DNA of 64,000 nucleotides, taken from NCBI RefSeq assembly GCF_921293095.1, contig NC_060256.1, positions 89,683,851 to 89,747,850 on the forward strand, read 5' to 3'. Below the pieces are notes generated by a model, which saw only the letters and a program-made list of their open reading frames with translations, did not search any database and was not told the origin of the DNA. The translations under genes were made by a program, and so were the position numbers. The stretch's first letter is position 1. Every line of letters begins with the position of its first letter. Shown here one piece after another: positions 1 to 64,000 of this stretch. Origin of the DNA: Ischnura elegans (taxonomy: Eukaryota; Arthropoda; Insecta; Odonata; Coenagrionidae).

Positions 1-809
1 AGATTGCTCTGTCCTCGTCCCAATGACAATGCCCTCTGCTGTAGCGCACGAGGAAATGGCTCGCCGCAACAGCTGCGGAAAATATATCCTTACCACGGTC
101 GTAAAACCAGCACGTTCTTGTAGATGGAACGCGTGCCTCAAAGGGACCGTAAGAACGATATTTCTCAGTGTTGTTATATTTTCCGAAGCGCGCCGATCTC
201 AAATTTAACTTGATGGGAATTACCCCATCGGAAGTGAAAAAAATATTCCTCAACAGTCTGAATGCTTTGAGAGTTTTTATCCCTAATGTCGCTATTGTAG
301 GACGTAGGCTATTGTAGGATCTTCGAGACGGAATCATAAAAATACGTTAGTTTTCTCTTTGATTGCCGGCGCTTTGATTTCCTTCGTAATCCCTGATGGA
401 GTTGCGAAAACCTCGAGTGAACTCATTCATGGATAGGGTAAGCTTTCTTCCTAAAATTCGTGGTGAAATTTAGATGGCTATTGCTGCATGTATTTTGCTT
501 ATTGAAGAAAGCTACCCTTATTATCGTGGTAATGGATTAAATGGTTTGCAGGAGTAATTTTATGCTTGTATCGGTATTATAATATGAATAAATCACCGTA
601 CATCTTGAATTAGTTGTTTTTTTTATTTAAATTTTAGAGCATCAATGGATGAATTCAACGATAGCATTGGACGCGATTAATGGTATCAAATATAGTCCCA
701 GGAAGAATATGAAATGAGTATTTTACATTGCACGGCATGTTGTAGGATGATTTTTAAAAATCCATATCAGTCTTTCATTTCGATGATATTACCAATCTTG
801 CAAAAGCGT
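1..809. other. Unassigned DNA
   Basis: AT-rich apart from the first 200 bp, which hold a 61-codon frame without recognisable motifs. No gene, repeat or RNA supported. Confidence 0.4.
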
Positions 810-1054
810 GTGAAGGCCGTTTTACGCGGGGCAGGTACTTGCACAATCTGACGTGTGTGCGAAGGCTCAGTCAAAATTGTGTCGTGTAACGCGGTGAATT
901 GCTAGAACGCATGCGAGAATGCGTGGACGTTAGATGGCATAATAGCCCCTGTTCTAATTTTGTTCATACATTCGCGCAATTCCACGCCATTTTAGAAATT
1001 AATGCAGTTCTAACCTGCCAAATTCCGTGCCCCGTGTAAAACGGCCTCAAGACA
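810..1054. mobile_element. AAGGCCGTTTTAC hairpin MITE, copy 1
   Basis: Ends AAGGCCGTTTTACGCGGGGCA and TGCCCCGTGTAAAACGGCCT. Interior is about 90% like 42536-42772 (CAATCTGACGTGTGTGCGAAG, CCCCTGTTCTAATTT). No coding potential. Confidence 0.8.
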
Positions 1055-1999
1055 ATTTTGTTATAATTTTTATCATTATGTTGATAATAAAGGAATCGAG
1101 GATCGGGGATATCGGTTAATTGAACGGAGAAATATGAGATGGAATGCAATCGCAAACGCTGCCACTAATAGCTTTAGGGCGTCGTGTTACTCATATATTT
1201 TTTTGTCTTTTTATCTTTGAATCCGCCAATTCCCTATTGCCATACTTTTATCCACCTTATGTAGCTGTGGTTCTTGAACGACACTCCTTACTGCCAAAGT
1301 ATGCATATGAGTTTAATTCGAATTGCAATTGAGCAAGGAAAACTGATATTCCAACGTTATCATGTCATAAGAGTGGAACCATATTTTTCTTTAAAACATT
1401 TATTTAAAAGCTGAGCGTCTGCTAGTCTTAAATTGCGATATGAGGCTGAGAATGGGGTAAAAGTACGTATGTACTTATGTCATTTGCGTAGCGACGAACC
1501 ATTGCCAGGAGTGATGAAGGTTCAGTAGCAAATTGAAACATATTTCTGTCACGACCACTCTATTACGCATTGAACTTATTCACTGAAGTTTTAAGCATCG
1601 TAAAAAAGTTTGTTTTTGTGTCTGTTTGTTCTACCAGCATTGAACAGAGTATTTTGGGAATATTTACACAGCTCCGTGAAATACATAATTATGTTTTCCA
1701 ATTTGGATACGTTAAGTTCATGAGTGATAAAAATAATTAGCTGATCAAACGGGTCTACAAAATGTATGGAATGTATCAGTTCCATGTCGTCTACCTGATA
1801 GTTGTTCCGCATGCTTTTTTATGAAGTACGTAACAAATTAATTTATCCTTGGTTTGGATTGAGTTAAGTTTTATATACTTTTAGCGCAGGTTTTTGACGC
1901 ATTTACCAGAATATAGTGGTGAAAAGTAGTCCCATGGGTTTTTCCCTTGGTATATTCGAAGCAACTGCTGTTGTATCCTTTGTATAAAAGGAGTGACAA
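1055..1999. other. Unassigned DNA
   Basis: Only short frames (largest 73 codons, AT-rich, no motifs). Nothing recognised. Confidence 0.4.
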
Positions 2000-2649
2000 T
2001 AGGGTAGTTTCCTTCATCAAAGAAAACGAAATGCATTGATTGCGATTCCTTACCCACCATTAGTGTATTCATAATATACAAATTATTTGGTTTTAGAAAT
2101 CCCAGTTTGGACGAATGGCAACGGTCAATTTTAACCTCATTTGAAAAAGGCCAATGCGATTCCACTCCATGTGACATCACAGGGACCTAGTTTCTATACG
2201 ATTAGATAGGAGTTTTACATCGTCTGAGATTACCAATGCATGCATGAGGCACAGAGCTCAGGGAAACATGTGTTAATAATCACCTATTAAAACTGGCTAA
2301 GGTCGGAAAGTTTCCTGCGTTTGATAAGGTATTAATAATCCTTATTTAAGCCAAACCCTACCTACTAGCAGGGTACTCTGCTACCTGCTAGCATCCTGCG
2401 TCGTATCAGCGCTCAAAGCTCGCCCCAAATTCACCTCAGTTGCGGCAGCGGGAACCAGAACGACGTCACACGGGGTTTTTCCCAGCATTCATACTCAGCC
2501 GTCGCGTTTTCGCACGCTTGAAAATTTTCCCTTTCATTTAATCGTGAAAAATAGATATCGTCATTTAAAAATCTAAAAGCGTAAAACACGTACTCGAGGT
2601 GTAATAATCTTTCGATTTAAACAATAAAAAATAATAGGAAACCACCCTA
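2000..2649 (-). mobile_element. 660-bp TA-flanked MITE, copy 1
   Basis: Begins TAGGGTAGTTTCC and ends GGAAACCACCCTA, with the full conserved interior in reverse orientation. It carries a GTGACATCAC variant of the CRE-like palindrome near 2170. TA at both ends suits a Tc1/mariner-type target duplication. No coding capacity. Confidence 0.85.
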
Positions 2650-3066
2650 ATAGAAAATGGGCTGGGATTTCCCTGAAAGTTCCTTCCAATGCCAATATTT
2701 GTCCTTGTGCCTCATTATAAAGTTTGGAAATTTTCCGGGAGAGTTTGCGGAAACTTCGCAAGGATTATTAAACCTGCTCTTCGACGAAGGAAAGTTATGG
2801 CCTGAAAGAATGATACGGCTACTGTCACGGTCATTTAAAGCGCTACCAATATTTTTGTTGCCCTATTTGGTCGATTGATTGTTTACTTATGGAATTATAC
2901 TGAGTTCTAATTCCGGAGTAAATATAGTATAAGAGTGCTCAAGTTAGCTGCGGGTTAACCTAAAGCTCCAAACGAGACAACATTGCATCTTCAACCACTG
3001 TATACTTTTTTTGGAAAATGGAAGAAATAAGAAATTGAAGCATTTATACGAGGGTGAGTGAATAAG
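2650..3066. other. Unassigned DNA between two MITEs
   Basis: A 73-codon plus-strand frame (2657-2878) has no recognisable motif. Nothing supported. Confidence 0.4.
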
Positions 3067-3328
3067 CAGTGGCGCCGACTCCATGGGGCCTGAGGGGGCC
3101 CGATCCCCCTAAAAAATTCGTTATAGGTGTGAGGAAAAAATGTGTCTGGCTTGTCGATTTTCCCCGGATTGTCCAGATATCGAGATTCGAGTTATCAGGG
3201 TTCTAATGTTGGTCATATGACTCTTCTAAAAAGCTTAAAAAACTTAGAACTCACTACTTATAAAATTTCCCGGGGCTAGATCCCCGGTTTGGGCCCCCCC
3301 AATATTTTTCGTAAGTCGGCGCTCCTGG
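3067..3328 (+). mobile_element. CAGTGGCGCCGACT MITE, copy 1
   Basis: About 262 bp, ends CAGTGGCGCCGACT and AGTCGGCGCTCCTGG. Closely matches 44890-45148 in the same orientation. The CAGTGGCG terminus is typical of hAT-derived non-autonomous elements; an 8-bp target duplication was not clear. Confidence 0.75.
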
Positions 3329-3411
3329 CAATAAATTTATCGCAAAATTGAACTGAGGCAAAAATAATCAAAGTAATTTTCTGACATTTATTTCCCTTTT
3401 CCACCTATTCA

Positions 3412-3700
3412 CTATGTACATACATTCAGGCACTTCTTCCTTCTCTTTACAAGTCCTTGAATGCCATCGGGAAAGACGTCCTTCGGTTGCTGTCTCAGCG
3501 AGCGCTTAACTTCATTGATTACAGCATCATCTCTATCAAAATGATGGCCTCCCAAATGATGCTTCGGGAGACCGAACATATGAGAGCCCCACAGCACGTG
3601 CTATGATATCAATCGTCACAAGGCGGTCATTACTGATGAGTTCATCCACACGCTGCCATGTGGTTGCAGTCGACACTTATACAGGACAACCGTGACGCTC
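3412..3700 (-). pseudogene. Mariner-type transposase with internal deletion
   Basis: On the minus strand, QRVDELISNDRLVTID resembles the N-terminal helix-turn-helix region of mariner transposases. It is followed directly, after a frame change, by FGLPKHHLGGHHFD, SLRQQPKDVFPDGI and LVKRRKKC, the usual mariner C-terminus. The catalytic DD(D/E) core is missing between them, so this is an internally deleted copy. Terminal repeats were not located. It ends next to MITE copy 2. Confidence 0.7.
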
Positions 3701-3746
3701 CGTGTGTCTGACGCTTTTCCTTCCGTGGTTAAACTTCTGGATCCAA

Positions 3747-4408
3747 TAGGGTGGTTTCCTATTATTTTTTTCTGGCCTAAATCGAAAGATTATAACTCCT
3801 GGAGTGCGCATTTCACGCTCTTAGTTTTTCTAATAACGATATCTATTTTTCGCGATTAAACGAAAAGTGAACATTTTCAAGCGCGCGAAAACGCGACGGC
3901 TAAGTAGGATTGATGGGAAAAGTCCGTGTGACGTATTTCTGGTTCCAGCTGTCGGCGTGTGAGGTGACCTTGGGACGAGGCTTGAGCGCTGATACGACGC
4001 AGGCTGCTAGCAGGTAGCTGAATACCCTGCTAGCAGGTAGCGCTTGGCTGAAATAAGGATTATTATTCCCTTATCAAACGGAGGAAACTTTCCAACCTTA
4101 GGTAATTTTAATATGTGATTATTAAGATATGTTTCCCTGAGCTCTGTGCCTCATGCAATCATTGGTAATCTCAGACGATGTAAAACTCCTATCTACTCGT
4201 ATAGAAACTAGGTCCCTGTGACGTCACGTGGAGTTGAATCGCATGGGCGCCAATCTGGCCTTTTTTAAATGAGGATAAAATTGACCATTGCCATTAGTCT
4301 AAACCGGCATTTCTAAAACCAAATAATTTGCATATGATGAATACACTAATGGTGGGTAGCGAATCGCAATCAATGCATTTCGTTATCTTAATGAAGGAAA
4401 CTACCCTA
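3747..4408 (+). mobile_element. 660-bp TA-flanked MITE, copy 2
   Basis: TAGGGTGGTTTCC at the left, GGAAACTACCCTA at the right. GTGACGTCAC followed by GTGG at 4218-4227. Nearly full length (662 bp). Confidence 0.9.
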
Positions 4409-6249
4409 TTGAACACGGCTCTCTCTTTGAAACAGTTTTCACTAGAGAGGGGCGCATTTCGCGATGCACTTCTTCTGTGGGCAGTCCTTTGACCCCAAAA
4501 TATCTCACAACTGTACGCTGTTATTCTCATGTTCAATCATGCAATACATGTGCCAACGTGAACTAACAGCCTCTGTCTGACTGAGTGCCTGTGAGATGTC
4601 GTACGATAAGAATGCATGTGCTACCGTCTGCTGGAAAAAGAATGCACTTGTAATCTGAAACGGTATAAGGCACACACACATTTCAACATATGTATTGATT
4701 GACCCTCGTAAATATATTTGATTATAGAAATAAGATCTGATGCTTTCCCGGCGTATGCTGGTAGTGAAGGCTATTCGAGTTCTCCACCGGGTGATTTCCT
4801 TCATGGTTACCGACGTTTTGGGGTACGAGTCGTACTCCATCTTCAGGGCTGAGTGTCATTTCTCGGAAGGTGTTCGCCTTACATAGCGTGCCGGGATATC
4901 AGGTTCCCTCTGATTGGTCCATGGTATTAGTCAATCGGATTTTATTCAATACGGGTTTCCATACATTACTGAGGGAGTAACCGCCATCTCTATTGAAGTT
5001 TTTTTTTGAAGGATTACGAAGGAGGCCATAGAGATCCGGTCACTTTGTCACTAAAAGTCACTTTGCGCCAGGGACCACAACCGCGTCCACTTACTGGAGT
5101 TAGTAGTAAACAATTGACAACCAGGTGAAAACATAACACAAACGTCACGTGGACTCTCCTGTACAACAGTACTGTACAGTACATTACATGACACATTTTT
5201 GAATTTGCATCTGGACAAAAAGTTATTTCGGATGGTCAAAATAAATGGGACACCCTGTATCTTCTTAATGAGGATTCAAGTTAACGTAATTATTGGGCTT
5301 TCCGAAACGGAACAATTTCCAATCGAAAATAGTACATGCAAACAAACGCTATCGTTGTAATCAGCCAATCAGACTTATCAGAATCAACGGGTGGTCTCAA
5401 ATTTTGCCATTTCAATCTAAATCTAATCCACATTAGGTGTTGCCTTTTTTTTATGCCTAATCTATGTTGTACAATGGCTGAAAACTATGAACAGCCAGTG
5501 AAAATCCTCGCATGTTAACCAGGAAAAGCAATTTGCTTACCTGAATGTGTGGTATTCATAAGCCAGTATTGTAGTCGAGGGTAAGGTCAATCCTCTGTTT
5601 GGAGTTTGACCTACACTCACCCATCTAAGAGAACCTTCTAGCTGAAATACTAATTATTGTAATAGGAAAATATTGGATAACCATGTGCCTGATAAAAATG
5701 AATATCATCTCGTTCAACTTGGATTATAGAATGCCGTACTCGTTTTCGTATTCCGAAAATTTAATAATTATAATGTCCTAAGGAGGCAATTTTGCATATT
5801 GAACGGGATCCCTGGTACCTTTTAAGTTTTTTTGCATCATGGAACATGTACATGGAGAGGAAACATAAGTGATTTGTGACTAATGCCGTGCCACATCACT
5901 TTAACTTGGCTTTTCCTAAAGAGAGTATTGAATACATTCGGTTGAAGTTCAATGAAAATCACTCTGGCCTCGGTAAAGCAACGGATATTTGCTATAGCGA
6001 CGGGAATTATAGGGACGGGAAGGGAAGGTAATGCACCCAGTTGGCCTTGAACCATTCTCTGGAGGAAAAATTTCTATTTCTCAAAGGTTTCGCTTGGGGG
6101 TGCTCCTTCGCAGGAATGGTAGTTCATTCAATTTTATTTATTTATTACTTAAAGTGTATGTTTTATTGTAACCTTATATTTCAAATTCCTTGTGTCAAGT
6201 TCTTGAAGAATTAGTTAAATTGATCGAACCTTTGCAAATATGTGGTGAG
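4409..6249. other. Unassigned DNA with one MITE fragment
   Basis: Apart from the CAGGGTG MITE fragment at 5188-5262, only short frames. The 111-codon minus frame at 4505-4840 has no domain and unusual composition, and is judged chance. Confidence 0.4.
5188..5262. mobile_element. Fragment of the CAGGGTGTCCC hairpin MITE
   Basis: One arm end only, running from GACACATTTTTGAATTTGC to AAATGGGACACCCTGTAT, matching the right arm of 11439-11822 with a few changes. Confidence 0.75.
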
Positions 6250-6685
6250 AGTTCGCAAATTGTAATCAAGCGATCATTTTTTCCAAGCCTCGTGATCATA
6301 GCTCAAGCGATAGATTTTCAGAAACCGATCGTGTGATCGCTAAACCATTCATTTTCTGAATCACACGTCCATTCCCACCGTCCCTTTTTCCATCTTTCAT
6401 TCCGTCCCTTTCCGTATTTACAACTGTCATTCAAATTAAAGCGAACCGTGGCGTTACAATCGCTGTTAGCGGCCGTGCGTTCTGATTGGCTGTAGGACGG
6501 TACCAGCGATGGTTTCAGCGACGGAAAAAGAGACGGGTCGAGTGATAGAAAAAGCAATGGAATTCCCATCCCTGGAGCCATCGCGGAAAATGATCGCGAG
6601 AAACGATCATTTTTCCGATATCATTGAAGCGATAGTTGGAGCTGTCCCTCGGAAGGGATGAAAAAAAATGATCTTTTGATTCAGG
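6250..6685. mobile_element. Relative of the CCTGAATCAC MITE
   Basis: Right end ATGATCTTTTGATTCAGG. Interior GATCGCGAGAAACGATCATTT and GTGTGATCGC repeats match the style of 18324-18772. The left limit is uncertain because the inverted end is eroded. Confidence 0.45.
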
Positions 6686-6767
6686 CTTAAGTTTTGGGAT
6701 GTGTGGCGTAGAGGTCATTATGCGCCATTACAGCTGATTACTTTTCTCGCAGAAAAAGTGCAGGCAG

Positions 6768-6925
6768 TGGCGGATCTATTGGGGGGGGGGGTAAAAGGGG
6801 GCTAAAGCATTGAATATCCTATTTACACTAGATAGAATGGTAATTTTTCCGACTCCCACTACTGCTGGAATTTTAACCCCCACTCATTCCCCCCTTGTCC
6901 CTATCCTGCATCCGCCACTGAGTGT
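6768..6925. mobile_element. Short CAGTGGCGGAT MITE
   Basis: Ends CAGTGGCGGATCTATTGGG and CCTGCATCCGCCACTG, about 158 bp, with a G10 run at 6781. hAT-like by termini. Confidence 0.65.
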
Positions 6926-8923
6926 AGGTTCAATATTTAAAAGCAATATTAAGATAGTTATTTCTTTTAAAAATCAAGAGTTCAATTTCTGGAAATAATT
7001 GATTATTCATGAAAATGGTGCTTTCTAGAAATAATTCAATCCCAAATTTACTATTCCATGACAAATTGCCTTACGTACAAACTAATATTGACTTTCGTGC
7101 GAAAGATTGCGCGATTGTGCGTTGCGGGTGACTCCCGTAAAAGTTATCACCGCGGCTAGTCCCGGTATACTTTAAACCAATATTGACTTATTCAAATTCT
7201 CGGCAGTGTTGTATTCGCAGTCCAGTATCTGGAATGAGAACTTCTTTCCTTCCAGATACATTTACTGCGTGTTTAAGGTATTCATTTCAGTTTTTTTTTC
7301 TCCAATATTTTGTGGATCATATATTCTCTGACATGGTAGTTATGTGAATACCGTGATAATGTATTTAATTTATGTGCTAAGAAGCGAAGGTATAAGCTTT
7401 TTATTATAGATTGATGCCTTCAGATGATCACCTAGGCCTGAAAAAATGGAAATTGGAAACATGTTTGATCATCGTTCTGTTCTGAAAAGGGCTGGTCGGT
7501 CCCTTCTTCTGCTACAGCCGAAAGCCCTTCTGGTGAGGAGATTTGTTTGGTTTTTCATCTTTGTCGACCGTGACAGGCGTTCATGTCTCCAATAATTCCT
7601 ATCTACTCACCTTTACTTTTATTCCATTTCTTCTAAATTTCTTCGCTAAAAAAGACTTTATTTGGTATATTAATGGCACTATACCTTCGAGGTAATTCAG
7701 AGGGATAGAATTATGGAAGAGCATAAAAAAATCAATTTTTGCACTGAAAACGTTTTGAAAATTTTTTAAACATGCTTGATCTGGCGTTGAGGTTACTTAT
7801 CAGCTATCTATCACAGTTATTGCTATCATTCATTGAAGAGGTAGGTACTCTAAGGAATCATTTTGTTGCGTGGCGTTGGTGCCTTAAAATCTATGATGGT
7901 GGGAATACTTAAGGTAAATAAATAAAGAAATTTTGATACTCGTAGTGACGAGAATTTGAAATTAATTGGGTAAATTAACCTCAGGGACAAAACCTATATT
8001 GTAATTGTACCTATTTTTCTATCTTTTCAGAGAGAAAAGAAGGTATAATTATTATGAAATTGATTTTGAATTGATATATAAATACAATAACTAATCGATA
8101 TTTTATGGAAACGATGATTTCAATGTGAACTATAGAGTGGGCTATACACTTCAAATTTTCTGCCATTTTTGCGTGTGTGACCATGATCATGGATACGAAT
8201 AAGTAATGTAGAAAGTTCGCTAAAAAAATCTTTGAATACAAAAGTCTTTTCCAGTTATTGGAGTAGCTGGTTTCAGATTTCATTCGTGGCATTAGTCCAA
8301 AAAAATAAACTTTGTGATTTCAACGTGTTTTAAAAACTCACAAATGATCCGGATTTTTCCAAAAATATGGCGAATAATTGTCTATTTATCTCGAAAAATG
8401 GTTTGCGTCCCATTAATTTAGCTGTTTTTGATCGATAAATCGATTTTTATTAAAATTTACGATGCCTAGCTAAAAATATTCAGGATTTGATATCCTATTC
8501 TGTAACTCTGGCAAAAATGATGCGAATTATTTTGGTGAAGTGCACTCAAGGTTTCTTCCGGTTTAAATTATCGGTCGACGTAATTAGAGAATACTGGGTC
8601 TATTTAAGAATCTTTGGCCTATCGTAATTAACTGATTTTTCGTGACTTTTTAATGCCTCATACGGAAAGGTAATTTTTGAGTTGATGTGTTATTGAATAC
8701 CTTTTCTCGACCAGTTTCAAGATAATTCTAGGAAGTCGTTGGTTATTTGCTTAAATAGAAACAAAAATATTTCTGGTTGTCATCAGCGTTATAATTTCCA
8801 GTTTAAACCTTTTTAGGCATGTAAACGATGATGGAATGTATTAGTGTCATTTTAATCGTAAGTTGTGATAAAATATTTTCGTTGAATAATATGGAAATTA
8901 ATGAATCCGCTTTTCTTAAAGGA
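6926..8923. other. AT-rich 3' flank of protease A
   Basis: About 2 kb of AT-rich DNA with no frame above 93 codons and no recognised repeat. It is probably the intergenic 3' flank. Confidence 0.4.
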
Positions 8924-8936
8924 TTTTATTTTATTT
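8924..8936 (-). promoter_or_regulatory. Possible poly(A) signal of protease A
   Basis: The plus strand reads TTTTATTTTATTTT, giving two overlapping AATAAA hexamers on the minus strand, about 385 bp past the stop codon. Position and strand fit a polyadenylation signal, but the region is AT-rich and chance hexamers are common. Confidence 0.3.
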
Positions 8937-9317
8937 TTTACAAATCTTTTTTCCACTTTTCCTTCAGCAATTTGGAACAATTTTGCTCAAGGGTTGCTTC
9001 TTTTTGGTCGAAACTCAAAAAGCATTGAGGATCATAATCTCATGTTATTTCTACATTGCATTCCCTGGAGTGTTATTGTAACTATTAACTTAGTTTCACT
9101 AATATGTAAAAAGGAATCGTAAATGATCTCTACATTGTCTTCACTCATGTCATTCAAAGCTCTATTCATAAAGAGTACAAATATTTCGAGGTAGACACTG
9201 CTTTCTCCAAATAGAAATCCCCTCTATTAGCATCTTTGTGCATGGAGGGAGGAATTGAATAGGCACCAACAATTATTACGGGAGTCATGGATCTTTTTGT
9301 TGTATTTTTAGGCTCTA

Positions 9318-9637
9318 TTATGCCTTGACGGTGTCGAGTATCCACTGCACGTAAGGTCCGACCCTCGTGTATATCCCTGGTCTTCCAGCGGTCGCGCAAA
9401 TGTTTGGCCCGATCGAAACGATGCCTCCGACCGTCCACTGTCCGCCTCGCCTCCCCGGCACCGTGTCGATGGTCATCAATGGTCCTCCGCTATCTCCCCG
9501 GCAGGAATCCTTGCCTGCTTCGCCACCGGCACACATTTGGTTGGCGTTGAGGGTGATCTGGCGCTGGTAAACGGGCTGGCAGGCATCGTTCGTCATCACG
9601 GGGATTCGAACCCACAGCTTCACTGGGCTTGAGGTAC
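9318..9637 (-). CDS. Protease A exon 7: catalytic serine exon and stop
   Basis: 320 bp including the stop, after a CTTTCACAG acceptor. It begins STSSPVKLWVRIPV and contains NQMCAGGEAGKDSCRG, DSGGPL (Ser362), VGGIVSIGPNICA and GIYTRVGPYVQWIL. KDSC places Asp at the specificity position. The glycine lining of the substrate pocket is present (IVSIG). The C-terminus (LDTVKA) is short, as usual for the family. Confidence 0.95.
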
Positions 9638-12600
9638 CTGTGAAAGTAGGGCAATTCTCGTTAAAAAGATCCGATAAAAATGTGCTGTTTTCACATTTTT
9701 TCTATTTAGGTCGTGTGTGAAAAACTAAGGCCCGTTTTTCCATTAATGGACAGTTTTTATTCCATGAGAGAATGATTGGAGATTCATCGGTTTTTCAAGC
9801 ATAAAACAAAACAAATAACAAATACATACATTCAAGTACCTACAGAGAGTATGAAGGTTCAGAGCGAACCCTTCAGGGATACAACGCCCCGGGGCCGGGA
9901 ACCAAGCCCGTGGCTTATACGCCCGATCGACCGGGGAGGGGGAGGAGAGGAAGGGAAAAAGGAAAGAGGCGCCGCCGCGATAGGAGCCCGTCGACGCCTC
10001 TGGGATAAGGATAGGAGCGGAAGGAACGGGAGAGGGAAAAACACCTCAACGCTATAGAAGCGAAGAGGGCCCTACTATAAGCGAAACCAAGCAAAGCCAT
10101 TAATATTCTAATGATCTTGGAGAATCACTCTATGAGGAAGAATGATCCAACGATCAAATCGTTAGATTTTTTAAATACCTACAGTAAAATTCACAATTTT
10201 AAGAATCAAATCAGTATATCACAGCATCACAATAACTTTAATGTCAATATATCCAGTGCATATTCTATGCTAGATTATTTTTTTTATTCGTTAGATTATT
10301 TAGAGTGATTTAAAATGAACGACTTTGAAATGCACGCCTCCCGTATATCGTCATTGAAGATTTATTTCTTGCTGGATTTGAATATTTCATTTCCATTTAG
10401 TGTTGTAGGTAGCTTTTAATACTCACTGTTCTCTGTCCTTCCCCATCCAGCCACTATCATGGACTCCGTCTCATACCGCTTGGTGATAGCAGCACCGTTG
10501 GGGAGGCAAATCGGAATGATGTAGTCTGAAAATTTCAATGGGAGAAATCGAAATATATACGATATGTCAATTCTCATCTATTAATAGTAAAAATGGGGCA
10601 AAATACCTTATCGGGGAACTAAAATCTAGAATATAATCCGTAGATTCAAGAGTCATGGAATGGAATTTTTCCATATCGAAATAAATATTTGCAAAATTCC
10701 ACGATTATAAAATTTATTACGACCGAAATTTCAATTTTATTGCTTCACCTTGAAGATGATGTAGTTACATTGAAATCTAGGTCGTAATTTATTTTTCAAT
10801 CGTTGAAAATTGCAATTATTTATTTCTATATAAAATCTAGAATTCTTAAATCCATATGGACTAAAATCGTAAATTTATTTGACAAGTTTATAACTACTAT
10901 AGTGTTATTTTAAGGAAAAGTTGGTTCGACTTCTTGCTGCCATTTTATTTATGATGCAATTTTGTCAAATTTTTAGATTTTTATTTCCTTAATTTTTGTA
11001 CCCAATTGGTTGGAAAGTTACTTTTTCATTTCGATCATCTTCAAAGAGGACTTTACCACATAAAATCACCTTCAAACAGAATGCCGTAAGAAGCTTGTGA
11101 AACCTAAATAGCGAGATGTTTTAAGAGTGTAGCATAAAAAATGAATTACTATCGAAAGAGACTTATTAGAACATCGCTGAGATCATATGCCATATTTGTA
11201 TGCAGATGCTATGACCATGCTATGTGCAAGTTTCTACGATTGTATGGTGACATTTAGGCAATTCAGCCCATGTCCAGAGATTCGTTCGGGGCCCTTAGTC
11301 GGGGCTCATCATCAAGGCTGAATGTTGTTTTATATGATTGAAGATGAGCCCCGAGTCGGCGCTTGAAACGTTGGCCTTTTTGGATAAATTAACCCGGTGG
11401 GAATCCCGAGAAGAGTTGACACATTGGTCAGTCTATATATACAGGGTGTCCCATTTATCTTGACCACCCGAAATAACTTTTTGTCCAGATGCAAATTCAA
11501 AAATGTGTCAAGCAAATGTTCATTAGCCGTCAGGGGGACATTAATCAGCATGGTTGCCTTCCTTGTAGCTTTGTTATTTACAAAGATATGAACAGGAGGA
11601 GTTATAGGAGAGTATATGAATTGCCGAATGAAAAATATAGGGTGCCAATTAAAAGAGACATACCGCAGTTCATATCTTTGTAAATAACAAAGCTACACGG
11701 AAGGCAATCATGCTGAATAATGTTCCCCTGACGGCTAATGAACATTTGCTCGACTCATTTTTGAATTTTCATCTGTACAAAAAGTTATTTCGGGTGGTCA
11801 AGATAAATGGGACACCCTGTATAGTTAATAAATATACGCGAATCACTCACCGGAGGTGGTCGCCTCCCTTTCCAGTCGCAGGAGGGCAATGTCGTGGTGT
11901 TTGTCCCTGCTCTCGGACTGGTACTGCGGGTGCGGAACCACCTCGGCTATGTCGAAGTCCTGAGCGGGATCAGCGCAAAGGCGTCCTTCGGTGTAATTCA
12001 TGCAGTCCGGCTCCGTCTCCGTGTTGTGCTCCCCAAGACGCACGCCAACCCTGTAAAAACCGTTCTTTACAGTGCTCTATACATAAGGCTCAAAGAGAAA
12101 ATAATAATATTTTTCTATTACTCCACACAACAAATTTCTTTTAATGTAGAGTGATTTTAGGTAGCCTTGAAGGAGTACCAGTTTAAGGCTACCGTCAAAT
12201 AATAATGCATTATGCTTTTACTTAAAGATACATATAGCTCGTTATACCATGAAACCCTCTTGACAGTGTATGAGCGTAAATTATAGCTAACTACTAACAT
12301 TTTATTTATAACTCATTTACATAAATTACTACAATATTTGCCCTGCAGTCTCTTTGGTGAGAAGCCAAGAATATTTATTTCCCAAATATTTTTGGGCAGA
12401 CTTTGAAATAGTACATGACTGGGGTAACACATTGAATACCTTTGGTCCTACATACAGAAAACTTCTTTTAAACATCGTCTAATTATGTTTTGTTTAGGTT
12501 TACCTTTTTACGGATGGTAAAGGGAGAAGGCAGGCATTGAAATATTTCCGAGTTACCATTTGTAGTACATATATAAAAACCCTAGAACCTTATAAATATT

Positions 12601-15600
12601 TAGATGAATGTATGGAAACAAACTTAAATGAAGAAAAATTGGGAAGGATCTTTCAAATCTATTCTTTTTCAAAATAACACGAGTAATACGTAACACAAAT
12701 CACTCTCCACGAGGAAAATGAAAAAAACTTCGCACGTTGCACTCGGTTTTATATATAGTACGGTATCGATTTGGGTAGCCAAGCATTTCAGAATTTAATC
12801 CAACAATTTGAGTGTAAATAATTTAAAAAAAGCTTTAGAAAGAACTTGCTCGGCATTTGTTGCGTTTCTTGAGGGAAAATTAATTAAGAATAAATTTAAG
12901 AATTAAATTAAATAAGGATTATTTTTATTGTTTATTATCTAATTATCTCTAATTGACGTAAATATGTTCGTCTCCGTGAAGATCGAAAGTAAATCTAATA
13001 TATCTGTTATTAATTATATTGTTAATTAATTGCTGGATACGCCTTTAAAGAACATTTGTGGAATCGTTAAACTCTAGTATGCAATGATCCATATTTGGAA
13101 AAATCAATAAGGGTGCAAGTACAATGCTTATGTGAGCAGATAAACTTTTATTTTGAAGATTCAGTAAATAGAGAATTTTATTTCCTTTGTTGCACATTTC
13201 GGATTCATAATGGGCCCAAATAAAATTGGTGGAAAGAATTATGCCAAGATATCGAGCAGCCTCTTTTTTTAATTTTACAATGCTCGTTTGAAGTCGAATG
13301 GGTGGAAGGCTATCATGATCGATACTATTTAAAAGTCTTGAATTTCCTGAAATGATTGCTTGAGTTTTATGAGCTTTGGATGTAGGCAGTGGATATTACC
13401 CCAATTGCTTATGGATAAAAAATATCTCGGTAATTGTTTCAATAAAAACAGAAGTTCGTCCAGAGAACAGTGAATATAAAATAGGGTGGTTTCCTATTAT
13501 TTTTTTACTGCCTAAATCGAAAGATAATTACTCCTGGAGTACGTATTTCCGCTTTTAGATTTTTAAATGACGATATCTATTTTTCGCCATTAAATGAAAA
13601 GTGAAAAATTTCAAGCGCGCAAAAACGTGACGGGTAAGTATGAATGCCGGGAAAACTCCGTGTGACGTCGTTCTGGTTCCCGCTGTCGCAAGTGAGGTGA
13701 CCTAGGTGCGAGGCTCTGAGCGCTGATAAACGACGCAGGATGCTAGCAAGTAGCAGAGTACCATGATACTGGTAGCGCTTGGCTTAAATAAGGATTATTA
13801 ATACCTTATCAAACGAAGAAAACTTTCCGACCTTAGCCAGTTTTAATAGGTGGTTATTAAGACATGTTTCCCTGAGCTCTGTGCCTCATGCATGCATTGG
13901 TAACCTCAGGCGATGTAAAACTCCTATCTACTCGTATAGAAACTAGGTCCCTGTGACGTCACGTGGAGTGGCGTCGCATGGGCGCCAATATGGCCTTTTT
14001 CAAATGAGGATAAAATTGACCATTGCCATTCGTCTAAATTGGGATACCTAAAACCAAATAATTTGTATATTATGAACACACTAATGGTGGGTAACGAATC
14101 GCAAACAGTGCCCTTCGTTTTCTTTGATGAAGGAAACTACCCTATTGCAGATTGTCTACGCAGAGCTTATAGTTACATCCAGAGTGCGTGGCTTGCCTGT
14201 TTTCATTAGGTAGACAATTCCCATCTTGTCCTCTGTTCTTAAGTACTTGACATCAGAAGCTATAAGTCCTTAAACACAAGCTATTCAGTTAATGCGTTTT
14301 TTTTCATTTCTTCAACCAGTGTATAGGATTTACAGAATTATTGGGCTATAAGCCTGTTGACACGTACGTTGAAGATACTGGTATAAATCATTTTCAGAAA
14401 AATGGAACGTAGAGCAGAAGAATTCTGTGATGTGGACCGAATCAGATTCATGAAAGGTAATTGCACGAGAAAAACAATTCTGGCTCTTGGGCTGCTCATA
14501 AAGAAGATAATGGAGAAGAAGAAACCTACGTTCATAGAATTTGTCGACTTGGAGAAGAACTTACTTTACAACTTGAAATGGAATTTAATGCCTACAATTC
14601 GGAGAGAAATTGGTATGCTCCTCAATGATCTAAGAATTGTACACAAAGTCTACAGAAACTTAGTTGCCGAAATAAAACCTGGGCAAAACTGCGAAGAAGC
14701 AAAAATAGGAAAGGGAGTGAGACAAGGGTGTACACTGTCCCTCCCTCATGTTTAATGTATACATCAAGAAAGCCGTCTGTGAAATGAAAGAGAAGGCTCC
14801 AGTTATCGATATCCGTGGAGAAAGAATTAGTATGCTGCGGTTTGTTGACGACAAAGCAGTGATAGCCAAGAAAGAAAATGATTTGAAGAAGACTTAGACC
14901 AATATGGAAAGGGCAATGGCCAGGTATCAGATGAAAATATACGAAGGGAAAACTAAGGTATAATTATGCAGTAAAAGAGAGAAGAATTCGACAAATATTG
15001 AACTGGAAAAACAAAACTTTTTTGTTTGTTGTTACTAAGGAAGCCGAATAACCAGAGATAGGCGAATCAAGAAAGAAATCGTCTGTCCCCCTACTTCAAG
15101 CGAAGGTCTTTGGCAGCATGCAGAGTTTCTCTTTTTACTTACAGTCTTGTATTGCCGATCCCTCTAACACAGTGAGCTGCAGTCAGCACGTATCGATTAC
15201 TGATAAGAACGCCACCGCATAGGAACTGGCGTCCCGTTCCTGAAAAATGAAATTTTGAATTAACCATCAGGTCATTGTATCCGTAGGAGGTTATTTATAC
15301 TCAACATTGAAATTCATCTCTAATGACAAGATACCCAGCATTAGTTCCATTTCGACTTTGATGATTGACTGTAAAAAAATATTATTAAAAAAATGATGAC
15401 CCTGTAAGTGCCTTGTTGTGGTCTCTTGATATCCAAATGGTGCCTTAAATTTGTTGTATTAATATGAATCTTAGATTTTCTTTTTTTCTCTTATCTTGAT
15501 CTCATTTAATTTATGATCAAATAATAATTCTTGGAATGACATATACTCCAAGAAAAAAGAATCATTGATATGAATCTAAAAAGCCCCCAAAGCATGTATA

Positions 15601-18600
15601 TTCTGCTAATGCAAGCACCTCTTGAAGGACATTGGATCAGGACTTATATAATGGAACATATTTTAGAATTCCATGAAATATGCCTGTAAAATGGTTTGAA
15701 ATATATATAATTATTGTCTAGTTAGTGAAAAAAATGTTACGACCCATGTAAGCACATGTTGTGGTGTGTGTGCATGTGGGAGCACATGTTGTGGTGTAAG
15801 TGTGGTGTGCATGTGGGAGTCCAAATGCATGCTGCATGCTGGTGATTGATCACCCCCTGCCAAACACCCTAGAGGTGGCTCGCAAAGTATTATGTAGATG
15901 TTGTAGATGTAGATGTTTAAAATAAAAATATGTGATTTCTTAAACTTTCCAGAAATTCAATAGATAGAACTTTTGGGTTAACCTCGTCTTGTGTCTTGTA
16001 AGCCGTCAACGTTTCTTCCCCTCTGCCGGGGACCTCTTCAGGACAACAAGGCTACAGGGCTGCGCTTCTGCTGCTGGCGGCTAGCTCTCTACCGTCCAGC
16101 CGCCATCGTTGACGACTTTTAAGACGCAAGACCTGGGTTAACTAAAATTTTTATCTATTGACAGAATGTACCGAAAAGTTTCAACAACTTTTCCTTATGG
16201 ATTATTCCGCCAGGTACAATTTCCTACTTTGTACTTAATAATTTTCCCGCAACATAACTATCAGTTTAATCCGCGAACTGAATAAAATACAAAGGAAAGC
16301 TGTGCGATCCGTCAAAAACTGATACGGACGTACAGACAGCGTTAACCAGATGTTCAGCGAATCAGGCTGGGAGCTGTTAGAGGCTCAGAGGCTACGCGAT
16401 AGGCTTAGATAGCCTGAATAATTGAGAATAGATATCTTTAAGAGTGACATGGAGAACATCATATTAGAGATCCACCTTATTTCCAGGTCCAACAGAAGTG
16501 ATAAATCAAGGGAGATACTTTGCCGACCGGATAGATGTGGGAATTCGTTTTTCCCCCGAACTATAAATAATTTTAATAAATGCTAATCGTAATTTCGTCA
16601 GAGTATTTCCTTTTTATGCGTAAACGGCTGTTGTCCTAACACCCTTGCCACACGTATTTATAGGCGGCTTGCGGGGCAGTGTGCAGATGTGGATGAACGT
16701 AAATACTCACGCGTCTGGTACTGCAGAAGTGCTAGCCATGGGTATTCCTTGAGGTCGGCCTCCTCTCCTCCGAATATCCTGTCGTTGGCGTCGGCGCCGC
16801 AGATGTCCGTCCTCAGGAGTCCCCAGTTGGGGTGGTTGGCCAGGTTGCCTCCACCGCCACCCCCCTGGTTTCCACCGCCACCTCCCTGGTTTCCACTGCT
16901 ACCCCCTCCGGTGCTGGTCGGTGGCCTGCCTGACGTGACGGGAGGTCGGGTTGTTCCGGAGGTGGGCACCGGCGACACTGACCCCGAGTTGGGGCAGCAC
17001 ACGAACGGGCGGTTACCCTGGGAAACATTCAGTACACATTCCAGTTAATCGGGGCACATCGAGACCCAGACCCACGAATATTTATTTATTTCCTAGAAGG
17101 CCAGCGTACGTTGTTCGGGAAGGATAGTACGCGGGAAAAAAGGTTTTTTAATAACTATCGAACAGGTATGACAGGGAGTATTTTTATTCAATTGTATTAG
17201 GCTCAACTATGTGGAAGTTAATGCTCGAAAATAAAAAGGAGACTTCGTTGATTTCCACTGATTTATTTCGTCCGTACGACATGTTTCGAACCATAGAGGT
17301 CATTATCAAGTACCTATAGCCCTTGATTAGTAACTCGATACTGATTAACTTAAGCAATTGAAAAATAACATGAATAAAGCACTTGATTAATTACTTTTTT
17401 GTATTCCTTTTGCGGAAACTTACGTTAAGCTCCTAATTTTATGCTTTTCAATCAGAACAAATACTTGATAATGACCTCTATCGTTCGAAACATGTCGTAC
17501 GGACGAAATGAATGAAAGAGTATTTTTGTTAAATTTACTTAAACTTCGATGCAAATAATGAAGCACTTTATTAACTACTTTTTTGTACTCCTTTTGCAGA
17601 AACTTACGATAAACTTTTTATGCTTTTCAATCAGAGCAAAGTTTTTCTGAGTGGATAATCTTTCGTATGCGTACTTTACGCCGCTTTTATTATCCATTCG
17701 AGCTTAGTAGCGCTCTTTAATCAAACTGCTGCGGCCATTTTAATAGTATCTATCAAACGGAATTTGTAAAACTGGTTTGGTAAATTTTGCCGAAATATTC
17801 AATGCTCCATATGAACCCAAAATTTCGATGAATTCATCAGAAACTGGTATTTCAAACCAAACTTTTTTTTTCACCGTCCCTACCCATAAAAATGGGAATC
17901 TTGGAATTAATAGTGAAATGGGTTTAGGCAAAGGAACATAGCAGGTTTGATGATGGTACACATTTGTATCAGCAAAAAATGGGAAAACGATTTCCGTATA
18001 TCGCGCGGGGTCATCTTACACCCCGCTTCACAGCATTGATCGTTGTGTGTGACGGTTTGTGCGCAGGACAAAAAAGCCCGTGTAAACCCATACCCTAACA
18101 AGAAAGTTTGCACCTAGAGGAATAATAGTTAAGTGTAGAAACCTTTGAGTTACGTTTTCCCTTTGAGCATGTCAAGAGGTGTATGTACCAGGCGGAATAT
18201 CCGACCGCGGAAGATGTATGACGTGAAGTGAAAAATGGTAATGAGAAAATGACGCGTCGGACGCAACCAAAATTAACGCTCTGGGCTTTGGGAGTATGAG
18301 ATTCACCTAGATATTAACTTAAACCTGAATCACTCGATCATTTTTTTTCGTCGCGAAAGTGATCACTATCGCGATCACTGCGCAAAATGATCGTCGGCGG
18401 CAATTGTTTTTCGCGATCGCGATGAGGATTCCCGTCGCTATTTTTCATCACTCGTCCCGTCGCTTTTTCCGTCGCGAAAACCGTCACTAAAACCACATAT
18501 CAGCCAATCGGAACGCATTCCCCTATGGAGCGATTGCAGCGCAGCATTTGATAATTGTGGGAATGACATAAATAAACAAACACGCTATATATTTCCGTGA

Positions 18601-21600
18601 TGTGGGTCCTATGACAACGAGCTGTGCTATTGGAAATGATGCGAAAAGCGACGGCGGGAGTGACCGTGTGATTCAGAAAAATGATCACTAGAGCGATTGC
18701 TTTTCGCGACGGGAAAAGTGATCTCGATAGTGATCAATTTCGCGACGAAAAAAAATGATCGTGTGATTCAGGCTTTAGATTGCAATCCGTGCAGTCATAT
18801 GGTATGTCAATTATGCAGTCAATTTTTTTTACCCCCGCGGAAACCCGGTAGAAGTTTATTCAATTTATGCCGAATATTACGCGACTCGTTTCGATGGTTT
18901 ATCAACATTTTCAAGTCACTTTTTCAAGGAAACTTGAAAACGATGCTTAATCATGGCAACGCGTCGTGTTGGTAGGTTAGCCCAAAACTGCTCGTGATAC
19001 ATAACTGGTAGTGACGGTGGATTTGAAGCAAGACTTTATAGCAATATGCAACTTGATGTGTCCAATTAACCTTTCCTGAGGCGCAATATTGGAAATGCTG
19101 ACTTCAGGCGCAATGTGACTGACAGGCACGGATGTAAAAAAGCATTGTTAACTCTTAGCACGGTTCAGTGGTACACCTTTAAAGTTAATGCAACCATTAC
19201 TAGTGTACTCGTAAACTTACATGATGTCTTTCATGCTATGCATATACTTCTTTACATACGGCGCCGGACCGATCCAGCAAGATCCGATGTAATATACCCT
19301 TTAGGATGTTAAGTATTATTATATGTAATGTATTTTAGCATGTGAATTCTATTAGATCAGTTTTTCTTATTTTGCTATCTTATTTATCCAATGATGGCTT
19401 TGTTTTTCCATTATTTTGCTTAATAATGCTGCATAACCAGCTACTTATCAGTCAGCATAAATGCGAAAAGTGAAGGTTGCAAGATGCGATTTAATGTACT
19501 CTTTAGGCTATTGAGTATTATATGTATTCTAGCATGTGAATTCTATTAGATCAGTTTTTCTTATTTTGCTATCTTATTTATCCAATGATGGCTTTGTTTT
19601 GCTTCATTTTTCCATTGTCTTTCTTGATTATGGTGAATAATCCGCCACTGATCTGTCGGCATAAATGCGAAAACAAAAGGCTGTATAGAGCATGTCAAAA
19701 CAAAAAGCTACCATTAGCGTCATAAGGGTCTATGCCGCCTAGTGGAACGGAGAAATGAAAAAAAATCTTGCTCTATGCCTGTCAGATCCATTGCGCCCGA
19801 CAGAAGATTAAGGGTTAATCAAGTCATTAAGTGGAACCTGCACGATATTCTAATCTTAAACAACCAGTTTTACAATCAAAAAGTCTGGAAATTTTTGAGG
19901 ATTGTGTGAGAAGAGCGACAAAAGTCAGGGAGTCAACTTAAAAAAACTAGATTTTCGATAAAAAAAGCCGGAAAAATGGTATGATAGCGTGAGAAGTTTG
20001 CAAAAGTCAAGTAGTCATCTTATGCAACCAGTTTTGCGATAGAAAAGTTCGGATGATTGTTAGAATAGTGTGAGAAGTTTGAAAAAGTCAGGGTGTCATC
20101 TTGAAAAAAAAAACAGATTTACGATCAAAAAGTCTGGAAAAATGTTATGATAGTGCGGGAAGTTTGCTAAAGTCAATTACTCATCTTATGCAACCAGTTT
20201 TACCATCGAAAAGTCCAGAAAATTGTTATTATTATTATATTATTGTCAGGGGCGTAGCTAGGAATAAAGGCTAGGGGGGTTTTAGGCGCAACTAATACTT
20301 ACGGGTTTGGAGGTATTGCATACCAACCAGGGTAAGCAGGAGCTAAGGGGGCCCTCCAGAAAATTTTAAGAACAATGGTTAAAAATGGCGAGTTTTACGG
20401 ATTTCTGGGGTATATTTGATAAATACTAACACTATTTATTCTATAAGTAATAGTGATCCAAATAAGTAAAATGGATTAAACTTAAAAATTTCTCTGAGCG
20501 CTGATTTTATCCCCCAACCCCCCCCCCCCTCGCTGCGCCACTGATTACACAGGCCAACAATGAAAAAACTTTTTTACTGAAAATACCTCATTCTTATGTT
20601 TTTGAAGTTGCTGAATCCAAATATGATGGTTTTATAGTTGTATCACCCACCATTTATTCACATTTTACAGTTAAATTTATGAAATCAAGCATTATTTTTT
20701 TAATTTAACAGCTATTTTATAGTTATGATAAAATTGAAAAAGTAGGACTAGTGAACGAAGATAATGGGGATTACCGTTGGTACTTCACCGAGAAGTTCAG
20801 CGAGCGATTCATCGCAGAAAAAGCTACACAAGAAGCTTCAAGGAAAAAAGGGAAATAAAATGTAGACCAATTCCAGTTGACAAGTGAACCCTGTATTATC
20901 ACGCTGTAGTAAATGCAAACAATTTTATCACGATGTAGTGAACAGTAAATACAAACAATTTTATGATGTAGCACAGTGTACTGACATCGATTTCCCTGTA
21001 TACCGTACAGGGGTATTAGACTAAATATTAAATACATCTTGCTTGGAAACTATGGGTGATACAAAAAAACTAAGGCCAGGTTTGGATTCGGCACATCAAA
21101 ATCTATAAAGATCAGCTATTAAAATAAAAAAAAAGGTTTTCAAACAAAATTTTTTTATAGGCCTGTGTTACTGTAACATAGTGTGAAAAAGTCTGTTAGT
21201 TTCGTTGTGATACTAGAGAGTTTTCGCACTGGTTGATTCGTGCCAAATGTAAACACGGATTGTGTACGCACCTGGAACCCGCATTGCGACCGCCGCAGGA
21301 AGTCCACCGTGCTGGGCGGCAGCGGCCTCTGGTTGATCAAGTTGCGCAAAGAGTCGCACGTGGCGATGGAAATGCACTGCCCTTGCTGGCCGTTTGGGGT
21401 TTGGCATTGCCCACCAAAGTTTTCTGAAATTCAGGAGAGATAACAATAAGAGCTTGTTTTTGGCATTGATCATATGCACTCATTCTTGCTTTAGTGAACA
21501 CAGTAATGATACACTCTACAATAGTAATGATACTCTAATCAGTGGTGTAGCGAGGGGGGGGGGGGGGGTTTGGGGGATTAAACCCCCCCAGAGCTCACAG

Positions 21601-24600
21601 AAATTTTTAAGTTAAATCTATTTTACGTAATTGGATTAATATTGCTTATAAAATAGCGTGAAGATTAATAAAATATCCCTAAGAAGACCGTAAAAATCAC
21701 CATTTTGAACCATTTATCTTAATTTTTTCCGGCGGAAGGCCTCCGCACCTCCCGCTTACCCTGGAGGGTATGCAATACCCTCAAGCTAACCAGTATTAGT
21801 TGCGCCTGAAACCCCCTCTAGCATTAATTCCAAGCTGCGCCCCTGACTCTAATGACCACCTGGTAGTATAGGTTACTAACTTATGTATTCCTTACATGTT
21901 TCTGCATGTTTTATGTATTCCTTGCATGTTTCTGGATTTTCCTAGTATTTTTAACAGCATGTTTTGTATGTTCTAGCATCACTGGCAGATTGCCTTCACA
22001 ACTAGTTGGCAAGTTTTGCCTTTGCACGAATGTGGAAGTATATATTGATGATTAAATTAGATGATACTGCCTTTAACTCCTACTTAGAGGTGGTTGAAAG
22101 TTCTGGTAAGCTTCTGTATTAGGTCAAACGTCAAGCTAATCAAAACTTTAAGACACCGCCAGGTAAAGTGGATGGCTGTATCATCTTGCGGTTAGTGCAA
22201 AAACCAGAAATTATAAAATTGGCTCTTGGTATGCGTGAAATTTTCACGACCCTTTGGTGTGCATGTGGGATTACTCTTACATGCCGCATACCGGTGATGG
22301 ATCACCCCCTACCAAACACCCTAGGGCTGGCTCGCAAGATATAGGGTGGTTTCCTATAATTTTTTATTGCCTATATCGAAAGATTATTACTCCTGGAGTA
22401 CGTATTTCACGCTTTTAAATTTTTTAATGACGATATCTATTTTTCGCGATTAAATGAAAAGTGAAAATTTTCAAGCGCGCGAAAACGCGACGGCTAAGTA
22501 GGAATGATAGGAAATGTCCGTGTGACGTATATTTGGTTCCAGCTATCGACGTGTGAGGTGACCTTGGGGCGAGGCTTGAGCGCTGATACGACGCAGGCTG
22601 CTAGCAGGTTGCTGAGTACCCTGCTAGCAGGTAGCGCTTGGCTTAAATAAGGATTATTAATACTCTATCAAACGAAGGAAACTTTCCGAACTTAGTTATT
22701 TTTAATATCTGATTATTAAGACATGTTTCCCTGAGCTCTGTGCCTCATGCATGCATTTGTAATCTCAGACGATGTAAAACTCCTATCTACTCGTATAGAA
22801 ACTAGGTCCCTGTGACGTCACGTGTGGCATCGCATGGGCGCTAATCTGGCCTTTTTCAAATGAGGATAAAATTGACCCTTGCCATTCGTTTAAACCGGTA
22901 TTTCCAAAACGAAATAATTTGTATATTATGAACACACTAATGGTGGGTAAGGAATCGCAATCAATGCATTTAGTTTTCTTTGATGAAGGAAACTACCCTA
23001 TTACGTAGATGCTATCGCTTTTTGGTCACTCTCGATGACGCAGCTCCCTCCGTTGTTGAGGTAATAATTCATGAAATAGATAAATTGCACGATTTGGCCA
23101 AAATTGAAAGTGCACCGATCAGTCTGAAAATTAGTTTGTCGACGTATCACGTTGTCTAGATTCGAAAAATTAAATTTTTGAAAAATCTTTTTTTTTAACC
23201 CCCAATAAGTAGAGAATTAAGACTTGGTTACACGATACATCACACACGCACGAGTTATTTTCTAAATGCATGAACGCGAGAATGGACACCAAAATGAACC
23301 GTGTGCGAACGCATTTACGGAAAATGGAACCTGTTCTAATTTGGTTTATCCATTCGTAAGTGTGTCGTTCCGGTCCACAAAAGTCATTCACACAAACAGA
23401 CATTAACTCGTGCATGTCAGTGTACCGTGTAAACAGGCCTTAATAGTTTGCTTTCCAACTATTATGAAAGAAATGAAAAAAAATGGTCAGCTTTAATCTT
23501 CAATTCCCTAGATTTCATGTATGGAATGCATGAAGAGTACGGTGGCCGTTGGAAAGTTATGTAAAAAGTAAATGATATTCCGTTCCTGTTCGCCATAATC
23601 ATTCATGCGATCAGACTTTTATTCATTCGTATTCAAATACATACGTATTAATTTATCGTGTAACAAGGCCTTTAGATATAGTTGGCAACACTGTAATGTA
23701 TGGGAAAGTTAATGTTTCGACAATTTTTCCTAGTGTTTCGATATTTCCTATGTTCCTAGGGTTTCAGACTATTTTAAAGGGGGTCGGTTCTTTGATTTTA
23801 TTTCGTATCTCGTCTCGTTCACCCCAAGTGCCCATAAATAAAGGCAGTTGGCAACACTTTCATTGGTAGAAAATTGAAATTGAAATTTAGTGTTTTTGCG
23901 ATTTTTCTTATGTTCCAGACGATTATACACATACAGGTCTATTCTTCAACTTTTTGTTGTATCTCGTCTCGTTCTCTCCAACCATTTGTATGAGTGAGTG
24001 AGTCAGAGAATGGTCAGAAGTGGGTTTTATAGTACGTAGACGCCTGTTAAAAAAGTGATGTAAGCTTCTCCCATAGCCATAAACAAAATAACATTTTGTC
24101 CTGGCCTGAATTGGACAAAATCATACTTCGTATAAAATTTAGGAACTTTACTTAGCTGCCAATGTAAAGTATGTCAAAAAACTTTTGCAAATTTATGTCA
24201 AAGTATTCCTTTTTTTGAAACATAATATATTTTCATAAACTTTAATGTTTCTTGCGCAGTTTATTCAATCAATCAACTCTGTCTATTTGGGTTATTGCGG
24301 TGGGCTTTAGTGGCATATTCATTATTGTTTTGCCATAAAGTTCATGTCGCCATAGTTACAGCTTCTGCAGGATAAACAAAAGAAATGTTTATATTGTGGA
24401 ATAAATTAATTTTGCTTCATTTTGTATTATTTCGCATTGTTCTTGTTATTATTGTATAAAGCGCCTCAATATTTGCAAACCATATGATTATGTCTCCGTG
24501 GTGTGGACTTCATTACTCAAAGAAAAAGACGTCGCAGTAGTTGTCAATGCATGAAATACAATTAGGCAGTAATTATTAGAAGGTGTTGTGTGGAAATGTT

Positions 24601-27600
24601 CATCACTTTCGTGCAGGTAATAGGAGGTGTAGTGGAAAGCACTGTTTCCATTACAAAGGGAATACTCCCCTACTTCTATGTGATAATGAACAAGTCATGT
24701 CGCTGCTGGCAAAACATCGGTTATTACGATAATCGCGTCATACTAGAACATACAGCTGTTGGAGGGAACGTAATTCCATGGAAAAATGAAAGTGCTCCGC
24801 ATCTCCGTGACGCTAGGCCGTTTGAATCAATCAAGGACATATCATTCCAACTTGGACGACAATTCTTGCTCATCGCGGTTTAAGGAAAAGGAATTTTTAC
24901 GAATTGGAATTAGAGCGGTTTTTTCCGTTAACCTAACTCTTACATAGGCCACAGTTACTTTTTAAAAATCAACGAACAACTTGAATCGACCAAATGGTCA
25001 TTCCAAGCTTAAAATCAGTTCCTGCATCTTGGAAAAAAACCTCTATAAACACATTCTTCATACGATGTCTCTTAATCTAGCTCTAAAAATAAAATATTTT
25101 ATATATATTAGGTTCCACTTTTTATTATTTCATGTTTTAAACGTTGTCTCAATTTCTATGTACTTCATAGTTTATTGCATAGTTAAACTGATCAATGAGC
25201 TCAGTTTATTTGGATAATCACGGTGGGCTATAGTTCATTATTCATTATTGTTTTGCTGCAATTTTGTGCAGTCAAATTTATCGTAGCCTCATCAATTGGC
25301 CCTTATACATGACTTCTTAATGAACGCTTTTCCAACGAAATTGAAATAAAGGAACGGGATTATACAACGATCTTGAAATTTTAAAATATTAGATTAAAAT
25401 TAAAATTTATTATTATTTTTTTAAATCTGTTAAAACTAGCTTCCTGCCATACTGAATTTTTTTCGTGTTTCTGAGAGGTCAAAAATAAAATGTCATGCTA
25501 AATATGAAGTGTAAAGTGTCAAATTTAATCCAGAAGAACCTAACCAGTTTATAATGGAAATAAATTCTTTCAGGTTGGGATGGAGAATTGAATTGTAATA
25601 TTTGAATAAACATAATCAGTAATTACTCTAACGTCAGACTATCTTAAATGAAATGTAAAACTTGGAAGGTCTTCCGCTCAATTCCTATATATTTCGAAGT
25701 GAATACTATTGAATTAAATGGGGGTCACCTTGCATTTTGAACCTGGAATAAATTCCTTTGGGAATTAATGAACATAGATAGGGTAGCGGTCGGCGCAGAG
25801 TCCCGCAAAGCCGTAGGTCCGTGGGTCGACTTCTGATCCAGGGATTTTTTTCCCTTGGCAATTAATGTGAATTCCACAGCTTCTCACGCGGTATACTTGA
25901 AATATACCGCAAAGGTCGCCTTCATTGTAATAGATCTACATCTGCTTACTTCTCCACAAGCCGTCTCATCAGCGTGTGACTTTAGGACACCAAAATTTTA
26001 CGAATAAAATGGAAATGCTCTTTCGAAGTTCCGCCTTGCATTTATTTATCGTTTAAGTCCTTTCTTCTTCAGGGTAAAACAAATTCCAATACCTATCCGT
26101 TCGGCAAAATACCTCTTTCAATTCATAGTATCTGTCGGACCTAAAAATAGAGTGAGGTTCGAATATAATTCCTCCTTTCGCTCTGAAAGATATCTACTTT
26201 GAGTGCCGGCTGCTAAATTTAAAGCCCTACTGAAAAATCCAGCTATTTTAACTATATTCGTACATTTTTTTAAACATTAGCATCAAAAATATATTTATGT
26301 CGATATGCATTTCAATACAAATGGACTTTGCTCTCTTTTTTTGAATGAGTTGAATAACATTTATTGCTAATTTTAAAATATGTAATTTCACAATGAAAAC
26401 CTACTGTTTTTGAAAAATAAAAAGTTGCAACGTATGATGTACCACCATAACATGCATAATAATTTTTTTAATACGCTCAATTTGAACTATTTAAAGCATG
26501 GAAATCATAAACAAGCATTTTTCCAAGCAAAGCATTATAAATCCCGGATGACAAAAAGGGTCAATGCACCCTCAACGAACCCAAAGAATTTTCACAATAA
26601 GTGGCCTTAGATGAGGATGCCGGTAGCTACAGAGGACTTTTCGTCCTCAAGACATAAAGTGAACTCTTTTTCCATCGAGCAGTTGGTTTTTGAAAAAGCG
26701 GAACCCCTAAGCAGTAAACTGGAAAAATACCACGGGCAAAATATTACGGCTTCACGCATACAAAGCCAATTAAATGGAAAGACGTAATATTACGTCCATT
26801 TCAATCCTCAGAAGGATTACCAGGACGTAATATTACATCCATGGCATGCAAAGTGTTCATTACTCAAACAATCTTAGCTTAGCGCGCAGCCTTTGAGTGT
26901 CTAGCGGCTCCCAGCCTACTTCACATCAGATGTATTTATGAGTTCATACGTTTGTCTTGATGTTAATTATATATACATATGAATTTTTTGTTCTACTCTG
27001 TCATATATTTAGTCGCATTCTGTGAAATCGATGTATAATGTAAATCTACTTATTATTGTAATATGTCTGACTCTATTATATTTATAACCATATATGTTCC
27101 TAAGGGACAAACTTGTCCCGGAATAATAAATGTCATTTTCTATTCTATTCTACTTCGTTTAACGCTTTCTGTAGGACCGTAGCAGTTTTTAACGAATCGC
27201 GCAGTTTTTTTTTTTTTTATTTTATCAAGGTCATGGATTAAGTCTTTCTGCATCGGATCCCATATGCTAGCTGCATATTCAAGTTAAGATTGGTATCTTC
27301 CATGCCTCATAAAAATTATTCTTTATTTTGGAGTACCGGGAATGTTCAGAGCCATTATTATTTTTAGACTCTCATGTTGTGGCTGTGAGGAAAGGGACAT
27401 GTGATATGATCTCATGAAAGATGTTTGGCCGCCTCGCGAGGGGACGCGAAGAAGATCCAAGAAAGGTCGTTTTGAGATGCGGTTCTGCCTTGTTTTGATA
27501 TTCCTTCCACCACCTTGGACTCTCTTGCCCTTGAAAGTGGACTTAAATGCTGAAGGTTTTCCGCGAAAGGAAAAACGTCTGGTTTATTGGATGGAAGTAC

Positions 27601-30600
27601 AAGGAAATGAATCGCCATGCGTGAAGGAAAAGACGTTACAAGGTACAAGAAATGGAGACATGCGTTTGGATGCGAGAGGGTGCTCATTTTTCTCTGAAAC
27701 GTACGCAGTATTTCTTTAAGAGATACTTTTTCGCCGCCTGTTGTGCGGATGATGTCACAGCCCAAGAACGTAACTGGCGAGTGATGTAAAGACATTACGT
27801 AAAATTAATTCCAAGCGTGGTAAGATAATTGAGTTTACTGCCATATTAGTTCTGTCATGCAATGGTAATTGTTTTGAAAATGTGGAAATTTTTCAATCAA
27901 GGGAAAGATAGACACTGTCAATAGGCGATTAGGATTGAGTTTGTGTTGGATTAGACCCATAGGACCGATCGAATGAAACAGTAAATGAAATGAGGGGAAA
28001 CGCTTGAACATGTCATTTTAGATTTCAGGCGAGATGGAGTGGAAATGATGCGTAATAATTGTGGCAGAATAGAGGGAGATCAATAGCCTTTTTCGAGCAT
28101 AATAGGCCTGAATCGAAAGATAATTAATTACCCCTGGAGTACGTATTTCAAGCTTTTAGAATTTTAAATGACGATAGATATTTCTTGCGATTCAATGAAA
28201 AGTGATAATTTCAGAGCGCGAAAACTAAGTATAAATGCTGGGAAAAGCCCTTTGACGTCATTATGGTTCCGGATTTTTGAGGCCACCTTGGTGCGAGGCG
28301 ATGAGCGCAGCTACGACGCAGACTGCTTGCAGGTAGCGCTTGGATTAAATAAGGATTATTAATACCTTATCAAACGAAGAAAACTTTCCGACCTTATGCA
28401 CTTTTAATAGGTGATTATTAATACATCTTTCCCTGAGCTCTGTGCCTCTTGCATTGGTAATCTCAGACGATGTAAAACTCCTTAGCATCTGGGTCCCTGT
28501 GACGTCACGTGGAGTGGCATCGCATGGGCGCCAGTCTGGCCTTTTTCAAGTGAGGTTAAAACTGATCATTAACATTTGTATAAACTGGGATTTCTGAAAT
28601 CAAAACTTTGTATATTATGAATACACTAATGTTGGGTAACGAATCGAAATCAATGCATTTCGTTTTTTTTGATGAAGGACATTGCTCTAATGCACTCGAA
28701 AAATATGGGCCACTATTTACCTGATATTTTACAAGCAAAAATTGGCAAAAGAAAGTGCTTGGAGAGCCCATAAATCCAAAACGCAAGCACTGAGGACATG
28801 ATATGAATGTGTTAAGTGACATCAAGGCCATAAAAAGTAAGAATAACTTCCTGCCAGGGAGCTTAAAAAAATTACCCACCTGACGTAGAACGAAGTGGAA
28901 TACATCGTCTTACGCTGATTTCTTATTAGCTAGTGATAATTTCATTACTCGTTAAAAAATACAAACATCAATTGTCAAAAGGATTTAATGTTATGACGAA
29001 ATCCTGATTATAAAATAGCCGAAGTATTATTTCAGACGCGATACCGTGGAAATAGTTAACGCTAATTATTCCATGTGGTTTTTCTCCGAATATTTGTGGA
29101 AAGAGGAAGCGCTATCAAATTTAAAATTCAATTAGCCATTGACTGCTAACGAGTCGACTCAGGAAATTTCCAATCACTGGTGCGTATAAGACAAGCAGTC
29201 AATAAAGCAAGGCTGGAACGAGGAAAGCGGAGGAACTTTGATTATCGGCTACCCTGAAAGAAAAGGGCTTGGTGTTAAGGTCAAGGAATCATTTGGTGTT
29301 CAATGTAACAATAAATTTTTTTGTGATTATCCACGAACATTTTATTTCACCGACTTACGTTTCGGTATGTTTATTGCCATTATAAAGTTAATTCGCCGTA
29401 GCCTTCGTTAATCAAATTAATTGTAAATAGGAATTTCCATGCGTTATTTTTTGCCATATTAAGCATCCTCCGTTTCCACAAGGTATCGCCTGCCAAATTA
29501 AAAATATCTGATCTCAAATAATCGTTGATTACAGCTAAAAATAGCGTCGAAAGAAAAGAAAAAACTACATTTATTGATAGCCGGTTGTTGCTTAGAAATT
29601 CAGTATGATGTTCAGATCGTAAGGCAATCTAAATATTTATGACACTTCTCATTTTTAGCTTATATATTGAAATTCAATTCTTAGAAATCGTATATTTATG
29701 ACAGCTAGTGCGAATAGGTCTCGATGAAGAGTCAAATCTAGTATTATATGTTTAATTTCTTCTTTTCGCTCTCTTGTTTCATGATAGCTATTTTGTGATA
29801 ACTAATTGCGTGCTAGTGAAACTTATCGCGATAGCGAAATAAGGCGATTTAAGTTCGTTAATTCTGCGAGGGAAAAACTCTCCATTGACCTGAACTTGAA
29901 CTATAGGACACTTCGAACCAGGAAGGAAAAATGACTCCTCCATCGCCTAACTGGTGGATATAACACCCGGTGCTAAATAAGGAGCTCCTGGAAATAAAAA
30001 ATCACTTCGTTGTGCATTCCACACTAATGCACTGCATTAAACAAGTAACTTTGTTCACAGTCACGTGAATGGTTTCAAAATTATTTAAAACAAGGGTGAA
30101 ATACTTAAAAAGAAAAAAAATAATTTGGCTTAGCAAGGCTTTGAACCCGGATCTCTTATTTATAGGTCGGGTATGCTATCAGTTACAAGAATAGAATGCC
30201 GAATCAATTAAAATAAGGCGTAGTGTAACTGATATCACAACAAACAGGTAAGTGGGGGATACAGGTTCGAAATGAGATCATGCCAAATGACGTTTGCACC
30301 TTTGATGTAATTTCCACTGTAATACTTTGTTGTACCAACCATAGTAACAATGATTCTACGTCAAGGTACGAGTATGGATTATATGAAGAGAATTTTCATT
30401 TCCCATTTCATGGTTCTCCGAAGTAAATCCTCAAACGTTGAACTTGAGATCCTGTTTGGAATCCAGATTGTGGTGTAATATTTTTTTTTCGTCTCGATGG
30501 AATTTTTGCTTGCCATTGCACCCAAGTTGAGAATCCCGTTAGGTTCACCGCTGAAGTGTCCATGATTATCGCTTAAGGCCTGGTTAAATGGTGTATTGAC

Positions 30601-31325
30601 ACGCACGAGTTAATGTCGGATTGGATGAACCCGAGAATGAAAGCAAAAACACACTACGTATCTTCCCAACTTGCGCGTATGAATGAACAGAAAATGGACC
30701 CTGTTCTAATTTGGTTCATGTATTCCTACATGTTCCGTTTCGGTTCACAAAAATCATTCATGCAGTAAGGCCTGGCTACATGGTACATTAGCATGTACTA
30801 GTTAATGTTTAAATGTATGAACGCGTGAATGAACACGAAAATGCACCGTTTAACCTCCCAACTAGTGCAAACGCATGAACAGAAATTAGAACCTGTTCTA
30901 ATTTGGTTCGTGCATTCGTACTTATTCCGTTCCAGTCCACGAAAATCGTTCATTTTATTTCGGATACAGCTCTTATCGGCCATTTTATACCAGGGTAATC
31001 AACAAATTTAGCGAGTAAACGTACACGAACAGCCATGCCCTGGATCGGGAAACGTACCCAGGCGGGAAACGAACCCTCGCGACCTCTTCATTGGCAGGCG
31101 AGGACGTTACCCCGCCGCCACCGAGGCCGGCGAAACTGTACAAGTTCATGTACTAGACTACTGCGCGTCAGCATGTGTCGCGTAACCAGGACTTAAAGAA
31201 ATAAGCGTAGCTTTTATTTCCAAATATCGACTTTTACACTTACGTGCGTAAACGGTGGACCATAGAGAGAGCAGGAAGATCAGTTGAAAGCTCCGGTGTA
31301 GTCGGCTGGCCGTCTTCGTTTCCAT
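9318..31325 (-). CDS. Protease A: CLIP-domain trypsin-like serine protease, seven exons (complete model)
   Basis: Seven exons join with consistent phases: 31325-31244, 21423-21272, 17017-16711, 15239-15143, 12050-11851, 10525-10427 and 9637-9318. The coding length is 1257 bases, giving 418 residues plus stop. Order: signal peptide (1-27); clip domain with six cysteines (34, 44, 50, 75, 85, 86); Gly-rich linker; activation cleavage after Arg158 with new N-terminus IFGG; catalytic His203 (TAAHC), Asp266 (DIALL) and Ser362 (GDSGGPL). Asp356, six residues before Ser362, predicts trypsin-like cleavage after Arg/Lys. Known for the family: secreted zymogens acting in haemolymph cascades (Toll activation, prophenoloxidase activation). 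The Easter/PPAF-like layout, including the extra Cys pair after the His exon, suggests the CLIPB class. The exact substrate is unknown. Introns are full of transposons, and intron 1 is 9.8 kb. Main uncertainty: whether an extra exon hides in intron 1. Confidence 0.88.
9860..10100. other. GC-rich purine tract in intron 6 of protease A
   Basis: CGCCCCGGGGCCGGG, then GGAGGGGGAGGAGAGGAAGGG and GGAACGGGAGAGGGAAAA. It is much richer in G and A than the AT-rich intron around it. No frame with recognisable protein. Could be a decayed GC-rich transposon or an imported simple sequence. Confidence 0.5.
10427..10525 (-). CDS. Protease A exon 6: PICLP / AGWG exon
   Basis: 99 bp, ATTTTCAG acceptor and GTGAGTATT donor. 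It encodes DYIIPICLPNGAAITKRY followed by ESMIVAGWGRTEN. PICLP carries the cysteine that pairs with the light chain, and VAGWG is a conserved strand of chymotrypsin-fold proteases. It enters and leaves in phase 1. The equivalent exon of protease B has the same length and about three quarters identical residues. Confidence 0.92.
11439..11822. mobile_element. Hairpin MITE with CAGGGTGTCCC ends
   Basis: TA-flanked element whose two arms (about 11441-11605 and 11660-11820) are reverse complements, each beginning CAGGGTGTCCCATTTAT. The short centre includes GAATTGCCGAATG. TA target and long arms suggest a foldback Tc1/mariner derivative. It ends about 29 bp from the protease A exon 5 donor. Confidence 0.85.
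11851..12050 (-). CDS. Protease A exon 5: catalytic aspartate exon
   Basis: 200 bp, TTTTTACAG acceptor and GTGAGTGATT donor. It encodes VGVRLGEHNTETEPDC, an RLCADPAQDF stretch with an extra cysteine pair, HPQYQSESRDKHH and DIALLRL (catalytic Asp266). The DC...LCAD cysteine pair in the surface loop is typical of Easter/PPAF-like CLIP proteases. A hairpin MITE ends only about 29 bp beyond the donor. Confidence 0.93.
12300..13370 (-). pseudogene. Degraded LINE ORF2 3' part (intron 4 of protease A)
   Basis: Minus strand, 13365-13180: AHKTQAIISGNSRLL, LPPIRLQTSIVKL and RYLGIILSTNFIW, resembling the segment after the RT active site in Jockey-like LINEs. Further on, 12480-12310: KRSFLYVGPKVFNVLP, a C-terminal motif. 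The DNA between is AT-rich and decayed. Same strand as the protease. Confidence 0.6.
13482..14144 (+). mobile_element. 660-bp TA-flanked MITE, copy 3 (intron 4 of protease A)
   Basis: Full-length copy, 663 bp, with both ends and the GTGACGTCAC palindrome near 13953. It lies in the intron between the His and Asp exons, on the opposite strand to the gene. Confidence 0.9.
14350..15000 (+). pseudogene. Degraded LINE reverse transcriptase, RTE-like lineage
   Basis: MKGNCTRKTILALGLL, FVDLEKNLLYNLKWNLM, VYRNLVAEIKPGQ and GKGVRQGCTLS are RT domain motifs; a frame slip follows TLSLP, after which FNVYIKKAVCEMKEKA and RFVDDKAVIAKK continue. The active site is VDD instead of the usual ADD. Related 3' sequence occurs at 36186-36530. 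Confidence 0.7.
15143..15239 (-). CDS. Protease A exon 4: catalytic histidine exon
   Basis: 97 bp, TTTTTCAG acceptor and GTAAGTA donor. It encodes TGRQFLCGGVLISNRYV followed by LTAAHCVRGIG. The histidine of TAAHC is the catalytic base (residue 203), and the two cysteines form the conserved His-loop disulphide. It enters in phase 1 and leaves in phase 2, joining the neighbours exactly. It is too short to appear as a free-standing ORF. Confidence 0.9.
15770..15915 (+). mobile_element. LINE 3' tail (GTAGATGTAGATG family)
   Basis: GTGGTGTGCATGTGGGAGTCC, GATCACCCCCTGCCAAACACC, GGTGGCTCGC, then TATTATGTAGATGTTGTAGATGTAGATG. Same tail as 52545, 55335 and 63470. A preceding GCACATGTTGTGGTGT unit is duplicated. 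Confidence 0.75.
15976..16143. mobile_element. Inverted-repeat element with GC-rich centre
   Basis: Arms GGTTAACCTCGTCTTGTGTC and GACGCAAGACCTGGGTTAAC flank a GC-rich core containing GCCGCCATCGTTGACG and CTGCTGCTGGCGGC. In intron 3 of protease A. Likely a MITE. Confidence 0.5.
16270..16630 (+). pseudogene. LINE fragment, C-terminal RT region
   Basis: LNKIQRKAVRSVKN, a stop, then NQMFSESGWELLEAQRLRDRL, and NSFFPRTI-like FVFPPNYK. The downstream CGTAAACGGCTGTTGTCCTAACACCC tail matches the minus-strand tail near 53210. Distinct from but related to the 51190 LINE. Confidence 0.6.
16711..17017 (-). CDS. Protease A exon 3: end of clip domain, Gly-rich linker, activation site
   Basis: 307 bp between a TTCCCAG acceptor and a GTGAGTA donor. 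It opens with GNRPFVCCPN, supplying the last two clip cysteines. A Pro/Ser/Thr linker follows, then two imperfect GNQGGGGG repeats. Next is TDICGADANDR|IFGGEE, the zymogen cleavage site. Cys151 of TDICG should tether the light chain to the catalytic domain by a disulphide, as in the family. The exon then starts the protease domain (EYPWLALLQY). Confidence 0.92.
17265..17509. mobile_element. Inverted-repeat element with 48-bp arms
   Basis: Arms 17265-17312 and 17462-17509 are reverse complements with one or two differences (ATTTCGTCCGTACGACATG ... CATGTCGTACGGACGAAAT). The centre of about 150 bp is AT-rich. In DNA just upstream of protease A exon 3 (intron 2). Confidence 0.7.
18324..18772. mobile_element. 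CCTGAATCAC inverted-repeat MITE rich in GATCGCGATC
   Basis: Ends CCTGAATCACTCGATCATTT and AAATGATCGTGTGATTCAGG. Many short TCGCGA/GATC palindromes inside. A related element lies at about 6250-6685. No coding frame. Confidence 0.7.
19309..19680 (+). repeat. Tandem duplication of ~180 bp
   Basis: GCATGTGAATTCTATTAGATCAG through CCAATGATGGCTTTG occurs at about 19340 and again at 19520, with GGCATAAATGCGAAAA-type ends. It lies inside an element bounded by CTGACAGGCA (19118) and TGCCTGTCAG (19778). Confidence 0.65.
19858..20225 (+). repeat. Four-unit tandem array, ~90-bp period
   Basis: Each unit has CAACCAGTTTTACAATC, AAAAGTCTGGAAA, ATGATAGTGTGAGAAGTTTG and AAAGTCAGGNAGTCATCTT. Units start near 19860, 19945, 20026 and 20114, with part of a fifth at 20199. 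Units 1/3/5 (CAACCAG) and 2/4 (AAAAAACAG) alternate, so the higher-order unit may be ~170 bp. Confidence 0.65.
20237..20545 (+). mobile_element. CAGGGGCGTAGC MITE, copy 1
   Basis: Starts CAGGGGCGTAGCTAGGAATA and ends CTCGCTGCGCCACTG. Interior includes GGCGCAACTAATACTTACG. hAT-like termini. Its relative 21540-21847 is in the opposite orientation 1 kb away. Confidence 0.7.
21272..21423 (-). CDS. Protease A exon 2: N-terminal part of the clip domain
   Basis: 152 bp between a TTTCAG acceptor and a GTGCGT donor. It encodes 51 residues beginning NFGGQCQTPNGQQGQCI and ending SQCGFQ, with four of the six clip cysteines. The Cys spacing and the LPPSTVDFLRRSQCG stretch are characteristic of clip domains. 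The first codon is split with exon 1 (phase 1), and the exon ends in phase 0. Confidence 0.9.
21540..21847 (-). mobile_element. CAGGGGCGTAGC MITE, copy 2
   Basis: Reverse copy of 20237-20545: starts AGTGGTGTAGCGAGG with a long G run (21546-21559) and ends CCAAGCTGCGCCCCTGA. It lies about 115 bp from the protease A clip exon. Confidence 0.7.
22245..22341 (+). mobile_element. LINE 3' tail cut by MITE copy 4
   Basis: GGTGTGCATGTGGGATTAC, GATCACCCCCTACCAAACACC and GGCTGGCTCGCAAGATA, then directly MITE copy 4. Confidence 0.7.
22342..23000 (+). mobile_element. 660-bp TA-flanked MITE, copy 4 (intron 1 of protease A)
   Basis: Full-length copy, 659 bp, inserted exactly at the end of a LINE tail (22245-22341). 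The GTGACGTCAC palindrome is present. Confidence 0.9.
23206..23442. mobile_element. AGGCCTGG-type hairpin MITE (intron 1 of protease A)
   Basis: Recognised by GGTTACACGATACATCACAC at one end, GAACCTGTTCTAATTTGG in the middle, and GTGTACCGTGTAAACAGGCC at the other end. Confidence 0.7.
23682..24000 (+). repeat. Diverged tandem duplication, ~165 bp
   Basis: TTGGCAACACTGTAATG...TATCTCGTCTCGTTCACCCCAA and TTGGCAACACTTTCATTGG...TATCTCGTCTCGTTCTCTCCAA. Both lie in intron 1 of protease A. Confidence 0.55.
24001..26684. other. Intron 1 of protease A, unassigned part
   Basis: AT-rich. The ~80-bp segment at 24262-24340 (GGGTTATTGCGGTGGGCTTTAG) recurs in diverged form at 25182-25260. The 97-codon frame 24590-24883 has no motif. 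A degraded SINE-like GTAGGTCCGTGGGTCGAC head lies near 25800. Confidence 0.35.
26685..26862 (-). repeat. Dispersed repeat with ACGTAATATTACGT palindromes, copy 1
   Basis: Contains two AATATTAC palindromes (about 26786 and 26826) and GCATACAAAGCC. It is the reverse complement of 31685-31860 with moderate divergence (CAGTAAACTGGA-type motif shared). Within intron 1 of protease A. Confidence 0.6.
26880..27165 (+). mobile_element. LINE-like 3' tail with TTCTA repeats
   Basis: AT-rich 3' UTR-like DNA ending GGACAAACTTGTCCCGGAATAATAAATG and TTCTATTCTATTCTAC, a tail shape usual for Jockey-type LINEs. No coding part survives. Confidence 0.5.
27210..27300 (-). pseudogene. Short LINE RT fragment
   Basis: Minus strand encodes LEYAASIWDPMQKDLIHDL, the conserved VEYASSVWDP motif after the RT domain in CR1/Jockey-like LINEs. 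About 90 bp. Confidence 0.6.
27301..28100. other. Intron 1 of protease A, unassigned part with overlapping frames
   Basis: Opposed open frames of 127 codons (minus, 27412-27795) and 101 codons (plus, 27414-27719) overlap in locally GC-richer DNA. Neither shows a family I recognise. May be a degraded retroelement. Confidence 0.3.
28101..28690 (+). mobile_element. 660-bp TA-flanked MITE, copy 5 (decayed)
   Basis: The 5' terminal sequence is lost or scrambled; recognisable from GGCCTGAATCGAAAG onward. Several internal deletions, for example around 28270-28340. The CRE-like GTGACGTCAC survives near 28500. The right end reads GATGAAGGACATTGCTCTA, a degraded terminus. An older copy than the others. 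Confidence 0.8.
28691..30574. other. Intron 1 of protease A, unassigned part
   Basis: AT-rich. A tRNA-like stretch near 30130-30190 (GGCTTTGAACCCGGATC, a box B on the minus strand) suggests an old SINE. Otherwise nothing recognised. Confidence 0.35.
30575..30768. mobile_element. AGGCCTGG-type hairpin MITE, partial
   Basis: AAGGCCTGGTTAAATGGTG start, CTGTTCTAATTTGGTTCATG middle. The right end is cut at the start of the next copy (30771). Two copies lie head to tail. Confidence 0.65.
30771..31195. mobile_element. AGGCCTGG-type hairpin MITE interrupted by a SINE
   Basis: Starts AAGGCCTGGCTACATGG, has CTGTTCTAATTTGGTTCG in the centre, and ends CGCGTAACCAGGACTT. About 140 bp including a tRNA-SINE fragment (31035-31131) breaks the right arm. 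It ends about 50 bp from the protease A exon 1 donor. Confidence 0.65.
31035..31131 (-). mobile_element. tRNA-derived SINE fragment nested in a hairpin MITE
   Basis: On the minus strand: GCCGGCCTCGGTGGCGGCGG, CTCGCCTGCC, then GAGGGTTCGTTTCCCGCC. It is the same head as the other SINEs. It interrupts the AGGCCTGG-type hairpin 30771-31195 and lies in intron 1 of protease A, about 110 bp from the exon 1 donor. Confidence 0.65.
31244..31325 (-). CDS. Protease A exon 1: start codon and signal peptide
   Basis: The ATG at 31325 opens 27 residues: a basic start (METKTASRLHR), a hydrophobic core (FQLIFLLSLW), and an Ala-Tyr-Ala-like end (STVYA) typical of a signal peptidase site. The exon ends at a GTAAGTG donor leaving one base (phase 1), which fits the clip exon. 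An in-frame ATG lies further upstream, but this one sits directly before the basic and hydrophobic stretch. The join to exon 2 across 9.8 kb rests on phase and domain logic, not transcripts. Confidence 0.72.
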
Positions 31326-31600
31326 GGCGACCGAGTGAGGATTGGCACGGGTCACCGGAGTTTTAGTGGAGGCAGATGCACATTCACGCACGCGTGTTCA
31401 GTGGACGCCCAGAGACGAAGCACTGCGGCGCCGAGGCCGCGTAGACGTAAGGACGAGACGTCAAAGGGGATTTGGAGGGGGGGGGGGGGGAATAAAGGGA
31501 AGTGGGGGGAAGGGGTGGAGAACTTGGCTGCGGAAAGCAAACAGGCGTGACTATTAACCGTTGCAAACCTCTGTCACCCGAGTGGGAAAACCAACATCTC
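31326..31600 (-). promoter_or_regulatory. 5' UTR / promoter region of protease A
   Basis: About 250 bp of unusually GC- and CpG-rich DNA directly upstream of the start codon, in an otherwise AT-rich region. It includes a run of 14 G on the plus strand (31477-31490) followed by three further G tracts, and an AATAAA / TTTATT box at about 31491 that could act as a weak TATA-like element on the minus strand. Assignment as promoter is inference from position and composition. No initiator could be fixed. Confidence 0.35.
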
Positions 31601-31684
31601 GAAAGGCAGTCTTTCGATTTAAAACAAAGTGCACCATATTAAAGCTCTTTTATTTTGCGTTTACTAATGGCATTAACACCTTGC

Positions 31685-31860
31685 GTGCCATGGGCGTAAT
31701 ATTACGTCCTGCTAATCCTTCCGACGATTACCATGGACGTAATATTACGTCTTTCTATTTTATTAACTTTTTTTGCGTGAAGCTGTAATATTTCGTCCAT
31801 GGTATTTATCCAGTTTACTGCTTCGTGGTTCTGTTATTTGAAAAATTAACTGCTCCGTGG
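31685..31860 (+). repeat. Dispersed repeat with ACGTAATATTACGT palindromes, copy 2
   Basis: GGGCGTAATATTACGTCC and GGACGTAATATTACGTC about 45 bp apart, then TGCGTGAAGCTGTAATATT and CAGTTTACTGC. Lies upstream of the protease A promoter region. Confidence 0.6.
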
Positions 31861-32093
31861 AGTTATTGCCCAATTCTGCCCTCCTGACTGCGCCACTTGC
31901 TTGGCGATGGCTGGAAGGTTTTTTTTCAGACTCTCTGTCCACGGAGGGAAGGGTTGATGTGGAAGAGTGACGGAATTATCGCGAGAGAAGTTTCATCGGC
32001 CCGCCGCACCGTCGGGAATGCGCGATTGTTGCGTCCACGTAGCCGAGGACTAGGCGCTTCTTTGCTCTTTCCGACCGGCATGGTAGTCGAAAA

Positions 32094-32740
32094 TAGGGTA
32101 GTTTCCTTCAAAAAAGAAAACGAAAGGTATTGATTGCGATTCGTTACCCACCACGTATTCATAATATACAAATTATTTTGTTTTAGAAATCCCGGTTTTG
32201 ACGAATGGCAATGGTCAATTTTATCCTCATTTGAAAAAGGCCAGATTGGTGCCCATGCGATGCCACTACACGTGACGTCACAGGGACCTAGTTTCTATAC
32301 GAGTAGATAGGAGTTTTACATCGTCTGAGATTACCAATGCATGCATGGGACACAGAGCTCAGGGAAGCATGTCTTAATAATCACCTATTAAAACTACCTA
32401 AGGTCGGAAAGTTTCCTTCGTTTGATAAGGTATTAATAATCAAGCGCTACCAGCTAGCAGGGTACTCTGCTACCTGCTGGCAGCCTGCGTCGTATCAGCG
32501 TTCAAAGCCTCGCCCCAAGGTCACCTCACTTGCGGCCGCGGGAACCAGAAATACATCACACGGAGTTTTCCCAGCATTCTTACTTATCCGTCGCGTTTTC
32601 GCGCGCTTGAAAATTTTCACTTTTCATTTAATCGCAAAAAATAGATATCGTCAATTAAAAATCTAAGAGCGTGAAATACATAATCCAGGAGTAATAATCT
32701 TTCGATTTAGGCAATAAAAAAATTATAGGAAACCACCCTA
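32094..32740 (-). mobile_element. 660-bp TA-flanked MITE, copy 6
   Basis: Reverse-oriented copy, 647 bp, both termini intact, about 770 bp upstream of the protease A start codon. It carries GTGACGTCAC near 32272. Confidence 0.9.
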
Positions 32741-34095
32741 TTGGAGAGAATAACATTCTTCTTATGACTAAATGATAAACATGTTGCAGTACATGTATCC
32801 AGGTTAAATTTTTATCATTATCATTGGTGGATGCCTGAACAACAATCGGTAATACTTAAATGGCATAAGGTATGAAGTCTCTAATTTGCCATGAGGAAGT
32901 CTGATCGGGTGAAATGAGATAGGTAGGAGAAAAATATCTTATTAACATCGTATTTCCGTGGAAGGAATAAACTTATGATGGTAACTAATTAGGTAAGTTA
33001 CCATCTAAATAGATATACCGAGCGAAGTTAGGAATACATTAGGAGCAAATACGTAGGAATTCGATTAATAAAACACGGAGGTATAATCTTTTTCCGTAAG
33101 ATTTAATGATTAACATAATGAAATGGATGTATTCACGTAAATTTTTATAGATGAACATTGTTAGATACCTGAACTATAATAATTGAAAAGGTAAGTGTGT
33201 AAATGAGGTTACATACTAACATATTCTCATACCCATGTACAATTTTTGTACTGATGTTGTTCTTTTTTTTACCAAACCACCCAATATTCCCAATGAGCCC
33301 ATTATAGATCTCCAATGAGCCCATTTTCTCCTTGAGAGGGGAATTTAAATCCAAAAATTCCCTACCCAGACTAACCCAAGACTTAATTATACCCCGTATC
33401 TATGAAGGACGATCAACATTTGGATTCTTCTATTATGAATTACCTATTTCCACTCATTTATTATTCATGCATGTTGAAAATCTTTTAAGGCTGTCGAAAA
33501 TCTATATGAAATTTCATTGCATGATTTTAAAATTATAAATTATAAATTTTGAGTTCATTTGTCGTTTATTGTTTTATTGAATTCCCCCCTACGACCTTAT
33601 ACTTATTCCCATTAAATTCAAAGATTATTGCGCCTACTTTCTTTACCTCTTTGTATTTGACCTTGAGTGTTAAATCTATATACACTATCCCATTGATCGT
33701 GTGTCACTTTTGACCTCTAATTTTAGTGTCTTCCCTATGTGGTAAATTCATGAAAATTGGCATACTTATTGGGAAAAGTCGTATGTTTTATTGAGTGTTA
33801 GCAAAATTTTACAATTTTGAACTTTTAACCTCACAATGTGGGTAAAAACGAAAATCTAAAATTTACCTTATGTACTAACCAAATTTGCTCGTATGTAATT
33901 TGTTGGTATATAATGTTAAAAAATTCGAGATTTAATAAATTCTGAATGTCATTGACAAAGATGTCATTTCTTTTGTTTTCGGGCGCGAGAATAACGAAAA
34001 AAATACACTTTTATTTACGAAAATTCAACCGTTGAGCCAGTAAGGTCAATGCCAAGGTCACTGGAGTGACATGAAGAATAGCATACCAACAAAGG
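32741..34095. other. Unassigned AT-rich intergenic DNA
   Basis: Weak internal duplication: TTTTTATCATTATCATTGGTGG (about 32812) and TTTTTATAGATGAACATTGTTAG (about 33142) each precede GATACCTGAAC/ATGCCTGAAC. No gene. Confidence 0.35.
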
Positions 34096-35920
34096 TGTCG
34101 ATCCATAGGTTTTGTAGGGTGCCCTAGTCAATGGTATAGTCCAAATACCCGTCTTATGCACTAACTGACCTCCAACACTAATAATAATAATAATAATAAT
34201 AAAATGCCTTTATTCGGGCGAGGTTGAGACTGGAAAGTCCCCTCTTCCACCTAACCCCTCGATAACGTCAATGCAAGCATATCATAAAATATTAGACAAA
34301 CGTTTACAGTACCAAGAATATACAATATACACTGTTTGTGAAATGTCAAAAAATATAAACAACTATTTGTGAAATTTTTGTGTAGAAAAGATTTAAGTTG
34401 GTGGGAAAAAACATGAGGATAAGGGTGTAATATCCTTCAGCGAAAAAACCCACTGCAGGAAAACGCCCACACAAGAAGGGGGGCGTGAAAAACCTGCGAA
34501 AACCTACTGAGTGAAAGCTAATGTCATGTTACATGCAAAATACAACATAGTTCATGAGATACATAGGATACACAAATATTACACAAGCAATTAAGATATA
34601 AAATATAACATGTATATATATACAAGCATTCAGTGATGCATATCACTTTGTCGCAGGTGCTGCTCAGTGTCATGTATACCTACTTGTTGTGAGGTGAAAA
34701 GTGCTTTGTGTAGCCTCCTCTTAAAAGATGCCAATGATGATGAGTTCCTAATTGAAAGGTTAAGATTATTCCATTCCCTACATGCAGTAACGGTAAATGA
34801 TTTGTTGTAAATGACAGTTCGGTGATGAGGTATAACAAGATTGTGATTCCCTCTTGTGTTAGTCATATGGACAGTGTCAAGACTCCTGAATTCGCATGAT
34901 AGGTAAGGAGGTGTTTTTGTGTTTAGAATTTGATATAGGAGAGAAAGATTATGCAGCCGGCGTCGAGAGTCAAGTTTCAGCCATGACAGTTTATTAATAT
35001 AATCGGTTATATGATCCGATAATTGTAAGTTAAATATGAATCTAATGCATCTGTTCATGGAACGTTGAAGCTTAAGACTAAGTTCTTGAGAAAGGTCCTG
35101 GTAGGAAATGTCAGAATAGTCAAATAAAGGTAATATTAAATTAGATACTAATTGCGCTTTAAGAGATGTAGGGATGACATATTTAAATTTTAATAGGGGA
35201 TAAAGTGATTGATTAACAGATTTAGTGATTTTATTTACATGTGATGCCCAAGAGAGATTTTGATCAATAATTAATCCTAAGTTTCTGACTTCATCGCAAA
35301 AAGAAATTGGGGAATCGGCGATACGTAAATTTGGCAGTTTATCCCTCTGCACTCTCGCTAATATTCTTGGGTAACCAATTAGTATTGCTTGAGATTTATT
35401 AGGATTTATGCATAGGAAGTTATTATTGCACCATTCTTGGAGGTATGCTAAGTCATCATTGATAGACATCAAGCTATTGCTTAAATTATTGACTGTGGAA
35501 TGCAAATAGATTTGTAGATCGTCTGCATAGAGGTGATACTTGCAATTTAGTCCTGATGAGCAATCATTGATGTAAAGTGAGAATAGAAGTGGACCGAGGA
35601 TGGAGCCTTGTGGGGCTCCTCTAGTAAGGTGGATCCAAGAGGATTCCAAATTATTACGGAGGTCTAAGCGTGTAGAGCTATACGTCGGGCTACCGTAACA
35701 TTCAACGTGTCGAACTATAGGTTTTAAAGGGTGCTCAAGTCAGTTGTGCAGTTCACAGACGCGTATTTTTAATTTTTTGACCTCCAAAGGTCATTATGGG
35801 GGGTCAAAGGTCATTGATGTTTTATAATATCAGATAGACTAGTGTCCCCAACCAAATGTTTTAAAGGGCAACCAAGTGAGTGGCGTAGTTCACGATCCTT
35901 AAGGAACAAACGTCAGCCAA
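34096..35920 (+). repeat. Short tandem repeat array split by a LINE
   Basis: Units beginning GTGTCGATCCATAGG (34098), GTGTCGAACTATAGG (35709) and GTGTCCCCAACCAAATG (35842) share GGTTTTAAAGGGTGC and CAGTT(C)AC(A)GAC(G)C elements. The LINE 34182-35700 sits between units 1 and 2. Confidence 0.5.
34182..35700 (-). mobile_element. 5'-truncated LINE with a long RT open frame
   Basis: A 339-codon frame at 35649-34630, plus about 15 codons upstream. Motifs: RGAPQGSILGPLLFSLYIND, YHLYADDLQIYLHS (intact YADD catalytic site), NPNKSQAILIG, LGLIIDQNLSWASHV, SYQDLSQEL, CREWNNLNLSIRN. This is RT from the B/C motifs to the C-terminus; the endonuclease and early RT are missing. The 3' UTR of about 430 bp ends in a (TTA)n microsatellite (34182-34202 on the plus strand). 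Open over its whole remaining length, so a fairly recent insertion. It splits a tandem repeat array. Confidence 0.85.
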
Positions 35921-36185
35921 AAATTGTAGGAACTGTTGGAGTACCAGAATGCCTTTTCCGCGAGGACAAGTCTTGGGGGGGGGGAGGGAGAACTCCCCCA
36001 CCATTCGAAAGCGACAATTGACTTTCAAGTGTTTACAAGGATGAATGAATATATAATTGAATGTTTATTATGCTCCAGGATGACCTATCCAAGCAAAGAA
36101 AAGAAAATGCATATCATGTTCTGCTCTGAAAACGATTGTAATTTTTTAATTATATTCCATAAATATGAACTAAAAAGAGAAAGAG

Positions 36186-36530
36186 AGAAAACTAAGGTAT
36201 TACAACTACATTGTAGTATGGAGCAGAAGAGAAGAAGTCAAGACTAATATTAAAATAGGCAAGCAAACTCAGGTAGAGGTGGATGATTTCCGTTATTTGG
36301 GAAGCAGTATCACCAGTGTAGGGAGAAGCAAGAAAGAGATTATCAGCAGAATAGCCCAAGCCAAGAGAGGCCTGATGAGGACAATCGTCGAGGAACAAGT
36401 GGATGCCAAGAAGGATTGAAGGAAACCTCGAACATAATATATGGAACAGGCAAAGGAGGATGTGAAAGAGAAGAAATATATAGGTGTGAAAAGATTAGCT
36501 GATAGGAGAATCGAGTGGAGAGCTGCGTAA
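36186..36530 (+). pseudogene. LINE fragment, 3' part of RT, same lineage as 14350
   Basis: KTKVLQ, then after frame changes VEVDDFRYLGSSITSVG, KKEIISRIAQAKRGLM. This corresponds to the region just after the RT active site. Multiple stops and slips. Confidence 0.65.
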
Positions 36531-36888
36531 AACCAATCCTAGGAATGCTGGCCAGTGAGAAATATGATGACCAGCGATGCAAAAAATATATTTATTTCCT
36601 ATTTTAAAGAAATCACATCGAAAAAAATGTTTCGACGAAAACATTTTGTTCACTGTGATTTCAAAAAAAACAACAAAATATTCATTATCAATGATAAAAA
36701 CATGTGTTGAGTGAAGATAGGGATCACACCACATATGGATAGAGCACCAGTTTCCTTCCTTTTGCCTCCAATTTACCTCTTACGAGGTATCCCTGTATGT
36801 ATATACTAATTTTCCATTCAGCTTTGACTAAAATACAATAGCACCTCGAAAATTTTCGATACAGGAGTCCAGAGGCTAGACTCGAAGT

Positions 36889-38264
36889 CAGGGGCGAAGT
36901 GTTTGCCCAAGGGCCGTGCAGACGACGTGGTCAAGGGTCCCCAAAAAGCACACTCAGTCGTAAAAAAGTGAGATAAAAATTTTAGATGAGCATTTTAATG
37001 ACTTAAAAAAACAGGTAAGTGTAACATTGTTTTCAGTTCTCCTCATACCTGAGTAAACACATCCACAATTTTATGTTTGTCCACCTAAATCTGACGGTCC
37101 TTAAAAACTAAGAGCTACATATTTTTGTACGACAAAGTGCTGCTCAACCTAAACGTTAGGATCTTAATTTTATAACGCTCGCTCACCTGGCACTTAGGTA
37201 CACGGGACGGTCATTACAAATACTTAACGCCCTGGGGCCCCGGAGGCAAGACAAAGATTAGAAATGCCACTTGAATCCTGCCTCTAAATAAATGCAATGG
37301 GCAAAATAAAAATTCTAAAATTCAATTTGTACGACCAAATGTTGGTTATTTCACCGCATCCCGTATAGAATTCAAATGATTTTAAGAACACTGATGTAAT
37401 TAATAAAAAAACAACTATGCCGTTTTGATGTCACATATTTCTGCTTCCGTAAAGTTAGAGTTTTAGCTCATGTATTCGACCATTATTACAGCTTCAATAG
37501 AAGGTCGATTTCTGGAATGTCCTTCAGAATATCCTGGAATGATTTTTACGTGGGATAATAAACACGTCTACCTTTTTATAAGTGATCGCGAGGAAAACAA
37601 GGCAACTACCCCACAGCGAGGGAGTGTATTATCAAGATCAGATCAGAGTTTGAGTGCTACGTGAGATGATCAAAACATTATCAAGTGTCTCTAGGCTCAA
37701 GGCTCTACTTCACACGGGACAGCATACAATCAGAGACTTTATATATTTTTTTACATCATTTGTGTTTTACTTGAGAAATGTTATACCCTGGCCCGTTCCC
37801 ACCTAGTGACGGAAATATGTCCGTCAAAATCGATTTTTCGATCAAACGATTGTTAATCGAAATGAAAAGCTCGACTTTTTAACAAAAATCTAAATTTGAT
37901 CCAAATGACCGATCAATCGAAAAAGTCAACTGTTCTTTTAAAAAAACAACAGTTTGTACAAAAACTTATTTATTATTAATTACAAAATCACTCAAAATAC
38001 GCATTTGAGTACCTACTAGAAAAAATCTACTAATAATACATGCCTGAATTATTTGCAGTAAAAATTTATAAATGCTCGCGCATTTAAGTTTTGGGATCAC
38101 CACTTAGGACCTTTCGGCTTCACTAAAATTTAGATCTAAATCTAAAACGTAGATCGAATTCGATTTCCTCGATATCTGACGATAAAAACTCGATTTTCGA
38201 TTTGGATCGAAAACGATTTTTCCATCGCTATTCTCGCCGGCCCAACCTGGACACTTCGCCCCTG
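36889..38264. mobile_element. hAT-like non-autonomous element, 1.38 kb
   Basis: Ends CAGGGGCGAAGTGT and ACACTTCGCCCCTG. The flanking 8-mers CTCGAAGT and CTTCGAGT are similar but not identical. Inside are AT-rich DNA and a nested run of GATTTTTCGAT / ATCGAAAA inverted motifs (37810-38230). No transposase frame. Confidence 0.6.
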
Positions 38265-38815
38265 CTTCGAGTGCCATTTAATTTTTAAATGTTGAATATT
38301 GAAAGCATTCCTTTGCATTTCCTTACTGCAAAGTTGACAAGGACACTAATTAACTCTCAGGAAGTGTTCCCTTGCCGCAAACTGTCGGTTACGTAAGATA
38401 TGAACGGGATGAGAAAAACATTCGACCATATCAGGAAGTCCGACAGTAGGTAAGAGCTGTGACCGCAGATGGTACCTCACCGATGTAAGATATGTCCACC
38501 GCAGACATCCTCCCCTCGAGTCGTTTTACTCCCTATGTCCCAACTGGATCCTGTATAATTATCGTATTAGGAAAATACACCTTGGCGGTCTTCGGGTGTT
38601 CGTGTTGAAACTAAATGCAAAGTGAGATTCTGGTATTTCCAACTATGGTCAGCCATTCCCAAATAATTCTGGTTAAGAAAAATGTACAATCCTTTTTACC
38701 TCATAGCTACTTCAGAAGGAAATTAAATTTCAAGACATCTCATTTTCAAAATAAATAGTGAAACTTTTCTGCTCAATCATAACTATGGTGGCAGCTACAT
38801 GTATTTTGCCATTTT

Positions 38816-39023
38816 GCCGGCCTCAGTCGCGGCGGGATAAATTCTTTGCCTGTCAGACCGAAGGTCAGGTTTTTGTTTCGTTGGTTCAAGTCCCGCCTAG
38901 GCGTAAAACCAGGGCATTGGTGTTTGTGATTGTCTATCGTTGTTGATTGTTGTAAATTCCCTGTTGTAAAGGCCTGTGTGCTGTTTACAGGGAGATAAAA
39001 ATATATATAAAGAAATAAAAATT
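38816..39023 (+). mobile_element. tRNA-derived SINE
   Basis: Head GCCGGCCTCAGTCGCGGCGG, box B GGTTCAAGTCCCGCC near 38884, then a body ending in an A/T-rich ATAAAAATATATATAAAG tail. Confidence 0.7.
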
Positions 39024-39371
39024 AAACTTCACCCCACAAAAGAACACGTAGTCTCAATCGTTCCAGAGTAGAGTTGAACATATAGAACCAGTAAATATAA
39101 ATTGAAAATATAAAAATATAAATTGTAAACATAAAAATGTAAATATAAATTGGTTAACCTCCACAGACCGTATGGGGAATACAAAACTGCAATTTTTTTG
39201 GTATCATTATCATCATGTTCGGGTAGAAATTATAGCAAAATGCAATACATTTTGAAGAGTTAGTGTAAGAACACCATTCCAGGGGGTGTATGCCTGACGC
39301 TGATATGAAGTTGCCCATTGGTTTCTTAATTCCGAGGGGTTGATTCCGCTTGGTGAGCAAGGCGATCAAAA

Positions 39372-40033
39372 TAGGGTGGTTTCCTTTTATTTTTTTATTG
39401 CCTAAATCAAAGATTATTACTCCTGGAGTACGTATTTCACGCTTTTAGATTTTTAAATGACGATATTTATTTTTCGCGATTAAATAAAAAAAGAAAATTT
39501 TCAAGCGCGCGAAAAGGCGACGGCTAAGTATGAATGCTGGGTAAATCCCGCGTGACGTCGTTCTGGTTCCCGCGGCCGCAAGTGAGGTGACCTTGGGGCG
39601 AGGCTTTGAGCGCTGATACGACGCAGGATACTAGCAGGTAGCAGAGTGCCCTGCTAGCTGGTAGCGCTTGGCTTAAATAAGGATTATTAATACCTTATCA
39701 AACGAAGGAAACTTTCCGACCTTAGCCAGTTTTAATAGGTGATTATTAAGGGATGTTTCCCTGAGCTCTGTGCCTCATGCATGCATTGGTAATCTCAGAC
39801 GATGTAAAACTCCTATCTACTTGTATAGAAACTAGGTCCCTGTGACGTCACGTGGAGAGGCATCGCATGGGCGCCAATCTGGCCTTTTTCAAATGAGGAT
39901 AAAATTGACCATTGCCATTCGTCTAAACCGGTATTTATAAAACCAAATAATTTGTATATTATGAATACACTAATGGTAGGTAACGAATCGCAATCAATGC
40001 CTTCCGTTTTCTTTGATGAAGGAAACTACCCTA
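39372..40033 (+). mobile_element. 660-bp TA-flanked MITE, copy 7
   Basis: Full-length, 662 bp, both termini and the GTGACGTCAC palindrome near 39842. Confidence 0.9.
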
Positions 40034-40996
40034 TTATTTGTGTGCGAAATTTTTCATTCTAACGACGATATGAGCCTCCGGATTGAGTATTCGGAGCAGA
40101 AAAGTTTTGACACATCAAATTCCTGTCGCTCTCCAATCTGTGGCGACCGTAAATGGTACCATTATATTTTGTGTCGTTGCCAAGGAGACCTGAATATTTT
40201 GTTTATGTATCCAATTCAGAGACTGTGATTATAAAGGGCCTTGCTTAGTAAGCATAATAAATTAATTTGATGAACGTGGAGATCTTCTGACTATTCCATT
40301 TTCCTCACATTTCCTAAGTCTATGCTTGAATTGCTTTTGAAGGGATAAGGATTTTTTTATGAGTTAGGTCGTAGCGAAGTGAATAAATTTACTACCATAT
40401 ATTTTCCTAATAATTTAAGACATTTTGACATGGATAATGATTTAATAGCTTCATATAAATATGTGGTAAGAAAGATTTAGCCTCTCATTAAAAAAATAGT
40501 TCATAGATATTATTTTAAAATTTTTAACCAGGCAAGAATATTTGATTTTACGGCGGTGTAGATATGTAGTTTGTATTTTAAAGAACGCATTTTGAAATTA
40601 ATTTAATATTTTGCATCGGAAATACAGTTTTAAAATTAATTTGATTTTTTTATCTGAAATGCAGATTCTAAGAGTAATTTGTATCTGACGTGTATTTTGC
40701 CTATCTCTGCTCCTAATCAAGCCAACTTTTGGACTGAATCACTGAGTGAGTGAGATATAATAAAGTTTTCTCGATATTTTTCGAACACCATGATTTAGTA
40801 ATCTTGTAGTTGTAACTTAGTTATCCTCGATTTCCAAGTTTTCATGTAACATCTGCACGGCAGTATGCTTCAATGGGCTTGTGGGAGAATATGTCTGAGC
40901 AACAGCCGTTAACAATAAAAGGAAATTAAGGGCGCGTTGGATATATTTGGTCATGAGCCTTACCTAGAATGGATTAGTCTGCTGCACCGCCTGTCA

Positions 40997-41465
40997 AAGC
41001 CCAAGCAGCAGACGATATCCATCGGATATCTAAATAAGGCAAATCTACATCAAAAACACGTTGATATTACACGATGGATATTTTTTCAACGTTACATAGA
41101 TATTCTACTTATAATATCCACGACGAGCTGTAAAAATAACGTTGCACACATATTCAAGTTAAAATATCCGTAATATTAAAAATTGTTGATCAAAACAGTA
41201 TCCATAGGTATGTTCTGTATTGAATTGACATTGAATATATTTTGTTTGTATGTCTGAGGATTACCAAAAACCATAATAAGCAAACCCCATTATCTACTCA
41301 TAAGATGTTGTGAGGATATCTAGGAGATCTTGTTAAACAGAATAATGGATGAAACAAATAGAATATCTATGTAAAATCAAACTTTCCATCATGAAATAAC
41401 CAAGTGTTTTGGATACATCAACCTTATTTAGGTATCCGATGGATAGCATCAGCTGCTTGGGAAGC
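40997..41465. mobile_element. Inverted-repeat element with 43-bp arms
   Basis: AAGCCCAAGCAGCAGACGAT... at the left and ...ATCAGCTGCTTGGGAAGCC at the right are imperfect reverse complements. The interior repeats GGATAT motifs. No frame of interest. Confidence 0.55.
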
Positions 41466-41855
41466 CTCATACTCTCCCTTGTACATCACTCTTAGTAATT
41501 GTTTCTGCTCTTTCTTAATGACTTCATTCAATTTATCTTTTTAAATAATTAGACCAAATTACAGGGCAATATCCTCCTTGAAAGAACAAGGTTTAGACAC
41601 GGTGGCTGAATCTCAAGCGAACGTTCTCGAAGAGTCTAAAGGATAGGGAGCCACTCGTTGAAACAGCTTATCTCTTCACTACTAAAAACGGATGGTTCTT
41701 TCGAATTAAGTTTTCTCAGAACCGCGCGTGGGTGGTATTTTTATTACCCTGTCATTCGTTTGGTGTATTGCCTTTTCATTGGCGAGTCTGATATCAGTAT
41801 CCCGAATGACGGAGGAGAAGATGGACCCCGTTACGTTGAAGTTAGCGATATTGAA

Positions 41856-42517
41856 TAGGGTGGTTTCCTAATATTTTTTATTGCCTAAATCGAAAGATTA
41901 TTACTCCTGGAGTACGCATTTCACGCTCTTAGATTTTTAAATGACAATATCTATTTTTCGCGATTAAATTAAAAGTGAATATTTTCAAGCGCACGAAAAC
42001 GCGACGGCTAAGTATGAATGCTGGGAAAACTCCGTGTGACGTCGTTCTTGTTCCCGCGGCCGCAAGTGAGGTGACCTTGGGGCGAGGCTTTGAGCGCTGA
42101 TACGACGCAGGATGCTAGCAGGTAGCAGAGTACCCTGCTGGCAGGTAGCGCGTGGCTTAAATAAGGATTATTAATACCTTATCAAATGAAGAAAACTTTC
42201 CGACCTTAGCCAGTTTTAATAAGTGATTATTAAGAGATATTTCCCTGAGCTCTGTGCCTTATGCATGCATTGGTAATCTCAGTTGATGTAAAACTCCTAT
42301 CTAGTCGTATAGAAACTAGGTCCCTGTGACGTCAAGTGGAGTGGCATCGCATGGGCGCCAATGTGGCCTTTTTCAAATGCAGTTAAAATTGACCATTGCC
42401 ATTCGTCTAAATTGGGATATCTAAAACCAAATAATTTGTATAGTATGAATACACTAATGGAGGGTAACGAATCGCAATCAATGCCTTTCGTTTTCTTTGA
42501 TGTAGGAAACTACCCTA
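41856..42517 (+). mobile_element. 660-bp TA-flanked MITE, copy 8
   Basis: Full-length, 662 bp. Here the palindrome is changed to GTGACGTCAA. Only 18 bp separate it from the AAGGCC-type hairpin MITE to the right. Confidence 0.9.
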
Positions 42518-42535
42518 TTCAGCTCGGTTTTCCAT

Positions 42536-42772
42536 AAAGGTTGTTTTACAAGGGGCACGTACTTGCACAATCTGACGTGTGTACGAAGGCGCAGTCAAAA
42601 TTGCGTCGTGTAAAGCGGTGAATTGCTGGAACACATGCGATAATGCGTGGACGTGAGATGGCAAAATAGCCCCTGTTCTAATTTCGTTCATGCATTCGCG
42701 CAATTCCACACCATTTTAGAAATTAATGCGGCTCTAAGCTGCTTCCGTGCCCCGTGTAAAACGGCCTTTAAA
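42536..42772. mobile_element. AAGGCCGTTTTAC hairpin MITE, copy 2
   Basis: Same family as 810-1054, with the right end GTGCCCCGTGTAAAACGGCC kept and the left end eroded (TTGTTTTACAAGGGGCA). It shares its right edge with a related AGGCCTGG-type hairpin. Confidence 0.8.
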
Positions 42773-42989
42773 GTCTGGTAAAAGGACCTATTAACCCGTG
42801 AAAGTTTATTTGTGAATAACTGAAGGATTTTGGTGGACCGGAGCATGTACGAATGCTTGAACCAAATTAGAGCAGGTTTTTTTTCTTTGTTCATGCATTC
42901 ACCAAAGTTGCGTGAATATTCGCCTTCATTCTCGCGTTCATGCAATTAGAAGTGAACTCGTGTGCGTATGTATCGTGTAACCAGGCCTT
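42765..42989. mobile_element. AGGCCTGG-type hairpin MITE
   Basis: Inverted-repeat element with TTGAACCAAATTAGAGCAGG in the middle and TGTATCGTGTAACCAGGCCTTG at the right end. Related to 23206-23442, 30575-30768, 30771-31195 and 46483-46705. Confidence 0.65.
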
Positions 42990-43261
42990 GAAGAGTGGGT
43001 TAAAGTATAGGCATGGTAATTCAATTAATAATTTATAATCATTTGACGTGGTTAGGATTCGATCGTGGATCTCTAGTATTTTCCCTAGTTGTTTCACCAT
43101 TTAGTGTACTTAGGTAGCCTTTGCTCTAAAGGCATTAATAATTTAACTGACAGTAATTATTTAATTGATGAATTCTCTTTCGTAAAAGAGGAGGGTAATT
43201 GTAATAGTATATGGTAATTAGGTAGTAGTATATAGTAATACCCAAACATATAGTATTTTCC

Positions 43262-43550
43262 CGTTTGGGAATCGTGTCGTTGTGGTGGCTTCCCACCCAG
43301 CGGGCCCGGGATCAAATCCCGGCAGTGGTAGAGAATTTTCAGAGACTGTTCGATCCCTGCTTGAATGTTGTGTGGAGGACATCTCAAGCGCAACACCCCG
43401 TCCGTCGGATGGGACGTTAAGCCGTGATCCCCTTGGCGCTTAGCAGGCTAATGCCGACGCCGGGTTTCTCTCCACCCTTCCTTACCCTTCCCTAATGGCG
43501 CAAATGACCTTAGCTGTCGGTCGCCTCCTCCATATACCATACCATACCAT
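43262..43550 (+). mobile_element. SINE-like retroelement with CCATAC tail
   Basis: GC-rich island in AT-rich DNA: GTGGTGGCTTCCCACC, GGGATCAAATCCCGG (box B-like), CGTCGGATGGGACGTTAAGC, GGCGCTTAGCAGGCTAATG and CGCCGGGTTTCTCTCC, ending in CCATACCATACCATT repeats. It looks like a conserved-core type tRNA-SINE. It is distinct from the GCCGGCCT family. Confidence 0.55.
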
Positions 43551-43979
43551 TTTCCCGTTTGTAACGATTCTTGGATTTGAAAAGCATTGCGGCTGAGAAA
43601 ATGAACGCAAAGCTCAATTGGCGTCTGAAAGCGGCCAGCTCAGGAACTACTTGAAGTCTTCCGAAATTTTGTCCTTGTCATGCCCTCATACGACCGGGAA
43701 TTTTAAATACTATATTCCCTGTATGCCGGGGAATATTAATCATATCCGTCGCCTCATGACGACGCGTTAAAGCTTACGTACTACGAATTTTTCCCCATAT
43801 TCTTCGAAGTATACTTCGCTCACGACTCACCTAGAATGGAGTTTGCTCTTGTCGGGACATCTGTGAGCACAGCCTACATATTAGGCGTTGAGATTACCTT
43901 AGGGTACAATCGTTCCGGTGGCGTAGTGGGTAAAGCATCATCAGAGGTTCCACAGATCAAGTGTCAGTGGCGGAAGATT

Positions 43980-44135
43980 TGATGTTTGCACGTATGTTAT
44001 GCGAAAAAGCTATAGCCAACGTTTCTGTCTATTTTAAACCATCATCAGGGCTTAACTTTGTACATATTCATTAATATTATTATAATAACTTTTTAGCGTA
44101 ACTTTTTTGCATAACATACGTTTACCTGCACTCCA
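43980..44135. repeat. Imperfect hairpin repeat
   Basis: GCACGTATGTTATGCGAAAA and TTTTTTGCATAACATACG pair across about 110 bp including ACCATCATCAGGGC. Probably a small MITE remnant. Confidence 0.45.
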
Positions 44136-44889
44136 AGAAATATTTTTATATAAATATTTATAGAAAACAACGTTATTATCACGAAATATGAAGAGAAGTA
44201 ATTTTTTTCAGCGTGGAATTGTTCATATGTACCATCACAAGTTATGAACAATTTGACTTTTCAAAAATTGCATTCTAGATTTCCTAACCTTACCTATTTC
44301 CTCTTTTTTTAACCCCTCCTTCTTCTTTTGCCAGTAAATTTCTGTTCAACCAATTTTTCAATTGATTTTGATGTAAACAAATTTGCGATTATGATTCTCA
44401 ATTGTTCTTGTTACTTTCAATAATCGCAGCTCCGCCATCGGATTTTGGTGGTTATTTTGAACTTATGTCCATATTTAGTTTTAAATTGTAAATAAAAATC
44501 GAAATACAGTTAAATCATAATAAAATTATTAATATCAAACTTTCATCTGGTTCTGAGTTATCCTTAAAATGTCAGCTTGATAGCTAATGGGAAAGTGGGT
44601 TAAATTTGAGTTGCGAGATTTGACACGGACAAGATGACGAACAACTAAGCGAGCTTATAAAAATGTTATAATAAGCAATAAATATGAACACACTGTGGAC
44701 ATTTTTCTGATCACTGATGGCTTTGGAAAATCTAGCGCGAGGTCCTGAGGATTTTGCAAGGCTATTGAGTTCTTACGCGCTTGTTTATTTGTTGGAATTC
44801 AATCTTGCGTAACCACAAACGCCCACTGTTTAGCGAATTTAATAAAAACCTGGCAAGATATCTAAATTGATTCGTTATAGTATCGTGAA

Positions 44890-45148
44890 CAGTGGCGCCG
44901 ACTCCATGGGGCCTGAGGGGGCCCGAGCCCCCTCAAAAATTCGTTGTGTGTGTGAGGAAAAATGTGCCAGACTTGTTGATTTTCCCCGGAGAGTCCAGAT
45001 ATCGAGATTCGAGTTACCAGGGTTCTAATGTTGATCATATGACTCTTCGAAAATGCTTAAAAAACTTATAACTCACTACTTATAAAATTTCCTGGGGCAA
45101 GATCCCCGATTTGGGCCCCCCAATATTTTTTGTAAGTCGGCGTCCCTG
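44890..45148 (+). mobile_element. CAGTGGCGCCGACT MITE, copy 2
   Basis: Same sequence as 3067-3328 with scattered changes, for example AGGATTGTCC versus AGAGTCC. The interior has CCCCGGGGC-type palindromes near the right end in copy 1 that are partly lost here. Confidence 0.75.
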
Positions 45149-46482
45149 ATCGTGAAGGAGGTTATTTCCATCCTACAATAAGGATTTCCTTTAATAAAAC
45201 GGGTCCAATATTTTTCTTACTCACTGGAATATATTCAAACGAAGATACTATGGCCTAAATTTATTTACCTAGCCACACAAGGTGGCTTACAAGTTACAGC
45301 GCACTGTATAGATTTAGGTAACGATACTGGATCGTAAACCCTTCATCATCGACTCCATAAATAGTACTAGGAAGTTCATGATTCTCTCTTGGTGAAACAA
45401 ACTTCCTAGTCATTCCCTATCCATTTGTAAAAAACAAGACCGCCGATGTGTACGATAATTATCAGTCAAAACTGCTATTAATAACGGTCCAGCCTGTTAT
45501 CCATGCTCCGCGCCGCTGAAATCGGTAATCCCCAGATAATCAGTATGTTTGGTATTCCCATGACCTCTATTTTTTAACGGTCGCGAGCTCGCGGATAGTG
45601 TGTATTAACGGCCGTCCTTAATTTGCATGAATATTAATATTTCCGTTTCAAGTTAAGCCGTCTGGTTTCTGTACTTAATCCTTGACCTCTTCCAGCTCAT
45701 GGTAACGTGGATCCCATCGTAACATCCGAAGTCCACTGGGAAATACGATGCGTTAGTAATCTATTTTGGCTTTCATTACATTAGCACGACTACGTGTGAT
45801 GACAGTATATTCCGGAAATAATTCAATCTAAGGATTTTTCTAATAAATTTAATTATTTCCCGTATCGGTTGAAAGAGTTATTTACTCCTGCCAATATTTT
45901 GAGTTGAAGTGTGTATATAACTAAATACACTGCACAGTGGTCCCAATCGCTAATCTAGCGGGACAAAAGTCAGGTTTGCAACTTTTAAAAATAAAGTCAC
46001 CGCAGGTGTAGCGATATCCGCAAATAAATGCTTCATCATGATTGGTAACTTATACAACGTTTATATAAATTATAACAATGTTATGCTACTGCAAAGTCGC
46101 GCGTTGAGATTGCCTACCCTCCGCCTACACCCTGACGGTGGCTGACTCGCTTGCATTAACACGTACATGCTACATAGCAATAAAGAAAGGAACCACAATT
46201 TCTAACGGTATCTTAAATCCATTGATATATAGCATTATTCAGAGTGATTTTTCTTCAAATATAATTGCTTTCAAATACTAGATTTTAAATGGTAATATCT
46301 CAGTCTTTAAAACCTCGTTTTTTAATCGATTTCAAATGTTTAAATTGACATATAAAAAATGTATGTCGAGGTAGGAATGCGAAACCTTCAAAGACATGTA
46401 GAAACGTCCTTATAGTTATAGATATTTTTATCGCATATTTTTTTGGTGCACTGTACTGAATTTGTGCAAGAATTAAAGCCGT

Positions 46483-46705
46483 CACGCCTGTTTACACAAT
46501 AATATGCTACGTACGTACGAGTTAATGCCTGTTTGCATGAACGATTTTTGTGGACTGGAACAGAACATGCACGAATGAGCCAATTTAGAAGAGGTTCTGA
46601 TTCGCACAAGTTGTTAGTAACATGGTGCATTTTCGTGTTCACTCACGTGTTTATACACGTAGACATTAACTCGTACGTGTCAATGCACCGTATAAACAGG
46701 CCTTA
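46483..46705. mobile_element. AGGCCTGG-type hairpin MITE
   Basis: Left end GCCTGTTTACACAATAATATG, centre AATTTAGAAGAGGTTCTGA, right end CACCGTATAAACAGGCCTTA. Same family, in an intergenic stretch. Confidence 0.7.
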
Positions 46706-48049
46706 AAGGAGAATGTTAAATTTCCATACCAATGGAAAGGAGTCGAGATACGAGAAATCAAAAAAATTGTGGTGGCCAGTGTCGTAAAAGACGACGTCAA
46801 TGGCATGGAATTCGCGATCACCGATGGTGCAACTAGAATTTATTTTTGAACGCGTCAGTTACATTTTTGGAATAATTCAAGAATTATGTGCCGTTTTGGA
46901 TTGTATTTTTTAGCCTCGACCCCTGTACTATAAACAAATCGGATATTGAAACCCCCTCCCCGAATTAAGCCAAGATATTGCGCACGTGGCCATTGAGAAG
47001 GACCTCGAGAATTGCTCTGCTTTTAAATATGAGGTAAATCACGCAGCTTTGAATTGTTTTCCTCAGCTCATTGGCCTCGGATGAGAATCTGGGAATACAA
47101 ATCATTGTGATCCCACACAGTTAGTAGCCCATACTTTGTACTAGCAAGGATATAACTTGAGACAAAAGGTGACTTTTTATTTTTCAGGTTGGCGAACATG
47201 GTTTAAACTGGGTGAGTGCTCAGAGTGGTATCTATTGTTGCATGATCATACTGCCTTAAAAGAGTTGTGTCGATTTACCAGTTATTTCTTAAGTGCATGA
47301 GTTTTTGCAGGAAAGTTTTGTTATTGTCGAATGAAATAAAAAAAACTACTGCAGTGACCGAAGTCAGAGTATTTTAGTTTTGGCATGGTACTGGCATTAG
47401 AATACAAATGTGCCCAAGTATAGGGGAAGTACCCCCTCAGAATAAGGATGGGAGAGAGGGTGCTTCCAGGCTGAGCAGTGGCAAATTCTATAGTCAACGT
47501 GGTAACCACGTGACATATGGAAAAGTGCGGGAGATTTGAATCTACCGTGGCGCGGGAGGCTTTAAGCTACTGTATTACGGTGATAAGATAAGGACTGAAG
47601 AAATACAATAGGGCTCAATTACTTCGAAATACTCGAAAATAATGGGAAAGAGTCTTAGTAAAAGTAATCAGTATAATTATATCTACAATTAATTTTCATT
47701 TTTCTCTCACGTATGAGTTAACTTTTCAACTATGAAATGTATGTTGCAAAGCTTTGTTTCTGTGTCTATTTTAAATGCTTGTCAGGATATAAATTGGTCA
47801 AGCATTAAAAGTTTCAAAATAATATCAGAAATAGTAAAAACTCAGTTCAAATGTTGCATAGATTCCCTGTAAGGCACTTACGCTACGTTTCCAAAAGATT
47901 TGGCCGTAGTGATAATATTGAGCGATGCTAAACGTGTAATTTATATGTTGATAGTAAAATTATTTCACCATGGAAAGTAAAATATTGCGTAGTTTTCAAG
48001 TCTGCCCATTTTTTTTATGGCCAACAGTATTTACATATTCACCAAACCG

Positions 48050-48380
48050 TTCAGATGACTCATTTTTTTTCGGGTTTAATAGGCTTCCTTCTGGACCAAA
48101 CAAATGAACTTGATGTTTTTCAATTTTTTTGGGTGATACTATAGGGGTAGTTGTATATTTTCATAGTATACTTTTTCCTGCAGATTGAGCAAGTCAAGAC
48201 AAAGTCGAGTTGTTTTTAGCATGCCCAATCAAATAGAAATTTTAAACGCAATTAAAATTCAATTTACTGCAACTGAGATCAAGTAACTGGGTCATATTTT
48301 ATACACGAAAGGAACGCAACTAGACCCTAGCCGTGCGAAAGCCATTCTGCATATTGAACCTCACTACTGCCTCGAGTTGT
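48050..48380 (+). pseudogene. Ty3/Gypsy-like reverse transcriptase relic
   Basis: In pieces: FGFNRLPSGPNK (cf. FGLCNAPATF), LGDTIGVVVYFHSILF where the YLDD catalytic site has become YFHS, then LGHILYTKGTQLDP and SRAKAILHIEPH, the (K)YLGH...P.K..AI...P block. Several stops. No LTRs seen. Confidence 0.6.
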
Positions 48381-49594
48381 GAAATTCTATATGCCAAACA
48401 AGACAGCAGCCCTGACTAATTTGCGATTTTAGATAAAATTTTCTGATAATCTTGCTAAAATCAATCCAAGATGGTACAGGACAGAGGGACGAACTGCCCC
48501 TGGCGAAGTCGAAAAATTCGTGCCCACCGCAATCCACTGCATGCTGCACTCCAGGTCACCATATTTTTTTCAAGAATGCTTACAAACATATTGAGCATAA
48601 GCAGAAGGCAGAGAAACAAAAACAAGAGTTTGAGTTCAAGTTCTGTATTTTCATTCTGGTCATACATTACAATAGAAAATAAGAAAACTGTGATTACACG
48701 AAAGGAATAGCAAAATAGTACAAAAAATAAATGAGATCTTGAAGAAACAGTAAACATCATTTAATTAGAAACACATGGCAATGTGGCATCAAGCACACTT
48801 GATATCATACCAGGTGAATAGCAAATAAGAATTGTATGTTATCCATGATGAATTGGCAGGAAAAATATTTTTGAAGACGTTATATTAACAGCAGACTCAG
48901 ACCTCTGAAAAGAATATGGAATTGTTAATTCTACAGGTCGAAGCTAAAAAATTATATAGGGGAAAAGTAAATCACAGTTTCAACTATCCATATGAAACAA
49001 AAAATGAATAGATTATTCCTTGATAAACTGAAGAATGGCGCATGGGCAATGAATGAAGTGCTACATGAAAACACCACGATCATGCAGAAGATTTGGAGAA
49101 TAAATGGAAGGAATAATTAAACAGGCAATGGGTACAAAATTAAACACTCCTGGTTGCATCTATCAATATAAAATATAAAAAAAAAAGGATTTGAGGTATT
49201 GAAAATTAATCCAAGCAGGAAATCTTTTTTAACCTTTTATGATTCCTTCACTTTAAAATATGGGCTTTTATTACTACTATTTTCAACGCTAACTCGTGCT
49301 AACTGTAAACATTATGTCACTTCATCTCATCTCAAAATTATAACGATTTCATTCCCATATTTGTTAGTGTAACCAGCTAATCACGACTCTGTTAAAAAAG
49401 GGCCTTCTAGCCTTACCAAGCAAAATATATCAATGAAATACGTTCATTGTTGCTTATGACACGGCTAAAAATGCTATGGGATGGCTTGTAGTTTTTTCTT
49501 TTAACTTAAAATTGTGAAAAATTATTCTTGACAGACTTAACCTATACGTTCGGATTAAAATTCTGTCGAACAACGCTTATGCATTGTGTCACGA

Positions 49595-49935
49595 AATTTT
49601 AACCCGGAGTAGCTGATGCAAGTAGAAACCAAAATTACAACAATTTTTAAATTGAAAACGCACCATTTTTAAACTACAGAAACTTTAAATCAAGCGCTCC
49701 GATTGGCCGGGAGTTTGCCGTGTTGCCGGATGCTATAAACAATCCATGACTTCGAATGCTTTACCTGCCGGAGATCGCGACGTATCCAAGGCATCCGGCA
49801 ACAGGGCAAACTCGCTGCCAATGAAATCGCTTTGCTAAAAACGTTTGTAATTTAAAAATGGTGCGTTTTCTACCTAAATATCTCTGGTAACTTTGGTTCC
49901 TACTGGCATCGGCTATGCAGGGTCAAAATGTTGCT
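49595..49935. mobile_element. Inverted-repeat MITE
   Basis: Outer arms AGCTGATGCAAGTAGAAACC / CTACTGGCATCGGCT and inner arms GCACCATTTTTAAA / TTTAAAAATGGTGC fold over a centre with GTTGCCGGATGC and GCATCCGGCAAC. About 340 bp, non-coding. Confidence 0.6.
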
Positions 49936-50264
49936 CGACTGCAGTGAAAGCTCAGGAGATATGCGGGTTGCACACACCATATTTTGATGTAAATTTGCAC
50001 TCATTTACAGGCACTATCTTTTATTGAAGCAGCTATATAATGTGCATATAACCTTTTTCATAGATTAAAACACTCTGTATGGATGGTATAGAAGGTAATA
50101 TTTCCTTTTAAACTCCTTTATATGCAAATTTTGTATGACACTCACAGACAAATAAAGGGCATCCTGTGCCTTAAAAATGTGGAAAAAAGTCAGATATCTA
50201 AGACAACGAAATAACTGTTCCCTAGTGTTATAGGTATATCTTAGGCTTCATGGCTCATGCGTCA

Positions 50265-50584
50265 TTAAGGCGTGATTGAGTCCAGGATCCATTGCATGTA
50301 AGCTCCGACCCTGGTGTAGATGGCTGGCAATCCATTGCTGCCGCAATATTCGGGCCCCCTGGACACGACGCCCACCGCCGTCCAATGCGCCCCCTGTCTC
50401 CCAGGCAACATTTCCACGGTCATGAGGGGTCCCCCACTGTCGCCCCTGCAGGAATCCTTGCCCCTCTTCCCGCCGGCGCACATCTGGTCGGGGATGAGGG
50501 AGGTCTCCTGCCGATAGATGGCCTGACAATCGCTCAAGGGCACCACGGGAACTGAAACCCACAGCTTCACCGGACTTGGGACTC
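50265..50584 (-). CDS. Protease B catalytic serine exon and stop
   Basis: 320 bp including the stop, after an AATTTCAG acceptor. It encodes VPSPVKLWVSVPVV, PDQMCAGGKRGKDSCRG, DSGGPL, AVGVVSRGPEYCGSNGLP and YTRVGAYMQWILDSITP. The length is identical to A exon 7. The open frame runs on upstream of the acceptor by chance; homology with A fixes the exon start at 50584. Confidence 0.95.
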
Positions 50585-53500
50585 CTGAAATTAATAATGA
50601 GATGTTTGCGGTATAATAACACGTTGAAAAATAAGAATTAATATGAATAATAAAATCAGAAGAACCAAGCGTGATGGAGTGGAATTTTTCCATGTTGAAA
50701 TAAACACTTGCAACATTTTTAAGGTACAATATCGTTGGAGCCAAGGTGCAAAATTTCAGCCATTTAGTACCATGATGAAAATGATGTAGTAACATTAAAG
50801 CCTAAGTCGTTAATGAAAGTTTACTGTCGTAGAAAATTGAAAGTGTTTATTTCTTAATAAATATGAATAAACACGAAATTTATAATAAGGCGTTGCCAGC
50901 CTCGGTGGCGGCGGATCTATGTCGTCGCCTGTCAAACAAGAGATTGCGGGTTCGAATCCTGTGTGGATAGGTTGCACTTATCCAGGGAATGGTAGTTCGT
51001 GCACGTGTAATAGTAAAATTGTTGAAAACCCGATGTAAAAGGTCATTCTGCCGTTTTCGGTGGCACGGGAATAAATAAATAAATTGTAACTCAAAAAGAT
51101 ACCATTGATCACGTCATCATCATTACTCAGCAATCCTAACATTGTTTGACGCAGCTCTCTACTGAGAACTGAACTCCATTGAGAACTGAAATTTAATGAG
51201 AACAGAACATGGATTCAGGAAAAGTAGATCATGCGAAACCCAGTTAGCGCTTTTCGCCCACGATATTTTAGTCTCCGGAGAAGACAACATTCCAGTAGAC
51301 GCGATTTTACTTGATTTCAAAAAGGCATTTGATAAAGTGCCCCACGGAAAGTTAATAACAAAACCGAAATCTTATGGTCTAGATGAAGATTTCATTTCCT
51401 GGATAGAGAACTTTTGAGCGACCGCGTCCAAAGAGTAGTATTGGACGGTGCAGTCTCCAATGGGTTTAGAGTCACTTCTGGCGTCCCTCAGGGTAGTGTC
51501 ATTGGCCCACTCCTATTCCTTCTTTATATAAACGACATTGGCGAAGTAGTACACAGTAAGTTACGATTATTTGCTGACGACGCTATAGTTAACAGAGAAA
51601 TCCGTTTCAGCAAAGATACAGATGAACTAACGAATGACCTTGCTGCTACCCAGGCTTGGTGCGATGCATGGCAGTTAGAATTAAATTCAGAAAAATGCGT
51701 AATAATGAATTTCTGGAAGAAGAATAACTCCCTACAACGAAGCTATATAATTCGGGGTACCCAATTAGAGACTGTTGAATCCGTGAAATATCTAGGAGTT
51801 AGACTCAATAATGATCTATCGTGGAATAAACATATTCGGGAAATAACCGGTCAAGCTAATCGTAAAATGGGTTTCGTTAAAAGATTACTAGGAAAGTGCG
51901 ACGACAAAGTGAGAGGAATTAGCTACTTTTCCCTCGTTAGACCCCATGTAGAATACGCTGCCAGTGTTTTGGACCCTCATGAAAAAGGCTTAATAACAGA
52001 GTTAGAACGCGTTCAAAGAAGAGCTGCCAGGTACGAGAGAGGTCGTTACGATAGTCTTGTTAGTGTAACTGACCTCTTAGATAAACTCGGATGGGAATCG
52101 CTGTCAGACCGTAGATTGAAAAGTTGACTAAACCTTTTAGATAAATTCAAGAGCAGTGTCTTTACTAACGAAGCTAGGCATATCTTACGGACGCCAACAT
52201 ACTACGGAAGATCAGGTCATATAAATAAAATAAGAGAGACAGAGTGTAGAACAGACAGATTCAGAATGTCTTTTTTCCACGATCAATAAGAGATTATAAC
52301 GGCAGCGATAGAACTCATAAATAGATTAGATGACTTGTAGTGTAGCCTACGAACCTATGTAAAACTTAATGCATGTTTCTTAATTTTATTATTATTTCTA
52401 ACAGCATATGGTAGTATAATTTGTTAGTATGCGTGACGTATTTTGTACTGTGTGGTGTGCGTGTTCTAATTGCATTGTGCATGCTGGTGATTGATCACCC
52501 CCTGCCAAACACCCTAGAGGTGGCTCGCAGGATATAATGTAGATGTTGATTCCTCTTTTGTCCTCTCTAGATAGGGCGAGTCTGAGGTAGCTTGATATCA
52601 CTATGGTGAAAAGAACATACCGAACGTCATCATAATTCAGCTACAATTATGCACTGAACATTTTTCAAAAAGCTCAATTTTAAAAAAGACACCAGACTGC
52701 GTGCGGATGGGACAGATACAGCCTTAATAGATATTTTTGGGCCCCCCAAAATCCCACCCATGGCTATGTGTCTGATGCTATCATGGGTAATAGCCTAGAG
52801 TAGTCACTTGGATGCTAATGGAAAAAAATGAATCGTATATGGACAGCTTATTGTAAGATCATCATCATCATTAGTCGACAGTCCTATGAATAGTTTGATG
52901 CACCTCCTTATACTTCTCTACTATTCGCTAGTCTATTCATAGTGACTTGTTTCTTCTCTTTTACATCTCTTATAATCTGTCCTATGCAACTCATTCGGGG
53001 CCGTCCCTTGCCATTCTTCCCTTCCACCTGTCCTTCTACGATAGTATTCAGCAGGTCATACGGTTTCATAATATGGTCAAATAAGTTGTCTCGTCTTCTC
53101 CTTAAGGTTTTTAGAAGACTTCTCTTTTCTCTCACTGTTCTTATCACCCCCTCATTACATCTACATCTACATAATACCCCGCAAGCCGCCTAAAAGGTGT
53201 ATGGCAGGGGGTGTTAGGACACCAGCCGTTTATGGCTATAAAAAAAAATGAAGGGCTCTAACGAGGTTGGGAGATTACTTACTAGGTCGATCCGTTTTAT
53301 CTTCATCATTCTTCGGTAGCGCCATATTTCGAATGCTTCCACTCTTGACTTATCTGCTGCTGTCATCAACAACATGATCATGGATTTATTGATATGAATA
53401 GGATGAAAATATCATACCGAACGGCAGTATGATGCAGCTAAGAGTATGCACCGAACGATTTCCAAAAAGCACAATTTAAAAAAAAGACACCAAACTGCGT

Positions 53501-56500
53501 ACAGATGTAACCCACTTAGAGTATTACAAAACAGAGGGTACGAAGTCTATTTGGATCGCAAATTTCTGCACAGATATAACAAGAACATGAACTAACTAGC
53601 CGAATGTAAGACTTTGAATCAACTGTTGGAATTATGACCACTATAAACAATTATATAAAAGGTTTTAAATTTTCCTCATTTTTGCTTTAAAGTCAGTCAT
53701 TTTGTGCATATTTGGATTTATTCATTGGAAAAAAATAAAAAATGGGAGTACATGAAAAATTATCGCTAAAAATTGCAGCTCAATCGGACATTATTTGACC
53801 CTGACTGTTGATAGAAATTGCCAACATTTTGAAGAGCTCTGCCTCAGTAGGTTACTTATTGTACTGTGTTCATTTGGGTTACATGTTTTTGAAAATTTGA
53901 AGTTGCTTAAATTCAATTATGGAAACAGATCCTATAAAACACACAGTGACGTAATAATACGCAAACCTTTAAAGTAGGGATGAATCTATTCCAAATTTCT
54001 ATTCTTGATTCCAACGATTCTCGGACACAGAATCGGAATCGAGAATCGATCGCCTAAAGTTGATTCCGATTCCATCGATTCCAGGAAGATAAAGTTTTAG
54101 AGAAAAGAATATAGATCCCAAAAGATGGTGAAAACGTTTCCCATTACTGGCAATGTATTTATTAGACTTGAAAATGTAGCGTTAAAATATCTGTATATTC
54201 CTCCCAGCACCATATTGAGTAAAATACTATTGAGCACATCAGGCACTCATGCGATGCAAAAAGAAATAGAATCAATCTCGACAGAACAATGATGCTTGTT
54301 TTCTTATACAAAAATATGTATGAATAGATTGTAATTTTCATTGCACATCGTCATTTAATTTTAACAATCCCGTCATTTAATTTTAACACTATTTAGCATT
54401 TATTACACTTACTCTTCTCGGTTCTTCCCCATCCAGCCACAATCATGGACTCCGCCTCGTAACGCTTTTGAACTGCAGCACCAGTGGGAAGGCATATTGG
54501 AATGACGTAGTCTATGACAGGGAATAGAAGGAGAAAACAGTTTGAAAACATAAAAAAGTTACGACGAGACAAAACATTATACAAGAGGAAAACGAATTTT
54601 AATGCAAAAATACCTAGTTGCAGCACAGAGTGTTACCTTCATGGTGATAGTAAAAGAGAAAGCAAGCCCAAGCATAATGCTATAAACTTTTTTCCATTTG
54701 TGTGAATTTCACTAACTATGAAGTAATTTAGGAATGAGTGTTACATATTAGCTGAAATTAAACAATAACCTCTTATTTTTGGGCTCAAGCCGCCTCTGGA
54801 CAGTCAATATTATTGTACAGTATTTTGGTTTGTGCAATATCATTGATGGTTCGTTCGATTGATCTTTATATAGACTCGGGTGAGAATCTCTGTCAGACCA
54901 TAGACTGAAAAATAAACTAAACCTATTAGGTAAATTCAAGACCAGTGTATTTTCTGACGAAGTTAGCCGTATCTTACTTACGCCAACCTGCTACGTGAGA
55001 TAACATAAATAAAATAAGAGAAACTGTAGAACAGAGAGATTCAGAAGGTATTTTTTCCACGATCAGATGTCAGTGATTACAACGACAGCGTTAGAACTCA
55101 CAAACAGATTAGATGACTTGCAGTGTTGCCTACCTACTTATGTATACCCTAATGCATGTTTCTGAATTTTATTATTATTTCTTACAGCATGTGGTAGTAT
55201 AATTTTTTAGTATTCGTGACGTTTTTCGGACCGTGTGGTGTGCATGTGGGAGTCCTCTTGCATGCTGCATGCTGGTGATGGATCACCCCTGCCAAACACC
55301 CTAGAGGTGGCTCGGAGGGTATTATGTAGATGTATTCGGGAAAAATGGAAAGGTTGTGCAATATATTGCATGATTTTCAAAATATTGAAAATACATTGCG
55401 CAAACGGGATAAAATGTTGCCGTTTGTTGGCAATGTTGTGCAGTATTCTGTCAGTTAGACTCCAGCAGTCGTTTGTACCAGTCGTCTCAACATTGTGTTA
55501 CTATCATGGGTGACAAGAAATCCGAATAAGATATTATTGTGGAATGTATTGAGGTATAACGTGGTCTTCCGGCTCTGTGGGATGTGAAGTGCAAAGATCA
55601 TAGTAATCGTGCGAAGAAAGGGTAGCGGTACAATGTTATTATGAAAAAGTTCCGCGAATAATACGGATGTGGAGAAACAAAAAGTAGCAAAAAAATTAAG
55701 TCTTTGTGAAAAATCTTCCGAAAAGAATAGAGTGATTTCCTTCATCAAAGAAAACGAAAGGCATTGATTGCGATTCGTAACCCACCATCAGCGTATTCAT
55801 AATACACAAATTAATTGGTTTTAGAAATACCGATTTAGACGAATGGCAACGGTCAATCTTAACTGCATTTGGAAAAGGCCAGATTGGCGCCCATGCGATG
55901 CCACTCCACGTGACGTCACAGGGACCTAGTTTCTATACGAGTAGATAGGAGTTTTACATCGTCTGAGATTACCAATGCATGCACGAGGCACAGAGCTCAG
56001 GGAAACATGTCTTAATAATCACCTATTAAAACTGGCCAAGGTCGGAAAGTTTCCTTCGTTTGATAAGGTATTAATAATCCTTATTTAAGCCAAGCGCTAC
56101 CATCTAGCAGGGTACTCTGCTACCTGCTAGCATCCTGCGTCGTATCAGCGCTCAAAGCCTCGCCCCAAGGTCACCTCACTTGCGGCAGCGGGAACCAGAA
56201 CGACGTCATACGGAGTTTTCCCAGCATTCCTACCTAGCCGTCGCGTTTTCGCGCGCTTGAAAATTTTCACTTTTCATTTAATCGCTAAAGATAGATATCG
56301 TCATTTAAAAATCTAAGAGCGTGAAATGCGTACTCCAGGAGTAATAATCTTTCGAGTAAGGCAATAAAAAAATAATAGGAAACCACCCTATTGAAACGGA
56401 TTCACGGGGCAGAGAAGTGTGGTGCCAGTGATGATGACTTGTGGCCACAGCAGTTATCACACAACAAAATACATTTTTACTCAACACGTTGACTTAATGA

Positions 56501-58081
56501 AATTCTGGTAGGGAATTTTTGTACAATGTGGTTGCACATATGTGCTCACGATTGCGCAATATATTGCGCAACCTTCAATATCGCCTTCGGTATAGTCTTT
56601 TGCACAAACCAATATATTTGTAAGATAGTATGGACCGTCCAGGGGCTGCCGTCAAAATATTGTGCTACCCACATCATCAAAGAAATATTATTTTCTGTCA
56701 TTCCGTTAATAATGAACCTACAGTGACAAATGAAGTATCATTTTATACGTTGAATCACCGGCTTCTGGCAAAAAATACAATCTCAATTCAAATTTCACTA
56801 TTTACCCATTAATGTGACTGAAAAGTTTTGATTTTTCCATGTCGATTACCCGCTGGAGGTATATCGACTCCATACATTTTTTTATTCTGAACTAGAAAAA
56901 AGGTTTAAAAAACCGTCAAATCCATAACAAAACCAAAGAAACGTGTAAGCAGGAAAAAATATTAAAAAGAAAATCGAAGAAGTATAAAGAGTGTTTAACG
57001 TTCTGTAAAAGAGTCAGCGTATGTAAGGAACTTAAAAGATAACATGTATAAAAAATGAATCAAAATATCGTGTTGAAAGTTTACGAGAATTATTATCAAC
57101 AGGAATTGGCAACAATAAATGAAAATAGTTCGAAATGCAAATAGTGATTGTACATGGGTGAACGGTATTAAGTTTTTATGTATATGAGAGAGAATTAGGT
57201 AGAGAGACCAAGCTCTCTTGCCTGTATTGTATTCATATGTTTTGTATATTGCTGCAAGAAATCAAGAATAATGAAAGTACTTTTGGATGCACCTTATTCT
57301 TTATTTAAAACCCAATTACACCGTGTCCTAAACATATTTATTCACTGCCCTAATAGCACCAAAAACATTATATCTGTATATTTTTAAGATTTCTAAATAC
57401 ATCGGTATACAGATTTGCATTATACATATTTTATACATGTCTGATGATCCATTGTCCTTGATGTATACCAGAATCTTTAAAATATACAAATGATATCCTT
57501 ACGGCGTAACCAGGGATCATCAAACATGTATAATATACACATTTACGACGAGTTATACGTATTTAATCTATATAAAATCCATATTATGGCAGCAGATATA
57601 ATACGTATAATATCTACATATTTTCTGCGTGGTAGAGGACATTTTCATTTATTTTATACAGATATAATATGTGTACAGTGTGTACTATGATACGTATTAA
57701 ATCTAGATATAACCCTTTTGGTGCTACTAGGGTGATAGCGGAAAAGTACGAAATTTTTCACAGGTTACCTAGTTGCAAAATAATATTCAACGTCTATGAG
57801 CCGCTTAAATAAAGCGCTACATGTCCCTTCGTATAGCTGCATGATTTACATGGCGTCCCTGCTGCCGTGCGACTTTCTCACCTGTGATTTGGGCTTCTCT
57901 ATCCAATCGGATCAGGGCAATGTCGTGGTGCCTGTCTCTGCTAGACGGCTGATATTGAGGGTGACGGATGACCTTGGCTATCTTGAACACCTGCACTGGT
58001 TCCCCACACAATTTCTTCCCACTTTTACTTATGCAGTCTGGATCCGTGTCGATGTTTTGCTCCCCGAGGCGCAAGGACACC
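50265..58081 (-). CDS. Protease B: CLIP-type serine protease, last three exons (5' part outside window)
   Basis: Exons 58081-57882, 54511-54413 and 50584-50265 encode the catalytic Asp, PICLP/AGWG and Ser segments of a second trypsin-like protease. Lengths (200, 99, 320 bp) and phases equal those of protease A exons 5-7, and the proteins are clearly similar, so this is a tandem duplicate in the same orientation. DIALIRL and GDSGGPL are intact, with Asp at the specificity position (GKDSC). No exon with TAAHC, the activation site or a clip domain was found between 58082 and 64000, so the 5' half lies beyond the window edge. An alternative is a 5'-truncated copy, but intact frames, splice sites and active residues argue for a working gene. 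The clip domain is inferred from A, not seen. Confidence 0.85.
50895..51086 (+). mobile_element. tRNA-derived SINE
   Basis: Head GCCAGCCTCGGTGGCGGCGG, box B GGGTTCGAATCC at about 50949, body, then a simple AATAAATAAATAAATTG tail. Pol III promoter boxes and the A-rich tail identify a SINE rather than a working tRNA gene, as no acceptor stem can be paired. Confidence 0.75.
51190..52545 (+). pseudogene. LINE ORF2 RT domain and 3' end, three disabling changes
   Basis: HGFRKSRSCETQLALFAHDI, LLDFKKAFDKVPHGKL, then a one-base loss in the T run near 51412; SGVPQGSVIGPLLFLLYIND, LRLFADDAIV (catalytic ADD), LELNSEKCVIMNF, VKYLGVRLNNDLSW, VEYAASVLDP. A TGA follows RRLKS at 52125, and another T-run slip occurs in MSFF near 52270, judged against the copy at 63030. 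Tail GGTGGCTCGCAGGATATAATGTAGATG. CR1/Jockey-like. The pieces at 54870 and 58189/63030 are the same family. Confidence 0.85.
52588..53515 (+). repeat. Pair of ~130-bp repeats (52588-52720 and 53393-53515)
   Basis: Both contain ATACCGAACG, TATGCA(C)TGAACATTT/CACCGAACGATTT, CAAAAAGC and AAAAAAGACACCAGACTGCG. Same orientation. Probably the tail of a LINE present twice around 52880-53160. Nothing else of note between them. Confidence 0.5.
52880..53160 (-). pseudogene. LINE 3' end, RTE-like lineage
   Basis: MIRTVREKRSLLKTLRRRRD then NLFDHIMKPYDLLNTIVEGQ, GKGRPRMSCIGQIIRD. This is the C-terminal tail typical of these LINEs (LGHILRH...EGKV..GKRGRGRPR). Only the last ~80 codons remain. Confidence 0.7.
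53516..54412. other. Last intron of protease B, unassigned part
   Basis: Includes a GATTCC/GGAATC-rich stretch at 53970-54090 (GAATCGGAATCGAGAATCGAT), probably a MITE like 37810-38230. The rest is AT-rich with no signal. Confidence 0.35.
54413..54511 (-). CDS. Protease B PICLP / AGWG exon
   Basis: 99 bp between a GTCATAG acceptor and a GTAAGTGTAA donor. It encodes DYVIPICLPTGAAVQKRY and ESMIVAGWGRTEK. It corresponds to protease A exon 6, with the same phase 1 at both ends. Confidence 0.92.
54870..55340 (+). mobile_element. 5'-truncated LINE 3' end, same family as 51190
   Basis: Starts near SGENLCQTID, equivalent to GWESLSDRRL, runs through FKTSVFSDEVSRI and a degraded FFPRS region to the non-coding tail ending GCTCGGAGGGTATTATGTAGATG. 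It lies between the two last introns of protease B. Confidence 0.75.
55728..56390 (-). mobile_element. 660-bp TA-flanked MITE, copy 9 (upstream intron of protease B)
   Basis: Reverse copy of 663 bp. The left end has two changes (TAGAGTGATTTCC), the right end is intact. GTGACGTCAC is present near 55911. It lies between the Asp and PICLP exons of protease B. Confidence 0.9.
56391..57345. other. Intron of protease B, unassigned part
   Basis: AT-rich, short frames only, no repeat recognised. Confidence 0.35.
57346..57736. mobile_element. MITE with CCCTAATAGCACCAAAA ends (immediately downstream of protease B exon)
   Basis: Ends CCCTAATAGCACCAAAA and TTTTGGTGCTACTAGGG, AT-rich interior with several ATATACAG / CTGTATAT palindromes. 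It ends about 145 bp from the donor of the Asp exon of protease B. Confidence 0.6.
57882..58081 (-). CDS. Protease B exon with catalytic aspartate
   Basis: 200 bp, TTGTCACAG acceptor and GTGAGAAAG donor. It encodes VSLRLGEQNIDTDPDC, a KKLCGEPVQVFKIAKV stretch and HPQYQPSSRDRHH followed by DIALIRLDREAQIT. It corresponds to protease A exon 5 in length and phase (enters 2, leaves 1). The loop cysteine pair is kept, but the sequence between them is diverged and more basic than in A. Confidence 0.92.
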
Positions 58082-58188
58082 CTGTGACAAGGAGATGGTA
58101 TAACTGAGTACAAGGATCTGACCTCTATAGCCTTGAGTACAAATTGTATAAGGAAATGCTTCAAATGCTTCTAACGTGTAACGATCGA

Positions 58189-58232
58189 TAAACGATAGAT
58201 AAACTCGGTTGGGAATCTCTATCGGACCGTAG
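58189..58232 (+). mobile_element. LINE fragment left of the Transib-like element
   Basis: GATAAACTCGGTTGGGAATC encodes DKLGWESLSDR, cut at CCGTAG by the transposon. It continues at 63025. Confidence 0.8.
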
Positions 58233-59224
58233 CACAGTGGGCGGAAATCGGAAAAAGCCGGACAAAATTACAAAATGGCTTTTTTTGAGTTATATACTTG
58301 AAACTTCGCAAGTATACTCAAAAATGATTGAACTTTATTGATATGTACCTCATTTGACATAGATCCTACCCGTTACTGAGATACAGAGGCTCAAACGTGA
58401 GCAAATTTCCATAAAAACGCCCGTCTTCAATTTTCTCTGAAAATCTTCCAAAGTAAGTGAATGGTGAAGTTATGGGTGGATTCTTGCCGAATAAAAAACC
58501 ACATAATCTGTTATCATGGTTTTTTTTATTTAATATTCCGTAATCTTAAAGAATACAGTCCATTAATTCTTACCGTGCAGTAACAAAATGGCGGATACTG
58601 TTTTTCGACGAAGTTTTACATTTAGGTAGAGTTTCAAATAGGTTTTCGGCAAGGTCGCGCAGAGTAACTTATATGAGAGCATTGTTTGAAGATTTTTTGA
58701 GGTCTTTATGCAGTTTTCTTTGAAATAAGTTTGCGTCGCCGGAAATTACATTGATTTTTCGATCGCGCGGCAGGGTTCCTCTCCATGCGTCGGGAGTTGG
58801 ATTAGCCGCGCCGCGGTAAGGTTATTGAAGCTATATGGGTTTTAACGCTCAACATTCACCGTTTTTATGTTTTGCTTCAAGACACCGATTCTCAAATGGT
58901 CTATGGTGAAGACAGTGGAGGTTTTTTCATGCGATGTACTTGCACGTTTCATCGAAGTTCATTTCGTTATCTTCGGATACGATCGAAGACCATGCTTCTA
59001 TTAAAAGCGTTCAAACCTCGACAAAGTGAGTTGTTTTCTGGGACTCATACAAAAAGACCTACCAGAAAGATACCAGCTGAGACCCTTATACCTTCTTCAA
59101 TCACCGATCCCTGACCCTCAGGATTCTAATTTCGAAAACGGTCGTTTTATGACACCCTGGAGCGGAGCCCTTGGCCGTCTTAACGGAGGTATTTCCATGG
59201 GAACTTCTAGCTTTTTTAAAATGT
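58233..59224 (+). repeat. Left terminal inverted repeat of the Transib-like element
   Basis: About 992 bp, reverse complement of 62033-63024. The start is the heptamer CACAGTG, followed by A-rich blocks GAAAAAGCC and ACAAAATTA. It contains an open frame of 80 codons at 58872-59114 that is repeated, residue for residue, in the right copy. Long homopolymers (T7, T8) have equal lengths in both arms. Confidence 0.9.
58872..59114 (+). other. 80-codon open frame inside the terminal repeat (duplicate at 62143-62385)
   Basis: The frame begins MLQDTDSQMVYGEDSGG and is rich in Arg, Ser and Thr. No domain is recognised. An overlapping frame (59026-59250) is also kept in both arms. Identity between arms is explained by the arms being identical DNA, so conservation as protein is not shown. 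It could be a 5' exon of the transposase, or chance. Confidence 0.3.
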
Positions 59225-59471
59225 GCATCATACCCTCAGTTCTACTTTGACTTACAGATTACCATGTCTTTACACGTTTACCATACGTTCTTCCCCGTGT
59301 ACGCATTAGGGCATTAGATAATCATAGTTTCGACAAATTTATTATTTCTAAATTTTACATAGGCTCCATCCGCAATTCCATAGAAAATGCCACCTCACAT
59401 TATTACATGACTTGATATCTACAAAATAATATTGGAATTGGTGAAAAAATCATTCACTCGGTAAAAAATAT

Positions 59472-60814
59472 TTGCTCCATTATTTATCGCGGAGGCTGAA
59501 TTTAAGACAAGACCCTGATGCTCTGAAATTTCTCAATGACTTTTTGACAAAACGCATCCTATGGCCATACCTTAAGAAATGGGTAGAGTGTTCTCGAAAT
59601 AATGAACGATTTTTGTGTCGACACAAAAGTTGGCTCGCTGACTCTATAACATTTCCAGAATTTGTTATGCATCACTTTCCCGATACTTCAACGACAGCCG
59701 GTTGAGTATTGTATTTTTGTACAAATCTATTCCTCTCAAATTGATTGATTAAATAAAATTCCCCCGGTAGCTTCATGCTACAAAATTCATATTATATTTG
59801 CCAGGCATTCTAGGGCGGCCAAAAAAATGTCGCACCTCATGTGTTAGATCACGCAGAAGAAAATTCAAACTTAAAAAACTACTGCTACTACTGCTGAGCT
59901 TGCTCTCGCGGCATCTGTGAGTTTGAGAGAGAGGGGAGACACTGCAGCAGCTCACCTAATTGCAGAAATAACAACTACGACCCCTACTCGGGCTAAGAGA
60001 GTTCTTTCAAAGTGGAGGACGAGTGAAAAGGTCCACCCTGAGATGACAGTGGAAGAGGCTCTGTCATTGATGATTGCCTCTGATTTGACCAAGCGTCAAC
60101 ATCGGTCTTTTCGTAGGACAGCTCTGAGCCATGGACACGAATTGTATCCCACTTATGATAGAATAGCGATAGCAAAAAAAGGCAGCTTATAACGAAGGGA
60201 TTAAAATAACTGAGACCATGTGCGAAGTAAACCTTCAAGCACCACTGAACCACACCATATTGGGAACAATAGCCTGCTTAGCCACCACTTCCACCTCTCA
60301 AGAATTAAAATGTGTGGTGAACTACAGATTAATCTCTAAGTACGGTTTTGATAGAGGTTCGGGTCACTCTCAATATAAGCAAATGTGGCAACAAGTGGAT
60401 GCTTCAGATAAATTCCTAGTCATTAGTTCCCTTGTATCTCTTAGTTTGATTAACGGCGCTACAGGTAACGACTGAAGTTTCCACTTTCTCTTGGTTAATT
60501 ACATTTATCTCTAAACTTTTGATAAAGAATTTAAATTGCATCGGAGGCACTTCTCGCATTTAGGCTCTACAATTTTAGATAACACTATCTGGGAAAATCC
60601 ACTGCCGACGTCGACACGATTTTGTCATCCCATCCGCTTTAGGCAAAAAAAGAGACAAAAGAAGTTACAAAATCAGAAAGACATTACCTATATCGAAAGG
60701 CAGGTGGATGGCCTTAATGATTTCAACTCTGGATTTTACACGATCAAGTTCTGTTTACTACTGACCATGATCAACGGAAAAGTAATGCTTATATTGCTTG
60801 CCTTATTTTCCTAA
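59472..60814 (+). pseudogene. Broken Transib/RAG1-like transposase (N-terminal and middle part)
   Basis: Fragments in order: 59472-59700 (LRQDPDALKFLNDFL, KWVECSRNNERF, SWLADSITF); likely intron 59701-59813; GRPKKCRTSC then SRRRKFK; frame slip in the A run near 59873; REKG-like SLRERGDTAAAHLIAEI, TPTRAKRVLSKWR, ELYPTYDRIAIAKK; frame slip at the A7 run 60174-60180; VNLQAPLNHT; YGFDRGSGHSQYKQ, whose Asp at 60350 is the likely first catalytic acid; intron 60465-60527; IWENPLPTSTRFCHPIRF; then LLLTMINGKV. The order and motifs resemble Transib transposases, related to RAG1 in its core. The second catalytic Asp, the zinc-binding region and the catalytic Glu are absent. At least two frame slips and loss of the C-terminus make it non-functional. 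The family call is from recognition, not a search. Confidence 0.6.
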
Positions 60815-62032
60815 TTTTTTCTTAATCTTAAAACCCATTTAATTCATTATCCTACAGGGAAGTATAGTCATTTTGAAATTAAGAAAAACGATAGTTTTTA
60901 GTTTGCAACACACTGAAGGACAGCTGAATCATGGGGTTCTAAATCTGCGGTGCAATAGCGTCGGGTATGAATAACTTAGGAGATGTAAAATATCGTTCAC
61001 CTGATATCGATAAATATTCTGTTGGTTTGTGTACGCTGAGCTGCCACATATGATTTTCTGAATGCATATTGGATATGTCGTATCGATTGGAATTTAAACA
61101 GTGGCATTTGATAATTTTAATTTTAATTTATTTTAGTTAGGAAAGGAATGCTAAGAAAATTTTCAGCTAAAATTGATAATATAAATTAAAATAACTATTT
61201 TGAAAAAGATGTTCGGGGATTTATTGAAAAACGTACATACAGGATTTATTGATTTCAGGTTTATTGAAATTTATTGATTACAGATTTATTGAAATTTCTA
61301 CGCTCCACAAGCAAATTAAAATCACTTTCACAAATTCTGCGCACTCAAGAGAACTTAACTTTCCTTCACCACAGTCACAGTAGAACTAAGGGTATAATAC
61401 ACGTTTTAAAAAATCTAGAAGTTCCCGTGGAATTGTCGACCTAAACTACCCTGTCTTCATCGTATCTGCTTCAACAACTTTCTAGTGCTTACTGTAGGTG
61501 CAGAACATGAGATTTTCACGCGATCCATAATTTTCGTCCATAAAATTTTGATTATTTAGTTGCCATCAGTAATCTATGTTCATGATAGGTAATGTTAAGT
61601 CACTGAACACTGCATTATTAGCTATCTTTTTGAACATAATTCTCTTCATCTCAAGAGTAAAACATTAGATTTAATGACGCTTTTTGCAGTTCGTTATTTG
61701 TTCAATTTGCCGACTTGGGTGGCGGCGGGGTAAAATGCTCGCCTGTCAAAGAAGTGTCGGGTTCGAGTCCCGCATGGGTAAGTTTCCTTTATCAAGCGCA
61801 ACGTTGTCGCAGAATAATTTATTCACTCCATTTATTTAAGTATTGATCCGTCGGTACGTATGAATAAAGTATGAATTTTGTAACGTAAAGATAAATGTGG
61901 AATAGTATTTATTCAATAAATTTGAAGGAAATAGATTTTTACAAAAATACCAACTCCCGTAGAAGTATAGAGAAAGTAATGCAAAGCATATTCCGGAAAT
62001 GTTATGGATTCAGCGGGCCAATTTTTGAAGCG
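60815..62032. other. Non-coding interior of the Transib-like element
   Basis: AT-rich. Three near-repeats of GATTTATTGA(A)ATTT lie at 61215-61305. A diverged copy of the inner arm end is at 61370-61430, and a SINE at 61709. No remaining transposase motifs were found here. Confidence 0.5.
61709..61880 (+). mobile_element. tRNA-derived SINE inside the Transib-like element
   Basis: It starts GCCGACTTGGGTGGCGG (box A-like) and has GGGTTCGAGTCCCGC (box B) about 45 bp later, then an unrelated tail with ATTTATTTAAG. The same head occurs at 38816, 50895 and, inverted, 31131. It sits between the transposase relic and the right arm. Confidence 0.7.
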
Positions 62033-63024
62033 ACATTTTAAAAAAGCTAGAAGTTCCCATGGAAATACCTCCGTTAAGACGGCCAAGGGCTCCGCTCCAG
62101 GGTGTCATAAAACGACCGTTTTCGAAATTAGAATCCTGAGGGTCAGGGATCGGTGATTGAAGAAGGTATAAGGGTCTCAGCTGGTATCTTTCTGGTAGGT
62201 CTTTTTGTATGAGTCCCAGAAAACAACTCACTTTGTCGAGGTTTGAACGCTTTTAATAGAAGCATGGTCTTCGATCGTATCCGAAGATAACGAAATGAAC
62301 TTCGATGAAACGTGCAAGTACATCGCATGAAAAAACCTCCACTGTCTTCACCATAGACCATTTGAGAATCGGTGTCTTGAAGCAAAACATAAAAACGGTG
62401 AATGTTGAGCGTTAAAACCCATATAGCTTCAATAACCTTACCGCGGCGCGGCTAATCCAACTCCCGACGCATGGAGAGGAACCCTGCCGCGCGATCGAAA
62501 AATCAATGTAATTTCCGGCGACGCAAACTTATTTCAAAGAAAACTGCATAAAGACCTCAAAAAATCTTCAAACAATGCTCTCATATAAGTTACTCTGCGC
62601 GACCTTGCCGAAAACCTATTTGAAACTCTACCTAAATGTAAAACTTCGTCGAAAAACAGTATCCGCCATTTTGTTACTGCACGGTAAGAATTAATGGACT
62701 GTATTCTTTAAGATTACGGAATATTAAATAAAAAAAACCATGATAACAGATTATGTGGTTTTTTATTCGGCAAGAATCCACCCATAACTTCACCATTCAC
62801 TTACTTTGGAAGATTTTCAGAGAAAATTGAAGACGGGCGTTTTTATGGAAATTTGCTCACGTTTGAGCCTCTGTATCTCAGTAACGGGTAGGATCTATGT
62901 CAAATGAGGTACATATCAATAAAGTTCAATCATTTTTGAGTATACTTGCGAAGTTTCAAGTATATAACTCAAAAAAAGCCATTTTGTAATTTTGTCCGGC
63001 TTTTTCCGATTTCCGCCCACTGTG
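62033..63024 (-). repeat. Right terminal inverted repeat of the Transib-like element
   Basis: Mirror of the left arm, ending CCGCCCACTGTG at 63024. The 80-codon frame reappears at 62143-62385. A diverged second copy of the innermost ~60 bp, in the same orientation, lies at about 61370-61430 inside the element. Confidence 0.9.
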
Positions 63025-63480
63025 CGTAGGTTGAAAAGTAGACCAAACCTTTTAGATAAATTCAAGAGCAGTGTCTTTTCTAACGAAGTTAACCATATTT
63101 TACGGACGCCAACGTACTACAGAAGATCAGATCATATAAATAAAATAAGAGAGATAGATTGCAGAACAGACAGATTCCGAATGTCATTTTTTCCACGATC
63201 AATAAGAGATTATAACAGTAGCGATAGAACTCATAAATAGATTAGATGACTTGTAGTGTAGCCTACGAACCTATGTAAAACTTAATGCATGTTTCTTAAT
63301 TTTATTATTATTTCTAACAGCATATGGTAGTATAATTTGTTAGTATACGTGACGTTTTTTGGATCGTGTGGTGTGCATGTGGGAGTCCAATTGCATGCTG
63401 CATGCTGGTGATTGATCACCCCCTGCCAAATACCCTAGAGGTGGCTCGCAGGGTATTATGTAGATGTAGATATTGATCGT
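63025..63480 (+). mobile_element. LINE 3' end right of the Transib-like element
   Basis: Continues as RLKSRPNLLDKFKSSVF, HILRTPTYYRRSDH, INKIREIDCRTDRFRMSFF and PRSIRDYNSSDRTHK with a stop at 63240, then the usual tail GGTGGCTCGCAGGGTATTATGTAGATGTAG. The reading frame is open to its natural stop, so this LINE copy is younger than 51190. Confidence 0.85.
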
Positions 63481-64000
63481 CCATTTTGCACCGAACCGCA
63501 CTGAAAAAAATAGTTAGAAATACAAGTTTCTGATGAAATTCATAGAACGGAAATAGAAAAGATGCATGGAAGAGTTACTTGGTGAGCCACTGTGTGTGTT
63601 ATTGAGATACTTGGATCGTGATCCCAAACGTCTTAATGAGTTTATTAGTAGTTGGAAACATGCGATTATTTTATCTTCTTATGGCGGGCTAAACCTACTT
63701 TAATCGGTGGAATACTTTTATAAATAAATCGTGCGTGGTACAAGTTATTTTCTAAACTTCATGATTGGATATTTATTTCCTCTAATAGGGTTTTTAGATA
63801 GAAAGGAAGGGGGTAGGCCTTATTTTGAATTGAAGAGGGAAGTTCTTGAAGGAAGGAGAGACTCCCAGGATTCTTCTTGAGTACTCCATGGAAACCTACC
63901 TTAATCGGTGGAATACTTTAATGTAAGGCAGGCTGATGTTGGCGGTAGCTTACCGTTTTCGACGAATGAATCGCCATTAACGCCAGGATTACGTATCACG
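63481..64000. other. Unassigned DNA at the window end
   Basis: AT-rich. The phrase ACCTACTTTAATCGGTGGAATACTTT occurs twice (63692 and 63896), a small direct repeat. No protease B exon found. Confidence 0.4.

What the first reader, a model, noticed from the sequence alone, without database searches (positions are those of the whole stretch)
58233..63024. RAG-like (Transib) transposon with CACAGTG ends and a reconstructable empty site
Seen: termini CACAGTGGGCGG / CCGCCCACTGTG, direct repeat CGTAG on both sides, and a LINE that reads through once the element and one CGTAG are removed (compare 52079-52140). Known: Transib elements make 5-bp GC-rich target duplications, have termini like CACWRTG, and are the proposed ancestors of RAG1. 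Inferred: this element belongs to that superfamily. Its very long arms (about 992 bp) would be unusual, since Transib arms are normally tens of bases.
Basis: partly seen in the sequence, partly recalled or inferred. Interest (0 to 1): 0.85.

Follow-up and report, generated by a model that had tools for sequence, protein, structure and literature searches.

The report
Transib transposon with self-matching kilobase arms
A broken but widespread relative of the transposon thought to have given rise to the vertebrate antibody recombinase carries two roughly 1,000-letter mirror-image arms that stay nearly identical within each copy although copies differ from one another, which suggests that one arm is recopied from the other.

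Summary
The element spans 58233-63024 (4792 bp), its 992-bp arms are 100% identical, CGTAG flanks it on both sides, and joining the flanks restores a LINE found at 52078-52363. Transib membership is supported. All 16 complete copies examined (window plus 15 siblings) have an exact 5-bp duplication, mostly CGNCG; transposase pieces match open Transib transposases of the same genome and, weakly, solved HzTransib.

The unusual part is the arms. Outer arms differ by 0.19% within a copy but 2.1% between copies and pair as sisters in 15 of 16 copies. The adjacent inner arms do the opposite. The right inner arm carries an inverted piece of the 5' transposase exon, and the C-terminal part of the transposase is found in none of the 16. 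Best reading: the 5' end was copied inverted over the 3' end, breaking the transposase; the family (3,483 termini) then spread in trans while its arms were recopied from one another, as proposed for Galileo. My paper searches showed no foldback-type Transib. The autonomous partner and the host are unidentified.

The parts
58228..58232 (.). target site duplication CGTAG, left
   Evidence: 5-bp duplications in 16 of 16 copies
63025..63029 (.). target site duplication CGTAG, right
58233..63024 (+). whole element, 4792 bp, gene orientation +
58233..59224 (+). left (5') outer arm, 992 bp
   Evidence: 100% complementary to the right arm
62033..63024 (-). right (3') outer arm, 992 bp
58233..58239 (+). 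terminal heptamer CACAGTG
58262..58270 (+). nonamer-like ACAAAATTA after a 22-bp spacer (mirrored at 62987-62995); the label is by resemblance
   Evidence: symmetric 20-22 bp spacers of Transibs in a legend of PMC8355894
63018..63024 (-). terminal heptamer, right end
59445..59705 (+). f0, frame related to an N-terminal Transib exon
   Evidence: 32% identity, E=3.6e-9, to an exon of the second Transib family (L060)
59595..59798 (+). 5' inner arm (element 1363-1566), diverged inverted repeat
61863..62035 (-). 3' inner arm, about 76% like the 5' inner arm; 61949-62035 encodes antisense f0 residues 58-86
61373..61432 (-). internal third copy of arm segment 59193-59252, 88%
59875..60180 (+). f1, transposase fragment
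   Evidence: 33% to L041, 32% to L039; HzTransib E=0.38
60182..60457 (+). f2, transposase fragment in a different frame from f1; first catalytic Asp (KYGFD) codon at 60350-60352
   Evidence: HzTransib E=0.0012
60524..60781 (+). f3, transposase fragment
   Evidence: 32-34% to L039 and L041
60967..61107 (+). f4, transposase fragment with in-frame TGA at 61051-61053
   Evidence: 33-36% to L041 and L039; 120 of 150 scored genome copies hold at least one stop here
61711..61790 (+). tRNA-like stretch (A-box and B-box look) shared by most copies
   Evidence: no ARAGORN or Rfam match
52078..52363 (+). uninterrupted LINE copy that shows the empty site
   Evidence: 92.3% to the joined flanks

Best explanation
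A copy of a high-copy, apparently non-autonomous family of the Transib superfamily with foldback-type architecture. SHOWN: RSS-like ends, exact 5-bp CGNCG-type duplications, Transib transposase remnants without the C-terminal part, and outer arms of up to about 1 kb that are nearly identical within a copy and less alike between copies, beside inner arms that show the opposite. INFERRED: (1) an ancestral element lost its 3' end when about 1.6 kb of its 5' end was copied inverted in its place, giving two matching ends and removing the C-terminal catalytic part; (2) the broken element spread by cut-and-paste with a Transib transposase supplied in trans; (3) during repair of breaks, for example after excision, one end copies the other arm, so the outer arms are overwritten again and again while the inner parts drift. 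Copying that overruns the arm shifts its boundary. My odds: Transib 0.97; homogenised arms 0.9; non-autonomous 0.85; 5'-end origin of the right arm 0.7; copying during break repair as the route 0.5.
For: Duplications: 16 of 16 exactly 5 bp, C first and G last in 16 of 16. Transposase: colinear fragments, 32-38% to L039/L041; L039 to HzTransib 7e-117 and to RAG1 entries from 3e-6. Missing C-terminus: three C-terminal queries give nothing better than E=0.23 in the 16 copies, while f1-f3 are found in 14 and f4 in 12 of 16; no scored f4 copy of 150 has an open frame over 70 aa. Homogenisation: 0.19% within against 2.14% between copies, sisters in 15 of 16; inner arms 75-81% between sides within a copy (12 of 16 copies with both sides) but 90-99% to the window's own side. 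5'-end origin: antisense f0 in the 3' inner arm. Copying traces: arm end 20 bp further in the window and L009, rejoined at TGT; variant shared by both arms in L023 but not in L011.
Against: The closest HzTransib matches by sequence are weak (E=0.0012 and 0.38) and Pfam names no transposase. L021 breaks the sister pattern and has 8 differences in 700. 30 of 150 scored f4 copies carry no stop. The siblings were picked from the 40 best matches to the window, so old copies were not seen. No autonomous partner with these ends was found. L009 and the window share the same overrun junction, so they may be one event.
Confidence: 0.8

Rival explanations
1. Ordinary Transib with long arms inherited unchanged from a recent master copy; no arm-to-arm copying is needed.
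For: Arm-arm differences are few (0-9 mismatches over 720-1019 bp), as expected of young insertions.
Against: Without copying, arms that separated before the copies did must differ at least as much as the copies do. Observed: 0.19% within against 2.14% between, sisters in 15 of 16, while the adjacent inner arms behave as simple inheritance predicts.
Confidence: 0.05
2. The arms are homogenised by mismatch correction within a folded single strand (hairpin of the element) rather than by template copying during break repair.
For: Kilobase perfect inverted repeats can pair within one strand (general knowledge); outer arms homogenised, diverged inner arms not.
Against: In the window and L009 the right arm runs 20 bp into sequence that other 3' arms lack and rejoins at a 3-bp match, easier by copying than by mismatch correction.
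Confidence: 0.25
3. The arm identity is an assembly or polishing artefact: reads from the two arms of a copy were mixed.
For: Arms are 0.7-1 kb repeats and no reads could be inspected.
Against: Mixing would act across all copies, yet copies keep about 2% differences and five copies keep arm mismatches at 4 to 9 positions or with a gap (L011, L013, L018, L021, L022).
Confidence: 0.05
4. A foldback element of another superfamily, for example Galileo-like (P superfamily), that resembles Transib only at its termini.
For: Long arms alike within a copy are reported for Galileo (PMC3573991 passages); no Pfam match names Transib.
Against: 5-bp duplications in 16 of 16 against 7 bp in the Galileo passages; colinear Transib homology of f1-f4.
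Confidence: 0.02

Closest known systems
HzTransib (Helicoverpa zea; PDB 6pqn and five further entries)
   Same: 5-bp duplications and TIRs (PMC1852546 passages); homologous transposase, directly at E=0.0012 and through L039 at 7e-117.
   Different: HzTransib is 3518 bp with a 489-aa frame; its TIRs are called long in the text, length not seen. Here the C-terminal part is absent and the arms approach 1 kb.
Second Transib family in the same genome (loci L047-L066)
   Same: Ends CACAGTGGTCCGGATCGCGAAAAAGTTGGACAAAAATC in 16 of 20 loci, some with small changes; pentamers such as CGACG or CGCCG beside the end seen; related N-terminal exon.
   Different: In L047 the two ends 1832 bp apart resemble each other over only about 39 bp, though their flanks differ, so they may not be one insertion. 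It keeps a C-terminal exon; f1-f4 gave no match in these loci.
Galileo (Foldback-like, P superfamily, Drosophila)
   Same: Long TIRs 98-100% identical within a copy, less alike between copies; arm extension proposed by copying TIR1 in place of TIR2 (PMC3573991 passages).
   Different: Different superfamily: 7-bp duplications in the passages, P-type transposase.
TransibSU / RAG-like transposons and V(D)J RSS
   Same: CAC heptamer, A-rich second block, 5-bp duplications (PMC4411706 and PMC8355894 passages).
   Different: No RAG2-like gene was looked for or seen; both ends here are identical, so there is no 12/23 asymmetry.

Membership tests
Transib superfamily | 5-bp GC-rich target duplication | tested here: met
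   16 of 16 complete copies, mostly CGNCG; CGNCG named for Transib in a PMC4735498 passage
Transib superfamily | termini like CACWRTG (motif from the finding and recall) | tested here: met
   CACAGTG at both ends of all 16 complete copies, found by a terminus pattern allowing 4 mismatches
Transib superfamily | transposase homologous to known Transib | tested here: met
   HzTransib E=0.0012; colinear with L039/L041, and L039 to HzTransib 7e-117
Transib superfamily | three catalytic acidic residues (DDE) | tested here: not met
   In this copy and family only: first Asp present, C-terminal part absent from 16 of 16, second position not mapped. This bears on autonomy, not on descent.
Transib superfamily | activity: excision and 5-bp insertion by a Transib transposase | not testable with these tools
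   needs an experiment
RAG-like (RAGL) transposon | paired RAG1-like and RAG2-like genes | not tested
   no RAG2 search was made
Galileo / P superfamily | 7-bp duplication (value from PMC3573991 passages) | tested here: not met
   16 of 16 copies have 5 bp
Foldback-type architecture | long inverted arms nearly identical within a copy | tested here: met
   arms 720-1019 bp, 0-9 mismatches; sisters in 15 of 16

The most novel reading that the evidence does not exclude
The first foldback-type Transib: an inverted copy of the 5' end replaced the 3' end and the catalytic C-terminus, giving two identical RSS-like ends, and arm-to-arm copying, perhaps during repair of the breaks left by RAG-type excision, has kept the arms matched ever since while the family grew to some 1,700 copies (half of 3,483 termini).
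Probability: 0.45. Interest if true: 0.6.

Novelty: new variant of a known kind. Interest (0 to 1): 0.5.

Why it matters
Transib is the proposed source of the V(D)J recombinase and of its recognition signals. A Transib family with kilobase arms that are matched within each copy would be a natural record of how breaks near RSS-like ends are repaired, and would show that the arm dynamics described for Galileo arise in a second superfamily. The contrast of outer and inner arms within one molecule makes arm-to-arm copying directly testable on many copies.

Tried and rejected
Pfam scan of four fragments: no transposase match; bZIP_2 at E=0.005 and other hits under their cut-offs taken as chance. 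Pfam RAG1 model on the genome: 10 hits, none over the cut-off; it led to the Transib frames in L037-L044. Search for an autonomous partner with a C-terminal query: 150 scored of 3757 candidates; of the 20 loci inspected, 16 hold ends of the second family and 4 hold no such end. Seven hits that I picked by eye lie near, but outside, termini among the 100 listed, five of them 2881-2887 bp away. The 5' end of the L041 element was not found in the 1.4 kb added. I first read the 1019-bp arms of L011 and L023 as an extension of the same kind as in the window; the alignments point to recombination with the internal third copy instead. The repeat (TTAGG)6 gave 1 hit and no help with the host. The tRNA-like stretch gave no ARAGORN or Rfam match. 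Paper searches: Transib with RAG1 and terminal inverted repeats, 45 papers, 30 listed; with 'long terminal inverted repeats' 0; with 'long inverted repeats' 0; with 'foldback' 3, one mention of Transib each, listing only; with 'long TIRs' 11, 10 listed, one opened; with nonautonomous, inverted repeats and gene conversion 4, listing only. Kapitonov and Jurka 2005 is not held; what I say of it rests on recall.
Full report
The element lies at 58233-63024 with termini CACAGTGGGCGG and CCGCCCACTGTG, flanked by CGTAG. Its arms, 58233-59224 and 62033-63024, are complementary at 992 of 992 positions. The flanks joined with one CGTAG removed align across the junction to 52078-52363 at 92.3% and to 54867-55144 at 79.5%. 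The window lies in contig C11 of a 1.72-Gb genome whose host I could not identify.

It is one of many. The 25-base terminus with up to two mismatches occurs 1735 times on one strand and 1748 on the other; the reversed control gives none. Only 100 places are listed, all exact and all on C1 and part of C2. Of these, 58 form 29 convergent pairs under 10 kb, 15 of them 4.2-4.9 kb and six 0.7-1.3 kb long; 42 are unpaired. I fetched 20 regions chosen from the 40 best matches to the window's first 300 bp, so the sample is biased to close relatives. Fifteen hold a complete copy and five do not. With the window this makes 16. All 16 have identical 5-bp flanks, and none matches at 6-9 bp. C stands first and G last in 16 of 16, G second in 14, C fourth in 11. 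A passage of PMC4735498 gives CGNCG as the Transib insertion preference; a passage of PMC4411706-bp duplicates typical of Transibs.

The transposase is Transib. Direct matches to solved structures are weak: HzTransib 6pqn is the best hit for two fragments, at E=0.0012 and 0.38, and Pfam gives nothing useful. The Pfam RAG1 model, below its cut-off, led to Transib frames elsewhere in the genome. The 550-aa frame of L039 matches HzTransib at 7e-117 and RAG1 entries from 3e-6. Fragments f1-f4 of the window element align in order to L039 and L041 (L041 is in two frames) at 32-38% identity; the unbroken 243-aa frame of sibling L035 matches L041 at 3e-28. The first catalytic Asp is present (KYGFD); next to it this copy has R where L035 has G. 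The rest is damaged: f1 and f2 lie in different frames and f4 holds an in-frame TGA. Of 150 scored f4 copies (592 candidates), 120 hold at least one stop and 30 none, by my count of the list; no open frame there exceeds 70 aa. L039 and L041 run through this point in one frame. C-terminal queries from L039, L041 and L056 find nothing better than E=0.23 in the 16 complete copies, while f1-f3 are found in 14 and f4 in 12 of them. I conclude that the copies examined are non-autonomous; I did not examine most of the family for the C-terminus.

The ends look like recombination signals: CACAGTG, 22 bp, ACAAAATTA. A second Transib family of this genome has CACAGTG, 22 bp, ACAAAAATC in most of its ends seen, one base from the vertebrate nonamer ACAAAAACC (recalled). 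A legend in PMC8355894 describes Transib TIRs with symmetric 20-22 bp spacers, so this is not new in itself.

The arms are the main finding. In the outer 700 bp the two arms of a copy differ by 0-8 bases (mean 0.19%; 0 in 9 of 16), arms of different copies by 2.14% on average; in a tree the two arms are sisters in 15 of 16 copies, L021 being the exception. Over the full arm (720-1019 bp) four of 16 copies, the window, L009, L014 and L015, have no mismatch, and the most is 9. Simple inheritance does not give this, because arms that separated before the copies did must differ at least as much as the copies. The element carries its own control. Just inside, positions 1363-1566 have a diverged inverted counterpart on the other side. 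Within a copy the two sides are 75-81% alike (12 of 16 copies hold both), while the same side of other copies is 90-99% like the window's. Adjacent stretches of one molecule thus show opposite patterns.

There are traces of copying. In 8 of 16 copies the arms part at positions 967-975; in four they end earlier, at 720-897, with deletions or insertions; in four later. In the window and L009 the 3' arm runs to 992 with 5'-arm sequence and rejoins the 3' side at a shared TGT; since both share the junction this may be one event. In L011 and L023 (1019 bp) the 3' side joins an internal third copy of the arm segment (61373-61432 in the window). In L023 both arms carry the variant of that copy, in L011 only the 3' arm does.

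The right arm seems to come from the left. The 3' inner arm encodes, antisense, residues of exon f0 (window: residues 58-86, 58.6%, E=8e-8; L027: residues 51-86, 67%, E=1.5e-13), and f0 resembles an exon of the second family (E=3.6e-9). The 3' side lacks positions 973-1362. The simplest history, which is inference, is that about 1.6 kb of the 5' end was copied inverted over the 3' end. This would remove the C-terminal coding part and give identical ends in one step.

Mechanism. Mobilisation in trans is inferred from high copy number and missing C-terminal coding. Recopying during break repair is my preferred route because of the shifted arm ends; correction in a folded strand remains possible. 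Passages of PMC3573991 report 98-100% TIR identity within Galileo copies and propose that TIR1 is copied in place of TIR2, extending the arms. So it works like Galileo without being a member of that family.

Novelty. In the searched library Transib does not occur with 'long terminal inverted repeats' or 'long inverted repeats'; it occurs with 'foldback' in three papers, one mention of Transib each, seen only as a listing. HzTransib is said to have long TIRs (passage), length not seen, so long arms alone may not be new. Repbase was not available. I rate this a new variant of a known kind.

Limits. No autonomous partner with these ends was found. No reads were available.

Noticed in passing
window 61711-61790: A tRNA-like stretch (GGTTCGAGTCC B-box look) inside the element is 95-100% identical in the 12 other copies and fragments of it found (6 of 13 rows at 100%, window included), higher than much of the interior; a related stretch lies at 31048-31143 (78%). 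It may be a captured SINE part or a Pol III promoter (no match).
   Followed up: partly
G000 C3 (both ends), C4, C7, C8, C11, C19: C-terminal Transib hits occur in pairs about 80-115 kb apart within about 2.3 Mb of contig ends, on the same strand, as if large blocks were shared between chromosome ends.
   Followed up: no
G000 C1:5251568, C1:32181823, C1:108870070, C2:2564565, C2:6439242: Unpaired termini of this family lie 2881-2887 bp from, and outside which, a C-terminal Transib fragment with a stop is found: a repeated composite unit.
   Followed up: partly
L039 (C5:56108159), L040 (C4:58034803): Long open Transib transposase frames of 550 and 497 aa; L039 matches HzTransib at 7e-117, so potentially active Transibs may exist in this genome.
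   Followed up: partly
G000 C2:5525455-5526164 and five other pairs: Six of 29 paired copies are only 710-1253 bp, too short for two full arms: short derivatives of the family.
   Followed up: no
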